NCBI RefSeq assembly: GCF_014635845.1
Contig: NZ_BMDP01000002.1
Location: forward strand, 620,001 to 684,000
Direction: 5' to 3'
Source: Oxalicibacterium solurbis
Lineage (GTDB): Bacteria > Pseudomonadota > Gammaproteobacteria > Burkholderiales > Burkholderiaceae_D
Length of the DNA: 64,000 bases
Each line of letters starts with the position of its first letter. Position 1 is the first letter of the stretch. A model generated the notes under the pieces. That model was not told where the DNA came from and made no database searches. It saw only the letters and a program-made list of their open reading frames with translations. This document shows positions 1-64,000 of the stretch, in pieces. Both the position numbers and the translations under genes were made by a program.

Positions 1-388
1 CGTTGCGTTTCAGGACACTGGCAAGGAACTGGCTGCAGGTTTTCGGACTGCCTTGCAATTCGGGCAAGGTCGACAGCACGGTCAGCAGCTGGCGTGCGCC
101 TTCGATCATGCGCGCCTCGCTGGTGGCGGCCAGTTGCGTCATTTGCTGCAGGTTGTCTTCGGTAATACGGATGGCTTGCTGCCGTTCTTTCCAGGCGCCG
201 TAGACGGTCAGGATTACCGGCGGGACGATCGCAAGCAAAACGAGGACGAGCAAGCGGCTACGCAAGCTGTCGAAATTGAGCTTCTGGCCGAGAGATTTTT
301 TCAAAACATGGACTTTTTGATAATCATCGGATGCGGAGGTCGATGGCCGTCGCTTTTCAATGTAGTCGATATGGACGGAATGCGCCAT
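1..388 (-). CDS. Membrane-bound sensor protein, N-terminal part (kinase or GGDEF type unknown)
   Basis: The reading frame runs off the left edge, so only about 129 residues are visible. They begin MAHSVHIDY, followed by a basic juxtamembrane stretch (about residues 30-48) and one strong hydrophobic segment containing LVLVLLAIVPPVILTV, then a coiled, polar region (WKERQQAIRITEDN and onward) that looks like the start of a periplasmic sensor domain. This layout is typical of the N-termini of sensor histidine kinases and diguanylate cyclases with an extracytoplasmic sensing domain. The output domain lies outside the window, so the class cannot be stated. The gene lies 95 bases downstream of the PP2C phosphatase on the same strand and could be cotranscribed with it. 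The ATG at 388 has no clear ribosome binding site, so the start is uncertain. Confidence 0.65.
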   Translation of the reverse strand, partial: MAHSVHIDYIEKRRPSTSASDDYQKVHVLKKSLGQKLNFDSLRSRLLVLVLLAIVPPVILTVYGAWKERQQAIRITEDNLQQMTQLAATSEARMIEGARQLLTVLSTLPELQGSPKTCSQFLASVLKRN

Positions 389-400
389 GCCGCAGCGTGG

Positions 401-425
401 CTTACCCGTCGTCAGACCGGGTAAG
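401..425 (-). other. Inverted repeat just upstream of the sensor start
   Basis: CTTACCC at 401-407 and GGGTAAG at 419-425 are perfect 7-base complements. The stem can extend inward through GTC/GAC with one bulged base. On the minus strand it lies 12 bases before the putative start codon and has no U-run after it, so it looks more like a leader hairpin or operator than a terminator. Confidence 0.4.
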
Positions 426-483
426 CGCGAAAAGAGTTTCCGTAAAACAGCGGAATGTTGAAATTTTGTTCTTGGATTTTGCG

Positions 484-1290
484 CTAGACGGCGCGACGCA
501 TTTTCTTCGCGGTGTAGTCCTTGGGCTCGGCAGTTGGCTTGACGAGCTTGACGACTGCCAGCGTGCAGTTGTCGGCCTTGCCCGGCGCGGCACGGGAACG
601 GGCTTTCGCGACCAGCATTTCGCAGGCCTGCCGTGCCGGATTCATTGCAATGGCGGCACCCAGTTCGGCATCGGAGAAGTATTGCCAGAGACCGTCGGTG
701 CACAACAGGAAGGCGTCGCCGCTTTTCAGGTTGTCGCGCCGACCGATCGCCAATGACAATGCATTGGTGCTGCTGCCGAGGACGTTGACCAGCAGATTGG
801 CCAGCAACGGGTCCTTTGCCTTTTCGTCATCCAGCTTGTTTTCCGCTTTCAGTTGCGCAAGATAGGTGTGGTCTTCAGTGCGGCGCACACAATTGGGACC
901 GTCGAAGCTGTACAGGCGGGAATCGCCGGCATGCGCCCAGATCGCTGAATTCTGCGGTGTGAGAATCAACAGCACGACGGTGCTGTGCGGCTTCTTGTCG
1001 GACGACATCGCAGACAATTTGATGACGGTGTCGGCTTCGTGCGCGATCGTGCGCAATACGCTTTCGGGATCGTCGGTCAGCGGCGAAAAGCGCTCGAAGA
1101 TCTGTTGCGCAGTCCGCACGACCTGCTCGGCCGCCAGCGCGCCACCGGACATGCCGCCCATGCCGTCGGCCATGACGGCCAGCATGTAGCCAGGCGCTTT
1201 GGGGGCGGCGAAGAGGGCGGCTCTGTCCTGCTGTTCCTGACGGTCTCCGATGTGCTGGCCGGTTCCGGCTTCTATCTTGTATTGGCTCAT
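484..1290 (-). CDS. PP2C-family serine/threonine protein phosphatase
   Basis: This 268-residue protein has the size of bacterial single-domain PP2C (PPM) phosphatases such as PrpC/Stp1. These are metal-dependent cytosolic enzymes that remove phosphate from Ser/Thr residues. Metal-binding motifs are visible in order: a GDR...QQD motif (D16 to D22), VMADGMGG around residues 39-46, HAGDSRLY in the middle, and LLCTDGLW in the C-terminal half followed by a DN pair (KADNCT). No transmembrane segment is seen. It is encoded upstream of the truncated membrane sensor, suggesting a shared signalling role, but no kinase partner is visible. Pathogenicity-type clusters (type VI secretion) often carry such a phosphatase, but none of their other genes are here. 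Confidence 0.88.
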   Translation of the reverse strand: MSQYKIEAGTGQHIGDRQEQQDRAALFAAPKAPGYMLAVMADGMGGMSGGALAAEQVVRTAQQIFERFSPLTDDPESVLRTIAHEADTVIKLSAMSSDKKPHSTVVLLILTPQNSAIWAHAGDSRLYSFDGPNCVRRTEDHTYLAQLKAENKLDDEKAKDPLLANLLVNVLGSSTNALSLAIGRRDNLKSGDAFLLCTDGLWQYFSDAELGAAIAMNPARQACEMLVAKARSRAAPGKADNCTLAVVKLVKPTAEPKDYTAKKMRRAV

Positions 1291-1560
1291 GCGTCTGCGT
1301 GGATTAAACTTATGGCTCGGTTGTCATGCGCGGTTGTTGTGCGCCGGATTATTGCATGTGTCATGCATTCTGTAATCGAAAGCGGGCGGGCGGAAATTGT
1401 AAAAATTTTTTGCAGGCGGTCGCCCGGAAGTTGTGACATTAAGATAACGAATTTGCCGGGTCGATGCGCATATTGTGCAGCGGATGGCGGCTTTTGTAGA
1501 TAAATTGCCACGTTTTGAATGAAGCCTTCGGGCATGAGCGACTGCGCCGGGAATGACACT

Positions 1561-1767
1561 ATGGCAATAAATTCTTCGCATGACATTCAGCGCCGGATTA
1601 TCGAGCTTGAGGTCGAGCATCGCGATCTCGATGCTGCGATCGAAACATTGATCCGCGACGGAAGGCATGAAGAACTGCAATTGCGCCGTCTGAAGAAACG
1701 CAAGCTGCAATTGAAGGACAACATCACCTTGCTGAAGATGCAGCTGGTGCCGGATATTCCGGCCTGA
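1561..1767 (+). CDS. DUF465/YdcH-like small coiled-coil protein
   Basis: From the ATG at 1561 the product is 68 residues: MAINSSHDIQ..., a mostly helical, highly charged sequence with the pattern I-EL-EHRDLD-AI--L and RLKKRKLQLKDNI. This is the DUF465 (YdcH) fold, a short helical hairpin. The family is widespread in proteobacteria and has no established function. An upstream in-frame ATG at 1519 would add 14 residues of unrelated character. The start at 1561 is preceded by GGGAATGA at a suitable distance and is preferred. It is transcribed divergently from the PP2C gene. The intergenic region between them (1291-1560) holds a TGCATG/CATGCA inverted repeat at 1353-1367. Confidence 0.75.
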   Translation: MAINSSHDIQRRIIELEVEHRDLDAAIETLIRDGRHEELQLRRLKKRKLQLKDNITLLKMQLVPDIPA

Positions 1768-1852
1768 CGTTGCATTCCCTGTATTACTGGCGCCTCGCTG
1801 CGACGTTACACGTTGCCGATCCAGATCATCAACGCATTTTCCAGGCTGTATT

Positions 1853-3856
1853 TTGACCGTCGAATCCTCTGCCATACCCGAACCCGTGGACCACGATGAA
1901 GAAATCGACGTCCTCTTCGGCGTCGGCAGTCCGCTGGGACAGGCGGTCGGCGGCTTCCGTCCGCGCCAGTCGCAGACCGAAATGGCGAAAGCGATCGCCA
2001 GCGCCATCGCCAGCCGCAGCACGTTGATCGCCGAGGCGGGTACCGGCACCGGCAAGACTTTTGCCTATCTGGTGCCCTCGTTGCTGTGGGGCGGCAAGGT
2101 CATCGTTTCCACCGGTACCAAAAACCTGCAGGATCAACTGTATCTGCGTGATATCCCGACCGTGCGCCGTGCGCTGAATGCGCCGGTGTCGGTTGCGTTG
2201 TTGAAGGGGCGCGCCAACTACGTCTGCCATTTTCATCTCGAACGGACCTTGCAGAACGGCCGGCTGACGTCACGCGATGATGTCGGCCATCTGCGCGAAA
2301 TTTCGCGCTTCGTCAAAACCACAAGTACCGGCGACAAGGCCGAACTGTCGAAAGTGCCGGAGACGGCTTCGGTCTGGAATCTGGTTACGTCGACGCGCGA
2401 TACCTGCATGGGCGCCGAATGCCAGTATTACCAGGATTGTTTTGTGATGAAGGCGCGCAAGGAAGCGCAGCAGGCGGACGTGGTCGTCGTCAATCATCAC
2501 CTGTTCTTCGCTGACGTCGCGCTGAAGGATACCGGCGTGGCCGAGTTGCTGCCGTCGGCGAATACCGTGATCTTCGACGAGGCGCATCAATTGCCGGAAA
2601 CGGCGACATTGTTTTTCGGCGAGACGGTTTCCACATCGCAGGTATTGGAACTGTGCCGCGACGTGCTGGCTGAAGGACTGGCGCATGCGCGCGGCGGTGT
2701 CGACTGGCCGGCTGTCGTGACGACGGTGGAGCGTGCGGCGCGCGATCTGCGCCTGACCTTTCCGCAGGATTCCGTGCGTTTCTCCGTTGGGCAGATCGCG
2801 CCGTCCAGTCCGTTCTTCCCGGCGCTCGATGTGCTGAAGGATCAGCTGGATGCCATGCTGGCTGTACTCGAAAAACATGCGGAGCGTGCCGAAACGGTCG
2901 AGCAGTGCCGTGTGCGTGCGCTGGAACTGGCGATGCGCCTGGACGCATGGAACAAGTCGGTGCCCGATCCGATCATCGGCCAGGAAACCGTACAGTGGGT
3001 CGAAGCGTTTGCATCGTCGCTGCAACTGCATCGCACGCCGCTGTCGATTGCACCAATCTTCAACAAGCAGCGCGAAGGTTCGCCGCGATCCTGGATCTTC
3101 ACGTCGGCCACGCTGGCGGTAAAGAACGATTTCAACCACTACAGTGCGCAGATGGGGTTGTGGGAAGAGCAGGCGCAAAGCTGGCCCAGCCCTTTCGATT
3201 ACGGCAACCAGGGTTTGCTCTATGTGCCAGAAAACCTGCCGCAGCCGAATGCGCTCGAATATACCGACGCCATGATCGACGTAGCGCTGCCGGTGATCGA
3301 GGCTGCAGGCGGTCGCGCCTTCCTGCTGTGCACGACGATACGTGCCGTCAATCGTGCGGCTGAGCGACTGCGCGATGAATTCGCGCGGCGCAAGTTGCCG
3401 TTTCCGCTGATGGTGCAGGGCGAAGCCGGACGTACCGAATTGCTCGACCGTTTTCGCGCGGCCGGCAATGCCGTGCTGATTGGCAGCCAGAGTTTCTGGG
3501 AAGGCGTGGATGTGCGTGGCGATGCCTTGTCGCTCGTCATCATCGACAAGCTGCCGTTTTCGCCGCCGGACGATCCGGTGCTGGCGGCACGCATCGAAGC
3601 GCTGGAGAAAAAGGGGATGAACGGTTTCATTCATCATCAGCTGCCGGCGGCGATCATCAATCTGAAACAGGGCGCGGGCCGCCTGATTCGTGATGAAACG
3701 GATCGCGGCGTGTTGATGATCTGCGATCCGCGCCTGATTTCCAAACCGTACGGCCGTCGCATATGGCAGAGCTTGCCGCCATTCAAACGCACGCGCGAAC
3801 TGTCCGTTGTGCAGGCTTTCTTTGCATCGTCTGAGCAGACAGAGGACGTAGCATAG
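1853..3856 (+). CDS. ATP-dependent DNA helicase, DinG/YoaA type (XPD-like superfamily 2)
   Basis: This 667-residue protein starts at TTG (MTVESSAIPE). Helicase motifs are present: Walker A AEAGTGTGKT (about residues 61-70), DEAH box FDEAHQ (about 241-246), VVVNHHLFFADV, and the C-terminal block QGAGRLIRDETDRGV. Four cysteines between motif I and the DEAH box (YVCHF, DTCMGAEC, DCF) match the iron-sulfur cluster position of the XPD/DinG family. It unwinds DNA 5' to 3' and is linked in this family to repair and resolution of R-loops or stalled forks. Length and lack of an exonuclease domain fit YoaA/DinG of proteobacteria. It stands upstream of surE with about 100 bases between. Confidence 0.88.
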   Translation: MTVESSAIPEPVDHDEEIDVLFGVGSPLGQAVGGFRPRQSQTEMAKAIASAIASRSTLIAEAGTGTGKTFAYLVPSLLWGGKVIVSTGTKNLQDQLYLRDIPTVRRALNAPVSVALLKGRANYVCHFHLERTLQNGRLTSRDDVGHLREISRFVKTTSTGDKAELSKVPETASVWNLVTSTRDTCMGAECQYYQDCFVMKARKEAQQADVVVVNHHLFFADVALKDTGVAELLPSANTVIFDEAHQLPETATLFFGETVSTSQVLELCRDVLAEGLAHARGGVDWPAVVTTVERAARDLRLTFPQDSVRFSVGQIAPSSPFFPALDVLKDQLDAMLAVLEKHAERAETVEQCRVRALELAMRLDAWNKSVPDPIIGQETVQWVEAFASSLQLHRTPLSIAPIFNKQREGSPRSWIFTSATLAVKNDFNHYSAQMGLWEEQAQSWPSPFDYGNQGLLYVPENLPQPNALEYTDAMIDVALPVIEAAGGRAFLLCTTIRAVNRAAERLRDEFARRKLPFPLMVQGEAGRTELLDRFRAAGNAVLIGSQSFWEGVDVRGDALSLVIIDKLPFSPPDDPVLAARIEALEKKGMNGFIHHQLPAAIINLKQGAGRLIRDETDRGVLMICDPRLISKPYGRRIWQSLPPFKRTRELSVVQAFFASSEQTEDVA

Positions 3857-3919
3857 TCATAGTGCATGTGGCGTCGTGTGTCCGGCACGATAGCCAAGGG
3901 GAAAAGAGCTGGAGTTCGC

Positions 3920-3949
3920 TTCGGGAAAACAGGGTGCTTCGGTTAGAAT
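3920..3949 (+). promoter_or_regulatory. Candidate promoter for surE
   Basis: TAGAAT at 3944-3949 is a good -10 element. A weak -35 (TTCGGG, 3920-3925) lies 18 bases upstream. Transcription would begin at or within a base or two of the surE ATG at 3956, and no ribosome binding site is visible before that ATG. Confidence 0.4.
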
Positions 3950-3955
3950 CGTTCT

Positions 3956-4696
3956 ATGAAAATCCTTATCAGTAACGATGACGGTTACCTGGCGCCAGGC
4001 TTGAGCGCATTGGCCGATGCGCTGGCACCGATCGCCGACATTACCGTCGTCGCTCCCGACAGCAATCGTTCCGGCAGTTCCAACTCGCTGACACTCGATC
4101 GTCCGCTTTCCGTCTTCCAGGCATCGAACGGTTTCTACTTCATCAACGGCACACCGTCGGACTGCGTGCATATCGCGCTGACCGGTATCATGACCGAAGC
4201 CCCCGACCTGATCGTCTCCGGCATCAACCAGGGGCAGAACATGGGCGACGACACGCTGTATTCCGGCACCGTGGCGGCGGCGACCGAAGGCTATCTGTTC
4301 GGCCTGCCGGCGATCGCGTTTTCGCAAGTCGAGAAGGGCTGGGGCGAACTGGCATCGGCCGCGCGCGTGGCGCGCGATATCGTCGAACGTCGTCTCGAAG
4401 AATCGTTTTCCGACCATTTCCTGTTGAACGTCAATATTCCCAACCTGTCTTATGCACAACTGAAGCCGCCGGTGCCTACGCGGCTCGGTAAGCGCCATCA
4501 ATCGGAAGCAGTCATCAAGGCCTACGATCCGCAGGGCCGCGAAATCTACTGGATCGGCCCTTGTGGCGGGCAGAAGGATGCCGGCGAAGGCACCGATTTC
4601 CATGCGACGGCACTCGGTCATGTCTCGATCACGCCATTGCAGATCGACCTGACGCACAATGCGCAGCTTGCCGGCCTGAAGAAGGCGCTCGCATGA
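3956..4696 (+). CDS. surE: 5'/3'-nucleotidase (survival protein) SurE
   Basis: This 246-residue protein begins [15 protein letters not shown]. The ND-D pair at residues 7-9 is the metal-binding signature of SurE. Also visible are [14 protein letters not shown] (metal and phosphate binding), NGTPSDCV and [22 protein letters not shown]. SurE is a cytosolic metal-dependent phosphatase that dephosphorylates nucleoside monophosphates and is associated with stationary-phase survival. It is the first gene of the conserved surE-pcm-nlpD-rpoS cluster, and its stop overlaps the pcm start by ATGA. Confidence 0.97.
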
Positions 4697-5589
4697 CCGA
4701 CAAGGACAAGGGCAAACGTTTTCCGCTATCGCTGTCCTCGCTGTCGGAAAAGCCCCCGCGCTCCGGTCTCGCGGGCCAGCCGCAACGGCATGTCTCCCGC
4801 GTAGTAACCCCGCAGACGGCAACGTCGAACGCGGCACAGCATGCGAAGCGTGCAGGCATTGTGCCGAGTCCGGCGATGAAGTCGAATGCATCCATGAAGC
4901 AGGCCATGCCTGTATCGTCGCCATCGCCCGGCCGCACCGCGCCGCTGGTCTCGGATGCGATCCGCAAGGCCATGACGGCGCGTGTGGCGCAACAGGGGGT
5001 AAAGGATGCGAAGGTGCTGGCTGCGATGGATGCGGTGCCGCGTCATTTATTCATCGAGCCGGCGCTGGCCAGCCAGGCCTATATCGACGCTTCCCTGCCG
5101 ATCGGCTACCACCAGACGATCTCGCAACCTTATATCGTTGCGCGCATGATCGAGGTGATGCGTGCCAATGCCAATGGCGGTGTACTCAATCATGTGCTGG
5201 AAATCGGTACTGGCTGCGGTTATCAGGCCGCGGTGCTGTCGCTGGTGGCAAAGGAAGTCTATTCGATCGAGCGGATCAAGGGATTGCATGAACTTGCCAA
5301 GGCCAACCTGCGTCCTATGCGCGTGGCCAACATCCGCTTGCATTACGGAGATGGTATGCTTGGCCTGCCGCAGGCAGCCCCGTTCGACGGCATCATTCTC
5401 GCCGCAGCCGGGCTGGAAGTGCCGCAGGCGCTACTGGAGCAAATGACGATAGGCGGACGCCTGGTTGCCCCGGTGGGCGACCGCCGGCAGGTACTGCAAC
5501 TGATAGAGCGCGTCGGTAAATTCGACTGGAAGACCTCGACGCTGGAAGATTGCCATTTCGTGCCGCTGCGCCCTGGAATGATGGGTTAG
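4693..5589 (+). CDS. pcm: Protein-L-isoaspartate O-methyltransferase with N-terminal extension
   Basis: This enzyme methylates abnormal L-isoaspartyl residues using S-adenosylmethionine, starting their repair. The start chosen is the ATG overlapping the surE stop, giving 298 residues. The first ~85 residues (Lys-, Ser-, Pro- and Ala-rich) have no family similarity and look disordered. The catalytic domain begins near SDAIRKAM, with [10 protein letters not shown], then [14 protein letters not shown] (catalytic and substrate loop) and the SAM-binding [14 protein letters not shown]. The E. coli enzyme is about 208 residues, so the extension is real excess length. The neighbours nlpD and rpoS are as expected. 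Confidence 0.95.
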
Positions 5590-5598
5590 GCGGCGCGC

Positions 5599-6489
5599 AT
5601 GCAGGAAAAGATTGAACGCAAGAAAATGAAAAAATCACGACTGATATTTCCGTTGCTGCTGTCCCTCGGGCTGGCAGCCTGCAGCACGACGCAACACAAT
5701 GCGCCGGTGAGCGAACGCACGATCGGCAGCGGCACGAGTGCATCGGCGCGGCAGACGGAGGACCGCACCTACTATACGGTGAAGAAGGGCGACACGCTGT
5801 ACCGGATCGCGCTCGACTTCGGCCAGAGTTACGGCGAACTGGTGACCTGGAACAATCTCGCCAATCCGAATGACATCAAGGTAGGCCAGGTGCTGCGCGT
5901 TGCACAGCCCGACATGCCGGCTGCCCGCAGTGGCGGTGCTCAGGTCGGTGCGGTTTCGACATCGTCCGGCGTCGAAACGCGTGCGCTGTCTGCACCGGCA
6001 CCTGTCGCCGGCAGCAACAAGACCGATCCGCGCGGTGACAAGCGCCCGTATTCCGATGCGACGATGGCCGGAATGCAAAAGGATGGCGAAAAACCGGAAG
6101 CTGCAGCGAATGGCGACGAGGATACGGTTTCCTGGATGTGGCCGGCAGACGGCAAGGTGGTTTCCAATTTCGATGACAGCAAGAAAGGCATCGATATCGC
6201 CGGCAAATCGGGGCAGCCCGTGCTGGCTGCCGGCGCCGGCAAGGTCATGTATGCCGGTAGCGGTATTCGCGGCTACGGCAATCTGGTCATCGTCAAGCAC
6301 ACCAGCACGTTGTTGTCGGCCTATGCGCACAACAAGACGATCAGCGTGAAGGAAGGCCAGACCGTCAGCAAGGGGCAGAAGATCGCCGAGATGGGCGATT
6401 CCGATGCCGATGCGGTCAAGCTGCACTTTGAAATCCGTCAGCAGGGCAAGCCTGTCGACCCTGCCAAATTCCTGCCGGCCCGCCAATGA
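5599..6489 (+). CDS. nlpD: Murein hydrolase activator NlpD (LysM plus degenerate LytM lipoprotein)
   Basis: This is a lipoprotein with a signal peptide ending LGLAACS (lipobox LAAC). The ATG at 5599 is annotated, but the in-frame ATG at 5626 (MKKSRLIF...) gives a cleaner signal peptide and may be the true start. A LysM domain follows ([17 protein letters not shown] to VGQVLRV), then a linker and a C-terminal M23/LytM domain. The zinc ligands are incomplete: GIDIAG lacks the usual preceding His, and LHFEI has only one His of the HxH pair. This agrees with NlpD acting as an activator of the amidase AmiC at the septum, not as a hydrolase itself. In this gene group the promoter for rpoS commonly lies inside nlpD. 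Confidence 0.93.
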
Positions 6490-7514
6490 CCAGAAATCGC
6501 GACGTCCAGTCCGACGATGAGCAAAATGCAGATGCATTGCCGTCGGACATGACGTTTCGATCCGCTGACGACGCAAACGACGACGGCGACGACGAAGAAA
6601 AGCAGCAGGAACCGGCTCGCCAGGCACCGGTCGAGATGGCCGGCATCGATGAACTGAAGAAGGTTCTGTCGACCGAACTGTCCACCGATGCGACCCAGCA
6701 TTACCTGAACCAGATCGGTTCACGCCCCTTGCTGACGGTCGAGCAGGAAGTCCATTATGCGACGCTGGCCAAGCAGGGCGATTTCGCCGGCCGGCAGAAG
6801 ATGATCGAGCACAACCTGCGTCTGGTCGTCTCGATTGCCAAGCATTACATCAACCGCGGCGTCGTGCTGCTCGACCTGATCGAGGAAGGCAACATCGGCC
6901 TGATGCGCGCGATCGACAAGTTCGAGCCTGAACGCGGTTTCCGTTTTTCGACCTATGCAACCTGGTGGATACGCCAGAGCATCGAGCGCGCGATCATGAA
7001 CCAGGCGCGTACCGTGCGTCTGCCGGTGCATGTGGTGCGCGAACTGAACCAGACACTTCGTGCGAAATTCCATCTGGAAGCGCAGCATCACGACGGCAAG
7101 GATGCAACGGCGGAAGACATTGCGCATCTGGTCGATCGCAGCGTCGAGGATGTGCAGGACATTCTGGCGCTTTCCGAGCATGCGACATCGCTGGATGCGC
7201 CGCTGGATGGTGATCCGCAAGCCAGTCTGATCGATCTGATACCGGGCGATCAGGCGAACGATCCCGACACGCAGGCGGAGCACCATGAAATGGCGGTGCT
7301 TGTGCGCGACTGGCTGGAAAAACTGCCGGACAAACAGCGCCTCGTCATCACGCGCCGTTTCGGACTCGATAACGACGATCCGGCCACGCTGGAAGAACTG
7401 GCGTCGGAAATGAACGTGACGCGCGAACGCATCCGGCAGATCCAGCAAGAGGCGCTGATCAAGCTCAAACGCTCGCTGGCACGTACTGGTGTCGGCAAGG
7501 ATTCTCTGCTCTGA
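6486..7514 (+). CDS. rpoS: RNA polymerase sigma factor RpoS (sigma-38)
   Basis: This 342-residue general stress and stationary-phase sigma factor overlaps nlpD by ATGA. It has an acidic N-terminal extension (about residues 1-45), then region 1.2 ([17 protein letters not shown]), region 2 ([49 protein letters not shown]), region 3, and region 4 with its helix-turn-helix ([20 protein letters not shown]). Reading the whole cluster, surE, pcm and nlpD supply survival, repair and envelope functions beside the regulator that controls them. It is followed by a short spacer without a U-rich terminator. Confidence 0.97.
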
Positions 7515-7642
7515 TCCTCCTTTCGCACGTAACGTGCTGAAGGCATGCGTCGCTACCGACGCAATTTGCTATCATCCGCACTCGCGATTTTTTCACCGAT
7601 CATCTGCCGGCAACCTTGCGATTCCGGCAACTTCCATTTCCT

Positions 7643-8992
7643 ATGCAGCAAACCACCATCGATATCGAATCCCTCGACATGGAGGCGCGCGGCGTCGGCC
7701 ATCTGCAGAATGAGGACGGCACGCCGGGCAAGGTCGTTTTCGTCGAAGGCGCATTGCCGAAAGAGCGTGTAGGTTTCTCTTCGTTCCGCAAAAAACCGAA
7801 CTGGGAAGCGGCGAAGCTGACTGAAATCTACAAGGAGTCGTCGCAGCGGGTGCAGCCGAAATGCCCGCATTTTGGCGTCTGTGGCGGCTGTTCGATGCAG
7901 CATCTCGACGCCGGTGCGCAGGTGGCGATGAAGCAGCGCATCCTTGAAGACAACCTGAAGCACATCGGCAAGGTCAGGGCACAGACGATGCTGCGCCCGA
8001 TTCACGGACCGACCTGGGGTTATCGCTACCGTGCACGCATTTCGGTACGCAACGTGCCGAAAAAGGGTGGAATCCTGGTCGGTTTCCATGAGCGAAAATC
8101 GAGCTATGTCTGCGACATGAAAAGCTGCGAAATCCTGCCGCCGAATGTATCGGCAATGCTGGTGCCGCTGCGGCATCTGATTACTTCGTTGGCTATTGCC
8201 GACCAGGTGCCACAGATCGAACTGGCAATCGGCGAAGGCGAAAACGGTCGAGCGACGACGGCCATGGTGCTGCGCAATATGGTGCCGTTGACGCCGGGCG
8301 ATGAACAGAAACTGGCGGCGTTCGCCACGCAGTATGGCGTGCAGTGGTGGCTGCAGCCGAAAGGGCCGGATACCGTATATCCGCTCGATCCGTCGGACGC
8401 TGACCTGCATTACCTGTTGCCGGAATTCGGTATCAAGATACCGTTCAAACCGACCGATTTCACACAAGTCAATCACCGTATCAACCGTGTTCTGGTGGCG
8501 CGTGCACTGCGTCTGCTGGATATACAGGCAGAGGATCGCGTCGCCGATCTGTTCTGCGGCCTAGGGAATTTCACCTTGCCGATCGCGACGCTGGCGAAGG
8601 AAGTTGTCGGGATCGAGGGCAGCGATCTCCTGACCGAGCGCGCGCTGGAAAATGCCAGGGCGAACGATGTGGCGGAGCATACGACCTTTTATTGCCGCAA
8701 TCTGTTCGAGGCCAAGCCGGAAGATTTTGTCGCGTTGGGAAGATTCGATCGCATGCTGATCGACCCGCCGCGTGAAGGAGCGGCCGCGGTCTGCGAGGCG
8801 CTGATGGAACTGGCGCAGACACATCCGAAGCTGCTGCCGCGCCGTATCGTCTATGTATCGTGCAATCCATCGACGCTGGCGCGCGACGCGGCGGTGCTGG
8901 TGCAGGGCGGTTACGTGTTGCAGCACGCTGGCGTGGTCAACATGTTTCCGCATACGTCGCACGTCGAGTCGATGGCAGTGTTCGACCTGTAG
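7643..8992 (+). CDS. rlmD: 23S rRNA (uracil-5-)-methyltransferase RlmD (RumA)
   Basis: This enzyme makes 5-methyluridine at U1939 of 23S rRNA (E. coli numbering). The start chosen is ATG at 7643 (MQQTTIDIES), giving 449 residues; an upstream TTG at 7616 is less likely. A TRAM-like RNA-binding domain is N-terminal, followed by iron-sulfur cysteines CPHFGVCGGC (about residues 73-82), the SAM-binding region VADLFCGLGNFTLP and the catalytic block IVYVSCNPSTLARD with the nucleophilic cysteine. A candidate extended -10 TGCTATCAT lies at 7567-7575. A rho-independent terminator follows the stop codon. Confidence 0.95.
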   Translation: MQQTTIDIESLDMEARGVGHLQNEDGTPGKVVFVEGALPKERVGFSSFRKKPNWEAAKLTEIYKESSQRVQPKCPHFGVCGGCSMQHLDAGAQVAMKQRILEDNLKHIGKVRAQTMLRPIHGPTWGYRYRARISVRNVPKKGGILVGFHERKSSYVCDMKSCEILPPNVSAMLVPLRHLITSLAIADQVPQIELAIGEGENGRATTAMVLRNMVPLTPGDEQKLAAFATQYGVQWWLQPKGPDTVYPLDPSDADLHYLLPEFGIKIPFKPTDFTQVNHRINRVLVARALRLLDIQAEDRVADLFCGLGNFTLPIATLAKEVVGIEGSDLLTERALENARANDVAEHTTFYCRNLFEAKPEDFVALGRFDRMLIDPPREGAAAVCEALMELAQTHPKLLPRRIVYVSCNPSTLARDAAVLVQGGYVLQHAGVVNMFPHTSHVESMAVFDL

Positions 8993-9016
8993 CGATAAGG
9001 CACAAGCGTTCTTCAG

Positions 9017-9042
9017 AAAAGCCGGCCTGCGCGCCGGTTTTT
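9017..9042 (+). terminator. Rho-independent terminator after rlmD
   Basis: A hairpin with arms GCCGGC (9021-9026) and GCCGGT (9033-9038) is extended by flanking A-T pairs and followed by a run of T. It begins about 25 bases after the rlmD stop. Confidence 0.8.
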
Positions 9043-9188
9043 CGTTGGAAGACTGACATTTGGCCAAGATGGGCAAGGAAGGGCTGTGGACGAGAACATT
9101 ACTCGCCTGCAAGCCGCTGCAAAGCGCGTATGGATGCGGGTTTCTCTCGAAAAGTGCCGGACTTTGCCGCCTATGCAGGGGTGTTTCA

Positions 9189-9197
9189 TGCTAGAAT
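9189..9197 (+). promoter_or_regulatory. Candidate extended -10 promoter for ndk
   Basis: TGCTAGAAT is a TGn-extended -10 element (hexamer TAGAAT, 9192-9197). No good -35 is seen at the normal spacing. It would give a leader of about 55 bases before ndk. Confidence 0.4.
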
Positions 9198-9260
9198 CAG
9201 CGGTTAGCCGAATTCTCACATTTTTATCTTAACCCCTTATTTTTATTGGAGTTTTTTCAG

Positions 9261-9686
9261 ATGGCAATCGAACGCACCCTGTCGATCATCAAACCGGACG
9301 CAGTCGCGAAAAACGTGATCGGTCAGATTTATACTCGTTTCGAAAGCGCCGGCCTGAAAGTCGTTGCCGCACGCATGGCACAACTGTCGCGCGCCGAAGC
9401 GGAAGGTTTTTATGCTGTTCACCGTGAACGTCCGTTCTTCAAGGATCTGGTCGACTTCATGGTTTCCGGCCCGGTCATGATCCAGGTACTGGAAGGCGAA
9501 GGCGCAATCGCCAAGAATCGCGACCTGATGGGCGCCACCGATCCGAAGAAGGCAGAAAAAGGCACGATCCGGGCCGATTTCGCTGATTCGATCGACGCCA
9601 ACGCCGTGCACGGCTCGGACGGTGAAGATACGGCGAAGAACGAAATCGCCTACTTCTTCCCGGCACTGAACGTCTACTCGCGTTAA
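9261..9686 (+). CDS. ndk: Nucleoside diphosphate kinase
   Basis: This 141-residue cytosolic enzyme transfers the gamma phosphate of ATP to NDPs through a phosphohistidine. The start is ATG at 9261 ([10 protein letters not shown]), preceded by TTGGAG at good spacing; the upstream in-frame TTG is part of that ribosome binding site. Family features include the N-terminal KPDAV, the RPFF segment, and the active-site NAVHGSD with His117 as the phosphorylated residue. Length is standard. It leads the housekeeping run ndk-rlmN-pilF-rodZ-ispG. Confidence 0.98.
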
Positions 9687-9743
9687 TGTGTTGAGCGCTT
9701 CTCGCAAAGTGTTTTGTGAGAAGAGCGGTAACAAGGCAAGACC

Positions 9744-10910
9744 ATGACGACTCTCACCAATCTGCTGGACCTCGATCCTGCGCAGCTCGTCGCCTACTGC
9801 GGCGAGTTGGGTGAGAAGCCGTTTCGCGCCAAGCAATTGCAGCGCTGGATTCACCAGTTCGGCGCCAGCGATTTCGACGCGATGACCGATCTGGCGAAAT
9901 CGCTGCGCGACAAGCTGAAGACGCGCGCGACAATCACGGCTCCCGCAATCATTTCCGACCACACGTCGGCTGACGGCACCCGCAAGTGGCTGGTCGATGT
10001 TGGTAACGGCAACGCGGTCGAGACTGTCTACATTCCTGAAGAAAACCGCGGCACGCTGTGCATCTCTACGCAGGCTGGCTGCGCGGTCAACTGTCGTTTT
10101 TGTTCGACCGGCAAGCAGGGCTTCAACCGCAATCTGAGCGTCGGCGAGATCATCGGCCAGCTGTGGATGGCGGAATTCGAACTGCGCCGGACCAAGGGCA
10201 TTGCGCCGGGGCCGAAAGGCGAGCGCCAGATCACCAATGTGGTGATGATGGGCATGGGCGAGCCACTGCTGAACTACGAGCCGACCGTCACCGCGTTGAA
10301 GCTGATGCTGGACGACAATGCCTACGGTCTGTCGCGTCGTCGCGTGACGCTGTCGACCAGCGGTGTCGTGCCAATGATCGACAAGCTGTCGCAGGATTGC
10401 CCGGTGGCGCTGGCGGTATCGTTGCATGCATCGAACGATGCGCTGCGCGACGGTCTGGTGCCGCTGAACAGAAAATATCCATTGCGCGAACTGATGGACG
10501 CATGCCGCCGCTATCTGGCATTTGCGCCGCGCGATTTCATTACGTTTGAATACTGCATGCTGGATGGCGTCAACGACGGCGATCAGCATGCACGTGAACT
10601 GATTGCACTGGTGCAGGGAAGCAATCCCGTGCCGTGCAAGTTCAACCTGATTCCTTTCAATCCGTTCCCGGAGTCGGGCCTGACCCGTTCGCAGAATCCG
10701 CGCATCAAGGCATTTGCACAAATTCTGATGGATGCCGGCATCGTCACGACGATTCGCAAGACGCGCGGCGACGATATCGACGCTGCCTGCGGCCAGTTGG
10801 CAGGCGAGGTGAAGGACCGTACGCGTGTGCAGGAACGGATGAAGAAAATGACCGAATACCAGGAAAAATTCGGCAAGGATTTCGGACGCATCGTGGAGAT
10901 TTCATCTTGA
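9744..10910 (+). CDS. rlmN: Dual-specificity 23S rRNA/tRNA adenine-C2 methyltransferase RlmN
   Basis: This radical-SAM enzyme forms 2-methyladenosine at A2503 of 23S rRNA and A37 of some tRNAs. It has 388 residues. The 4Fe-4S cluster motif CAVNCRFC places cysteines at 113, 117 and 120. Other family blocks are [31 protein letters not shown] and [11 protein letters not shown], and the C-terminal [15 protein letters not shown] contains the methylated-intermediate cysteine region. The TTG start of the next gene overlaps the stop codon. Confidence 0.97.
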
Positions 10911-11707
10911 GGATAAAACGCTGTTTGGCCTGTGTGGCCACCGCTGTGCTTTCTGCTGTTTTGCTCGCAGGTTGCGCGGCTAATCCGGGCGCAGCATCCA
11001 CCGGTGAGCAATCGGCCGAGCAGGATCGCGTCGATGTGCAGCGGCGCGCAAGCATCCGTCTGCAACTGGCCATCGGCTATTACCAGCAGCGGCAGTGGCA
11101 AACAGCCTTGGATGAGGCTCGCCAGGCGGCCCACATCGATCCGACGATGACCGATGCCTACACGATGGCGGCGCTGACCTACATGGAACTGGGCGATACG
11201 CGTCAGGCTGAACAGAATTTCTTGCAGGCGCTGAAACTGTCGCCAAACGATCCGGATCTGAGCAACAACTACGGCTGGTTTCTGTGCCAGAACGGGCGTG
11301 CACAGCAATCGATTCCGTATTTCGATGCGGCTGTAAAAAACAAAGCCTACAAGTCGCCGGCCAAGGCCTTGTCGAATGCAGGCGTCTGCAGTCTGATGCT
11401 GAAGAACAAAGCGGAAGCCGAGCGGTATTTCAACGAGGCATTTCATCACGATCCGACCGATGCGAAAGCCAACATCAATCTGGCGCGTATCAACTATGAG
11501 CGTGGCGATCTGAAGAATGCGCAGTTCTATACCAAGCGGCTGGTGAATGCGAATGTGCTGACGGCCGAAGTGTTGTGGCTGGCGATCCGCGTCGAGCACA
11601 AACTCGGCAACCGCTCGGCGGAGAACAGTCTGGGAACGCAGCTGCGTCGCCGTTATCCGGATTCTCCGGAATTTGCCTCCTATCAGCGCGGAGTATTCGA
11701 TGAATGA
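10907..11707 (+). CDS. pilF: Type IV pilus biogenesis TPR lipoprotein PilF/PilW
   Basis: Translation is proposed from TTG at 10907, overlapping the rlmN stop as TTGA, giving 266 residues. It starts with a lipoprotein signal ([10 protein letters not shown] to VLLAGC). The rest is tetratricopeptide repeats: [44 protein letters not shown] and further copies. PilF/PilW is an outer-membrane lipoprotein that helps assemble or stabilise the PilQ secretin of type IV pili. The position between rlmN and rodZ is the usual place for this gene in proteobacteria. No other pilus genes are in the window. Confidence 0.88.
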
Positions 11708-12662
11708 TGAAGTGAATGCAGTAGAGGAAAACCGCGAAGAACCGCAAGAGCAGGAGGCAATGTCGGCGCCGCAAGTGCCTGCCGGTGCGCAATTGACCGC
11801 CTTGCGCGAAGCGCGCGGCTGGACGATCGAGCAGGTGGCAAGTCAACTGAATCTCGCCAGCCGCCAGGTGCAGGCACTGGAGGCCGATAATTACGCGGCA
11901 TTGCCGGGCATGGTCATCGTGCGCGGTTTTATCCGTTCCTATGCAAAGCTGTTGCGCGCCGATGCCGCCCCGATTCTGGCTGGCATTGCCGCCGAACAAA
12001 GCGAGCCGGTCGTGCTGCAGGATCGCGGCTCGCTTTCGGCGACGTTTTCGGAAGGCAAGATGCCCTCTGCGAAGCCGAATGCGGCATCGTCGAAGATTCT
12101 GTTCGTCGTTCTGGCGGTGGTTGTGATTGCCGCGCTCGGTTTCCTCGCGCAGCGCATGGGCTGGATGTCGAAAACGGATCATGCGATGAATGCGGCGAAT
12201 GCCGTGAAGGAGGAAGCGCCGCAGCCGATGACAGCACCTGTTTCGTCCGATCCGTCGGAAACGGAAGCATCTGCCGCAGCTACGATGCAGGCTCCAGCGG
12301 TAGAGGCTGAGCAGGTCGCACCGGTGCAGCCGCAGGCTGCGGTCGAAGAAAAGACGCAGACGCCAGCTGCAGTACCGATCGCGACAGAATCTGTGTCGGG
12401 CAGTGCTGCGCCGGTGGCAGTCGACAGCAAGAATGCGCTCGTCTTCCAGGTGAAGGAAGACACCTGGGTTGAAATCCGTCGTGCCGATGACAGCATCTTG
12501 GTGTCGCGCCTGCTCAAGGCGGGCACCACCGAAGCTTTCGAGATTACCGCTCCGTCGTCGATGGTCATCGGCAACGCCGCGGGAGTCAATGTCACGCTGC
12601 GCGGCAAGCCGCTCGATATATCGGGCAACAGCAGCAACGTTGCCCGCTTGAATGTGAAGTAA
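11700..12662 (+). CDS. rodZ: Cytoskeletal membrane protein RodZ
   Basis: The start at ATG 11700 overlaps the end of pilF and gives 320 residues. There is an N-terminal Xre-like helix-turn-helix domain ([20 protein letters not shown]...[12 protein letters not shown]), a single transmembrane segment ([18 protein letters not shown], about residues 133-150), a low-complexity Ala/Glu/Val-rich periplasmic linker and a C-terminal beta-rich DUF4115-like domain ([18 protein letters not shown]). RodZ links MreB filaments to the elongation machinery and controls cell shape. Following ispG is the common arrangement. Confidence 0.9.
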
Positions 12663-12664
12663 TC

Positions 12665-13948
12665 ATGCCTCAGCAACAGCAGATCGCTTCCGGCCCGTTG
12701 GCCCGCCGTCGCAGCCGCATCGCCGTGGTGCGTGCCGGTGAGCGTGAAATTCGCATTGGCGGCGACGCGCCCGTGGCCGTGCAATCGATGACGAATACCG
12801 ATACGGCCGATGCGATCGGTACCGCGATCCAGGTCAAAGACCTGGCGCGCGCCGGTTCGGAAATGGTGCGCATCACGGTCAATACGCCGGAAGCTGCTGC
12901 TGCCGTGCCGTCGATTTGCGAGCAACTGGACAAGATGGGCGTCGTCGTGCCGCTGGTCGGCGATTTTCATTACAACGGTCACAAGCTGTTGAACGATTAT
13001 CCCGAATGCGCGAAGCTGCTGGCCAAGTACAGGATCAATCCGGGCAACGTCGGCAAGGGCGCCAAGCGCGATACGCAATTCGCGCAGATGATCGAGATCG
13101 CCTGCCGCTACGACAAGCCGGTACGTATCGGCGTCAACTGGGGCAGCCTGGACCAGGAACTGCTTGCACGCATCATGGACGAGAATGCCGCACGCGCAAC
13201 GCCGTGGAGCGCGCAGGCCGTCATGTACGAGGCGCTGGTAACGTCCGCCATCGAGAACGCGCAACGGGCCGAGGAGGTGGGCTTGGGCGGCGACCGCATC
13301 ATCCTGTCGTGCAAGGTGTCGGGGGTGCAGGACCTGATCGCCGTTTATCGCGAACTGGCGCGCCGCTGCGACTATCCGCTGCATCTCGGCCTGACCGAGG
13401 CCGGCATGGGCAGCAAGGGCATCGTTGCGTCGACGGCGGCGCTGTCGGTGCTGCTGCAGGAGGGTATCGGCGACACGATCCGCATTTCGCTGACGCCGGA
13501 ACCGGGCGGCGACCGCACGAAGGAAGTGATCGTTGCGCAGGAAATCCTGCAGACGATGGGTTTGCGCAAGTTCACGCCGATGGTAATTGCGTGCCCCGGT
13601 TGCGGCCGCACGACGTCCACGGTATTCCAGGAACTGGCGGACGACATCCAGACTTTCCTGCGCGAGCAGATGCCGGTCTGGAAGAAGCAGTATCCGGGCG
13701 TGGAAGAGATGAACGTGGCTGTCATGGGCTGCATCGTCAACGGCCCGGGCGAATCCAAGCATGCGAACATCGGCATCAGTCTGCCGGGTACCGGCGAATC
13801 GCCGGCAGCGCCGGTATTCGTCGATGGCGAAAAAACCGTCACGCTGCGCGGCGACAATATCGCGCAGGAGTTTCAGGATATCGTGCTGGATTACGTGAAG
13901 CGCCGCTACGGCAAAGAACAAAAAGAGATCGTTTCGCAGACGGCCTGA
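12665..13948 (+). CDS. ispG: 4-hydroxy-3-methylbut-2-en-1-yl diphosphate synthase (flavodoxin)
   Basis: The seventh step of the MEP isoprenoid pathway: reductive ring opening of MEcPP to HMBPP by a 4Fe-4S enzyme. It has 427 residues. Family blocks are [25 protein letters not shown] at the N-terminus, [21 protein letters not shown], and the cluster ligands in the C-terminal half: [11 protein letters not shown] and [11 protein letters not shown]. The extra length relative to E. coli (372 residues) is usual for betaproteobacterial versions, which carry an insertion after the TIM barrel. It starts two bases after the rodZ stop. Confidence 0.96.
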
Positions 13949-13993
13949 ATAATCGGGCCAATATCAACGCGGCAATCAGGCCGCTGAACATCA

Positions 13994-15340
13994 ATGTCAG
14001 ACAAGAAAACAGAAAAAATCGTCGGCGTGAAAGGGATGAACGACATCCTGCCGGCCGACGCTCCCTTGTGGGAGTTGTTCGAAAATACCGTGCACACGGT
14101 GTTGAAAAGCTACGGCTTCCAGCAGATCCGCACGCCGATCGTCGAGCCGACTGCGCTGTTCGCGCGCGGTTTGGGCGCCGTTACCGATATCGTCGAGAAG
14201 GAGATGTATTCCTTTACCGATACGATGAACGGCGACGAACTGACGCTGCGTCCTGAGTGCACGGCCGGTGTCGTTCGCTCCGTGCTGGAACACAATCTGA
14301 CTTACGACAGCCCCAAGCGCCTGTGGTACGCCGGCCCGATGTTCCGTCACGAACGTCCGCAGCGCGGCCGCTATCGGCAGTTCCATCAAATAGGCGCCGA
14401 AGCCATCGGCTTTGCCGGGCCAGACATCGATGCCGAACTGATCCTGATGTGCCAACGCTTGTGGGACGATCTCGGCCTGCAGAATATCCGCCTCGAACTG
14501 AATTCGATCGGCAATGCGGATGAGCGTAATCGCCATCGCGCCGACCTGATCGCCTATTTCGAAAAGCACGTCGACGTGCTGGACGAGGAAGCGAAACGCC
14601 GCCTGCATTCGAATCCGCTGCGCATTCTGGATACGAAGAATCCGGCGATGCAGGACATGGTCAATGCGGCGCCGAAGCTGCTCGATTATCTGGGCGACGA
14701 ATCGCGCGCGCATTTCGAAGGCGTACAAAAGATTCTGCGGCACAACAATATTCCGTTCACGATCAATCCGCGTCTGGTGCGCGGCATGGATTATTACAAT
14801 CGCACTGTGTTCGAGTGGATCACCGATCAGCTTGGCTCGCAGGGAACGGTGTGCGGCGGCGGCCGCTACGATCCACTGGTCGAGATGTTCGGCGGCAAGC
14901 CGACGCCTGCCTGCGGTTTCGCGATGGGCGTGGAGCGCCTGCTGGAACTGATGAAAGCGAACGGCGACCAGCTGACGCCGAATCAGTGCGATGCCTATGT
15001 CGTCCATCAGGGCGAAGAGGCGCAGTTGCAGGCGACGGTCGTGGCGGAACGTTTGCGCGATGCCGGACTCGATGTCGTATTGCACTGCGCATCGGCAACC
15101 GGACCGGGCAGCTTCAAGTCGCAGATGAAACGGGCGGATGCCAGCGGCGCGGCCTATGCGATCATCATCGGCGAGGATGAAATCGCCAAGGGCGAGGCGG
15201 TCGTCAAGGAAATGCGCGGCACGGAAACCGGCGGCAGTCAGTCGCATGTCGCTTTCGCGGCGATTCCCGATTATCTGGTCGACCAGATCGTCGGCGACGA
15301 TCATGACCACGATCACGAGCACGTACACTATCACCACTAA
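13994..15340 (+). CDS. hisS: Histidine--tRNA ligase with His-rich tail
   Basis: This class II aminoacyl-tRNA synthetase charges tRNA-His. It has 448 residues. Class II motif 2 ([28 protein letters not shown]), the histidine-A motif [15 protein letters not shown] and motif 3 ([12 protein letters not shown]) are clear, and an anticodon-binding domain follows. The last ~14 residues ([14 protein letters not shown]) contain seven histidines alternating with acidic residues, which is not part of the standard HisRS fold. The gene lies in the conserved ispG-hisS-yfgM-bamB-der order. Confidence 0.97.
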
Positions 15341-15351
15341 TTCGGACCATC

Positions 15352-16002
15352 ATGGCATACGATCACGCAGAGCAGGAACAACTGGCCAGCCTCAAATCCT
15401 GGTGGGGCCAGTACGGCAATCTCATTACCTGGGTACTCATCATTGCGTTGGCTGTCTATGCGGGCTGGAGCGGCTGGAATTACTACCAGCGTAACCAGAC
15501 GGCGCAGGCCGCGCATCTGTATGAAGAACTGCAGCAGGCGGCACAAGCGCAGGACAAGGAAAAAGTGCTGCGCGTAGCGTCGGATGTGCAGGAGCGTTAT
15601 ACGCGCACGGCGTATGCACAGATGAGCGCGCTGGCTGCTGCCAAGATGGCTTTCGACAGCAGCGATTATCAGGCTGCAAAGACGCAACTGCAGTGGGTGA
15701 TCGATCACGGTCGAGATGACGCATACAAGGCCGTCGCCAAGGTACGGCTGGCCGGCATCCTGCTGGATGAAAAGGCCTATGAAGAGGGCTTGAAGGTGCT
15801 GTCCGGCGATTTCCCGGCGCAGTTTGCCGGCGTGGTCGAAGACCGCAAGGGCGACATTCTGGTGGCACAGAACAAGCTGGAAGAAGCGCGTGCAGCGTAC
15901 CAGTCGGCGATCGACAAGACGGATGCGCGCAATCCTGGCCGCCAGTTGATGCAGATCAAGCTCGATGCCATCGGCGGTTCGCCGGCCGACAAGGCAGCAT
16001 AA
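15352..16002 (+). CDS. yfgM: YfgM-family ancillary SecYEG translocon subunit (TPR)
   Basis: This 216-residue protein has a short cytoplasmic N-terminus, one transmembrane helix (LITWVLIIALAVYAGWSGW, about residues 24-42) and a periplasmic TPR-like helical domain. The family (DUF2133/YfgM) associates with the SecYEG translocon and the chaperone PpiD in E. coli and also affects RcsB stability. It begins 11 bases after hisS and precedes bamB, the standard proteobacterial arrangement, which is the strongest support. Confidence 0.88.
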   Translation: MAYDHAEQEQLASLKSWWGQYGNLITWVLIIALAVYAGWSGWNYYQRNQTAQAAHLYEELQQAAQAQDKEKVLRVASDVQERYTRTAYAQMSALAAAKMAFDSSDYQAAKTQLQWVIDHGRDDAYKAVAKVRLAGILLDEKAYEEGLKVLSGDFPAQFAGVVEDRKGDILVAQNKLEEARAAYQSAIDKTDARNPGRQLMQIKLDAIGGSPADKAA

Positions 16003-16036
16003 ACTCCGATCCGAGAATAGAAGGAAGACAGATCAG

Positions 16037-17188
16037 ATGCGCTTCACCTCAAAGATCCTTTGTACAGGGCTGTTGATCGCGACGGCCGGTTGTTCGTGGC
16101 TGAATCCGTTCGCCAGCAAACCGTCGCCACGCACGCAACCGGCGCCGCTGGTCGAGTTCAAGTCGACGATGGATGTTCGTACCGTCTGGACCGCTTCGGT
16201 CGGCAAGTCGGAAAAATACGTGTTTACGCCGGTCTCGGTCGGCAATTTCATCTTTGCCGCTTCTGAAAAAGGTACGATCGCCAAGATCGAGGCCGATACC
16301 GGACGCACGGTCTGGCGCATCGATGCCGACACGAAGCTGACTGCCGGCGTCGGCAGCGATGGCGTGACGGTCGTGGTCGCAGCGGAAAACGGCACGATCC
16401 TCGCTTTCGATGCGGAAGACGGCAAGCAGCGCTGGAAGGCGCGGGCCAGCAGCGAGGTATTGTCGGCGCCGGCGATCGGACAAAGCGTCGTCGTCGTTCG
16501 CAGCATGGACAACCGTATCACCGCTTTCGACGCCGACAATGGCAGCCGCAAATGGACGGTGCAGCGCACGGCGCCTGCATTGACGTTGCGTACGTCGCCC
16601 GGCATTGCGATTGCAGGGCCGAATGCCTACATCGGTTTGTCGGGAGGACGGCTGCTTGCGGTCGCGCTGGCAACCGGCGCACCGCGCTGGGAAGTCGCCG
16701 TTGGCGATCCACGTGGTGTGACCGAGCTGGAACGTATCGCCGACATTTCCGGTACGCCGCTGGTGGCTGGCCGTGACGTTTGCGCAGTTGCATACCAGGG
16801 GCGTGTGGCCTGCTTCGATGCAGTCAGCGGCACGCCACGCTGGGCAGCACCTCTGTCGAGTGACGTCGGTGTTGCAGCAGACAATCGCTTCGTCTATGCA
16901 GCCGACGAGGAGGGCACCGTGATGGCAATCTCGCGCATGGGCGGCGGCATCCTGTGGCGCAACAACAAGTTGAAGAATCGTCGACTTTCGACGCCGATCG
17001 CATCCGGTCGCACGGTGGCCGTCGGTGATTATCAGGGATATGTCCACTTCCTTTCCAAGGATGATGGCAGCTTCCTGGCACGCGTTGCCACTGACGGCAG
17101 CGCGATCATGAGCGTGCCGCTGACAGCTGGTGGCAACCTCGTTTTCCAAACCCAATCAGGGACCGTGGCTGCTCTGGCGGCCGAGTAA
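16037..17188 (+). CDS. bamB: Outer membrane protein assembly factor BamB
   Basis: This lipoprotein of the BAM complex scaffolds outer-membrane beta-barrel insertion. The start at ATG 16037, after AAGGAAG, gives 383 residues. The signal peptide MRFTSKILCTGLLIATAGCS ends in lipobox TAGC. The rest is a PQQ-like beta-propeller with recurring blade motifs such as TVWRIDADTKL, RWKARASSEVLSAP, RKWTVQRTAP and PRWEVAVGD. Length and context (between yfgM and der) match the family. Confidence 0.95.
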   Translation: MRFTSKILCTGLLIATAGCSWLNPFASKPSPRTQPAPLVEFKSTMDVRTVWTASVGKSEKYVFTPVSVGNFIFAASEKGTIAKIEADTGRTVWRIDADTKLTAGVGSDGVTVVVAAENGTILAFDAEDGKQRWKARASSEVLSAPAIGQSVVVVRSMDNRITAFDADNGSRKWTVQRTAPALTLRTSPGIAIAGPNAYIGLSGGRLLAVALATGAPRWEVAVGDPRGVTELERIADISGTPLVAGRDVCAVAYQGRVACFDAVSGTPRWAAPLSSDVGVAADNRFVYAADEEGTVMAISRMGGGILWRNNKLKNRRLSTPIASGRTVAVGDYQGYVHFLSKDDGSFLARVATDGSAIMSVPLTAGGNLVFQTQSGTVAALAAE

Positions 17189-17197
17189 CACTATTCA

Positions 17198-18541
17198 ATG
17201 AAGCCGGTTATCGCACTTGTCGGCCGACCTAACGTCGGCAAATCCACGCTGTTCAACCGGCTGACGCGCTCGCGCGATGCGCTGGTTGCCGATCTGCCCG
17301 GCCTGACGCGTGATCGTCACTATGGTGAAGGACGCATCGGCGAACGGCCTTTCCTGGTGATCGATACCGGCGGTTTCGAGCCGGTCGCCAAGAACGGCAT
17401 CATGCACGAGATGGCCAAGCAGACAAAGCAGGCTGTTGCAGAAGCGGATGCCGTGATCTTCATCGTCGACGGCCGTCAGGGGCTGACACCGCACGACAAG
17501 ACCATCACCGATTTTCTGCGCAAATCCGGGCGCCCGGTGATGCTGGTGGTCAACAAGGCCGAAGGCATGAAGTACACGACGGTCACTGCCGATTTCTATG
17601 AGCTCGGCCTGGGCGATCCTTACGTGATTTCGGCCGCGCATGGCGACGGCGTGCATGATCTGGTGGAAGAGTCGCTGGACATCGCCATGGTGCAGCGTCC
17701 GCCGGAGGAAGATGAGCCACAATCGCTGGCCAAGCATATTCGGCTGGCCATCGTCGGACGCCCGAACGTCGGCAAATCGACGCTGGTCAACACGCTGCTG
17801 GGCGAAGACCGCGTGATCGCCTTCGATATGCCGGGAACGACGCGCGATTCGATCGAGATTCCGTTCGAGCGCGACGGACGGCATTACACGCTGATCGATA
17901 CCGCCGGCATACGTCGTCGCGGCAAGGTATTCGAGGCGATCGAAAAGTTTTCGGTCGTGAAGACCCTGCAATCGATTTCCGAGGCGAACGTCGTGCTGCT
18001 GCTGCTGGATGCGCAACAGGATATTTCCGAGCAGGATGCGCATATCGCAGGCTTCATTCTGGAGTCGGGTCGGGCGCTGGTGATCGGCGTCAATAAATGG
18101 GATGGCCTGACCAGTGACCAGCGCGACGCGATCAAGATGGATCTCGAGCGCAAGCTGAATTTCCTGTCTTTTGCCAAGACGCATTTCATTTCGGCGCTGA
18201 ATTCCACCGGTATCGGCCCAATGATGAAATCGGTTGATGCAGCTTATGCGGCTGCCATGTCGAATCTGTCCACGCCGAAGCTGACGCGTGCACTGATCGA
18301 GGCGGTCGAGCACCAGCAGCCGCGCCGCAAGGGCTCGATCCGCCCCAAGCTGCGCTATGCACACCAGGGCGGCATGAATCCGCCAGTGGTCGTGGTGCAC
18401 GGTAACGCGGTGGAAGCGATCGATGCCAATTACAAGCGTTTCCTTGAAAAGCATTTCCGAGAAACTTTTTCACTGGTCGGGACTCCACTACGTATCGAGT
18501 TTCGTACCGGGAAGAATCCGTTCAAACGGTCCGAAAAATAG
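17198..18541 (+). CDS. der: Ribosome biogenesis GTPase Der (EngA)
   Basis: This essential GTPase for 50S subunit maturation has 447 residues. It contains two tandem GTPase domains: the first P-loop GRPNVGKST near residues 8-16 with DLPGLTRD, and the second [12 protein letters not shown] near residues 187-198 with DMPGTTRD and NKWDG. A C-terminal KH-like domain follows and ends with EFRTGKNPF. This is the last gene of the ndk-to-der run; hfq follows after 110 bases with its own putative promoter. Confidence 0.97.
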
Positions 18542-18547
18542 CGTAGT

Positions 18548-18577
18548 TTGGCGAAAAAGCGCGAAATCGATTACATT
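18548..18577 (+). promoter_or_regulatory. Candidate promoter for hfq
   Basis: TTGGCG (18548-18553) and TACATT (18572-18577) are separated by 18 bases in the der-hfq gap. Both boxes are imperfect matches to the sigma-70 consensus. Confidence 0.35.
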
Positions 18578-18651
18578 CCCACTGAGAAGAGGCACTTGAA
18601 AACAGGAAAGATGTCTCAACCTCCTTATCACAACAACACAATGGAGCTGTT

Positions 18652-18888
18652 ATGACCAATAAAGGGCAACTTTTACAAGACCCGTTCCTCAATGCCTTGC
18701 GCAAGGAACATGTTCCTGTCTCGATCTATCTCGTCAATGGCATCAAACTCCAGGGGCACATCGAATCCTTCGATCAGTATGTCGTCCTGCTGCGTAACAC
18801 CGTGACGCAAATGGTGTACAAACATGCAATTTCGACTGTTGTTCCTGCACGTGCCGTCAATCTGAGCGTCGATTCCGACGTTGAGTAA
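18652..18888 (+). CDS. hfq: RNA chaperone Hfq
   Basis: This hexameric Sm-like protein pairs small RNAs with mRNAs. It is a compact 78 residues: [27 protein letters not shown]... with the Sm1 region ([19 protein letters not shown]) and Sm2 motif [12 protein letters not shown]. It lacks the long disordered C-terminal tail of the E. coli protein, as is usual in betaproteobacteria. GGAG precedes the ATG at good spacing. It is followed by hflX, hflK and hflC in the classical order. Confidence 0.98.
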
Positions 18889-18923
18889 GCGCAGCATTTT
18901 CACCCTGCCGGTGCGGTACTGAC

Positions 18924-20042
18924 ATGCGTGCTGTACTGGTAGGCGTCGATTTCGGCAAAGGCGATTTTGCCGCAAGCCTCGAAGAACTTTCCCTGTTGTC
19001 CAGATCGGCCGGCGCTGACCCGGTCGTTATCGTCACGGGTAAGCGTTCCGCTCCGGATGCTGCCTTGTTCGTCGGCTCCGGCAAGGCGGACGAGATCGGC
19101 GATGCGATCGCCGACAACGGCCTCGATATCGCCATTTTCAATCACGCCCTGTCTCCTGCCCAGCAGCGTAACCTTGAGCGTCATTTGAAGGTACGCGTGG
19201 TGGACCGTACCAGCCTGATCCTGGACATTTTCGCGCAGCGCGCGCAAAGCCATGAGGGCAAGGTCCAGGTCGAACTGGCGCAATTGCAGCATCTGTCTAC
19301 ACGCCTGGTGCGAGGCTGGACTCACCTTGAGCGCCAGAAGGGCGGTATCGGTCTGCGCGGCCCCGGTGAAACACAGTTGGAAACCGATCGCCGCCTGCTC
19401 GGCGAGCGCGTCAAGATGCTGCGCTCCAAACTGGAAAAATTGCACAAGCAACGCGCCACGCAACGTCGTGCACGCGGACGCAACAATGCGTTTTCCGTGT
19501 CGCTGGTGGGATATACCAATGCCGGAAAATCGACCTTGTTCAATGCACTGGCAAAGGCGCGGGCGCTGGCTGCCGACCAGTTGTTTGCGACGCTGGATAC
19601 GACGTCGCGCCGCATTTATCTCGGGGAGGCCGGCAGTGTCGTCATTTCGGATACCGTCGGTTTTATCCGCGAACTGCCCCACCAACTGGTTGCTGCCTTT
19701 CGCGCCACGCTGGAAGAAACCATTCATGCGGATTTGCTGCTGCACGTAGTGGATGGCGCTAGCCCGGCGCGCATGGAGCAGATCGAACAGGTCAATATGG
19801 TTTTGCAGGAAATTGGTGCGGATAAAATTCCGCAGATCCTCGTCTGGAACAAGATCGACGCGGCAGGGCTGGAACCTGCTTTGGAGCGTGATGAATATGA
19901 TAAAATTCGACGGGTTTTTGTCAGTGCCCAGACTGGAAGCGGATTGGATCTATTGCGAGAAGCGATAGCCGAATGCGCGAAAGCGCGCGCCGCCAGCTTA
20001 GAAGATGCATCGCTTGTCGCATCGGACGATGTAAACGCGTAA
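18924..20042 (+). CDS. hflX: GTPase HflX (ribosome-associated)
   Basis: This GTPase binds the 50S subunit and can split stalled or heat-damaged ribosomes. It has 372 residues. The N-terminal HflX domain includes VDFGKGDFAASLEELSLL and the glycine-rich GIGLRGPGETQLE, followed by a coiled helix and the G domain: P-loop GYTNAGKSTLFN, switch region DTTSRRIYL, DTVGFIRELPH and VWNKIDAAG. The C-terminus is short. It sits between hfq and hflKC as in most gamma- and betaproteobacteria. Confidence 0.96.
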   Translation: MRAVLVGVDFGKGDFAASLEELSLLSRSAGADPVVIVTGKRSAPDAALFVGSGKADEIGDAIADNGLDIAIFNHALSPAQQRNLERHLKVRVVDRTSLILDIFAQRAQSHEGKVQVELAQLQHLSTRLVRGWTHLERQKGGIGLRGPGETQLETDRRLLGERVKMLRSKLEKLHKQRATQRRARGRNNAFSVSLVGYTNAGKSTLFNALAKARALAADQLFATLDTTSRRIYLGEAGSVVISDTVGFIRELPHQLVAAFRATLEETIHADLLLHVVDGASPARMEQIEQVNMVLQEIGADKIPQILVWNKIDAAGLEPALERDEYDKIRRVFVSAQTGSGLDLLREAIAECAKARAASLEDASLVASDDVNA

Positions 20043-20092
20043 CGAATTGACTTGGCAATCCCCCCTTACTTTTCAGCCCGGACCGCGAACGC

Positions 20093-21409
20093 ATGCTTGC
20101 TTCCCTTAAAAAAAGACTTGGTGTGAAGTTTTCCCTCAACGATCCCCGCTGGGGACGTGGTTCGCAAGACGACAAGAGCCAGAACGGCAGGCGGCCGAAT
20201 GACGGTCCGCCGGATCTGGATCAGCTCTGGCGTGATTTCAACCAGCGTCTGGGCAATCTGTTCGGCAATCGTCGCTCGGGTGGTGGAGGTGGCGGCAACG
20301 ACGCTGGCGGCGGAGAAGGATTTACACCAGACATGCGTGGCGCAGGAATCGGCGCGGCGGTGATCGCGGTCATCGTCGCCTTTTTGTGGCTGGTCAGCGG
20401 CTTCTTTATTGTGCAGGAAGGTCAGACGGGTGTCGTCATGACTTTCGGCAAATACAGCCACATGACGCAATCCGGTTTCAACTGGCGCTGGCCAACACCG
20501 ATCCAAAGTCATGAGATCGTCAATGTCTCGCAGATTCGTACGGTCGAAGTCGGCTATCGCGGCAATGTAAAGAACAAGCAGCCGCAGGAATCGCTGATGC
20601 TGACGGAAGACGAGAACATCATCGACATCCAGTTCGCGGTTCAATACACATTGAAAAATGCATCCGACTGGATATTCAACAACCGCGAACAGGATGAGAT
20701 GGTCAAGCAGGTAGCGGAAACGGCGATTCGCGAAGTCGTCGGCCGAAGCAAGATGGATTTCGTCCTGTACGAAGGCCGTGAGAAGGTCGCTTTCGACACC
20801 AGTGCATTGATGCAGCAGATTGTGGATCGTTACAAGGCCGGTGTGCAGATCACCAATGTGACAATGCAAGCGGTGCAACCTCCAGAGCAGGTGCAGGCTG
20901 CATTCGACGATGCGGTCAAGGCAGGTCAGGATCGCGAGCGCCAGAAGAACGAAGGCCAGGCCTATGCGAACGATGTGATCCCGCGTGCGCGTGGTGCAGC
21001 CTCGCGTCTTCAGGAAGAGTCCGAAGCATATCGTTCGAGCGTCATTGCCAATGCAGAAGGCGAAGCGGCGCGCTTCAAACAGATCAATGCAGAATACGAA
21101 AAGGCACCGGCGGTGACGCGTGATCGCATGTATCTGGATACGATGCAGAAGATTTTCGCCAGCACGACCAAAGTCATGGTGGATGCGAAAGGCAGCAACA
21201 ATCTGATCTATCTGCCGCTGGACAAACTGATTACGCAGTCGGCACAACAGCCAGGTGCAGCGTCTTCGACGGGTAGCACGGCAGCGCAATCGCATGCCGC
21301 ACCATCTTCGATCATGCGAAACGATCAATCAACACTGGAGATGCAATTGCAACAGGATCCGCGTTCGCGCGGCGATGATCGCAGTTCCCGTGAAAGGGAG
21401 GTGCGCTGA
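20093..21409 (+). CDS. hflK: FtsH protease modulator HflK
   Basis: This inner-membrane SPFH/band-7 protein with HflC forms a large cage around FtsH and modulates its proteolysis. It has 438 residues: a cytoplasmic Gly-, Arg- and Asp-rich N-terminal region, a transmembrane segment (AGIGAAVIAVIVAFLWLVSGFF, about residues 83-104), the band-7 domain from VQEGQTGVVMTFGKY, a long coiled coil rich in A/E/R (KAGQDRERQKNEGQAYAN...) and a low-complexity C-terminus. The stop codon overlaps the hflC start by one base. Confidence 0.95.
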   Translation: MLASLKKRLGVKFSLNDPRWGRGSQDDKSQNGRRPNDGPPDLDQLWRDFNQRLGNLFGNRRSGGGGGGNDAGGGEGFTPDMRGAGIGAAVIAVIVAFLWLVSGFFIVQEGQTGVVMTFGKYSHMTQSGFNWRWPTPIQSHEIVNVSQIRTVEVGYRGNVKNKQPQESLMLTEDENIIDIQFAVQYTLKNASDWIFNNREQDEMVKQVAETAIREVVGRSKMDFVLYEGREKVAFDTSALMQQIVDRYKAGVQITNVTMQAVQPPEQVQAAFDDAVKAGQDRERQKNEGQAYANDVIPRARGAASRLQEESEAYRSSVIANAEGEAARFKQINAEYEKAPAVTRDRMYLDTMQKIFASTTKVMVDAKGSNNLIYLPLDKLITQSAQQPGAASSTGSTAAQSHAAPSSIMRNDQSTLEMQLQQDPRSRGDDRSSREREVR

Positions 21410-22287
21410 TGAATCGCCTGTTTTCCTATCTGATTGCGCTGATCATTGCGCTGATACTGCTGTTCTCGACGATGTTCGTGGTGGACCAGCGGCAATATGC
21501 GATCGTGTTTGCCCTGGGTGAAGTCAAGAGCGTCATCAAGGAACCCGGACTGCATTTCAAGCTGCCGCCACCGTTCCAGAATGTCATTTTTCTCGATAAG
21601 CGTATTCTCACGCTGGATACGCCGGATGCCGATCGCTTCATTACGGCAGAGAAGAAAAACATTCTCGTCGATGCATTCGTCAAATGGCGCATCGTCGATC
21701 CTCGCCTGTATTTCGTCAGTTTCGGCGGCGATGAACGCAGTGCGCAGAACCGCATGAACCAGATCGTCAAGGCTTCGCTGAATGAGGAAATCACCAAGCG
21801 TACCGTGCGTGAAGTGATTTCCGGCGAGCGCGGCAAGGTGATGGACGGCATCCAGAAAAAAGTATCGGAAGAAGCCAAGCAGATCGGTGTCGAGATTGTC
21901 GATGTGCGCCTGAAGCGTGTGGATTACGTCGAGCAGATCAACAATTCCGTCTTCGACCGGATGAAATCCGAACGTGCACGCGTAGCGAATGAATTGCGTT
22001 CGCAGGGCGCAGCCGAATCCGAAAAGATTCGTGCGGATGCCGATCGTCAGCGTACGGTTATCCTGGCGGAAGCGTATCGTGATGCCGAGCGTATTCGCGG
22101 TGATGGCGATGCCAAGGCTTCGCGTATCTATGCGCAGGCCTTCGGCCAAAATCCGGAGTTCTACAAGTTCTATCGCAGCCTTGAGGCCTATCGTGCAAGC
22201 TTCAAGACGCGTAACGATACGCTGGTCATCGATCCCACTTCAGAGTTCTTCAAGTATTTCAAGAGTGAGGGCGGCAAGAAGAATTGA
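21409..22287 (+). CDS. hflC: FtsH protease modulator HflC
   Basis: This partner of HflK has 292 residues. An N-terminal transmembrane helix (LIALIIALILLFSTMFVV, about residues 6-23) precedes a band-7/SPFH domain (VDQRQYAIVFALGEVKSVI...) and a coiled region (RVANELRSQGAAESEKIRADADRQ). Length fits the family. Two hairpins follow in the 146-base gap before hisZ, suggesting the hfq-hflXKC transcript ends here at least in part. Confidence 0.95.
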   Translation: MNRLFSYLIALIIALILLFSTMFVVDQRQYAIVFALGEVKSVIKEPGLHFKLPPPFQNVIFLDKRILTLDTPDADRFITAEKKNILVDAFVKWRIVDPRLYFVSFGGDERSAQNRMNQIVKASLNEEITKRTVREVISGERGKVMDGIQKKVSEEAKQIGVEIVDVRLKRVDYVEQINNSVFDRMKSERARVANELRSQGAAESEKIRADADRQRTVILAEAYRDAERIRGDGDAKASRIYAQAFGQNPEFYKFYRSLEAYRASFKTRNDTLVIDPTSEFFKYFKSEGGKKN

Positions 22288-22310
22288 TGCCCGTTGTACG
22301 CACATGCGGG

Positions 22311-22331
22311 AGAAAGGCCTAGCCTTTTTTC
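22311..22331 (+). terminator. Rho-independent terminator after hflC
   Basis: AAAGGC and GCCTTT pair around a three-base CTA loop and lead straight into a T-run (22322-22330). It lies 24 bases after the hflC stop. Confidence 0.65.
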
Positions 22332-22353
22332 CGTGCGGCAGAAACCTGCTGCT

Positions 22354-22391
22354 AGCCGGTGGATCGGCGTGATGCCGATGAACCCGGCTTT
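22354..22391 (+). terminator. Second, long hairpin upstream of hisZ
   Basis: A two-part stem: AGCCGG (22354-22359) pairs with CCGGCT (22384-22389), and inside it ATCGGC (22363-22368) pairs with GCCGAT (22374-22379) around a GTGAT loop. A short T-run (TTTG) follows. It could be a second terminator or a leader structure for hisZ. Confidence 0.5.
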
Positions 22392-22433
22392 TGCCTATTT
22401 TTCGTTTCTTTCCTGAGTTATCCGTCTTCCGTC

Positions 22434-23588
22434 ATGCCTAACTGGCTGTTACCCGAAAATATCGCCGACGTCCTGCCGTCCGAAGCGCGCAAGGTCGAAG
22501 AGTTGCGTCGCGCGATCATCGACAATTTTCATCTGTACGGCTATGAGCTCGTCATGCCGCCGATGCTGGAATATCTGGATTCGCTGCTGGCAGGAGCCGG
22601 CCATGACGTGGAATTGCGCACGTTCAAGCTGGTAGACCAGTTGTCGGGCCGTACGCTCGGCATTCGCGCCGACATGACGACGCAGGTGGCGCGTATCGAT
22701 GCGCATCTGCTGAACCGCTCGTCGATCACACGCCTGTGCTATTCCGGCAGCGTGCTGCACACGCGGCCGAGCGGTTTGCATGCGACGCGCGAACCGTTGC
22801 AGATTGGTGCCGAGATCTATGGCCACGCAGGTCTGGAAGCCGATGCCGAAATCCAGGAGCTGGCGCTAGCTTCGCTGGCACTGGCAGGCGTCAAGCATGT
22901 CCGCATGGACTTGTGCCATGTCGGCATCCTGTGCGCGATCCTCGAAAACGATGCGGATGCACGCAAGGACGAGGCCATGTTGTACGCCTGCTTGCGTGCC
23001 AAGGATGTGCCGGAACTGCAGAAGATCACGGCGAAATATGCGGAAGATACGCGACGCGCATTGCTGGCGCTGCCTGGCTTGTACGGCGATGCATCGGTTC
23101 TGGTTCGTGCGCGCGAAGTCTTGCCGAAACTGCCGGGTATCGCACGGGCATTGAACGAACTGGAGTCGCTGTCGAAACTGGCAGGCGGTGCGAACGTCAT
23201 TACCATCGATCTGGCGGATCTGGGCGGTTATCAGTACGAAAGCGGCGTGATGTTCGCGATCTATGTCGATGGCCTGCCGAACGCGGTGGCGCGCGGCGGC
23301 CGCTACGATCACGTCGGCGAGGCGTTCGGCCGTGCGCGCCCAGCAACCGGTTTTTCGATGGATTTGCGCGAACTGGCGCGCTTGCTGCCTGCGGCAGCAC
23401 CGAAGCGGGCGATTCGCGCGCCATGGGGGCGCGATGCAAAACTGCATGCAACCATTGCGTCGCTGCGCCAATCGGGCGAGGTCGTGATACACAGCCTGTC
23501 CGGCGATGAAAACGATCAGGACGAATTCGAGTGCGATCGTGCACTGGTGTTCGAGAATGGCAACTGGATTATCAAAAATTTAGGTTAA
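22434..23588 (+). CDS. hisZ: ATP phosphoribosyltransferase regulatory subunit HisZ
   Basis: This HisRS paralogue lacks tRNA charging activity and is needed, with short-form HisG, for the first step of histidine biosynthesis. The start at ATG 22434 ([20 protein letters not shown]) gives 384 residues; an upstream in-frame start would run through the hairpin region. Class II synthetase-like blocks remain ([24 protein letters not shown] and [24 protein letters not shown]) but the full HisRS signature motifs and anticodon domain are missing. hisG is not in the window. hisZ-purA adjacency is common in betaproteobacteria. Confidence 0.93.
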
Positions 23589-24905
<1,317 letters not shown>

Positions 24906-24920
24906 TCGTCGGGTGATGTA

Positions 24921-25460
24921 ATGCGTGATGCGTGTGAACCGGCTTCTTCCGATTTATGGGTGGACTGGGACACGTATCACGATGCCATCGAGCGGCTGGC
25001 ATTGCTCGTTCACGAATCGGGATGGTCGTTCGACCAGATCCTATGCCTCGCACGAGGCGGCCTGCGCCCGGGGGATGTCTTTTCCCGTATTTTCGATGTG
25101 CCGCTCGCGATCCTGTCGACCAGTTCCTATCGCGAAGATGCCGGCAAGGCGCAGGGACAACTGGATATCGCCGCGCATATCACGATGACCGGAGGCTCCT
25201 TGGGCGGCAAGGTCTTGCTGATCGATGATCTGGCGGATTCGGGCGTGACGCTGGAGCAGGTTCAGCGCCATCTGACGGAACGCTTTCCCGCCGTGACCGA
25301 GATCAAGACGGCAGTCATCTGGTACAAGGCGCGTTCTGTGGTCAAGCCGGATTTCTATCTCGATTATCTTCCCGACAATCCGTGGATACATCAGCCGTTC
25401 GAGCAATATGACGGCTTGCGTCCGCATCAACTGGCGACGCGTAGAAAAGGTCCGCAATAA
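24921..25460 (+). CDS. Phosphoribosyltransferase-domain protein
   Basis: This 179-residue type I phosphoribosyltransferase fold carries the PRPP-binding signature VLLIDDLADSGVTL in the middle, and the N-terminal QILCLARGGLRPGDVFSR segment is characteristic of the xanthine/hypoxanthine-guanine group. The family members closest in look (Gpt/Hpt-like proteins found after purA) are thought to salvage or modify purines, but the substrate cannot be read from the sequence. It starts 15 bases after purA, hinting at purine salvage. It is convergent with the downstream tRNA-Leu gene. Confidence 0.75.
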   Translation: MRDACEPASSDLWVDWDTYHDAIERLALLVHESGWSFDQILCLARGGLRPGDVFSRIFDVPLAILSTSSYREDAGKAQGQLDIAAHITMTGGSLGGKVLLIDDLADSGVTLEQVQRHLTERFPAVTEIKTAVIWYKARSVVKPDFYLDYLPDNPWIHQPFEQYDGLRPHQLATRRKGPQ

Positions 25461-25564
25461 TCGTTGGATTGGATCGATTGATCCTGATGCCGGTGCAATG
25501 CTTCAATGTGGTTGCATAATGCAGTTGCAAACGGAAGAGGGCACGAATGTTCCGGCAGAAAAGA

Positions 25565-25594
25565 AAAAACCCGTTGACGAATCAACGGGTTTCT
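25565..25594 (-). terminator. Terminator of the tRNA-Leu transcript
   Basis: Stem AACCCGTTGA / TCAACGGGTT around a short CGAA loop. Read on the minus strand it is followed by a TTTTTTC run, so it terminates transcription from the tRNA side. Facing genes are convergent, and the hairpin may also serve the plus strand. Confidence 0.8.
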
Positions 25595-25604
25595 CTTTGT
25601 GACC

Positions 25605-25689
25605 TGGTGCCCACGGAGGGACTCGAACCCCCACACCTCGCGGCACATGGACCTGAACCATGCGCGTCTACCAATTCCGCCACGTGGGC
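25605..25689 (-). tRNA. tRNA-Leu (anticodon CAG)
   Basis: The minus strand folds as an 85-base tRNA: GCCCACG at the 5' end pairs with CGTGGGC, D-arm region GTGGCGGAATTGGTAGACGC, anticodon stem-loop with CATGG-TTCAGGT-CCATG giving CAG, a long variable arm as expected for a leucine tRNA, and T-loop GGTTCGAGTCC. The 3' CCA is encoded. Confidence 0.95.
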
Positions 25690-25719
25690 CTGCTGCTGTA
25701 CTGCTGCAGAAAGACCGCC

Positions 25720-25747
25720 ATTATATAGGGATTACGGAGGCTGTCAA
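25720..25747 (-). promoter_or_regulatory. Consensus sigma-70 promoter of tRNA-Leu
   Basis: On the minus strand a perfect TTGACA (25742-25747) and a perfect TATAAT (25720-25725) are 16 bases apart. The predicted start lies about 25 bases upstream of the mature tRNA. It is the best promoter in the window. Confidence 0.88.
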
Positions 25748-25854
25748 CACCTCTTGCCGGATAATTTGTCGGATCACCGACTTGTCATGCAAACATCCAC
25801 GTGCTCCGTTACACTCGCTTCGTTCAATCATATTTTAGTCAGTAGAAAGCGCTT

Positions 25855-28287
25855 TTGAGCCAATACACATATACCATCCCGAGCCGGGAAGAAATCCTCG
25901 GCATTCTTCGCACTGCGGCCGCTTCCCACGATGCCGATTCGCTTGCTGCGGCGTTGAGCGTCAAGCCCGACGAAATGGAAGGATTCACACGTCGCCTGAA
26001 CGCCATGGAGCGCGACGGGCAGATCAAGCCGGACCGTGCCGGCAATTATCAACTTGCACATTCATCGCACTTCATCGAAGGGCGTGTCAGCGGTCATCGT
26101 GACGGCTATGGTTTCCTGATTCCTGACGATGCCAGTTCCGACATCTTCCTGCCGGAAAAGGAAATGCAGAAGGTATTGCACGGCGATCGCGTGCAGGTGC
26201 GCGTCGTCGGTACTGACAGGCGTGGCCGTCCGGAAGGATCGATCGTTGAAGTGGTCGAACGTGCTAATAGCTACGTGATCGGCCGCTTGCTGAACGAGAA
26301 CGGCGTCTGGATCGTCGCGCCGGAAGACAAACGCATCGGCCAAGATATTCTGCTGGCCGGCTCGCCCGGCAAGGCGAAGGCGGCGCAGGTGGTCAGTGTC
26401 GAGTTGATCGAGCAGCCATCGCGTTTCAGCCAACCGGTCGGCCGCATTGTCGAGGTGCTGGGCGATATCGACGATCCAGGCATGGAGATCGAAATTGCCG
26501 TGCGCAAATATGGCGTGCCGCATGAATTTTCCGAAGAAGCAAAAAAAGTCGCATCCAAGTTGCCGAACGAGGTTCGCGCAGCGGATCTGACCGAGCGCGT
26601 CGATTTGCGCGATGTGCCGTTGGTGACGATCGATGGCGAGGATGCACGCGACTTCGATGATGCCGTTTACTGTGAGCCGTGCAAGATCGGCCGTGCTTCC
26701 GGTTTTCGCCTGATCGTTGCGATTGCCGACGTCAGCCACTACGTGAAACCTGGCGAGCCGCTGGATGCGGATGCGCTCGAACGCAGCACATCGGTGTATT
26801 TCCCGCGTCGCGTGATTCCGATGCTGCCGGAAAAGCTGTCGAACGGATTGTGTTCGCTGAATCCCGATGTGGATCGCCTGACGCTGGTGTGCGATGCCGT
26901 CATCACCGCCAAGGGCGAGATCAAGGCCTATCAGTTCTATCCTGCTGTCATTCATTCGGCGGCACGCCTGACTTATACCGAAGTCGCTGCGATTCTCGGC
27001 AATACGAAAGGCATCGAAGCCTCGCGCCGGCAGGCGCTGGTGCCGCATTTGCTGCATCTGTACGGCGTTTATCAGGCGCTGCTGCAGGCGCGCCATGCGC
27101 GTGGTGCCATCGATTTCGAGACGACCGAAACGTATATCGTCTGCAACGAGGTCGGCAAGATCGAGCAGATCGTACCGCGTACGCGCAATGAAGCACACAA
27201 GCTGATCGAAGAATGCATGCTGGCGGCCAACGTCTGCGCCGCAGATCTGCTGGAGCGACACAAGCATCCAAGCCTGTATCGCGTGCACGCGTTGCCGACG
27301 ACGGAAAAACTGAATCAGGTACGAACCTTCCTGAAACAGGTCGGCTTGAACCTGGGTGGTGGCGACAAGCCGGCCGCGGCCGACTATGCCGAATTGATGA
27401 CGAAGATCAAGACGCGACCGGATGCCTTGCTGCTGCAGACGATGCTGCTGCGTTCGATGCAGCAGGCGGTCTACAGTCCTGACAACATCGGCCATTTCGG
27501 TTTATCCTACGCCGCCTACGCGCATTTCACCAGCCCGATCCGCCGTTATCCGGACTTGCTGACACATCGCGCGATCAAGGCGATCCTGCACGGCAAGCGT
27601 TACACGCCGAAGAGCATCAATACCAGTCAGCTCAATACGATGCTGTCGCCGGCGGCGCGCAAGAAGAACGCGCAGGACAAGGCGGCAGGCAAGCAGAAAG
27701 CGAAACCCGAAGGCGATCTGGCAATCTGGGAAGCGCTTGGCATTCATTGTTCAGCCAATGAGCGCCGTGCCGATGAAGCTTCGCGCGATGTCGAGGCATG
27801 GTTGAAGTGCTATTTCATCCGCGACAAGCTGGGCGAGGAGTTCACCGGCACGATTTCCGGCGTGGCGGCATTCGGTATTTTCGTGCAGCTCGACGCCTTG
27901 TATATCGAAGGCATGGTGCATGTGACGGAGCTGGGTGCCGATCACTTCAAGTTCGACGAAGCGCGGCACGAACTGCGCGGCGAACGCACGGGTATCCGCT
28001 ATCAGCTGACCGATCGCGTGACGGTACAGGTCAGCCGTGTCGATCTGGACGCACGCAAGATCGATTTGCGCCTGGTCAACGAACCGGGAATTCGTACCGT
28101 GTTGAAAAACGAAGCGCGGCGTGCGGAAGTCGAACAGGGCGTACGCACTGCCAAGTCAAAGAAGGCAGCCAAGGCTGCTCCCCCCAAGCCGGCTTCGGCG
28201 AAGAAGACCAAAGCACAACCCAAGCACGCAGCGCCGCCGCGCAAGCAGCGCGCCTCCGCTTCCCGATCCGGCAAGAAGAAACGATAA
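25855..28287 (+). CDS. rnr: Ribonuclease R
   Basis: This 3'-5' exoribonuclease degrades structured RNA, including rRNA and tmRNA-tagged messages. It has 810 residues and starts at TTG ([15 protein letters not shown]). It has an N-terminal winged-helix region, cold-shock domains ([17 protein letters not shown]), the RNB catalytic domain with [15 protein letters not shown] (metal-binding aspartates), [14 protein letters not shown], an S1 domain ([18 protein letters not shown]) and a Lys/Ala-rich basic C-terminal tail from about residue 755. RlmB follows, as in E. coli. Confidence 0.96.
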
Positions 28288-28289
28288 CA

Positions 28290-29024
28290 ATGAAAAGCAA
28301 GATGATTTTCGGCTTCCATGCCGTGACGGCGCGTCTGCGCCACGATGCCTCGTCGATCGAGGAAATCTATATCGACGCGGAACGCCGCGATCCGCGCATG
28401 AAGGAGCTGATCCGTGCGATCCAGGCTGCCGGTGTGCGCATGATCCAGGCGGACGATGCGCGACTGAATGCCATTGTCGGCACGCGCCGCCATCAGGGCG
28501 TGGTGGCGAAAGCAGGACAACTGTCGCTGGCCCGTAATCTGGACGAGTTGCTGGACGGCATCGAAGGGCCGCCGTTGCTGCTGGTACTGGACGGCGTGAC
28601 CGATCCGCACAATCTGGGTGCCTGCCTGCGGGTAGCGGACGGCGCTGGCGCGCATGCAGTGATTGCGCCCAAGGATCGCGCGGTCGGTTTGAACGCAACG
28701 GCAGCCAAGGTGGCCAGCGGTGCGGCCGATACGATGCCGTACATCACGGTGACGAATCTGGCGCGTACGTTGCGCGAACTGAAGGAGCGCGAGATTCTGC
28801 TGATCGGCACCACCGACGATGCGGAGAAAAATCTCTATCAGGCGGACTTTTCCGGTCCGGCGGCGCTCGTCATGGGTTCGGAGGGCGAAGGCATGCGCCG
28901 TCTGACGCGTGAAACCTGCGACGTGCTGGTCGGCATCCCGATGTTCGGCTCGGTCGAAAGCCTCAACGTCTCGGTCGCCTCAGGCGTCTGTCTGTACGAA
29001 GCACGGCGTCAGCGGCTGGTCTGA
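28290..29024 (+). CDS. rlmB: 23S rRNA (guanosine-2'-O)-methyltransferase RlmB
   Basis: This SPOUT-family enzyme 2'-O-methylates G2251 in the P loop of 23S rRNA. The start at ATG 28290, two bases after the rnr stop, gives 244 residues. There is an N-terminal substrate-binding domain ([13 protein letters not shown]), then the knotted SAM-binding domain with [42 protein letters not shown] and [15 protein letters not shown], which are the three SpoU motifs. The rnr-rlmB pair is conserved. Confidence 0.95.
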
Positions 29025-29132
29025 CGGCGCCGTTTCAGCTGTTCCTGCCGCCGCCGGTTCTGTGCGGCGGCATTCATGATTTGCCATTACAGGCTACACT
29101 TGCGTCCTACGCATTTTTTGCATTTCGAATCC

Positions 29133-29879
29133 ATGTTCAGCCGTATCCGAGAAGACATCGCCAACATCATGACGCGTGATCCTGCTGCGCGTAGCGCGTG
29201 GGAGGTCATTACCTGCTATCCGGGTTTTCACGCCATCGTCATGCATCGCTGGGCGCATTGGTTCTGGACGCGCGATTGCAAATGGCTGGGTCGCTTTACG
29301 TCACATATCTCGCGCGGTCTGACCGGCATCGAAATTCATCCGGGAGCAACGATAGGACGCCGCGTTTTCATCGATCATGGTTTCGGCGTGGTGATCGGCG
29401 AGACGGCCGAAGTCGGCGACGATTGCACGATCTATCAGGGCGTGACACTGGGCGGTACGTCGCTGAGCAAGGGGGCCAAACGCCATCCGACGCTGGCGAA
29501 TGGCGTCATCATCGGTGCCGGCGCGCAGGTGTTGGGTGCATTCACGGTTGGCGAGGGCGCCAAGGTCGGCTCGAATGCGGTTGTCGTGAAGGAAGTGCCG
29601 GCCGGCGCGACGGCGGTCGGCAATCCGGCGCGGATCATCCTGAAGGAAACCAATGCGCGCGACGAAACTGCCGCCCGCATGTTTGCCGCCTACGGTGTGA
29701 CGCCGAACGGCGACGATCCGCTGTCCAAGGCCTTGCACGGTCTGATCGACAATGCGGCGACGCAGGAACACCAGATCGAGAAAATCCTTGCCGCGCTGAA
29801 ATGCGCCGGCATCGATTGTGAAACGCTGCAGTCGGCCGAGAAATTCGATGCCGAACAACTGAACAAGCTCGTCGAATAA
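29133..29879 (+). CDS. cysE: Serine O-acetyltransferase
   Basis: This enzyme makes O-acetylserine from serine and acetyl-CoA, the first step of cysteine synthesis. Chosen start ATG 29133 ([20 protein letters not shown]) gives 248 residues. An N-terminal helical domain precedes a left-handed beta-helix of hexapeptide repeats ([35 protein letters not shown] and [16 protein letters not shown]), with the active-site DHGFGVVIG and the C-terminal feedback-sensitive tail. It is preceded by 108 bases without a gene. Confidence 0.92.
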
Positions 29880-29900
29880 GCGACAACCCGGGCGAAAAAC

Positions 29901-30599
29901 ATGAGTAGCGAAGAAACACAACCGATCGACGCAACGCCGGTCGAAGGGCAGGATTTGTTCGATGCGCATGAACTGCGCGTGCTGGCTGTGCTGGCGGAAA
30001 AAGAGGCATTGACGCCGGACAATTATCCGTTGTCGCTGAATGCGCTGGTCAATGGCTGCAACCAGTTGTCCAGCCGCGAACCGGTGATGACGTTGAGCGA
30101 GGAAGACGTGCAACAGGCCTTGCAGCGTCTGATGCAGGAGCGATTCGTTGCCGAAGTCAACCAGTCCGGCGCGCGCGTTCCCAAGTATGAACATCGGTTG
30201 CGGGTCAAATGGGTGCTTGAACAGGACAAGCTCGCTGTGCTGGTCATCCTGATGCTGCGTGGCCCGCAAACGGCTGGAGAGATTCGTGCCCGCTGTGGTC
30301 GCCTGCAGGAATTCGCGTCGCTGGCAGACGTTGAAGCCTGTCTGCAATTCCTGATCGACAAATATCCGCCGCTGGTGGCGAAACTGACGCGCGCACCCGG
30401 TTCGAAGGAGGCGCGTTATGCGCAGTTGCTGTCGGGCGATGTTGATTTGCCGATGGCTGCTTCAGAGGGCGTCGAAGTCGTTGCGTCGGTGTCGAGGAAT
30501 AATCGTATTGCCGAGTTGGAGCACGAAGTCGCTGCGCTGAAGGCAGAAGTAGCTGCCTTGACCGAACAATTCGGACGATTCCGCTCGCAATTCGAATAG
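29901..30599 (+). CDS. YceH family (DUF480) protein
   Basis: This 232-residue protein has the two winged-helix-like halves of DUF480: LDAHELRVLAVLAEKEALTPDNYPLSLNALVNGCNQ and VLVILMLRGPQTAGEIRARCGRLQEF, with a C-terminal coiled-coil (AELEHEVAALKAEVAALTEQ). The family is widespread in proteobacteria. Its job is not established, although it has a DNA-binding-type fold. It lies 21 bases downstream of cysE on the same strand, and lpxH is convergent on the opposite strand. A perfect 12-base palindrome (30616-30627) sits between them. Confidence 0.85.
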   Translation: MSSEETQPIDATPVEGQDLFDAHELRVLAVLAEKEALTPDNYPLSLNALVNGCNQLSSREPVMTLSEEDVQQALQRLMQERFVAEVNQSGARVPKYEHRLRVKWVLEQDKLAVLVILMLRGPQTAGEIRARCGRLQEFASLADVEACLQFLIDKYPPLVAKLTRAPGSKEARYAQLLSGDVDLPMAASEGVEVVASVSRNNRIAELEHEVAALKAEVAALTEQFGRFRSQFE

Positions 30600-30652
30600 C
30601 CCCCGCCAGACTTGCACGGCCGGCCGTACGAAATTCCTGTTCGGTTTCTTAT

Positions 30653-31447
30653 TCAGTTCTCAATGTCGTCACCATGCAGATCGTGACGGTGAATCGTCCC
30701 ATTGTGGTCGATGGATAGCCAGTCGCCGCGCGGTGTTCCATGATCCAGATCCCAATCCGAAAGAACGTAGCGTAGGTGTGTGGTTTCTCTGATTAGATGC
30801 CGATGCATGGCTGGCCGGTGCGTATGGCCGTGGATCATGACGGTCGCCGCCGTGCGATCGAACAGGTCTGTGATGGCCTGCTCATTGACGTCGGTGATCG
30901 CATAAGACTTACCTTTTTGCGCTTCCCGACTGCCGGCGCGCAAATCCTCGGCAATTTTCTTGCGTTGCTCCAACGGTAGTGCAAGGAAGTTTTTCTGCCA
31001 CTCCGGTTGGCGCACCTGCGCCCTGAACTCCATGTAGGCCGTATCGTCGGTACACCAGGCATCGCCATGTGTCAGCACGAGGGAATGGCCGGCGATCGTG
31101 GTGACGAATGGATCGGCCAGCAAGGTCATGCCGGCGGCCTGTGCGAAATGTTCACCGACGAGAAAGTCGCGATTGCCGGCCATCCAGAAAACCTCGGTTC
31201 CCTGTTCGCCCAGGTGACGAATGGCATCGGCCATGCGGCGATGGCAAGGATCATTCATGTCGTCGTCGCCTACCCACGCTTCGAAGATGTCGCCCAGCAG
31301 GTAGAGTTGCGCTGCGCACGGAGCCTGTTCCTGCAGGAATGTGAAGAATGCCTGCATGGTGCGCGGCATGTCCTCCTGCAGATGCAGGTCGGAAACGAAA
31401 AGCGCAGCCATTTCCGGCTGCGCTTGTTTTGATGCCTGAACGGTCAT
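30653..31447 (-). CDS. lpxH: UDP-2,3-diacylglucosamine diphosphatase LpxH
   Basis: This calcineurin-like phosphoesterase cleaves UDP-2,3-diacylglucosamine to lipid X in lipid A synthesis. It has 264 residues. Metal-binding motifs are visible in order: LFVSDLHL near the N-terminus, LLGDIFEAWVGDDD, MAGNRDFLVG, VLTHGDAWCT and the C-terminal VMIHGHTHRPAMH. A second methionine at residue 13 (MAALFVSDLH) could be the true start. The gene is the downstream member of the minus-strand group ppiA-ppiB-lpxH. Confidence 0.94.
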   Translation of the reverse strand: MTVQASKQAQPEMAALFVSDLHLQEDMPRTMQAFFTFLQEQAPCAAQLYLLGDIFEAWVGDDDMNDPCHRRMADAIRHLGEQGTEVFWMAGNRDFLVGEHFAQAAGMTLLADPFVTTIAGHSLVLTHGDAWCTDDTAYMEFRAQVRQPEWQKNFLALPLEQRKKIAEDLRAGSREAQKGKSYAITDVNEQAITDLFDRTAATVMIHGHTHRPAMHRHLIRETTHLRYVLSDWDLDHGTPRGDWLSIDHNGTIHRHDLHGDDIEN

Positions 31448-31460
31448 CGTGCCGCCGTCA

Positions 31461-31949
31461 TCAGACGGCTTCCGCTTTCTCGATCACGACGTCTTCGACC
31501 GGTACGTCGGCATGCATGCCGGCACGTGTGGTCTTTACCGAACGAATCTTGTCGACGACGTCGGTGCCGTCGGTCACCTTGCCGAACACGCAGTAACCCC
31601 AGCCGTCCTGGCCCGGATAATCGAGGAAGCTGTTGTCGTTGATGTTGATGAAGAATTGCGCAGTTGCCGAATGTGGGGCCGAGGTGCGGGCCATGGCGAT
31701 CGTGTAGTGATCGTTCTTCAGGCCGTTCTTGGCTTCGTTCTCGACCGGTTCGTTGGTCGGCTTCTGTTTCATGCCTGGCTCGAAACCACCGCCCTGGATC
31801 ATGAAGCCGTCGATCACGCGATGGAAGATCGTACCGTTGTAGTGGCCGGCATTGACGTAGGCGAGGAAATTTTCCACCGTCTTCGGTGCTTTCTCGGCGT
31901 CGAGTTCGATGGTGATCTTGCCGTGGTTGGTGGTGAGGATGACAGCCAT
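31461..31949 (-). CDS. ppiB: Cytoplasmic peptidyl-prolyl cis-trans isomerase B
   Basis: This 162-residue cyclophilin has no signal peptide ([17 protein letters not shown]). It catalyses prolyl bond isomerisation in the cytosol. Conserved elements are [32 protein letters not shown] and [13 protein letters not shown] ribosome binding site (AAGGA) precedes the ATG. It follows ppiA on the minus strand at 43 bases and precedes lpxH at 13 bases, so the three are probably one transcript. Confidence 0.93.
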
Positions 31950-31992
31950 GGATAGTCCTTCTTATGGGTTGATATGGGTTGTATGACGGAGA

Positions 31993-32568
31993 TTACCGGA
32001 CGACGGTGGCAGATTCAATGACGACCGGTGTGATCGGCACATTCTGAAAGTAGCTGCGGTTGCCGGTAGGCACTTGTCGGATCTTGTCGACGACTTCCGT
32101 TCCCTTGATGACCTTGCCGAAGACGGCATAGCCCCAGCCATCCTGGCCTGGATAATTGAGAAAGTCGTTGTTCTTCGTATTGATGAAGAACTGCGCAGCA
32201 GCCGAATGCGGGTTGCTGGTGCGTGCCATGGCAACCGTGTAGACGTCGTTGCGCAAGCCGTTGTTCGCTTCGTTCTGGATCGGTGCGCGTGTCGGCTTTT
32301 CGCGCATGTCCTTGTCGAATCCGCCACCCTGGATCATGAAATTGCCGATCACGCGATGGAAGATCGTGCCGTTGTACTGGCCACTTTCCACATACTGCAG
32401 GAAGTTGGCGACCGATTTCGGCGCCTTGTCGGCATTCAATTCCAGCTCGATATCACCCATGCTGGTTTTCAGCAGGACGCGAGGTGCGGCGGCATAGGCG
32501 GGAAGGAACGCGATCGACAGCGACAAAGCCGCTGCAAATCCCAGAAGCCGACGGCGGAGTTGTTTCAT
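31993..32568 (-). CDS. ppiA: Periplasmic peptidyl-prolyl cis-trans isomerase A
   Basis: This cyclophilin has a Sec signal peptide ([20 protein letters not shown], cleavage after PAYA). ATG 32568 is preceded by CAGGAAAA, so it is preferred over an upstream in-frame ATG at 32604. The 191-residue precursor gives a mature periplasmic cyclophilin of about 165 residues ([64 protein letters not shown]). Most of the catalytic domain matches PpiB next door, indicating an old duplication. PpiA helps fold exported proteins. Confidence 0.93.
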
Positions 32569-32732
32569 GCAGTTTTCCTGTTCAAGACGGATTGAGAAAA
32601 GCATGCCGTGTGCGGACGGCAGATGCGCGGTTGCGATAACAGTCCTGCTGGCATATCATGCCGTCCCTTCGCGATGTTCTTTGTCATGCACGGCAAAGAG
32701 CGAAGGAGCGTCAGCAGCGATCGATGTAGCGG

Positions 32733-32760
32733 CTTGAGCCGTTTTCATCAATGCTATACT
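32733..32760 (+). promoter_or_regulatory. Candidate promoter for cysS
   Basis: An extended -10 (TGC followed by TATACT, 32755-32760) with a loose -35 (CTTGAG, 32733-32738) 16 bases upstream. It would yield a leader of about 140 bases before cysS. The 336-base ppiA-cysS gap (32569-32904) holds nothing else recognisable. Confidence 0.5.
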
Positions 32761-32904
32761 GCCGCGAAAACGTGCATTTTATCAAAAAGAAGTATGACCA
32801 AGTGTCTGGCCTGACTGCTGCGCCATCTGACGAAATGCCGTTGCGGATGCAAGTGGTGAAACGCATCCAGCCAGCGGTACATTCCTGACCGACACACGAT
32901 ATCC

Positions 32905-34293
32905 ATGAGTTTGCTGAAGATCTACAACACGCTGGCGCGCGAGAAGCAGCCGTTTACGCCGATCGAGCCGGGCAAGGTCCGCATGTATGTTTGCGGCATG
33001 ACCGTCTATGACTATTGCCATATCGGGCATGCACGCGTGATGGTGGTGTTCGATCTGGTGCAGCGCTGGTTGCGCGCTTCAGGTTACGACGTCACTTACG
33101 TGCGCAACATCACGGATATCGACGACAAGATCATCAAGCGGGCGGCGGAAAACGGCGAATCGATTTCGCAGCTGACGCAACGCTTCATTGATGCGATGGA
33201 CGAAGATGCGACAGCGCTCGGTGTGCAGAAGCCGGATCAGGAGCCGCGCGCGACCGCTTATGTGCCGCAGATGCTGGGATTGATCGAGGCGCTGGAACGC
33301 AATGGTCTGGCCTATCGCTCCGATGATGGCGATGTCAATTTCGCCGTGCGCCATTTTGCCGGTTACGGCAAGTTGTCCGGCAAGTCGCTGGATGATCTGC
33401 GTGCCGGCGAGCGCGTTGACGTGAATGCCGGCAAGCACGATCCGCTGGATTTCGTGCTGTGGAAAGCTTCGAAGGCAACTGAGCCCGATGAAGTGAAATG
33501 GCAATCGAAGTGGGGCAGCGGCCGCCCTGGCTGGCATATCGAATGCTCGGCGATGTCCTGCGAATTGCTGGGCGAACATTTCGACATTCACGGCGGCGGC
33601 GCCGATCTGCAATTCCCGCATCACGAGAACGAGATCGCACAATCCGAAGGCGCGACCGGCAAAACCTTCGTCAATTACTGGATGCACAACGGCTTCGTGC
33701 GCGTCGACAACGAAAAGATGTCGAAATCGCTGGGCAATTTCTTTACGATCCGCGAAGTGCTGGCGAAATTCGATGCCGAAGTCGTGCGCTTCTTCATCCT
33801 GCGTGCGCACTATCGCAGCCAGTTGAATTATTCGGATGCGCATCTGGACGACGCGCGCAATGCGCTGACCCGCATGTATACGGCATTGAAGGACGTCACG
33901 CCGGACGGCTTGCCGCTGGACATGGCGGAAGCCCATGCAGTGCGCTTTGCCGAGGCAATGAACGACGATTTCAATACGCCGCTGGCGGTCGCCGTGCTGT
34001 TCGAGCTGACGAACGAAGTCAACAAGACAAAATCTCCGGTACTGGCGCGCCAATTGGCCGGTCTCGCTGGTATAGTCGGTCTCCTGCAGCGTACGCCGCA
34101 ACAGTTCCTGCATGCCGGTCTGGCCGATGATGGCGATCTGGAAACATTCGTGCTCGAACAGATCGCTGCACGCGCCGATGCCAAGAAGGCAAGGAATTTT
34201 GCAGAAGCGGACCGCATTCGCGCAGTCTTGCTGGAAAAGGGCATCGTTCTGGAAGACAAGCCGGGTGGTTTGACCGAATGGCGAAAGGCATAA
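32905..34293 (+). CDS. cysS: Cysteine--tRNA ligase
   Basis: This class I synthetase charges tRNA-Cys. It has 462 residues. HIGH motif [10 protein letters not shown] and the zinc-binding cysteines (CGMTVYD and the [14 protein letters not shown] region with [15 protein letters not shown]) are clear, as is the KMSKS motif ([12 protein letters not shown]). The C-terminal anticodon-binding helical bundle ends with [11 protein letters not shown]. Zinc confers selectivity for cysteine over serine. The next gene starts six bases after the stop. Confidence 0.97.
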
Positions 34294-34299
34294 GGTCGC

Positions 34300-34947
34300 A
34301 TGGGGAAACTGATCGTCGCCGAAGAAACGTGCATCCTGCCGCCATACTGGGAGGAGGCCAAGGTCGAGCTGATGAAGCGCGACCGGATCATGCGCAAGCT
34401 GATCCCGCAGTTCGGCGATCTCCATCTGGTCAGTCGCGGCGATCCTTTCCTGACATTGGCGCGTTCCATCATTGGCCAGCAGATTTCGGTCAAGGCAGCC
34501 GAAAGCGTCTGGCAGCGGCTTTTGGAAGCTTGTCCGAAATGCACGCCGGCACAGGTCATCCGGGCGGGCGAGAAGCTGGCGACCTGCGGTCTTTCCAAAC
34601 GCAAAGCGGAATACATCCTCGATCTGGCAGACCATTTCAAGGCAAAACGTGTCAATTGTGACAAGTGGACCGAGATGGAGGACGAGGCTGTCATCGCCGA
34701 ATTGATCCAGATTCGCGGCATCGGACGCTGGACAGCGGAGATGTTTTTGATATTTAATCTGCTCCGCCCGAATATCCTGCCGCTGGACGATGTCGGCCTG
34801 CTGGCGGGAATCAGCCGTAATTATTTTTCCGGCGAGCCGGTTTCGCGCAGCGATGCGCGCGAAGTCGCCGCCAATTGGGAACCATATCGTACCGTCGCAA
34901 CCTGGTACCTGTGGCGCAGTCTTGAGCCGGTACCCGTTGCCTATTGA
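34300..34947 (+). CDS. DNA-3-methyladenine glycosylase II-like base excision enzyme
   Basis: This 215-residue HhH-GPD superfamily protein resembles the C-terminal part of Alk[26 protein letters not shown] resembles the family's DNA-binding region. The helix-hairpin-helix [34 protein letters not shown] contains the GPD-type motif with the catalytic aspartate (D of LPLDD). It would excise alkylated bases such as 3-methyladenine. No Fe-S cluster cysteines of the MutY/Nth type are present. It starts six bases after cysS and precedes accA. It lacks the AlkA N-terminal ~80 residues and the Ada domain. Confidence 0.88.
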
Positions 34948-35000
34948 GGCGGGACCAAACGATACGAACAAGCTATCTCCGTGTTGAACAAGGAGGCACG

Positions 35001-35975
35001 ATGAGTAAAACAACTTTCCTCGGCTTTGAGCAGCCGATCGCGGAACTCGATTCGAAGATCGAAGAACTGCGTTTTGTGCAGGACGATTCGGCTGTGGATA
35101 TTTCGGAAGAAATCGACCGCCTGACGAAGAAAAGCCAGCAACTGACGAAAGATATCTACGCCAAACTGACGCCGTGGCAGGTGTCGCAGATCGCACGCCA
35201 TCCGCAGCGTCCGTACACGATGGACTACGTGAATGAAATCTTCACGGATTTCCATGAACTGCACGGCGACCGCACTTATGCGGACGACCTGTCGATCATC
35301 GGCGGTCTGGCACGCTTCAACGGCATGCCATGCATGGTGATCGGCCATCAGAAGGGCCGCGATACGAAGGAACGCAGCATGCGCAACTTCGGCATGCCGA
35401 AGCCGGAAGGCTATCGCAAGGCAATGCGCCTGATGAAGCTGGCAGAGAAATTCGGTCTGCCGATTTTCACCTTCGTCGATACACCGGGCGCTTTTCCCGG
35501 TATCGATGCCGAAGAGCGTGGTCAGTCGGAAGCGATCGGTCACAATCTGTATGTGATGGCCGAACTGAAGGTGCCGCTGATTGCGACCATCATCGGTGAA
35601 GGCGGCTCCGGCGGTGCGCTGGCGATTGCCGTCGGCGATGCAGTGCTGATGCTGCAGTATTCGACCTATTCCGTGATTTCGCCGGAAGGTTGCGCCTCCA
35701 TCCTGTGGAAATCCGCGGAGCGTGCATCCGATGCCGCAGAGGCGTTGGGCCTGACCGCACATCGTCTGAAAGCCATGGGCCTGATCGACAAGATCATCAC
35801 TGAACCGCTGGGTGGCGCACATCGCGATCCGAAGCAGATGGCAGCCATGCTGAAACGTGCGCTGGCTGACACGCTGCGTCAGTTCCACGGCATGAAAACC
35901 AAGGATCTGCTGGCCGCTCGTCACGAAAAACTGATGAGCTACGGCAAGTTCAAGGAACTCAATACGCCGGAATGA
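35001..35975 (+). CDS. accA: Acetyl-CoA carboxylase carboxyltransferase subunit alpha
   Basis: With AccD this forms the carboxyltransferase that makes malonyl-CoA, committing carbon to fatty acid synthesis. ATG 35001 directly follows a perfect AGGAGG, and the product is 324 residues ([20 protein letters not shown]). Visible blocks are [66 protein letters not shown] and [16 protein letters not shown], all standard. Gene order cysS-alkA-like-accA-tilS is common in Burkholderiales. Confidence 0.97.
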
Positions 35976-35978
35976 GGC

Positions 35979-37406
35979 ATGTCCGATAAACAGATGCCCT
36001 CGTTGCAGCAGGCATGCGAACGCGCGTTCAGGGAAATCCGGACGCGCGTTTCTCTTTCTGCCACGGCTGCCGAACGCTTCGATGCGCAACGCGTGGCCGT
36101 GGCTTATAGCGGAGGACTGGATTCTTCCGTACTGCTCCAGTTGATGCACACCTGTGCTGCGCAACAAGGCTTGCAATTGTTCACCTTCCATGTGCATCAC
36201 GGATTGAGTCCGAATGCGGACCGATGGCTGACACATTGTGCGCAACATGCCGCGCAGTTGGGTGTTGTTTTCGATTCGCGGCACATCGATATTGAGCGGA
36301 TGGCGGCGGAGCGAGGCGTGGAAGAGGCGGCGCGCCACAGTCGCTATGCCGCACTGGGTGCTATGTGTCTTGCACATCGCGTGCCCTTGCTGCTGACCGC
36401 GCACCATCAGGACGATCAGGCGGAGACGATACTGTTGCAGCTGTTGCGCGGCTCCGGTGTGGCGGGACTGTCCGGCATGGATGATGCCAACCATGCACCC
36501 GGTTTGCTCGGTGATCCGGCGCTGATGATGGGGCGGCCGTTGCTGCAGTGCGCGCGTGCCGATCTGGAAGCATGGGCTGCCGACCAGGCTATCTCCTTCG
36601 TCGAGGACGAGTCGAATACGGATACGCGTTATGCCCGCAATGCATTGAGGCGGGAAGTGATGCCGGCGCTGGTACGGCATTTCCCCGGATTCCAGCAGCG
36701 GCTTTCGAGGGCAGCGCATCATGCGCAATCCGCGCAGAAACTGCTCAATGAACTTGCGGCGCAGGATTTGTCCGCCTGTCTGGACGGCGAGGGACTGGAT
36801 GTGACGAAGTTGGCGCAATTCGATACCGAGCGGATCGACAATCTGCTGCGATGCTGGTTCGCGTCGCGCGGCATGCGCATGCCGTCGACATCATGGCTGG
36901 ACGAAGTGCGCGAGCAATTGCTGAGTGCGAAGCATGACGCTCGTTTATGCGTCATGCATCCCGATGGCGATGTTCGCCGGCATCGTAATCATGTCTTCAT
37001 CACGCCGAAGCGTGATGATGGCGCCGAAGTTTTATCGCAAAGCTTCCAGTGGAACGGTGAACCTGTGATGCATTTCCCGGCATTCGGCGGCACGTTGTTT
37101 GTGGAAGCTGCAGAGGAGGGGATCGATATTGGATGGCTGGCCAAACAGACGTTGACGATCGCCTTGCGTGGTGGTGGCGAAAAACTGAAGCTGGCGTGGA
37201 ATCGTCCTACACGCAGCCTGAAAGCGCATTACCAGGCGTGCGACGTGCCGTCGTGGGAGCGTGAGCGTCTTCCATTGGTTTTTGCAGGAACACAATTATT
37301 GTTCGCCGCCGGCATCGGCATGGATTGCCACGCGTTCGGGGCGGAACCGGGCGTGCGGGTGCGCTTCCGTTGGGAATTCGATGCTGAGGGTCAATCATCT
37401 GCATGA
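35979..37406 (+). CDS. tilS: tRNA(Ile)-lysidine synthase
   Basis: This enzyme converts C34 of the AUA-reading tRNA-Ile to lysidine, an essential step. It has 475 residues and starts three bases after accA. The N-terminal PP-loop ATPase has VAVAYSGGLDSSVLLQLM (about residues 36-53). HVHHGLSPNA, RHSRYAALG and LLTAHHQDDQAETILLQLLRGSG are conserved, and the C-terminal domain has GGGEKLKLAWNRPTRSLKA. tilS is commonly placed beside accA in proteobacteria. Confidence 0.95.
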   Translation: MSDKQMPSLQQACERAFREIRTRVSLSATAAERFDAQRVAVAYSGGLDSSVLLQLMHTCAAQQGLQLFTFHVHHGLSPNADRWLTHCAQHAAQLGVVFDSRHIDIERMAAERGVEEAARHSRYAALGAMCLAHRVPLLLTAHHQDDQAETILLQLLRGSGVAGLSGMDDANHAPGLLGDPALMMGRPLLQCARADLEAWAADQAISFVEDESNTDTRYARNALRREVMPALVRHFPGFQQRLSRAAHHAQSAQKLLNELAAQDLSACLDGEGLDVTKLAQFDTERIDNLLRCWFASRGMRMPSTSWLDEVREQLLSAKHDARLCVMHPDGDVRRHRNHVFITPKRDDGAEVLSQSFQWNGEPVMHFPAFGGTLFVEAAEEGIDIGWLAKQTLTIALRGGGEKLKLAWNRPTRSLKAHYQACDVPSWERERLPLVFAGTQLLFAAGIGMDCHAFGAEPGVRVRFRWEFDAEGQSSA

Positions 37407-37449
37407 TTCTGGTTTGACAATAAAAATGCTCGTCGAACCGTTGTCGGGC

Positions 37450-37478
37450 TTGTCATTCCGTGTCGCAGGCTGTAAAGT
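37450..37478 (+). promoter_or_regulatory. Candidate promoter for lysC
   Basis: TTGTCA (37450-37455) and TAAAGT (37473-37478) are 17 bases apart, giving a transcription start about 35-40 bases before the ATG at 37523. The lysC gap is too short to hold a lysine riboswitch. Confidence 0.5.
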
Positions 37479-37522
37479 CGAGGGTTGATTTTTGCTCCTC
37501 ATTTCAGCATTTCTTCCCCCTT

Positions 37523-38776
37523 ATGGCTTTAATCGTTCACAAATACGGCGGTACGTCGATGGGCTCCACCGAGCGCATCAAGAACGTCGCCAAACGCGTT
37601 GCCAAGTGGCATGACGCCGGCTATCAAATCATCGTCGTGCCGTCGGCAATGTCTGGCGAAACGAACCGTCTGATCGGCTTGGCAAAAGAAGTGATGCCGC
37701 AGCCGAACCCGCGCGAACTTGACATGCTGGCATCGACCGGCGAGCAGGTTTCCGTCGCATTGTTGTCGATGGCGCTGCAAGCCATCGGCAAGGAAGCGGT
37801 GTCGTATGCCGGCTGGCAGGTCGCCATCAAGACCGATTCGGCCTTTACCAAGGCGCGGATCCAGTCGATCGACGACACCAAAGTGCGCAAGGATCTGGAT
37901 GCAGGCCGCATCGTGATCATCACAGGCTTCCAGGGCATGGATGACGACAGCAACATCACGACACTGGGGCGCGGTGGTTCCGATACTTCGGCTGTGGCTG
38001 TGGCTGTGGCGATGAAGGCGCAGGAATGCCTGATCTATACCGACGTCGACGGCGTATACACGACCGATCCGCGCGTGGTATCGGAAGCGCGTCGCCTGAA
38101 CACCGTGACGTTCGAGGAGATGCTGGAAATGGCATCGCTCGGTTCGAAGGTGCTGCAGATCCGCTCGGTCGAGTTCGCCGGCAACTACAAGATGCCGACG
38201 CGCGTGCTGTCGTCGCTGACCGATCCGATGATGCCGCTGGAAGAGGAAGCCAAGTCCGGCACCCTGATTTCGTTTGAGGAAGATATACACATGGAACAAG
38301 CCGCTATCACCGGTATTGCATTCAATCGCGACGAAGCGAAGATCACCGTTCTCGGCGTGCCGGACCGTCCGGGCATCGCTTATCAAATTCTTGGCCCGGT
38401 GGCGAGCGCCAATATCGAAGTCGACATGATCATCCAGAACCAGTCTGTCGACGGCAAGACCGATTTCACGTTCACGGTCCCACGTGGCGACTATGCGAAG
38501 GCAATCGATCTGCTGAACGACAGCGTGAAGAGTCACATCGGTGCCGCCAGCATCCAGGGCGATACGAAAGTATCGAAGGTGTCGGTGGTCGGGGTTGGCA
38601 TGCGCAGCCATGTTGGCATTGCATCGCAGATGTTCCGTACGCTGTCGGAAGAGGGTATCAACATTCAGATGATCTCGACGTCCGAGATCAAGATTTCCGT
38701 GCTGATCGATGAGAAGTACATGGAGCTGGCAGTGCGTGCATTGCACAAGACTTTCGATCTGGAAAAGAGCAATTAA
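37523..38776 (+). CDS. lysC: Aspartate kinase (lysine-sensitive type with ACT domains)
   Basis: This enzyme phosphorylates aspartate, the entry to lysine, methionine and threonine biosynthesis. From ATG 37523 it has 417 residues (MALIVHKYGGTSMGSTERIK, the KYGGTS signature). The kinase domain includes TLGRGGSDTSAVAVAVA, and TDVDGVYTTDPR marks the nucleotide-binding region. Two ACT domains occupy the C-terminal ~150 residues (KITVLGVPDRPGIAYQ and VSVVGVGMRSHVGIA), the usual site of feedback control by lysine or threonine. It is a monofunctional enzyme without homoserine dehydrogenase. Confidence 0.96.
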   Translation: MALIVHKYGGTSMGSTERIKNVAKRVAKWHDAGYQIIVVPSAMSGETNRLIGLAKEVMPQPNPRELDMLASTGEQVSVALLSMALQAIGKEAVSYAGWQVAIKTDSAFTKARIQSIDDTKVRKDLDAGRIVIITGFQGMDDDSNITTLGRGGSDTSAVAVAVAMKAQECLIYTDVDGVYTTDPRVVSEARRLNTVTFEEMLEMASLGSKVLQIRSVEFAGNYKMPTRVLSSLTDPMMPLEEEAKSGTLISFEEDIHMEQAAITGIAFNRDEAKITVLGVPDRPGIAYQILGPVASANIEVDMIIQNQSVDGKTDFTFTVPRGDYAKAIDLLNDSVKSHIGAASIQGDTKVSKVSVVGVGMRSHVGIASQMFRTLSEEGINIQMISTSEIKISVLIDEKYMELAVRALHKTFDLEKSN

Positions 38777-38800
38777 GTCCGATTCGAGAGTATCGTTCGG

Positions 38801-38829
38801 TTGACCGGACATGCTTGAGAAGTTATGAT
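38801..38829 (+). promoter_or_regulatory. Promoter of tRNA-Ser
   Basis: TTGACC (38801-38806) and TATGAT (38824-38829) are spaced 17 bases apart. The predicted start is about 35 bases upstream of the tRNA. Confidence 0.8.
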
Positions 38830-38870
38830 GCTGGACCTCGCAACGGTGCGTTTGTACTGTTGATCGATGT

Positions 38871-38964
38871 GGAGACGTGGCCGAGTGGTCGAAGGCACTT
38901 CCCTGCTAAGGAAGCATATGGGCTTAAACCTGTATCGAGGGTTCGAATCCCTCCGTCTCCGCCA
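38871..38964 (+). tRNA. tRNA-Ser (anticodon GCT)
   Basis: A 94-base tRNA starting GGAGACGTGGCCGAGTGGTCG (acceptor, D-arm), with anticodon stem-loop CTTCC-CTGCTAA-GGAAG giving GCT, a long variable arm, and T-arm GGGTTCGAATCCC. The 3' end reads CGTCTCC-GCCA, so the CCA is encoded. Confidence 0.95.
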
Positions 38965-38974
38965 AGAAATCAAG

Positions 38975-39007
38975 AAAAGCCCTCGATGAAAATCGAGGGC
39001 TTTTTCG
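38975..39007 (+). terminator. Terminator of tRNA-Ser
   Basis: A perfect stem AGCCCTCGAT / ATCGAGGGCT with a four-base loop is followed by a T-run (39001-39005). It lies about 10 bases after the tRNA. Confidence 0.88.
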
Positions 39008-39674
39008 TTTAAGCCGCCACTTTTCTGATTCGCTCTCTTTCTTTTCGCGAAATGAGGGGATGAATGCGTCCTGGAGAGGCTGCTCTGCGACTGAATCCCT
39101 GCCTGATTGATCCTTTTTTCTCACCGATTAATTCGCTCCTTGTTATTGCGCTGTGGCTGCTCAAAAGATTGCATAAATTGCATTTAATGGCGGTGGACAT
39201 AAAAAATTATCGATTTCCCCTAAAGTTTGGGAAAACAGCGCCGTTACCTGACTTAGATTGCCATGAAAATATTTTCAAAATTTTTTGGGTCGAGCCCTAA
39301 AGTTCTGAAAAAAGCTGCCGTTAAAGGATGTGGTGAATAAGTGAATCCACTCGCCACGATGAGTCAAAAATTTAGATATCTGCGTGATTAAAAGATAGAC
39401 GAATCTTTCTTGATTGTTCTTTTTCAGGGAAGGGTTTGTGGAAGATGTATGAATCCAGAGACCTAATGCCCAAGCCATTTACAGCCTGATTTTTTCAAGG
39501 CTGTGCCAGTTGCTGGTCGACGTTTGTAAGACAAACGCCTACCGGCTCTTTGTCGTCTTCGCTGTATTAAAAAACAGAGCGCTGCCAATTCCAGCGTTTT
39601 TCCACTCGCAGCAGAATGCATTCCACGGCGAAACAATTTGTTACAGCCGATTACATTCGAGGCGAGGGGCGACC
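39008..39674 (+). promoter_or_regulatory. Long A/T-rich control region upstream of flhD
   Basis: This 667-base stretch has no convincing gene. By eye it is more A/T-rich than its neighbours in its first ~460 bases. Nearer flhD it carries three potential hairpins: ACAGCCT / AGGCTGT at 39481-39504, CGTTTGT / ACAAACG at 39521-39537, and a terminator-like one at 39578-39601 (stem CGCTG / CAGCG extended by two pairs, then TTTTT). flhDC is the flagellar master operon, and long complex leaders are known for it in other bacteria. The start site of transcription cannot be fixed by reading alone. Confidence 0.5.
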
Positions 39675-39992
39675 ATGACAACCAACGACATCATTGCTGA
39701 AATCCGTGACGCCAATCTGGGATACCTGATGCTGGCGCAACAGATGATTCGTGCTGACAAGGCGACTGCAATTTTCCGCCTGGGCATCAGTAGCGAAATT
39801 GCCGATCTGATCGAAGGCATGAGCAATGCGCAGATTCTGAAACTCGCCGGTGCCAACATGATGCTTGCCCGTTTTCGTTTCGACGACGGCGCGATTCTCG
39901 GCATGCTGGCCGACTACAACAAGGACCGTTCCCTTTCCCACTCGCACGCCGCCATTCTGATGGCAGGTCAGGCAGTGGAACAGATCGCCTGA
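39675..39992 (+). CDS. flhD: Flagellar transcriptional activator FlhD
   Basis: With FlhC this forms the FlhD4C2 master activator of flagellar class II genes. Start ATG 39675 (MTTNDIIAEIRDANLGYLML) gives 105 residues. The N-terminal helices DANLGYLMLAQQMIRADKATAIFRLGI and the motif EGMSNAQILKLAGANMMLARFRFDD are typical of FlhD. A cysteine present in E. coli FlhD is not seen here. It is followed by flhC at 46 bases. The ORF has no other upstream gene, so it is under the long leader region. Confidence 0.96.
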   Translation: MTTNDIIAEIRDANLGYLMLAQQMIRADKATAIFRLGISSEIADLIEGMSNAQILKLAGANMMLARFRFDDGAILGMLADYNKDRSLSHSHAAILMAGQAVEQIA

Positions 39993-40038
39993 TATCTGTT
40001 CCGATTCGTCTCTCCATTTCACCTGCAGCGAGTAAAAA

Positions 40039-40587
40039 ATGGCCAAGAAAAGCGTCGTGTCGGAATCCCAGGAAATTCAACTCGCCATCGAGCTGATCAA
40101 TCTAGGGGCAAGGTTGCAATTGCTGGAATCGGAAACCTCGCTGTCACGCGAACGCTTGTTGAAATTGTATAAAGAGTTGCGCGGCGTATCTCCGCCGAAG
40201 GGCATGCTGCCGTTTTCGACGGACTGGTTCATCACCTGGCAGCCAAATATCCATTCGTCGCTGTTCATCGGTATCCATAAATATCTGATCGAGCATGCGC
40301 AGGTTACGGGTATTCATGCCGTCATCAAGGCTTACAAACTGTATCTGGAACAAGTCGGCCCGGGGCCGGATGGCGAACCGGTGCTGTCATTGACCCGCGC
40401 CTGGACGCTGGTGCGCTTTTTCGAGAGTAAAATGCTGTCGACTACCTGCTGCAGCGAATGCGGCGGTCATTTTGTGGTCCACCATCTGGATCTGAATGCA
40501 AACTATACCTGCGGCCTGTGCCATATGCCGTCCCGCGCTGGCAAGACCAAGCGTGCCAAGCAGGATGCGAGTGCCTTGGCAGCATAA
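40039..40587 (+). CDS. flhC: Flagellar transcriptional activator FlhC
   Basis: This DNA-binding partner of FlhD has 182 residues. A helical N-terminal half (QEIQLAIELINLGARLQLLESET) is followed by the zinc site near the C-terminus with CCSECGGHF and CGLCHMP, giving the four cysteine ligands of FlhC. The protein directs the complex to flagellar class II promoters. A basic tail (RAGKTKRAKQ) ends the protein. The downstream gene begins 23 bases later and may be translated from the same message. Confidence 0.96.
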   Translation: MAKKSVVSESQEIQLAIELINLGARLQLLESETSLSRERLLKLYKELRGVSPPKGMLPFSTDWFITWQPNIHSSLFIGIHKYLIEHAQVTGIHAVIKAYKLYLEQVGPGPDGEPVLSLTRAWTLVRFFESKMLSTTCCSECGGHFVVHHLDLNANYTCGLCHMPSRAGKTKRAKQDASALAA

Positions 40588-40610
40588 AAACTAAAAACTT
40601 AACGATTCCT

Positions 40611-41408
40611 GTGAAAATCGAGAGGCGCTCCGGCGCAAGGCCGGCGCCTCCGGCATTCGGGAAAACGCCTGCCATCCTGGCGCTGCTGTTGCAGATCGCC
40701 GCCTTTCTGACTGTTTTGCTGCTTGCTGCGGGCCTGAGCGTGATTTTTCAGGCTTCGTTCAACATCCTGGTTGCAGCAATCCTGCAGGGGGCAATCGCTG
40801 CTGTGCTGTCTTGCTGGTGTCGACAAGCTTGGTGGTGGTGGATCATCCAGTTTCTTTTTCCCATTCTGCTGATTGTTGGGTTGGCGCTGCAGTTGCCGCC
40901 GATCTTGTTTCTGGCAGCCTTCCTGACCTTCCTTGTTTTGTATTGGAGTACATTCAGGACACAGGTACCGTACTATCCGTCGCGTTTGCCGGTGTGGCAG
41001 GCTGTCGAAGCAGTGTTGCCGGAGCGGGAAGGGCTGCGCTTCATCGATATTGGTTGCGGTTTCGGCGGGCTGGTTCTGCACTTGGCGCAACGACAGCTTT
41101 CTAGCCACTTTTCCGGTATCGAAATTGCACCTCTTCCATGGGCCATTGCCCGGTTGCGTGCGTGTATGACAGGCAGTGCGACGCAATTTATACGCGGTGA
41201 TTACCGTTCGCTCGATCTGGCAGATTATGACGTCGTCTTCGCCTACCTGTCGCCCGTTGCCATGCCGGGCTTATGGGAAAAGGCTCACGCCGAAATGCGC
41301 CCGGGCAGCCTGTTGCTCAGCTATGAATTCCCTATTGTCGACGTGCCGGCGGACGAGATTGTCTCTCCGCAAGAGGGCGGTCCCGCGCTGCATGTCTGGC
41401 GTCTTTGA
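40611..41408 (+). CDS. Membrane-anchored class I SAM-dependent methyltransferase
   Basis: Read from GTG at 40611 (MKIERRSGARPA) the product has 265 residues. The N-terminal ~110 residues hold several hydrophobic helices (LALLLQIAAFLTVLLLAAGL, SVIFQASFNILVAAILQG, IIQFLFPILLIVGLALQL, PILFLAAFLTFLVLYW). The C-terminal half is a Rossmann-type methyltransferase: FIDIGCGFGGLVLHLAQRQ is motif I, followed by GIEIAPLPWAIARLR and the acidic YDVVFAYLSPVAMPGLW. The substrate is unknown, and no named family was recognised. The position between flhC and motA suggests a link to flagella, but it might be a passenger gene. Confidence 0.7.
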   Translation: MKIERRSGARPAPPAFGKTPAILALLLQIAAFLTVLLLAAGLSVIFQASFNILVAAILQGAIAAVLSCWCRQAWWWWIIQFLFPILLIVGLALQLPPILFLAAFLTFLVLYWSTFRTQVPYYPSRLPVWQAVEAVLPEREGLRFIDIGCGFGGLVLHLAQRQLSSHFSGIEIAPLPWAIARLRACMTGSATQFIRGDYRSLDLADYDVVFAYLSPVAMPGLWEKAHAEMRPGSLLLSYEFPIVDVPADEIVSPQEGGPALHVWRL

Positions 41409-41534
41409 AAATTTATTCGCCTTTCGTTTGCAGGCGAACATCAAGTTCCGATAATCCGAGCCGTTGAAAGTGAATATGTGAAGGTGTCGATTTGCCTCCG
41501 CATGCCAAGGACCTTCGTGGTTGCGCATTGGCAA

Positions 41535-41563
41535 TTGTTGAGGCAATAATGGCAACTTATAAC
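41535..41563 (+). promoter_or_regulatory. Candidate promoter for motA
   Basis: TTGTTG (41535-41540) and TATAAC (41558-41563) are separated by exactly 17 bases, with a start about 23 bases before the motA TTG. A FlhDC-activated sigma-70 promoter is plausible here. A partial FliA-type -10 (TCCGATAA, 41447-41454) lies farther upstream, but no matching -35 is seen. A 7-base inverted repeat TTCGCCT / AGGCGAA at 41416-41438 follows the methyltransferase. Confidence 0.45.
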
Positions 41564-41592
41564 TCATACTCATCAAAACGGGGAGCCCGCGC

Positions 41593-42453
41593 TTGTTAGT
41601 CATTATCGGATATGTGGTCGTTCTCGCTTCGGTGTTCGGCGGGTTCGTACTGGCAGGCGGACATTTGCATTCCCTGTTCCAGCCGGTCGAGTTGTTGATG
41701 ATCGGCGGAGCGGCGACCGGCGCATTCTTTGTCGGCAATAGCGGCAAGGCGATCAAGGCTACCCTGAAGGCGCTGCCTTCCGCGCTGAAAGGTTCCAAGT
41801 ATTCGAAGGCGCTGTACATGGAGCTGATGACCCTGTTGTTCGAGATTCTCAGCAAAGTGCGCAAGGAAGGCCTGATGTCTATCGAGGGCGATGTCGAGAG
41901 CCCCGAGGAAAGCCCGATCTTTTCCAAGTATCCGGCGGTGCTGGCCGATCACCATCTGACGGAGTTCATGACCGACTATCTGCGCCTGATGGTGTCCGGC
42001 AACATGGATGCGTTCCAGATCGAAAATCTGATGGACAACGAGATCGAAACGCACCATGTGGAAGGCGAGATTCCCGTCCACTGCATTTCCAAGATGGGCG
42101 AAGGTCTGCCTGCCTTCGGTATCGTCGCTGCGGTGATGGGCGTCGTGCATACGATGGCGTCGGTCGGCTTGCCGCCGGCGGAGCTGGGCATCCTGATTGC
42201 CAATGCGCTGGTCGGCACCTTCCTCGGTATCCTTCTTTCCTATGGTTTCGTTACGCCGCTGTCGAGCGTGCTCGAGCAGAAATTGCACGAATCGTCGAAA
42301 GTGTTCCAGTGCGTGAAGGTCACGCTGCTGGCCAGCCTGAACGGTTATGCACCTGCATTGGCGGTGGAATTCGGCCGGAAAGTGCTGTTCTCGACCGAGC
42401 GCCCTTCGTTCACCGAACTGGAAGATCATATCCGCCAGTCGAAGTCGAAATAA
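41593..42453 (+). CDS. motA: Flagellar motor stator protein MotA
   Basis: This proton-channel subunit forms the stator with MotB and drives rotation by engaging FliG. It starts at TTG (MLVIIGYVVVLASVFGGFVLAGG), preceded by GGGGAG. It has 286 residues with four membrane segments: two N-terminal, and two in the C-terminal half (GIVAAVMGVVHTMASVG and ILIANALVGTFLGILLSYGFV). The cytoplasmic loop between them contains charged residues (SKVRKEGLMSIEGDVESPEE) of the FliG-interacting region. Length and N-terminal pattern match E. coli MotA closely. Confidence 0.96.
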   Translation: MLVIIGYVVVLASVFGGFVLAGGHLHSLFQPVELLMIGGAATGAFFVGNSGKAIKATLKALPSALKGSKYSKALYMELMTLLFEILSKVRKEGLMSIEGDVESPEESPIFSKYPAVLADHHLTEFMTDYLRLMVSGNMDAFQIENLMDNEIETHHVEGEIPVHCISKMGEGLPAFGIVAAVMGVVHTMASVGLPPAELGILIANALVGTFLGILLSYGFVTPLSSVLEQKLHESSKVFQCVKVTLLASLNGYAPALAVEFGRKVLFSTERPSFTELEDHIRQSKSK

Positions 42454-42496
42454 GTTGTACATATAAACAAGAAAAGAACAGCGAGCGGAGACTGAC

Positions 42497-43498
42497 ATGG
42501 CTGACGAAGGACTCCGTCCCATCATCATCAAGCGTGTGAAGAAACCGGGGGGCGGCCATCATGGCGGCGCCTGGAAGATTGCCTATGCTGATTTCGTGAC
42601 GGCGATGATGGCGTTTTTCCTGCTGATGTGGCTGCTTGGATCGACCACCAAGGGCAATCTGCAAGGGATCGCCGACTACTTCAGTACGCCGTTGAAGGTG
42701 GCGATGGCAGGCGGCTCGGGCAGCGGCGACGCGACCAGCGTCATCAAGGGCGGCGGCAAGGACATGACGCGCATCGATGGCCAGCAAAAGAAGGGTGAGG
42801 ATCTGACGCCTGCCCGCAACTACAGCCTGAAGGCAGCCGAAGAAGAGCTCGCCAGAGCCGAGGCGAAGCGCCTGCAAGTCCTGAAGGACAAGATCGAAGA
42901 AGCGATCGCCACGATTCCCAGCTTGCAGCAATACCAGAAACAACTACTGATCGACATCACGTCGGAAGGTTTGCGTATTCAGATCGTCGATGAAAAGAAT
43001 CGTCCGATGTTTGCGCTGGCCAGTGCGGAATTACAGCCATATACCAAAGTGATCCTGCATGAGATCGCCAAGATTCTCAACGATGTGCCGAACAAGGTCA
43101 GCCTGTCCGGCCATACCGACGCCACGCCATATTCCAGTGGTGAAAAGAGCTACAGCAACTGGGAACTGTCTGCCGATCGGGCGAATGCGTCACGGCGTGA
43201 ACTGGTCGCGGGCGGCATGGCGGAAACCAAGGTGTTGCGCGTCGTGGGACTATCGTCGGCCGTATTGTTCGATGCGAAGAATCCCTACAATCCCGTCAAT
43301 CGGCGCATCAGCATCATCGTCATGAACAAGAAGACGGAAGAGTCCATTACCAAGGAAAATACCGAAGCGAATGTCGCGGACGGTATAGAGGCAAAGCAGG
43401 CCGTGGATGAGGCTGTCAATGTATCGGGTGTCGTGCAACCGGGCACATCCCAGCCGGAGCAGGCGCCACAGGTGCCATTGGTGCCGGCGACACATTGA
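42497..43498 (+). CDS. motB: Flagellar motor stator protein MotB
   Basis: This MotA partner anchors the stator to peptidoglycan. It has 333 residues: basic N-terminus (IIIKRVKKPGGGHHGG), transmembrane helix WKIAYADFVTAMMAFFLLMWLLG with the channel aspartate at residue 32, exactly as in E. coli MotB, and a C-terminal OmpA-like peptidoglycan-binding domain (LSGHTDATPYSSGEKSYSNWELSADRANASRRELV). A low-complexity Glu/Ala/Pro/Val tail ends the protein. Confidence 0.96.
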   Translation: MADEGLRPIIIKRVKKPGGGHHGGAWKIAYADFVTAMMAFFLLMWLLGSTTKGNLQGIADYFSTPLKVAMAGGSGSGDATSVIKGGGKDMTRIDGQQKKGEDLTPARNYSLKAAEEELARAEAKRLQVLKDKIEEAIATIPSLQQYQKQLLIDITSEGLRIQIVDEKNRPMFALASAELQPYTKVILHEIAKILNDVPNKVSLSGHTDATPYSSGEKSYSNWELSADRANASRRELVAGGMAETKVLRVVGLSSAVLFDAKNPYNPVNRRISIIVMNKKTEESITKENTEANVADGIEAKQAVDEAVNVSGVVQPGTSQPEQAPQVPLVPATH

Positions 43499-43535
43499 TC
43501 ATGCCGATAAAAGAACGATCGGGCATATTTTCATC

Positions 43536-44087
43536 ATGACGACCACCTCCAATTCGCTGGCGCTTCAGATCAAGGATCTGTTGTCGACGTTGTCGGAACA
43601 TGGCCGGCAACACCTGAACGAGCTTGAGACCGACCTGATGCAGACGAATGTGCTGCTGACGGAAGCGATCGAAAAACTCGGTGCCAGTTTCATGGCAATC
43701 CATGAGGCGGTAATTGCGCAGCAGCAGCTTGTCGATACGCTTTTGACAAAAGAAGAATCGTTGCCGACGGACGTGGTAAGGCTGCGTGAGCAAGCCAGCC
43801 AGATCGATCTGCATGTCAATTCGGCGGTGACGGGGCTGCAGTTTCAGGATATGACCAATCAGTTGATCGGGCGTACGATGCGTCGCGTGGTCGGATTCCG
43901 TGATGTGCTGGAGATTCTTGGAAATGGCGCGAATGGGCTGGAGTCGGAAGAAAGCGAAGATAGAATGGTTCGCGCGCTGAGCAAGATCAACGAAATGCTG
44001 GAAGCGGAAAATGCCGTGCTGGAACGGGAGCTGTGGAAAGCGGTACGGCAGACGCATATGGAAAGCGGCGACATCGAGTTGTTCTGA
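43536..44087 (+). CDS. CheZ-like chemotaxis protein (putative CheY-P phosphatase)
   Basis: From ATG 43536 the product is 183 residues, entirely helical and coiled-coil in look, with no transmembrane segment. Residues 104-109 read QDMTNQ within TGLQFQDMTNQLIGRTMRRV. This matches the CheZ catalytic motif QDLTGQ, where Asp and Gln (here D105 and Q109) act on phospho-CheY. The extreme C-terminus GDIELF resembles the acidic, hydrophobic peptide CheZ uses to dock CheY. It is shorter than E. coli CheZ (214 residues) and is encoded by motB and cheY. No other cheZ is seen in the cluster. Overall similarity to CheZ outside these motifs is not obvious by eye. Confidence 0.6.
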   Translation: MTTTSNSLALQIKDLLSTLSEHGRQHLNELETDLMQTNVLLTEAIEKLGASFMAIHEAVIAQQQLVDTLLTKEESLPTDVVRLREQASQIDLHVNSAVTGLQFQDMTNQLIGRTMRRVVGFRDVLEILGNGANGLESEESEDRMVRALSKINEMLEAENAVLERELWKAVRQTHMESGDIELF

Positions 44088-44144
44088 CGACGATGTGCGC
44101 AGGTTGCGAACCCAAGACAGAATTAGCAGGAAGCGGGAGTAGAG

Positions 44145-44510
44145 ATGGCAAAGACGATATTGGCAGTCGACGATTCGGGATCATTGCGACAGATGGTTGT
44201 GTTCAGCCTGCGGGCTGCCGGCTACCAGGTAACGGAAGCCGTCGATGGCCAGGATGGACTCGACAAGGCAAAGGGACAGGTATTCGATCTGGTGCTGACC
44301 GATCAGAACATGCCGCGCATGGATGGCTTCACGCTGATTCGTTCGCTCAGGGCGATGCCTACTTATCAGGGTGTGCCGATTCTGGTATTGACGACGGAAT
44401 CCAGCGACGAGATGAAGGCCAAGGGACGTGCCGCCGGCGCCAACGGCTGGCTGGTCAAGCCATTCGATCCGCAGCGGCTGACAGAAGTCGTGCGCAAGGT
44501 GATCGGTTGA
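44145..44510 (+). CDS. cheY: Response regulator receiver protein (first CheY-type)
   Basis: This 121-residue single receiver domain has ILAVDDSGSLRQM (acidic pocket DD near residues 9-10), the phosphoacceptor TDQNMPRMDG (D53), LTTES with the conserved threonine and the C-terminal lysine LVKPF. It is cytosolic and would carry the CheA phosphate. It lies directly before cheA and after the CheZ-like gene. A second, more E. coli-like CheY follows cheB, so one may be a phosphate sink and the other the motor regulator. Confidence 0.9.
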   Translation: MAKTILAVDDSGSLRQMVVFSLRAAGYQVTEAVDGQDGLDKAKGQVFDLVLTDQNMPRMDGFTLIRSLRAMPTYQGVPILVLTTESSDEMKAKGRAAGANGWLVKPFDPQRLTEVVRKVIG

Positions 44511-44563
44511 TTGTCGATGACGACAGGCATGCCAGGCACGAACACGGATAACGGAGCAGAGCG

Positions 44564-46750
44564 ATGAGCATCGACATGAGCCAGTTCTACCAGGTGTTCT
44601 TCGACGAAACCGAAGAACTGCTGGCGGAGATGGAAAAGCTGTTGCTTGCCGTCGATGCGGCAGCGCCGGACCCGGAGGATCTGAATGCGATCTTTCGTGC
44701 CGCGCATTCGATCAAGGGCGGCGCTGCCACTTTCGGCATCACCGACCTGACGGAAGTCACGCATGTGCTCGAAACCTTGCTGGACAAGATCCGCCAGGGA
44801 GAAATGGCGCTGACGTCCGAGCATGTGGATGCGTTCCTGTCGGCCAAGGATATTCTGAAGATGCAGTTGGATGGACATCGCCTGCATACCGATGTTGATC
44901 TCGATGCGGTTGCCAATGTACGGATGATGCTGGAATCGCTGTCGCAAAAGGACGGCATACCGGTAACCGCGCCGAATGTGACGCATCCTAATGCAATGAC
45001 GGCGATGGGGCAGGCAGATCGTCGTTTCCGGATTGAGCTGCCGCAAGTTACGCCACGCGATGTAGAAGCATTGGCCGCCGAACTGGGATTGCTGGGCGAT
45101 ATCAGCAGGACCACGCTGGACGATCAGCGCACGGCCTTTACGCTGACGACACAGGAAGGACCGGACAGCATCGTCGCGATCTGTTCCTTCATTCTGGATC
45201 CGAAGGATCTTGTCATTGCCGAAGAAGCAGTGCCGGCACCATACGAAGGATTGGATCGTTCGATCGACGATCGCCGCCGAATCGAGGCGGAGCAGGGCTA
45301 CGGTTTCTTCGAACCATTGCATTCGACGATTGCGGAATCGGAACACAAGGCAAGAGAAGAAGCACAGGGTTATGGCTTCTTCCCGCCATTCGTGCCGCGC
45401 GCCCTGCCGGAGCAGGATGCGAAGAAGGCCGATGACGAAGAGGAAGCCGAAGCGCAATACGAGGCGCAGCGTGAAGCGCCTGCGGCAAAGAATGCCGCTG
45501 CATCGGCAGGCAATGCGAAGGCGACGAACCCCAAGCGCGAAGAACGCTCTGCCGTCAGTGCTGAATCGTCGTCGATTCGTGTCGGCATCGAAAAGGTCGA
45601 TCAATTGATCAATCTGGTTGGCGAATTGGTGATCACGCAGGCCATGATCGAACAACGCAGCGGAACGCTCGACCCGATCGCAAACGAACGTCTGCTGGAA
45701 AGCATCTCGCAGCTGACGCGCAATACGCGCGATCTGCAGGAAGCGGTGATGTCGATCCGTATGATGCCGATGGATTACGTGTTTTCCCGTTTTCCGCGCA
45801 TGGTGCGCGATCTGGCGGCCAAGCTCGGCAAGAAGGTGGATTTCGTCACGCATGGCGCTGCGACCGAACTGGACAAGGGGCTTATCGAACGCATCGTCGA
45901 TCCGTTGACGCATCTGGTGCGCAACAGCATCGATCACGGTATCGAAATGCCGGAAGCGCGTGTTGCCGCAGGCAAGGGACAGGCTGGTCAGTTGTCGCTT
46001 TCCGCAGCACATCAGGGCGGCAACATCATCATCGAGGTCAGCGACGATGGTGGCGGCCTGAACCGCGACAGGATTCTCGCCAAGGCGCGGCAGCAGGAAA
46101 TGCCGGTGTCGGACGACATGCCGGACGAAGATGTCTGGCAATTGATTTTCTCGCCAGGCTTTTCCACGGCGGAGACGGTGACCGACGTTTCCGGGCGGGG
46201 CGTCGGCATGGATGTCGTCAAGCGCAATATCACGTCGATGGGTGGTGCGATCGACATTCGTTCGATGAAGGGATTCGGCACGACCATCTCGATTTCGCTG
46301 CCATTGACGCTGGCGATTCTGGACGGCATGTCGATCCGCGTCGGTGATGAAATCTATATCCTGCCGCTCGGCTATGTCGTCGAATCGTTGCAGCCGGCAC
46401 CGGACGATATCAAGGAGATCACCGGACAGGGCCGGGTCATCAAGGTACGCGGCGACTATCTGCCATTGATCCCGTTGTACAAGATATTCGACGTCGTGCC
46501 GCGTTTTTCCGATCCATCGGAAGGCATTATTGTCATTCTGGAATCCGACGGACGCAAGGCAGCGTTGTTTATCGACGAATTGGTTGGCCAGCAGCAGGTT
46601 GTCGTGAAGAATCTCGAGTCGAATTATCGTAAAGTGGCAGGTATATCGGGCGCCACAATCCTGGGTGACGGCGGCGTTTCGCTGATCATCGATGTGGCAG
46701 CATTGTTGCGTTCAAGTCGCCAGTTGAGCGACGAATCCATTTATTCCTGA
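44564..46750 (+). CDS. cheA: Chemotaxis histidine kinase CheA
   Basis: This receptor-coupled kinase phosphorylates CheY and CheB. It has 728 residues. The Hpt (P1) domain has the phosphoacceptor His48 in [17 protein letters not shown]2-like region ([22 protein letters not shown]) and a charged linker with two copies of QGYGFF (residues 244-249 and 268-273) follow. P3 is the dimerisation helix pair, and P4 is the ATP-binding domain with [11 protein letters not shown] (N box), [11 protein letters not shown] (G1) and [10 protein letters not shown] (G2). The C-terminal CheW-like P5 domain starts near [20 protein letters not shown]. The upstream AACGGAGCAGAGCG is a fair ribosome binding site. Confidence 0.97.
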
Positions 46751-46764
46751 AGAGGAGAATCAAC

Positions 46765-47253
46765 ATGATTCAAAACCATGACAACACAACCGGTGCCGAG
46801 ACGGGCAACGAGTTTCTCGCCTTCACGCTTGGCAAGGAAGAGTACGGCATCGATATCCTGAAAGTGCAGGAAATCCGCGGTTATGAAACCGTTACGCGCA
46901 TTGCGAATGCACCGGATTTCGTCAAGGGCGTGGTCAACCTGCGCGGCATCATCGTGCCGATCGTTGACATGCGCATCAAGTTCAATCTGGGTGAGCCGAC
47001 TTACGACCAGTTCACCGTCGTGATCATCCTGAACATTGGCGGCCGTGTGGTCGGCATGGTGGTGGACAGCGTCTCCGACGTGATCACGCTGTCGCCGGAG
47101 CAGATCAAGCCGGCACCGGAAATGGGTACGGCGCTGAACACCGATTATCTGATCGGCCTGGGCACGCTGGACCAGCGCATGCTGATCCTGGTGGATATCG
47201 ACAAGCTGATGTCCAGCTCGGAAATGGGGCTGATCGAGAAGATCGCCGCCTGA
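46765..47253 (+). CDS. cheW: Chemotaxis coupling protein CheW
   Basis: This 162-residue adaptor links methyl-accepting receptors to CheA. The single CheW/SH3-like fold starts [24 protein letters not shown], continues with [21 protein letters not shown], and ends with the [12 protein letters not shown] block. AGAGGAG before the ATG is a strong ribosome binding site. It begins 14 bases after cheA and is part of the cheY-cheA-cheW-cheR-cheD-cheB series. No receptor gene lies in the window. Confidence 0.97.
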
Positions 47254-47316
47254 TAGAAGGATGGGCGGTGGTGTGGGTGTCTGCTGAAACGATGCAAGCA
47301 TGAAGGATATCGGACG

Positions 47317-48195
47317 ATGAAAGCAGGCATGCAAGGGCGCGCGGAAGGCGTCAAGGAATTCGATTTCACCGCACGCGATTTCGAGCGTGTGCGGGCGCTG
47401 ATCCACAAGCGTGCCGGTATCGCGCTTGCCGAAAGCAAGCAGGAAATGGTCTACAGCCGCCTGGCGCGTAGATTGCGCGCGACCGGCATCGATTCGTTTA
47501 CCTCTTATCTGGACAGACTGGAGCAGGGCGGCGATGCCGACGAATGGGAGGCATTTACCAATGCGCTGACGACGAACCTGACGTCGTTCTTCCGTGAAGC
47601 GCATCATTTCCCCATTCTCGCCGAACACATCAAGAAGAAAGGGCGTGAGCCCATCGAGATCTGGTGCTCCGCCGCATCGACCGGGGAAGAACCGTATTCG
47701 ATCGCGATGACTGCCTGCGAAGCCTACAACACACTGACCCCGCCGGTTCGTATCATCGCGACCGACATCGATACGAACGTGTTGAACACTGGCGCCAGCG
47801 GCATCTATTCGATCGATCGCATCGAGAAGATGGAGCCGGAGCGCGCTAAGCGTTTCTTCCTGCGCGGCAAGGGCACGCGTGAAGGACTGGTACGTGTACG
47901 TCCGGAACTGCGGCAGATGATCACGTTCAAGCAAGTCAATCTGCTGGCCGATCAATGGGGCGTGTCGGGACCGTTCGACGTGATTTTCTGTCGCAACGTG
48001 ATGATTTATTTCGACAAGCCGACGCAGGGCAAGATACTCGACCGTTTTGCGCCGATGATGAAGGAAGACGGCCTGCTGTTCGCCGGGCATTCGGAAAACT
48101 TCCTGTACGTTTCCGACGCCTTCAAGCTGCGCGGCAAGACCGTGTATGAACTGGATCGCAACAGGAAAGCGGGCGGTGTCCCGCGTCGCGCGTGA
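47317..48195 (+). CDS. cheR: Chemotaxis protein methyltransferase CheR
   Basis: This enzyme methylates glutamates on chemoreceptors using SAM, for adaptation. It has 292 residues. The N-terminal helical domain ([41 protein letters not shown]) is followed by the SAM-binding core with [40 protein letters not shown] and [20 protein letters not shown]. It starts 63 bases after cheW and ends 10 bases before cheD. Confidence 0.97.
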
Positions 48196-48205
48196 GGTTG
48201 AACGC

Positions 48206-48811
48206 ATGAACGAATCGATCAAAGAACATTTCGCGACCAACGTCTACTACGACCGTACCTTCGATTGCGATGCCGCGAAGATCCTGCCTGGCGAGTACTA
48301 CTACACCGGCAAGGACATGCTGATTGTGACGGTGCTGGGATCCTGTGTGTCGGCCTGCATACGCGATCGCGTCAGCGGCGTGGGCGGCATGAACCATTTC
48401 ATGCTGCCTGACGGCGATGCGGACAGCCCGATTTCTGCCTCGGCCCGCTACGGCACCTATGCGATGGAAATCCTGATCAATGATTTGCTGAAAGCGGGTG
48501 CCAGACGGGAAAATCTCGAGGCCAAGGTTTTCGGCGGAGGTGCCGTGCTGCGCGGGTTTGTCGCGATGAATGTCGGCGAACGCAATGCGCAATTCGTCCG
48601 TAATTTCCTGAAGACCGAAAATATCCGCATCGCCGCCGAAGATCTCAATGACATCCACCCGCGCAAGGTGTATTACTTTCCGCGCAGCGGCAAGGTGCTG
48701 GTCAAGAAGCTGCGCCAACTGAACAACAACACGCTGGTCAATCGCGAACAGGATTATGCAAACCGCCTGCAGTCGCAGAATGTCGGCGGCGATGTCGAAC
48801 TTTTTTCCTGA
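48206..48811 (+). CDS. cheD: Chemoreceptor glutamine deamidase CheD
   Basis: This enzyme deamidates specific receptor glutamines to glutamates and in some species interacts with CheC. The chosen start at ATG 48206 ([19 protein letters not shown]) gives 201 residues; an upstream in-frame start would overlap cheR. Visible are the catalytic cysteine region [27 protein letters not shown] (Cys and His in order) and [11 protein letters not shown]. It is followed by cheB 36 bases later. Confidence 0.94.
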
Positions 48812-48847
48812 AACAATGAACAATCAACGTTCTGCTGGAGTGACAGC

Positions 48848-49924
48848 ATGAAAATCAAGGTCGTCGTCGTCGACGATTCTGCGCTGATCCGGGGCGTGAT
48901 GAAGGAAATCATCAACAGCCAGCCGGACATGGAAGTAGTCGGCGTTGCGCCGGATCCGATCATTGCGCGCGAGCTGATCAAGCAGACCAATCCGGACGTG
49001 CTGACGCTGGACGTGGAGATGCCGCGCATGGACGGGCTGGATTTCCTCGAAAAGCTGATGCGGCTGCGCCCGATGCCGGTCGTCATGGTTTCCTCGCTGA
49101 CCGAGCGCGGTTCGGAAATCACATTGCGTGCGCTGGAACTGGGTGCTGTCGATTTCGTCACCAAGCCGAAGATGTCGATTCAGAGCGGCATGCTCGAATA
49201 CACGGAGATGATCTCGGACAAGATCCGTGCGGCGTCGAAGGCACGGATCAAGTCACGCACAGTGACGCATGATCAGCAGAAGCCGGGCGGCGATGGTGTG
49301 CTGCCTGCGATTCGCAATCCACTGACCAGTAGTGAAAAGCTGATCATCATCGGTGCGTCGACTGGCGGCACCGAAGCGATCAAGGATTTCCTGGTGCAGA
49401 TGCCATCCGATTGCCCGGGCATTTTGATCACGCAGCATATGCCGCCGGGCTTTACCAAATCCTTCGCGCAACGGCTCGACAACCTGTGCAAGATCAGTGT
49501 CAAGGAAGCGGAGGGCAACGAACGCGTATTGCCGGGCCACGCTTATCTGGCGCCAGGACATTCACATCTGCAACTGATTCGCAGCGGCGCCAACTACATG
49601 ACACAACTGGATCATGGCGAGCCGGTGAATCGGCATCGTCCGTCCGTCGACGTGCTGTTCCGTTCTGCTGCCGTGCATGCCGGCAAGAATGCAGTTGGCG
49701 TGATTCTGACCGGCATGGGCAAGGACGGTGCGCTCGGCATGCTGGAGATGAAAAATGCCGGTGCCTACAATTTCGCGCAGGACGAAGCAACGTGTGTCGT
49801 ATTCGGTATGCCACGCGAAGCCATCGCAGTTGGTGCCACGCATGAGGTCGGCGCTCTACAGGCACTGCCGGGCATGGTGCTCGGTTATCTGGCGGCAAAC
49901 AGCAGCCGGGCGTTGCGCGTGTAA
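48848..49924 (+). CDS. cheB: Chemotaxis response regulator protein-glutamate methylesterase CheB
   Basis: This enzyme removes receptor methyl groups and is activated by phosphorylation. It has 358 residues. Receiver domain: [24 protein letters not shown] with the phosphoacceptor aspartate (D57), VSSLTERGS. Linker, then the methylesterase domain with the catalytic serine in [12 protein letters not shown], the histidine in [11 protein letters not shown], and the aspartate region [15 protein letters not shown]. It closes the che operon begun by cheY. Confidence 0.97.
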
Positions 49925-50047
49925 AAAATTGCCGTACGGAATCATTATTTTGAGAATTAGACTGCTTCCTCGGTGCATAATAGCGGTGTGAAATATTGCA
50001 GACCCTGTTCGGGATCGGAACTGATTAAGGAATGAACGGAGCAATTC

Positions 50048-50440
50048 ATGGCAGGTCCAAACACCAAATTTCTCGTAGTTGATGATTTTTCAACAATGCG
50101 CCGCATTGTTCGCAACCTGCTGAAGGAATTGGGCTACACGAATGTCGACGAAGCAGAGGACGGCGCGATGGCGCTGGCCAAGCTGCGTGCCGAACAGTTC
50201 GACTTCGTGGTTTCCGACTGGAACATGCCGAACATGGACGGCCTGACGATGTTGCAGCAGATTCGTGCCGATCCTGCACTGTCCAAACTTCCTGTGCTGA
50301 TGGTGACGGCCGAGGCCAAGAAGGAAAACATCATTGCGGCCGCACAGGCAGGCGCAAACGGCTACGTGGTCAAGCCGTTCACTGCCGCCACGCTGGACGA
50401 AAAACTGGCGAAAATCTTCGAAAAAATGGGCGGGGCCTGA
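50048..50440 (+). CDS. cheY: Chemotaxis response regulator CheY (second copy)
   Basis: This 130-residue receiver domain is closer to E. coli CheY than the first copy: [48 protein letters not shown] with D59 as phosphoacceptor ([13 protein letters not shown] start), [27 protein letters not shown] with the conserved Thr and Lys. It likely binds FliM to change rotation direction. It is preceded by 123 bases without a gene and followed by a 273-base gap. E. coli and Burkholderia have cheZ directly after; here it is absent. Confidence 0.95.
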
Positions 50441-50525
50441 GCGGCCTTCGCCGTGTCTGTTCATGACGCGGCATCAAGGGGGAGTGTGCATGCTGCCGAT
50501 CTGCGCATCAGCAAATCGTCGCGAT

Positions 50526-50554
50526 GCCGGCTGCGTGCCTTGCGTGCAGCCGGC
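50526..50554 (+). other. Perfect 9-base inverted repeat after the second cheY
   Basis: GCCGGCTGC (50526-50534) and GCAGCCGGC (50546-50554) pair exactly around an 11-base loop. No T-run follows, so it is not a standard terminator. It lies in the 273-base gap before the EAL-HDOD gene. Confidence 0.45.
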
Positions 50555-50713
50555 GCTGCCTGCTTCCATCATCCGTTCTCCCCACCTGAAATTTCCCTTG
50601 CTCGTTGTCGGTAAACTCATGCTTCGCCGAAATGAGCGGGATATCGCCTTCTCCGATTTCCGTTTTTCGATTCATTTTCCGATTCATTTCCCGACTCTTC
50701 AGCATTGATTCCC

Positions 50714-51928
50714 ATGTCAGAAACAAGATTCATCGTGCGTGAACCGCTGCTCGATGCGGCGAAACAGATTCAAGGCTACGAGCTGTCCTGGCATGACGGC
50801 GGGGCAAGCGGCGGCATGGCCGGTGATGACGAGTTGCAGGAACTGCTGGTGTTCGTCGTATCTCAGCTGCAGAGCGACGAAGCTGCCAGCCTGTATGGCG
50901 ATGGCGTGCTGTTCTTCGAAACCACGCCTGCGGTGATCGCTTCGGATGTGGTCGAGACCCTGCCGGCCAAAGGCACGGTGTTCCGCCTGAGCGCAGCCGA
51001 TCTGTCGGATAGCGACACGCTGAATCGCGTGCAGGAATTGCGGCAGCGCGGTTACGGCATTTCGCTGTGCAATGCCGATGAACTTCCGCTCGGCAGTCCA
51101 TTGCTGTCCGTCGTCAATTACGTCGAAGGGCCGTTCGGCAGCGAGGAATTGCATGCCCGTACGCTGGCGCGCACCGATTTCAAGGCTGCAGGCGTAAAGA
51201 TCGTGGCCCGCAACCTGGCAGGCTGGGAAGAGTTCGATGCCTGCCTGGCCACTGGCATGCAAGCTTTCCTCGGCAATCTGTACATGCAGCCGCGGCCTGG
51301 TCAGGAACGCAAGGAATTGAATTCGGCACAGCTCATCATCGTCCAGTTGATGGAGATGGTGCGGCAGAATGCGGATGTGCGCCAGCTGGAAGACGTCATG
51401 AAGCGGGATGCGGCGTTGTCGTACAAACTGTTCCGCTATATCAACAACGCCGGTTTCGGCCTCGGTGCGGAAATCCAGTCGCTGCGCCACGCCGTCACGA
51501 TGCTCGGTTATTCGCCGCTGTATCGCTGGCTGTCGTTGCTGCTGGCGACGGCGAGCACCAATGGTCATGGGGCGGTATTGATGCAGACTGCCATCGTGCG
51601 CGGGCGTTTTGCCGAACTGGCTGCGCACGGCATCCTGCCGAAGAATGAGGCGGAAAACCTGTTCGTGGTCGGCATGTTCTCGCTGCTGGACCGCTTGCTC
51701 GGCCTGCCGATGGCGGAAGTGCTGGCAAAGGTACATCTGTCCGACGCCGTTTCGCAGGCGCTGCTGACGCGCGAGGGAATCTACGGTCCGTTCCTGGCAC
51801 TGGCTGAAGCTTGTGAAGCCGGCAACGGCGATATTTCCACAATGGCGGATGCATTATTCATCAGCGCACGCCGCGTCAACGAAGCCCATCTGGCTGCCCT
51901 GGCTTGGGCGCAGGGCATCAAACTCTGA
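50714..51928 (+). CDS. EAL-HDOD signalling protein with degenerate EAL domain (YuxH type)
   Basis: This 404-residue protein has two parts. The N-terminal half has the EAL-domain outline of YuxH proteins (FIVREPLLDAAKQIQGYELSW at the start), but the EAL signature and its metal-binding residues cannot be found (the region reads VVETLPAKGTVFRLSA), so hydrolysis of cyclic di-GMP is unlikely. The C-terminal half is an HDOD domain (LEDVMKRDAALSYKLFRYINNAGFG, HAVTMLGYSPLYRWLSLLLATAS), a fold that acts in signalling without phosphodiesterase activity. It sits between the second cheY and flhB, so a role in motility control is plausible but unproven. Confidence 0.8.
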   Translation: MSETRFIVREPLLDAAKQIQGYELSWHDGGASGGMAGDDELQELLVFVVSQLQSDEAASLYGDGVLFFETTPAVIASDVVETLPAKGTVFRLSAADLSDSDTLNRVQELRQRGYGISLCNADELPLGSPLLSVVNYVEGPFGSEELHARTLARTDFKAAGVKIVARNLAGWEEFDACLATGMQAFLGNLYMQPRPGQERKELNSAQLIIVQLMEMVRQNADVRQLEDVMKRDAALSYKLFRYINNAGFGLGAEIQSLRHAVTMLGYSPLYRWLSLLLATASTNGHGAVLMQTAIVRGRFAELAAHGILPKNEAENLFVVGMFSLLDRLLGLPMAEVLAKVHLSDAVSQALLTREGIYGPFLALAEACEAGNGDISTMADALFISARRVNEAHLAALAWAQGIKL

Positions 51929-52014
51929 TACGCCTCCTCCTGATTACTCCTTGCGCAGACGCTTAAAAGCGGGGAGTTTTCCACCTTATTCTTTCGATGG
52001 TGCAACAGCTTTCT

Positions 52015-52038
52015 GACCAATAATCCACTCCATTGGTC
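52015..52038 (+). other. Inverted repeat between the EAL-HDOD gene and flhB
   Basis: GACCAAT (52015-52021) and ATTGGTC (52032-52038) are perfect complements separated by 10 bases. It is about 48 bases upstream of the flhB TTG and may be an operator or leader hairpin for the flhBAFG-fliA operon. Confidence 0.4.
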
Positions 52039-52085
52039 CGTATGGCGTCATCCCGACGCCGGCCGGATCGGTTCAGGAGTCGGCC

Positions 52086-53258
52086 TTGGCTGAAGAAAGT
52101 GATCTCGAAAAGACGGAACCCGCGTCGCCGCGCAAGCTGGAGCAGGCGCGCGAAGAGGGTGACGTTCCGCGTTCGCGCGAGCTGGCGACCTGCACGCTGC
52201 TGCTGGGCGCCGGTGCCGCTTTCTGGTTCACCGGCGGCCACCTGATCAAGGAATTGAATGCACTGCTGGCCGCGGGGCTGTCGTTCGACCGCGACATGGC
52301 TTACGACATGAACCTGCTGTTCGAGCGCTCTGCGGTCCATCTTGTCGATCTGCTCATTGCCTTTGCACCGGTTGCGCTGGTGCTGATCGTCGTTGCGTTG
52401 ATGTCGCCGTTGCTGATCGGCGGCTGGCTATTCAGCGCCAAGGCGCTGCAGCCGAATTTCGGCCGCATGAACCCGATCAAGGGTATCGGCAACATGTTCT
52501 CCGTCCGCGCATTGGTCGAATTGCTGAAGGCGATCGGCAAGACCATCCTGGTCGGCTGGATCGCATGGATGGTGGTGCGCTACGAGATCGATGCCGTGAT
52601 GGCTTTGAGCGTAGAGCCGCTGCAGAGCGGCGCCGAACACGTCGGCCAGCTGCTGCTGGCCAGCTTCATGTTCATCGTCAGCGGATTGATCCTGATCGCC
52701 GCCATCGATGCGCCGTACCAGATGTGGCAGCACGCGAAGAAGCTGATGATGTCGCGCCAGGAACTGAAGCAGGAAATGAAGGAATCCGACGGCAATCCGG
52801 AAATCAAGGCGAAGATTCGCCAGCAGCAGCGCGAAATGGCGCGCCGCCGCATGATGGCCGAGGTGCCCACCGCCGACGTCGTCGTCACCAACCCGACCCA
52901 CTTCGCCGTCGCACTCAAGTATTCGGAAACCGGCATGCGCGCGCCGCGTGTGGTCGCCAAGGGCGCGGACGAAGTCGCGGCGAAGATTCGCGAAATCGCC
53001 GCCGAAAACAACGTCGTCCTGCTGGAAGCGCCGCCGCTGGCGCGCGCGCTGTATCGCCATGCCGAGCTTGGCGACGAGATCCCCGAATCGCTGTACATCG
53101 CGGTGGCCGAAGTGCTGGCCTACGTGTTCCAGCTGCGGGCCTACAGCAAGCATGGCGGCATGCGACCTGATGCACCGACCGATCTGGACGTGCCGCCGCA
53201 GCTCGATCCTCTCAATCCTTCCGCCGATGACGCGGATAGCAATGGCTTGCCACAATGA
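52086..53258 (+). CDS. flhB: Flagellar export switch protein FlhB
   Basis: This inner-membrane protein of the flagellar type III export gate controls substrate switching. It starts at TTG (MAEESDLEKTEPASPRKLEQAREEGDVPRSREL), preceded by CAGGAGTC. It has 390 residues: four membrane segments in the first ~210 residues and a soluble C-terminal domain with the autocleavage site in VVVTNPTHFAVALKYSE (NPTH). The tail (SKHGGMRPDAPTDLDVPPQ) is Pro- and Asp-rich. It overlaps flhA by ATGA. Confidence 0.97.
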   Translation: MAEESDLEKTEPASPRKLEQAREEGDVPRSRELATCTLLLGAGAAFWFTGGHLIKELNALLAAGLSFDRDMAYDMNLLFERSAVHLVDLLIAFAPVALVLIVVALMSPLLIGGWLFSAKALQPNFGRMNPIKGIGNMFSVRALVELLKAIGKTILVGWIAWMVVRYEIDAVMALSVEPLQSGAEHVGQLLLASFMFIVSGLILIAAIDAPYQMWQHAKKLMMSRQELKQEMKESDGNPEIKAKIRQQQREMARRRMMAEVPTADVVVTNPTHFAVALKYSETGMRAPRVVAKGADEVAAKIREIAAENNVVLLEAPPLARALYRHAELGDEIPESLYIAVAEVLAYVFQLRAYSKHGGMRPDAPTDLDVPPQLDPLNPSADDADSNGLPQ

Positions 53259-55342
53259 ATAGTCTGAGATTGCCGGCCTGGCTGTCGGGCCCGAATTCGA
53301 AAGCGATCGCCGCACCGATCCTCATCATCATGATGCTGTCGATGATGGTGCTGCCGCTGCCGGCCATCGTGCTCGACATGTTCTTCAGCTTCAACATCGC
53401 GTTGTCCATCATCGTGCTGCTGACGGCGTTGTATACCGTCAAGCCGTTGGACTTCATGGTGTTTCCGACCGTGCTGCTGGTCAGCACGATGCTGCGCCTG
53501 TCGTTGAACGTGGCTTCTACGCGCGTGGTGCTGACGCACGGCCACACCGGCCCGGATGCGGCCGGCAAGGTGATCGAAGCATTCGGCCACTTTCTGATCG
53601 GCGGCAACTACACGGTCGGTATCGTCGTCTTCATCATCCTGACCATCATCAACTTCACCGTCGTCACCAAGGGTGCCGGCCGTATCGCTGAGGTCGGCGC
53701 ACGTTTTGCGTTGGACGCGATGCCGGGTAAACAGATGGCGATCGATGCCGACCTGAATGCCGGCCTGATCGGCGAACAGGAAGCACGTCTGCGACGCACG
53801 CAGGTATCGCAGGAAGCCGAGTTCTACGGCGCGATGGATGGTGCCAGCAAGTACGTGCGCGGCGATGCTATCGCCGGCATCATCGTCACGCTGGTCAATA
53901 TCGTCGGCGGCCTGATCGTCGGCATGATCCAGCACGACATGACTTTCGGCGACGCGCTGGGAAACTACACGCTGCTGGCGATCGGCGATGGGCTGGTCGC
54001 GCAGATTCCGTCGCTGATCATCTCGACCGCAGCCGGCATCATCGTCTCGCGCGTGGCGAGCGAGCAGGACATCGGCGGCCAGTTGTTTGGCCAGTTGTTC
54101 GCCAAGCCGCAGGTGCTCTACATCACGGCTGCCATCATCGGCGGCATGGGTGCGATTCCGGGTATGCCGCACATCGCCTTCCTGTTCCTGGCCGCGGTCA
54201 TCGGCGGTGCCGGCTACATGCTGGAACAGCGTCAGAAAAAAGCACCGGAAATGGAAGCAGAAGTAGCTGCACCACCGACCGCGCCGCCGGAAATGGAAGA
54301 GGCGAGCTGGAAGGACATCGTGCAGGTCGATACGCTCGGCCTGGAAGTCGGTTATCGCCTGATTCCGTTGGTGGACAAGGCGCAGAACGGCGAACTGCTG
54401 CGCCGCATCAAGGGCATCCGCAAGAAATTCGCGCAGGAAGTCGGCTTCCTGTCGCCGTCCGTGCATATCCGTGACAACCTCGAACTGAAACCGTCCGCCT
54501 ATCGCATCACGCTGAAGGGCGTGGAAGTCGGCAGCGGCGAAGCGAATGCAGGCCAGTTCCTGGCGATCAATCCGGGCATGGTCAGCGGCGCGTTGCCGGG
54601 GCCGGTCACCAGCGATCCGGCATTCGGTTTGCCGGCGACGTGGATCGATGCCAACCTGCGCGAGCAGGCGCAGGGCATGGGTTATACCGTGGTCGATGCA
54701 GGCACTGTGGTCGCCACGCACTTGAACCACCTGATCACGACCCACGCTGCCGAACTGCTGGGCCGCCACGAAGTGCAGCAATTGCTGGATCACCTGACTA
54801 AGGAATCGCCGAAGCTGGTGGAAGACCTGACGCCGAAGCTGGTACCGCTCTCCACCTTGCAGAAGGTGCTGCAGAACCTGTTGGCCGAAGGCGTGCATAT
54901 TCGCGACATGCACACGATCATCGAGACGATGACCGAATACGCGACCTATACGCAAGACGTCAACGAGCTGACCGCACAAGTACGTATCGCGCTGGGCCGC
55001 GCCATCGTGCAGCAGCTGTTCCCGTCCACCAACGAACTGTCGGTAATGACATTGGACAACCGTCTTGAACGTCTGCTGATGCAGGCGCTGCAGTCGAGCG
55101 GTCCGGAGGGTGGCGGCATCGAGCCTGGCCTGGCCGACACGATCGCTGCGCAGGCCGAGGCTGCCACGCAGCAGCAGGAAAAAATGGGATTGACGCCGGT
55201 GCTGCTGGTACCGGCGCAACTGAGAACGCTGCTGTCGCGCTTCCTGCGCCGCACGCTGCCGCAATTGAAGGTGCTCTCGCATGCCGAGGTGCCGGATTCG
55301 AAAACGATCAGAGTAACTAGCTTAGTCGGAGGACAGGTATGA
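53255..55342 (+). CDS. flhA: Flagellar export gate protein FlhA
   Basis: This is the largest integral membrane component of the flagellar type III secretion gate and couples ion flow to export. It has 695 residues: about eight membrane segments in the first ~340 residues (AAPILIIMMLSMMVLPLPAIVLDMFFSFNIALSIIVL..., the conserved FHIPEP-like region, with ARFALDAMPGKQMAIDADLNAGLI) and a large cytoplasmic domain that docks substrates and chaperones (DTLGLEVGYRLIPLVDK..., MTEYATYTQDVNELTAQVRIALGRAIVQQLF). It overlaps flhF by ATGA. Confidence 0.97.
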   Translation: MNSLRLPAWLSGPNSKAIAAPILIIMMLSMMVLPLPAIVLDMFFSFNIALSIIVLLTALYTVKPLDFMVFPTVLLVSTMLRLSLNVASTRVVLTHGHTGPDAAGKVIEAFGHFLIGGNYTVGIVVFIILTIINFTVVTKGAGRIAEVGARFALDAMPGKQMAIDADLNAGLIGEQEARLRRTQVSQEAEFYGAMDGASKYVRGDAIAGIIVTLVNIVGGLIVGMIQHDMTFGDALGNYTLLAIGDGLVAQIPSLIISTAAGIIVSRVASEQDIGGQLFGQLFAKPQVLYITAAIIGGMGAIPGMPHIAFLFLAAVIGGAGYMLEQRQKKAPEMEAEVAAPPTAPPEMEEASWKDIVQVDTLGLEVGYRLIPLVDKAQNGELLRRIKGIRKKFAQEVGFLSPSVHIRDNLELKPSAYRITLKGVEVGSGEANAGQFLAINPGMVSGALPGPVTSDPAFGLPATWIDANLREQAQGMGYTVVDAGTVVATHLNHLITTHAAELLGRHEVQQLLDHLTKESPKLVEDLTPKLVPLSTLQKVLQNLLAEGVHIRDMHTIIETMTEYATYTQDVNELTAQVRIALGRAIVQQLFPSTNELSVMTLDNRLERLLMQALQSSGPEGGGIEPGLADTIAAQAEAATQQQEKMGLTPVLLVPAQLRTLLSRFLRRTLPQLKVLSHAEVPDSKTIRVTSLVGGQV

Positions 55343-56664
55343 ACGTCAGAAAATTCACTGCATCCACATCGCGCGAAGCATGGCGCATGGTTCGCGAAAC
55401 GCTGGGCCCGGACGCCGTGATTCTGTCCAATCGCACGGTGGATGCCGGCGTCGAGATTCTGGCACTGGCAGGCGAGGACATGGCTTCGCTGGCGGAGCCC
55501 GTCGTCGAGAAACCGGCGATCTCCGCACAGACGCTGTCGGTGCTGGCACCGAAGCACAAGCGCCTGGAAAATGCACAACCGAATCCGCTGACGTTCTCCG
55601 GCGCAGCGGCAAAGATCGGCGCAATGCCGATGGTGACGCCGGCAGTCAAGCCGATGCAGCAGGAAGTCGCCGTGCCGGAAGCCAGCCGCCATGAAATCGA
55701 TACGTTGATGAGCGAGATTCGTTCGATGCGCGGCATGCTCGAAACGCAACTGGCGGAACTTGCCTGGAGCAGCGAGCAGCAGAAACGCGAGCCGGCCAAG
55801 GCCAGTGTGTTGCGTGAAATGCTGGCAACAGGATTCAGCGCCAGCCTGGCACGCTACATGATCGAGCGCATGCCGGCAGGTGCCACGCATCAAGGTGGCA
55901 TGGACTGGATCAAGTCGGTACTGGCGCGCAATCTGGCGACCATCGGCAATGAAAATGAAATTCTCGAAAAAGGCGGCGTCTATGCACTGGTCGGCCCGAC
56001 CGGCGTCGGCAAGACGACGACGACGGCGAAGCTGGCCGCGCGCTGCGTGATGCGCCACGGCCCTGGCAAGCTCGCATTGATCACGACCGACGGCTATCGT
56101 ATCGGCGGTTACGAGCAACTGCGCATCTACGGCAAGATCCTCGGCGTGATGGTGCATTCGGTGCGCGATGAATCCGATCTGCGCATCGCGCTCGACGAAC
56201 TGAAGGGCAAGCATACGGTGCTGATCGATACAGTCGGCGTCAGCCAGCGCGACAAGATGGTGGCCGAGCAGATCGCGATGCTGTCTTCCGCCGGCAGCCA
56301 GGTCAAGCGGCTGTTGTGCCTGAATGCGACCTCCAACGGCGAAACGCTGAACGAAGTCGCGCGCGCCTACATGGGCGATGGCCTTGCCGGCTGTATATTG
56401 ACCAAACTGGATGAAGCTGCAACCATTGGCAATGCGCTCGATGTCGTCATTCGCCAGAAATTGAACTTATACTACGTCGCGAACGGACAACGTGTGCCGG
56501 AAGACCTGCACGTCGCCAACCAGCAGTATCTGGTCGACCGTGCATTCAAGCTGAAGCGCGAAACGGCGCCGTTCCAGTTCAACGAAACGGAGATTCCGCT
56601 GGTGATGGCGAATACGGCACGGGCAATGAAAGACAAAGGTTTGCGTGAGGTGATTCTTGGCTAG
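55339..56664 (+). CDS. flhF: Flagellar biosynthesis SRP-GTPase FlhF
   Basis: This SRP-family GTPase sets the position of the flagellum at the pole. It has 441 residues: a basic N-terminal B region (MNVRKFTASTSREAWRMVRETLGPDAVILSNR), a variable linker, and the NG domain with P-loop VGPTGVGKTTTTAKLA, TTDGYRIGGYEQLRIYG, DTVGVSQRD and LTKLDEAATIG. It is activated by FlhG. flhG overlaps the 3' end by 8 bases. Confidence 0.96.
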   Translation: MNVRKFTASTSREAWRMVRETLGPDAVILSNRTVDAGVEILALAGEDMASLAEPVVEKPAISAQTLSVLAPKHKRLENAQPNPLTFSGAAAKIGAMPMVTPAVKPMQQEVAVPEASRHEIDTLMSEIRSMRGMLETQLAELAWSSEQQKREPAKASVLREMLATGFSASLARYMIERMPAGATHQGGMDWIKSVLARNLATIGNENEILEKGGVYALVGPTGVGKTTTTAKLAARCVMRHGPGKLALITTDGYRIGGYEQLRIYGKILGVMVHSVRDESDLRIALDELKGKHTVLIDTVGVSQRDKMVAEQIAMLSSAGSQVKRLLCLNATSNGETLNEVARAYMGDGLAGCILTKLDEAATIGNALDVVIRQKLNLYYVANGQRVPEDLHVANQQYLVDRAFKLKRETAPFQFNETEIPLVMANTARAMKDKGLREVILG

Positions 56665-57475
56665 TTTCGAATGTGATCAGGCCGAAGGTTTGCGGCGCAT
56701 GCTCGCCGGACCGAAACCGCGCATTTTCACGTTTCTCTCCGCCACGTCGATCGCTGAAAAAAGCGCGATGCTGGTCAATCTCGGTGCCTCGCTCGCTGCG
56801 GGTGGCAGCGCCGTCGTGCTGCTCGATGCTTGCGCATCGGCCAACGGCATCGCACGCCGCATGGGTGCCGAATTGCAGGCTACGTTACTGGATGTCGCGC
56901 GCCAGCAGCGCGCTTTCGATCAGGCCGTGCAGGCGATGCCGCAGGGATTCAGCATCGCTGCGCTGACTGCGGGTTCGTTGTACGCGGCGATGCACGATGC
57001 CGACCAGCGTCGCCGTCTGGCAAATGCCTTCGGCGTGCTCGCATCGCAATCGGATGTGCTGATCGTCGATGCGGAACTGGATGATGACGCTGCAGGCCTT
57101 CCGCTGGAAGCAATGGCCGCCGGCGATATCGTCATTCAGGTCTCACCGGATGCTGCATCGATCAAGCAAGCCTACGCGCAGATCAAGTGCCTGAATGCAC
57201 AACTGGGCCGTCGCCCGTTCGGCATTCTGGTCACCGGTGCGGACGAACAGGAAGCGAATCTCGTCTATCGCAATATGGCGCAGGTCGCCAGCCGTTATCT
57301 GGCCGTGCAACTGTACGATCTCGGTTCGGTGCCGACCGACGAGCGGGTCACGCGCGCGGCGCGCTTGGGGCGTTCCGTCATCGATGCTTTTCCGATGGCA
57401 GGCGCTTCGGTCGCATTCCGGCGTCTTGCGGAACGTTTTGCGTTGCCTGCGCAGGAGATGGGCTTCGGAGCATGA
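56657..57475 (+). CDS. flhG: Flagellar number regulator FlhG/FleN with degenerate ATPase P-loop
   Basis: This MinD-related protein limits flagellar number and stimulates FlhF. It starts at TTG (MASFECDQAEGLRRMLAG), giving 272 residues. The N-terminal DQAEGLR (residues 7-13) matches the FlhF-activating DQAxxLR motif. In place of the deviant Walker A KGGxGKT, residues 30-36 read TSIAEKS: the signature lysine and all three glycines are lost, with only the second lysine and the hydroxyl residue kept. The Walker B-type LIVDAELDDDAAG is still visible, and the fold outline continues through IKCLNAQLGRRPFGILVTG. It may have lost ATP-driven dimerisation. It is encoded between flhF and fliA, as usual. 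Confidence 0.88.
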   Translation: MASFECDQAEGLRRMLAGPKPRIFTFLSATSIAEKSAMLVNLGASLAAGGSAVVLLDACASANGIARRMGAELQATLLDVARQQRAFDQAVQAMPQGFSIAALTAGSLYAAMHDADQRRRLANAFGVLASQSDVLIVDAELDDDAAGLPLEAMAAGDIVIQVSPDAASIKQAYAQIKCLNAQLGRRPFGILVTGADEQEANLVYRNMAQVASRYLAVQLYDLGSVPTDERVTRAARLGRSVIDAFPMAGASVAFRRLAERFALPAQEMGFGA

Positions 57476-58212
57476 TGGCAATGTATACAGCGACCGGCAA
57501 ATCCGACAAGGAACACCTGATCAGCGAGCATGCTCCGCTGGTCAAGAAGCTGGCGCATCAGATGAAGGCGAAGCTGCCGCCCAGTGTCGAAGTGGACGAT
57601 CTGATCCAAGCCGGCATGATGGGCTTGCTCGATGCCGTCAACCGCTACGAGGAAACGCACGGCGCGCAGTTCGAGACCTACGCTGTGCAGCGCATTCGCG
57701 GCGCCATGCTGGACGAGCTGCGCAGCAGTGACTGGATGCCGCGCAGCATGCGGCAGAACATGCGCAAGATCGAGGTGGCGATGAACCAGTTGCAGCAGCA
57801 ACTGGGCCGTGCACCGAATGAAAGCGAAGTGGCGCGCCAGTTGAAGTTGTCGCTGGCTGATTATCAGGATTTGCTGAGCGACGGCGGCGGCCACCAACTG
57901 GTCTATTACGAGGATTTTCACGATAACGACGAGAGCGAACATTTCCTCGACCGTTACTGCACCGACGAATCGTCCGACCCATTGCAAAACCTGATGAATA
58001 CCGGTTTTCGCTCGGCTGTCATTTCTGCCATCGAAGCGTTGCCGGAACGGGAAAAGATATTGATGGGCCTGTACTACGAACAGGAAATGAATTTAAAAGA
58101 AATCGGCGCCATCATGGGAGTGACGGAATCGCGCGTATCGCAATTGCATAGCCAGGCGATCGCGCGGATGCGTGCCAACTTAAGGGAGAAGGCGTGGACT
58201 GGGGTAGCTTAG
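57472..58212 (+). CDS. fliA: Flagellar sigma factor FliA (sigma-28)
   Basis: This sigma factor transcribes late flagellar, motor and chemotaxis genes and is held by anti-sigma FlgM. It has 246 residues. Region 2 (LAHQMKAKLPPSVEVDDLIQAGMMGLLDAVNRYEETHGAQFETYAVQRIRGAMLDELRSSDWMPRS), region 3 and region 4 (ALPEREKILMGLYYEQEMNLKEIGAIMGVTESRVSQLHSQAIARMR) are all present. Several in-frame starts lie within nine bases; ATG 57472 overlaps the flhG stop. The gene overlaps motC by 19 bases. Confidence 0.96.
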   Translation: MMAMYTATGKSDKEHLISEHAPLVKKLAHQMKAKLPPSVEVDDLIQAGMMGLLDAVNRYEETHGAQFETYAVQRIRGAMLDELRSSDWMPRSMRQNMRKIEVAMNQLQQQLGRAPNESEVARQLKLSLADYQDLLSDGGGHQLVYYEDFHDNDESEHFLDRYCTDESSDPLQNLMNTGFRSAVISAIEALPEREKILMGLYYEQEMNLKEIGAIMGVTESRVSQLHSQAIARMRANLREKAWTGVA

Positions 58213-58934
58213 TCGGCATCATACTGGCGATCGGAGGCATCCTCGTCGGACAGACTCTGGAGGGTGGCAAGCTCGGTTCGTTGATTCAGCCTGCGGCTTT
58301 CGTCATCGTCATCATCGGTACGATCGGCGCGGTGCTGCTGCAGAGCGGCTGGAGCAACTTCGCCGCCGGCATCCGGTTGGCGGGGCAGGTCTTCATGCCC
58401 AAGCAAGACGATTATGCCGAGCTGATCCGCAACGTCACCAGTTGGAGCGTGATTGCACGCCGCGAAGGGTTGTTGAGCCTGGAGCGTGTGATTAGCGATA
58501 TCGACGATCCGTTTACCGAGCATGGCCTGCGCCTGATCGTGGATGGCGTGGATCCGAAAAAGCTGCGCGAAGTGCTGGAGCTGGAAATCACCGCACATGA
58601 AGCGAAACAGCGTCTGGCGATCAAGGTATGGGAGTCGGCTGGCGGCTATGCACCGACGATCGGTATCCTCGGCGCGGTGATCGGCCTGATCCACGTGATG
58701 GAGAACCTGTCCGATCCGAGCAAGCTGGGCAGCGGTATCGCGGTTGCCTTCGTTGCGACGATCTACGGCGTCGGCTTTGCCAACCTGGTCTTCCTGCCGA
58801 TTGCCAACAAGCTCAAGGCGCTGGTCAATCGCGAGGTTTTCAAGCATGAGATGCTGGCCGATGCATTCGCCGGCATCGCTTCCGGCGACAATCCGCGTCT
58901 GATCGAAGAGCGGATGAACATCTATCTGGCGTAA
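58194..58934 (+). CDS. motC: Second flagellar motor stator protein, MotA/TolQ family (MotC)
   Basis: This 246-residue paralogue of MotA starts at GTG (MDWGSLVGIILAIGGILVGQTLEGG), overlapping fliA. It has four membrane helices (two at the start, and ILGAVIGLIHVMENLSDPSKLG with IAVAFVATIYGVGFANLVFLPIANK near the end) and a cytoplasmic loop (ARREGLLSLERVISDIDDPF). The MotC/D stator pair is known in Pseudomonas and others, and is often used for swarming or in different media. Position after fliA, paired with motD, supports this call. Confidence 0.92.
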   Translation: MDWGSLVGIILAIGGILVGQTLEGGKLGSLIQPAAFVIVIIGTIGAVLLQSGWSNFAAGIRLAGQVFMPKQDDYAELIRNVTSWSVIARREGLLSLERVISDIDDPFTEHGLRLIVDGVDPKKLREVLELEITAHEAKQRLAIKVWESAGGYAPTIGILGAVIGLIHVMENLSDPSKLGSGIAVAFVATIYGVGFANLVFLPIANKLKALVNREVFKHEMLADAFAGIASGDNPRLIEERMNIYLA

Positions 58935-58969
58935 CGGCATTTCCGTTCACGACCGCGAGCGCAATCCGC

Positions 58970-59755
58970 ATGGCACGTAAAAAACACGAGGAAGAACACG
59001 AAAACCATGAGCGCTGGCTGGTGTCGTATGCCGACTTCATCACGCTGCTGTTCGCTTTCTTCGTCGTGATGTATGCGATCTCGTCGGTCAACGAGGGCAA
59101 GTACCGCGTGCTTTCCGAATCGCTGGGCATCGCCTTCGGCGGTCCGACCGAGAAGACCACGGTCATCCGTGAAGCCGAGCGCGTGCGCACCATTGTGCCG
59201 CTGCCGATCCAGATGCCGCAGCCGCAACCGCAGCCACGCCTCGATCCGGCAATCAAGCGCGAGCGCGCGCAGATGACCGATATCGCGCGCGACATCCTGA
59301 AAGCGATGGCGCCGCTGATCAGTCAGGGCAAGGTACGTGTGACGCAAAGTGCGCGCGGTGTCAGCGTCGAGATCAATGCCAGCGTGCTGTTCGCGCCGGG
59401 CGAGGCAAAGCTGAGTCCGGAATCGGAAGCAGCGCTGCGCGCCGTCGCCAAGGTGCTGACGAAAGTGGATAACGCCATCCAGGTCGAAGGCCATACCGAC
59501 AACGTGCCGATCAGCAATGCGATGTTTCCTTCGAATTGGGAATTGTCGGCAGTACGTGCCAGCAGCGTGGTGCGGCTGTTCGTCGACAGCGGGATCGACG
59601 AGAAGCGCATGGTTGCCATGGGGCATGCGGCGAACGAGCCTGTGGCCTCCAACGAAACGACGGAAGGGCGCATGCGCAATCGTCGTGTGCAGTTGATGAT
59701 CCTCTCCGGATTGCCGGAAACGGTGACCGAAGTGCCGGTGACGTCGGACGACTGA
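58970..59755 (+). CDS. motD: Second flagellar motor stator protein, OmpA/MotB family (MotD)
   Basis: This 261-residue MotB paralogue has a charged N-terminus (MARKKHEEEHENHERWLVSYADFITLLFAFFVVMYAISSVNEGKY). The channel aspartate is D22 of SYADFITLLFAFFVVMYAI. The Pro/Gln-rich linker (PLPIQMPQPQPQPR) leads to an OmpA-type peptidoglycan-binding domain (VEGHTDNVPISNAMFPSNWELSAVRASSVVRLFVDSG). It forms the second stator with MotC. A 24-base run of pyrimidines follows the stop. Confidence 0.94.
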   Translation: MARKKHEEEHENHERWLVSYADFITLLFAFFVVMYAISSVNEGKYRVLSESLGIAFGGPTEKTTVIREAERVRTIVPLPIQMPQPQPQPRLDPAIKRERAQMTDIARDILKAMAPLISQGKVRVTQSARGVSVEINASVLFAPGEAKLSPESEAALRAVAKVLTKVDNAIQVEGHTDNVPISNAMFPSNWELSAVRASSVVRLFVDSGIDEKRMVAMGHAANEPVASNETTEGRMRNRRVQLMILSGLPETVTEVPVTSDD

Positions 59756-59787
59756 TCCTTCTTCCTTTCTTCCTTTCTTGTACTGGT

Positions 59788-59804
59788 CCCGGTCCGCGAC
59801 CGGG
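59788..59804 (+). other. G/C-rich hairpin after motD
   Basis: CCCGGTC and GACCGGG pair around a three-base loop in the gap between motD and ehuB. No T-run follows on either strand, so a terminator function would need Rho or another factor. Confidence 0.4.
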
Positions 59805-59859
59805 GCGGTTCGCAAGCCCCATCGACGTAAGCCGCTTTCATCCAGCTGCAATGTGTGAT

Positions 59860-59888
59860 TTGGCATGTAATTTTTGCCATTTAATAAT
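59860..59888 (+). promoter_or_regulatory. Candidate promoter for the ehu operon
   Basis: TTGGCA (59860-59865) and AATAAT (59883-59888) are 17 bases apart. A TGGCA / TGCCA inverted repeat (59861-59865 and 59875-59879) overlaps the -35 and spacer and may be an operator. Confidence 0.45.
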
Positions 59889-59980
59889 TTCAATACGAAT
59901 GATTTGACATCGCATCATATGGCTGGCTACCATTGCCGCTGCCCGGCGACCTGCGTCGGCGATAGCATGCAAGAGGGAGA

Positions 59981-60826
59981 ATGACCGGACGCATCATCAA
60001 AAGGTGGCACATTGCCATCCTGCTCGCAACGCTGTGGGCGACGGGCACGGCATCGGCGGAAACTACGCTGGAGCGTGCGCAACGGACTGGCACGATTCGC
60101 ATCGGCTATGCCAACGAAGTGCCGTATGCCTATATCGATCTGCAGGGAAAAGTGACCGGCGAGTCGCCGGAAATCGCCAAGGCCGTCTTCGCGCAACTGG
60201 GCGTGACGAAGATCGAACCGGTACTGACCGAATGGGGCGCATTGATTCCCGGCCTGCAGGCGCGCCGCTTCGACGTGATCGCCGCTGGCATGTACATCAC
60301 GCCGGCACGGATGAAACAGGTGCTGTTCGCCGATCCGCATTACCAGATGCGCGATACGCTGCTGGTCCTTCAGGGAAATCCATTACATCTTTCCAGCTAC
60401 GCGGATATCGCGGCCGATCCTGCATTGCGGCTGGCGATCGTGGCCGGTACTGCGGAATACGATTATGCGGTCGGTGCCGGTATCGCCGAGGAGCAGATCT
60501 TGCAGGTACCCAATACGATCGCGCAATTCCAGGCGGTGATGACGGAGCGTGCCGATGCTGCCGTCGGTACCGCGCTGACCATGAAGGACATGGCGACGAA
60601 AAGCGAAGGACGTTTGGAAGCCGTTGCCGATTTCACCGACGATCCTTCGCATATCGGCTATGGTGCGCTGGCTTTCCGCAACGAAGACCAGGATTTGTGC
60701 GATGCGGTCAATGGCGTCATGAAGCAATGGCTGGGAACCGATGCACATTTGCAGACAGTTGCGCCGTTCGGTTTCGATCGCTCCAACCTGACGGACAAGA
60801 CGCTTGCAGATTTCCCCGATGAATGA
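59981..60826 (+). CDS. ehuB: Periplasmic solute-binding protein, ectoine/polar amino acid ABC transporter
   Basis: This 281-residue periplasmic binding protein has a Sec signal peptide (RWHIAILLATLWATGTASA). The mature SBP family 3 fold begins TLERAQRTGTIRIGYANEVPYAYIDLQGKVTGESPEIAKAVFAQLG, close in pattern to EhuB, which binds ectoine and hydroxyectoine. The hallmark WGALIPGLQARRFDVIAAGMYITP is typical. AGAGGGAG precedes the ATG. It is the first gene of a four-gene operon. The assignment to ectoine over another polar solute rests on pattern only, so the substrate is not certain. Confidence 0.7.
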   Translation: MTGRIIKRWHIAILLATLWATGTASAETTLERAQRTGTIRIGYANEVPYAYIDLQGKVTGESPEIAKAVFAQLGVTKIEPVLTEWGALIPGLQARRFDVIAAGMYITPARMKQVLFADPHYQMRDTLLVLQGNPLHLSSYADIAADPALRLAIVAGTAEYDYAVGAGIAEEQILQVPNTIAQFQAVMTERADAAVGTALTMKDMATKSEGRLEAVADFTDDPSHIGYGALAFRNEDQDLCDAVNGVMKQWLGTDAHLQTVAPFGFDRSNLTDKTLADFPDE

Positions 60827-60882
60827 CGATTTCCCGCTTTGCATGCCGATCGGCGTCGTCTGCGTGATGACGGAGGCCGGTC

Positions 60883-61536
60883 ATGCTTGCTGACATTCTG
60901 CCGTTGCTGCTGCGTGGCGTCGGTGTCACGCTCGAGATTACGCTGCTGGCCTCGCTGCTGGCCATTGTGCTGGCGCTGCTGGCAGCGCTGGCGAAGATGT
61001 CGCATGCGCGTCCGCTACGCTGGGCCGCCAATGTGTATATCGAAGTCTTCCGCGGCACGTCGTTGCTGGTACAGCTGTTCTGGTTGTATTTCGTGCTGCC
61101 GCTGCCGCCGTTCAATATATCGATGTCGCCCTTCACCGTTGCCGTGATCGGCCTCGGCCTGCACATCGGTGCCTATGGTGCGGAAGTCATGCGCGGCGCA
61201 TTTGCCAGCGTACCGCGCGGCCAGATCGAAGCAGCCATCGCATTGAACATTTCGCCGTGGCGCCGCTTCATGCGCATCGTGCTGCCACAGGCGCTGGTGA
61301 ATGCAATTCCGCCAGGCACCAATCTGTTGATCGAACTATTGAAGGGAACGTCGCTGGTATCGCTGGTCACACTGGCCGACCTGAGCTTCCGCGCAAACCA
61401 GATCGTGCAGGTGACTTACCTGAGCCGCGAAGTATTCGGCCTGACCTTGCTGTTCTACTTTGTGCTCGCGCAGTGCATCAACCTGGCAATGCGCCTGTTG
61501 GCGCGTCGCGTTTCCCATGCACGAGGAGGGCGTTGA
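60883..61536 (+). CDS. ehuC: ABC transporter permease, first subunit (EhuC-like)
   Basis: This 217-residue membrane permease belongs to the HisMQ family of polar amino acid permeases. It has hydrophobic helices (LLRGVGVTLEITLLASLLAIVLALLAALA) and the coupling-helix EAA-type loop HIGAYGAEVMRGAFASVPRGQIEAAIALNISPWRRFMRIVLPQAL, which contacts the ATPase. Its stop overlaps the start of the second permease by one base, and CGGAGG precedes its own ATG. With ehuD it forms a heterodimer. Confidence 0.85.
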   Translation: MLADILPLLLRGVGVTLEITLLASLLAIVLALLAALAKMSHARPLRWAANVYIEVFRGTSLLVQLFWLYFVLPLPPFNISMSPFTVAVIGLGLHIGAYGAEVMRGAFASVPRGQIEAAIALNISPWRRFMRIVLPQALVNAIPPGTNLLIELLKGTSLVSLVTLADLSFRANQIVQVTYLSREVFGLTLLFYFVLAQCINLAMRLLARRVSHARGGR

Positions 61537-62219
61537 TGGCATCGCTGGTCGATTTCGATTTCGCGTGGAGCATCCTGCCGAGCCTGCTGTCGGCGGCGAT
61601 GACGACGATAGGCATCACGCTGGTCGGCTTTGTCATCGCATTGGTTGCCGGACTCGCTTTGGCATTGATGCGGCGCAGCCACTGGCGTGTGCTGTCGTGG
61701 CCGGCAACGGTGACGATCGAATTCATCCGCAGCACGCCGTTGCTGATCCAGCTGTATTTCCTGTTTTATGTGATGCCGGAATTCGGGCTGATGCTGTCGG
61801 CCACGGCTGCCGGCCTCACCGGCATTGCGTTGCACTATGCCTGCTATGTGGCCGAAGTCTACCGCGCAGGCCTGGATGCGGTGCCGCGCGGCCAGTGGGA
61901 AGCCTGCAAGACACTCAGCCTGCCGCCGTTCGCCGCCTATCGTCGCGTGATCCTGCCGCAGGCATTGCGCACGGTGCTGCCGGCACTGGGAAACTATCTG
62001 GTGGCGATGTTCAAGGATACGCCGGTGCTGTCGGCGATCACCGTCGTCGAACTGATGCTGCAGGCGAAGAACATCGGTTCGCAGAGCTTCCGATACCTGG
62101 AACCGATCACGATGGCCGGTATTTTCTTCCTCTGTATCAGTCTCGTCGCGGCGATGCTGGTGCGCCGTCTCGAGCATGCCACGGCGCTGCCGTCCAACCG
62201 TGCAAGGAGCACATCATGA
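61536..62219 (+). CDS. ehuD: ABC transporter permease, second subunit (EhuD-like)
   Basis: This 227-residue partner permease starts at ATG 61536 (MASLVDFDFAWSILPSLLSAAMTTIGITLVGF). It has several membrane helices and the EAA loop YACYVAEVYRAGLDAVPRGQWEACKTLSLPPFAAYRRVILPQALRTVLP. Overlap with ehuC (one base) and ehuA (ATGA) indicates tight translational coupling. Family resemblance is to polar amino acid and ectoine permeases. Confidence 0.85.
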   Translation: MASLVDFDFAWSILPSLLSAAMTTIGITLVGFVIALVAGLALALMRRSHWRVLSWPATVTIEFIRSTPLLIQLYFLFYVMPEFGLMLSATAAGLTGIALHYACYVAEVYRAGLDAVPRGQWEACKTLSLPPFAAYRRVILPQALRTVLPALGNYLVAMFKDTPVLSAITVVELMLQAKNIGSQSFRYLEPITMAGIFFLCISLVAAMLVRRLEHATALPSNRARSTS

Positions 62220-63031
62220 CAACAACGCCGATGACTACGACAACGGAAGAGAAAGCGGAGCCGATGATTCGCTTTCGCGACGTCAGCAAACGCTATGGTG
62301 CGCTGACTGTTCTGGACGGCTTGAATCTGGATATCGCGCGCAACGAGAAGGTCGCGCTGATCGGCCCCAGCGGTTCCGGCAAATCCACGCTGCTGCGTAC
62401 CTTGATGCTGCTGGACGATATCGACGGCGGCGTCATCGAAATCGACGGCCGGCCGTTGACGCATATGGCGAGCCGCGACGGTAAACTGGTGCCGGCCGAT
62501 GAGCGCTACAAGCGCGAAGGCCGCCGAGGTATCGGCATGGTGTTCCAGAGCTTCAACCTGTTTCCGCACATGACGGCATTGGAGAATGTCGCCGAAGCGC
62601 CGAGCAGCGTGCTTGACTTGTCGCGCAAGGAAGCACGTGAACGCGGCACTGAGTTGCTGGAAATGGTTGGCTTGGGCGACAAGCTCGAACATTATCCGTC
62701 GCAGCTTTCGGGCGGCCAGCAGCAGCGCGTGGCGATTGCGCGCGCATTGGCGATGCGCCCGCAGATCATGCTGTTCGACGAAGTGACGTCGGCGCTGGAC
62801 CCGGAATTGTGCGGCGAGGTACTGAGCGTGATTCGCCGCCTCGGCGACGAACACGATCTGACGATGCTGATGGTGACGCACCAGATGGGTTTCGCCAAGG
62901 AGTTTGCCGACCGCATCTGCTTTTTCTCCGAAGGCCGGATTCTGGAACAGGGGTCGCCGGAGCAGGTGTTCGGTGCGCCGCAGCAGGAGCGTACGCAAAG
63001 CTTCCTGCGTGCGGTAATGGAAGCAGGTTGA
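62216..63031 (+). CDS. ehuA: ABC transporter ATP-binding subunit (EhuA-like)
   Basis: This 271-residue ATPase energises the importer. Walker A GPSGSGKSTLLR, Q-loop MVFQSFNLFPHM, ABC signature LSGGQQQRVAIARALA and Walker B IMLFDEVTSALD are all intact. The stretch THMASRDGKLVPADERYKR between Walker A and the Q-loop is an insertion typical of the ectoine-type EhuA and is the best clue to the substrate class. It starts at the ATG that overlaps the ehuD stop. Confidence 0.85.
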   Translation: MTTTPMTTTTEEKAEPMIRFRDVSKRYGALTVLDGLNLDIARNEKVALIGPSGSGKSTLLRTLMLLDDIDGGVIEIDGRPLTHMASRDGKLVPADERYKREGRRGIGMVFQSFNLFPHMTALENVAEAPSSVLDLSRKEARERGTELLEMVGLGDKLEHYPSQLSGGQQQRVAIARALAMRPQIMLFDEVTSALDPELCGEVLSVIRRLGDEHDLTMLMVTHQMGFAKEFADRICFFSEGRILEQGSPEQVFGAPQQERTQSFLRAVMEAG

Positions 63032-63060
63032 GCGTGACGAATATTCGAAAATATTCACGC
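63032..63060 (+). terminator. Hairpin after ehuA
   Basis: GCGTGA pairs with TCACGC and ATATT with AATAT across a bulge, forming a stable stem just after the ehuA stop in the convergent gap. No T-run follows immediately, so efficiency is uncertain. Confidence 0.4.
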
Positions 63061-63102
63061 ATAGCGCGAAGCCGTTTTTAATGATGACTAACTAAACGAT
63101 GA

Positions 63103-63948
63103 CTAACGGCGATTGCCGCGTGCACGTTTCGCCAGTCGATGCGTCAGCCGTCCCAGGCGGCGATACAGGTCTCCCTGCAATGCATCGCTTTCCTTGATGG
63201 CATGGTACTGACGGATCACCGTTCCGGCATCGCTGCGTGCGATCGGCCCGGTCAATGCCTTTTCCGCTCCATCCTGCAACACGTTATCCGCCGTTTCGCG
63301 CACCAGCGCCGACATCATCTGCAGCGCGACGTCCGGCGCGATGCCAGCCTTGCCGTAGACCTGCACGGCGGTATCGAGCAGCGTGACCAGATAGTTGGAG
63401 GCGAAGACGGCACCGGCGTGATACAGCACCTTGTGTTCGCTTGCGATGGTGACGAAGTGCGCGCCAATACCGGCGAACAGCGGTTCCAGCGCAGCGATCG
63501 CTGATGGATCGCCTTCGACACCGCACCAGGTGCCGTCGAATTGCGCGACGACTTTTTCCGGCAGTGCAAAGCTGCGTACCGGATGCACGCTGGCGATGGC
63601 GGCGCTGCGTTGCTGCAATGGCGCAAGTACGGATGCCGGTAATGCGCCGCTGCAATGAAATGCGATCGTTCCGTCGAACGGAACCGCAGTTGCCGCCAAT
63701 GCGGCAGCCAGCGAGGGAATCTGGTCATCGCCGCTACCGACCAGTGTCAGATCGGCGCGTCGCAATGTAGACAGTGTTGCGGGCGTGCCGCCGCCGATGA
63801 AGGCGATGGCAGTTGCGGTGCTTTGCGGCGTGCGGTTGACGATGTCCTGCAGCTGCACGATGCCCACCGCATGCCATAACCGCGCCAGCACACGGCCGAC
63901 CTTGCCGCAGCCGACGATGTTCAGGGTAGGGCGCATGGCGGATGGCAT
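63103..63948 (-). CDS. Rossmann-fold and DUF2520 domain protein
   Basis: This 281-residue protein has an NAD(P)-binding Rossmann start (LNIVGCGKVGRVLARLWHAVG, near residues 9-29), the motif TLVGSGDDQIPSLA and a C-terminal helical DUF2520 domain (EHKVLYHAGAVFASNYLVTLLDTAVQVYGKAGI). The fold is related to 6-phosphogluconate dehydrogenase and proline reductase-type enzymes, but the substrate is unknown. A second methionine at residue 5 (MRPTLNIVG) could be the start. It is convergent with ehuA. Confidence 0.85.
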   Translation of the reverse strand: MPSAMRPTLNIVGCGKVGRVLARLWHAVGIVQLQDIVNRTPQSTATAIAFIGGGTPATLSTLRRADLTLVGSGDDQIPSLAAALAATAVPFDGTIAFHCSGALPASVLAPLQQRSAAIASVHPVRSFALPEKVVAQFDGTWCGVEGDPSAIAALEPLFAGIGAHFVTIASEHKVLYHAGAVFASNYLVTLLDTAVQVYGKAGIAPDVALQMMSALVRETADNVLQDGAEKALTGPIARSDAGTVIRQYHAIKESDALQGDLYRRLGRLTHRLAKRARGNRR

Positions 63949-63967
63949 GGAGATTGATCCCGTGCGT

Positions 63968-64000
63968 TCAGCGAATGGCTTCCAGTGCTTCCTGCTGTTC
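63968..64000 (-). CDS. C-terminal end of an unidentified gene
   Basis: On the minus strand the last bases read EQQEALEAIR followed by TGA. Only ten residues are visible, and they are helical-looking. They may be the end of a gene upstream of the DUF2520 gene, but there is too little to identify it. Confidence 0.3.
   Translation of the reverse strand, partial: EQQEALEAIR

Follow-up and report, generated by a model that had tools for sequence, protein, structure and literature searches.

We analyzed a 64,000-nucleotide stretch of DNA (the window) and found that P0001, the 183-residue product of an ATG-initiated ORF between motB and the first of two cheY genes (cheY1), is related through both of its arms to McpA-like chemoreceptors, carries a helix with local likeness to CheZ, and ends in a tail that it shares with the CheD of the same operon. 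A CheY-directed role for P0001 is likely. More specifically, we lean with modest conviction toward P0001 being a tail-docked phosphatase dedicated to the F7-type CheY1, derived from McpA and working beside CheZ. The initial annotation had described a helical protein of this size with QDMTNQ at residues 104 to 109 and a GDIELF end, encoded between motB and cheY1, and both the ORF and an AlphaFold prediction bear out that description.

The gene lies in the order flhD-flhC-orf40458-motA-motB-P0001-cheY1-cheA-cheW-cheR-cheD-cheB-cheY2-EAL-flhB-flhA, with gene names read from the ORFs and with CheD and both CheYs confirmed by Pfam. It starts 37 bp after motB and stops 57 bp before cheY1 (Table 1). 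The F7 class of the cluster was judged from gene order alone. A scan for promoters and terminators at the locus gave about as many matches as shuffled sequences did. A methyltransferase-like ORF (by eye; window positions 40458 to 41408) lies between flhC and motA; most relatives examined have it at the same place, and L094 and L095 do not.

Table 1. Coordinates in the window of P0001, its parts, and its neighbors
Feature	Position	Strand	Evidence or remark
P0001, hairpin-less McpA-type, CheZ-like protein, 183 aa	43536..44087	+	ORF, alignment, AlphaFold
N-arm of P0001, residues 10-74, homologous to the McpA-like receptor N-arm	43563..43757	+	Profile comparison, E 1.4e-9
Predicted turn joining helices 1 and 2, residues 72-77; site of the MCP signaling hairpin in receptors	43749..43766	+	
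QDMTNQ, residues 104-109, CheZ-type D105-x-x-x-Q109 motif	43845..43862	+	
GDIELF, residues 178-183, C-terminal tail, proposed CheY1-docking peptide	44067..44084	+	
motB, upstream neighbor of P0001	42497..43498	+	
cheY1, F7-type CheY by position, proposed partner	44145..44510	+	Same 146/195 genomes as P0001 gene
cheA, same cluster as P0001	44564..46750	+	
cheD, ends ...GGDVELFS	48146..48811	+	PF03975, E 2.2e-32
GDVELF tail of CheD	48788..48805	+	Only other C-terminal tail-pattern match in genome
cheY2, F6-like CheY by position	50048..50440	+	Pfam; stage 4 layout in the part of PMC7184735 available
Site of operon cheZ in same-genus relative; empty here, no remnant seen	50441..50704	.	

AlphaFold, supplied with 26 sequences, predicted helices at residues 2 to 71, 77 to 133, and 141 to 167 and a disordered tail (mean pLDDT, 81.2), so that the first two helices of the single chain form a long hairpin. 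Our family profile consists of 26 sequences, P0001 and 25 relatives, taken from Oxalobacteraceae, Methylophilaceae, and unplaced Burkholderiales or Betaproteobacteria records. Q104, D105, Q109, G178, L182, and F183 do not vary across the 26 aligned sequences, and the motif and the tail (the last residues are ESGDIELF) are therefore more than chance. This short form is apparently soluble. Pfam and NCBIfam returned only subthreshold noise for P0001, three short relatives had no NCBIfam match at an E value of 0.01, and a phmmer search of the PDB with P0001 found no match. The best PDB matches of the profile, syntaxin-type coiled coils with E values of 0.01 and worse, were set aside as general helix similarity. 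Foldseek on the model returned a mixture of BAR, F-BAR, and coiled-coil structures (best E value, 0.017, with none below 0.001); a soluble chemoreceptor from Thermotoga ranked ninth. VIA-align gave Z scores up to 11.0, inside the range that its notes give for helical bundles; we regard these structural matches as nonspecific. CheZ was absent from the 50 rows shown by each program, which proves nothing about a CheZ fold. A frameshift or other artifact as the origin of P0001 was rejected, as the gene is kept in 146 of 195 family genomes. Neither P0001 nor the long L105 protein had a match among PLSDB plasmids at the limits used.

In the phylum, 92 of 398 genomes had a match to the family profile. 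Most matches lie in open frames of about 330 to 460 residues, and most extend to the last position of the profile. The MCP domain PF00015 was found in 6 of 10 relatives scanned, all of them among the seven long ones; the remainder comprises three short forms and the long L117, and Pfam found no such domain in P0001. The C-terminal part of the long relatives matched P0001 with an E value of 2.1e-22 in a profile comparison. The receptor arm that precedes the MCP hairpin matched the P0001 N-arm over 65 columns (E value in Table 1), with a score that 0 of 300 heptad-phase shuffles reached. MAFFT, given L027 and short forms, had paired the P0001-type N-arm with the descending MCP arm; a separate profile test favors the receptor N-arm instead (score of 54.5 versus 8.5). 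The long L027 receptor, modeled from its single sequence, reached a mean pLDDT of 54.6, and this model was set aside. Because both arms match the receptor arms that flank the MCP hairpin, P0001 is, on the evidence of these profiles, the McpA-type chassis with the signaling hairpin missing at the predicted turn (residues 72 to 76).

Long and short forms fill the same slot ahead of cheY1-cheA. In the loci examined, the long forms lie either before cheY1-cheA (e.g., L027, L088, L089, L091 to L093, L132, L133, and L138) or after cheR-cheD-cheB (L139, L141 to L143, and L146), and the part of PMC7184735 available describes these two positions for the mcpA-like receptors of F7 clusters at stages 2 and 1. 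Since the positions match, we take the long relatives to be McpA-like, a name given by architecture and cluster position rather than by comparison with named McpA sequences. The P0001 family thus has in common with McpA-like (CttP) receptors the N-arm, the C-terminal part, the conserved C terminus, and the places in the cluster. As in the mcpA-like receptors described in that part of PMC7184735, the C terminus is conserved and lacks the CheR pentapeptide, and the gene is in or beside an F7 cluster. P0001 differs from the receptors in having no MCP signaling hairpin and in its length (183 versus about 330 to 460 residues). In four long relatives of family f39 (L117, L120, L125, and L128), the signaling hairpin is seemingly degenerate, the Pfam scan having covered L117 among them. 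In G412, the long receptor gene and cheY1 are separated by a transposase-like ORF (by eye; L191 positions 683 to 1468).

A CheA tree of 44 rows placed the 183-residue type within one group of 31 (support, 100/99) that also includes the two g15 genomes lacking the gene, along with the forms of 118 to 120 residues; the two f2 rows with short forms fell elsewhere, beside long-form rows. Several branches of this tree are long, its deep order is uncertain, and a program warning flags L088 and L089 as a possibly false grouping. L014, L020, and L023 were excluded in advance, L142 was dropped for its short length, and no CheA was obtained from L141, L143, or L146. If the long form is ancestral, the hairpin was lost at least twice with the motif and tail kept. 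The minimal forms of 118 to 120 residues are encoded between motB and cheY1 on the minus strand (L094 positions 8322 to 8678 and L095 positions 3257 to 3619).

The second helix of the predicted hairpin carries the CheZ-type motif. The family profile aligned with a profile of 37 CheZ sequences over 28 columns with D and Q in register (score, 29.5; P = 0.0016), and 0 of 300 heptad-preserving column shuffles reached this score (highest shuffle, 27.5); the hhalign probability was 16%. The long receptors aligned with the CheZ profile with the motif again in register (P = 0.044), and the P0001 N-arm showed no resemblance to CheZ (P = 0.2). A C-terminal profile made without CheZ returned 109 distinct candidates, comprising 104 relatives and five CheZs. 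D and Q stand at the CheZ spacing in 104 of the 104 relatives, receptors and short forms alike, a count biased toward the motif because the profiles were built from motif-bearing sequences; at the first Q of the motif, E, H, G, or D also occurs. The GxxELF tail is present in 102 relatives; it is lacking in L047, where a stop interrupts the copy, and in L211, which is another MCP. The five CheZs align without gaps over roughly 60 residues, their D and Q in register (best-domain E values, 1.8e-4 to 3.6e-4 in a search of 4,087 ORFs), and 22 of the 37 CheZs pass an E value of 0.01 with the C-terminal P0001 profile. PF04344, the CheZ model, gave subthreshold matches to L105 (E value, 0.0095) and L193 (E value, 0.014). 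We judge the apparent likeness to CheZ to be modest and local, confined to one helix of 28 to 60 residues. As far as the available parts of these papers go, DXXXQ is the active motif of CheZ (PMC7750401); the active site of CheY receives Gln147 of CheZ, and its lysine is paired with an acidic side chain (PMC3035606).

The P0001 gene is associated with cheY1. Across the 195 family genomes, the CheY1 ortholog and the P0001 gene occur in the identical 146, and CheY1 is found in 0 of the other 49; these 146 shared occurrences are not independent, as the genes are neighbors and one deletion or assembly gap may hit both. We defined a CheY1 ortholog by an E value of ≤6e-47 and ≥65% identity, a line drawn once the gap from 6e-47 to 1.1e-38 had been noticed, and did not count as CheY1 the weak CheY matches that were all that eight genomes offered (best E values, 1.4e-34 to 1.2e-29). 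Among the matches listed, which extend to an E value of 1.1e-38, 148 of 149 CheY1 copies have a P0001-type gene upstream on the same strand; the matched regions lie 27 to 288 bp apart (median, 68). Only a second CheY1 copy on C99 of G016 (6% contamination) has none, and a 10-kb stretch there showed no other chemotaxis gene. Duplicates keep the pairing, with two gene-cheY1 pairs in G183 and two in G025. In G014 (g15), motB stands beside cheA and both the P0001-type gene and cheY1 are gone, with cheA, cheW, cheR, cheD, cheB, cheY2, and cheZ retained, and G054 of the same genus keeps cheA, cheD, cheY2, and cheZ and has no CheY1.

Outside the family, in f2, each of eight genomes with a CheY1 match (63 to 68%) has a relative of 139 to 164 residues directly before it, three of which the profile missed. 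Three f5 genomes (L202 to L204) and G028 (g28) have a diverged CheY (49 to 55% identity) directly after motB and no P0001-type gene. In 70 CheY1s encoded beside the gene, Phe20, Gly94, and Val104 are 97 to 100% conserved; in three CheYs encoded after motB without the gene, these positions read A,A,A; A,A,A; and E,E,R, and one of the three has lost the invariant Asn55, two residues after the phospho-Asp. This last sample is small and its members are related: five gene-less CheYs were compared, of which only L202, L203, and L206 lie after motB, and L204 failed the length filter. The P0001 gene is tied to CheY1 more closely than to CheZ.

The tail G-x-[VI]-[ED]-LF ends P0001 and, with one additional Ser, CheD. 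A DNA pattern for G-x-[VIM]-[ED]-[LF]-F had eight matches in the 3.04-Mb genome, and only two of them, P0001 and the CheD of the same operon, were at a C terminus. In distinct CheDs from the fetched loci, the tail is terminal, in some with one extra residue, in 37 of 41. The four without it come from g15 and g28, and in two further CheDs, from f5 (G442) and g28 (G061), the ELF motif is buried under an extension; all six are from genomes without a P0001-type gene, in three lineages. Five of the 37 tailed CheDs are from drafts in which the gene was not found (G046, G076, G090, G169, and G194), and other members of the same genera do have it. CheD (PF03975) is thus like P0001 in its tail and its operon and unlike it in having a CheD domain and no D-x-x-x-Q helix. 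Two f5 genomes in which P0001 had no match each encode a protein with a CheX domain (PF13690; E values, 2.1e-9 and 3.1e-10), and these proteins end in GELELF and GELDLF. They have in common with P0001 the type of C terminus and a gene beside a cheY, and they differ from it by the CheX domain and by having no such D-x-x-x-Q helix. Both (L209 positions 472 to 1458 and L210 positions 487 to 1467) have a long N-terminal region and are encoded directly before another CheY. CheY is the most plausible common partner of the CheZ-like, CheX-type, and CheD proteins with this tail, and for that reason we read the tail as a probable CheY-docking peptide. Among the papers listed in a literature search for the tail sequence, none was a chemotaxis paper by title.

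The phosphatase reading that we prefer would work as follows. The ancestral F7 chemosensory cluster would have supplied the McpA-like receptor from which P0001, its MCP hairpin gone, descends. Its helical hairpin, which probably dimerizes into a four-helix bundle, would carry the CheZ-type helix and the flexible GxxELF tail. The tail would dock P0001 on phosphorylated CheY1 (CheY1-P), the product of the next gene, and Q109, helped by D105, would enter the CheY1-P active site and speed dephosphorylation. CheZ would then serve the F6-like CheY2 and P0001 would serve CheY1, and CheD may reach the same CheY by the same tail.

An unlikely though serious alternative is that P0001 is a noncatalytic partner of CheY1: a buffer, scaffold, or stator-side adaptor whose tail holds CheY1-P and whose D...Q helix serves for binding. 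Binding is all that the CheY1 pairing and the tail in common with CheD need, and the first Q of the motif varies, whereas its D and last Q do not. However, D and Q keep the CheZ spacing in every relative, from receptors to short forms, and the CheX-domain proteins with the same tail belong to a phosphatase family.

We consider it improbable that P0001 is an array adaptor, a receptor remnant that joins receptor bundles or CheA/CheW while the tail recruits CheD or CheB and CheY1 is a mere neighbor. The tip of the MCP hairpin is the part that contacts CheA and CheW, and it is missing from P0001; moreover, G014 keeps cheA, cheW, cheR, cheD, and cheB though the gene and cheY1 are gone. The McpA ancestry of P0001 does favor an adaptor, as does the joining of McpA-type receptors to F6 arrays: in the parts of PMC9855816 and PMC7184735 available, these receptors in other species cluster with the F6 array, and in those of PMC9855816 and PMC7534058, McpA-like receptors are placed in or linked to that array and their C terminus is given no function. 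This location is the strongest literature result against a CheY1 phosphatase, as it would put the site of action away from the F7 kinase. Deletion of McpA left swimming unaffected, according to the available part of PMC9855816. The main text of PMC9855816 contains neither "CheZ" nor "phosphatase," and PMC7534058 has one mention of CheZ, which concerns E. coli.

In the literature that we searched, which lay mostly outside subscription journals, no phosphatase for an F7-type CheY is named and no link between an McpA-type protein or its C terminus and a CheY phosphatase appeared among the results listed. The part of PMC7184735 available reports that cheZ occurs only in the F6 systems of stage 1 and 2 genomes, where the F7 cluster has a CheY and no CheZ; that the C termini of McpA are strikingly conserved although their role is unclear; and that the loss of mcpA-like genes falls at stage 3. 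A CheY1 phosphatase of McpA descent would answer these three puzzles at once. A wider reading, which we offer tentatively, is that McpA-like receptors and their hairpin-less descendants are receptor-derived CheY phosphatases and the missing F7 phosphatase, that GxxELF is a common code by which CheZ-like, CheX-type, and CheD proteins dock on F7-type CheYs, and that the hairpin, not simply the receptor, was lost more than once in these betaproteobacteria. If true, this would add a CheY-phosphatase family found across the phylum, show a receptor turned into an output enzyme, and give the CheD of these systems a route to CheY. The 183-aa form is short and apparently soluble, which makes the hypothesis testable with purified proteins.

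The same genome encodes a canonical, full-length CheZ about 230 kb from P0001 (G000:C2:429934-430548; PF04344 E value, 8.9e-65), with the motif and C terminus intact. Its gene adjoins a second cheA, and in the 18 kb around it we found no stand-alone cheY or cheW match, the sole CheY-like match being the receiver of an NtrC-type regulator. This pairing of the genome's only CheZ with a second CheA (621 aa) lies at L096 positions 6066 to 8732 on the minus strand. The initial annotation was right that no classical cheZ follows cheY2: the next gene is an EAL/HDOD-type ORF at 50705, and no remnant was seen in the window. A relative of the same genus (L097) has cheZ between cheY2 and the EAL gene, exactly the site that is empty here, and 12 of 12 other genus members sampled have two CheZ matches per genome compared with one here; the absence is most likely a secondary loss. 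The 195 family genomes include 146 with a P0001 relative and 160 with CheZ; 144 have both, 33 have neither, 16 have CheZ without the P0001 gene, and 2 have the P0001 gene without CheZ.

These results do not support the initial proposal that P0001 is the CheZ of this lineage, shortened and moved beside the stator genes. An unambiguous cheZ is present elsewhere in this genome, CheZ coexists with the gene in 144 of 146 family genomes, and the ancestry of P0001 is McpA-like. PF04344 was not among the families listed for P0001 at an E value of ≤10, and the same model detects the genome's true CheZ. Neither PF13690 nor a related CheX/CheC domain was among the matches listed for P0001, and we rejected membership in that family. 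What survives of the suggested CheZ motif in QDMTNQ is the D-x-x-x-Q in register with CheZ, and not a match to the CheZ family model. P0001 resembles CheZ (PF04344) in that this motif lies on the second of two helices predicted to form a hairpin and that its gene adjoins a cheY. It differs in that its gene is beside cheY1 rather than cheY2, and in its end, ESGDIELF, where CheZ has ...LLxxLGF (LLDSLGF). It is very improbable that P0001 is the working CheZ of the genome, acting on both CheYs now that the operon cheZ is lost, which the empty site after cheY2 and the single CheZ far from the gene in other family genomes (e.g., G048) would fit, since a full CheZ remains and the gene follows CheY1 more closely than CheZ. 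Farther down the flagellar region, at window positions 58194 to 59755, lies a second stator-type pair (motA/motB-like, by eye).
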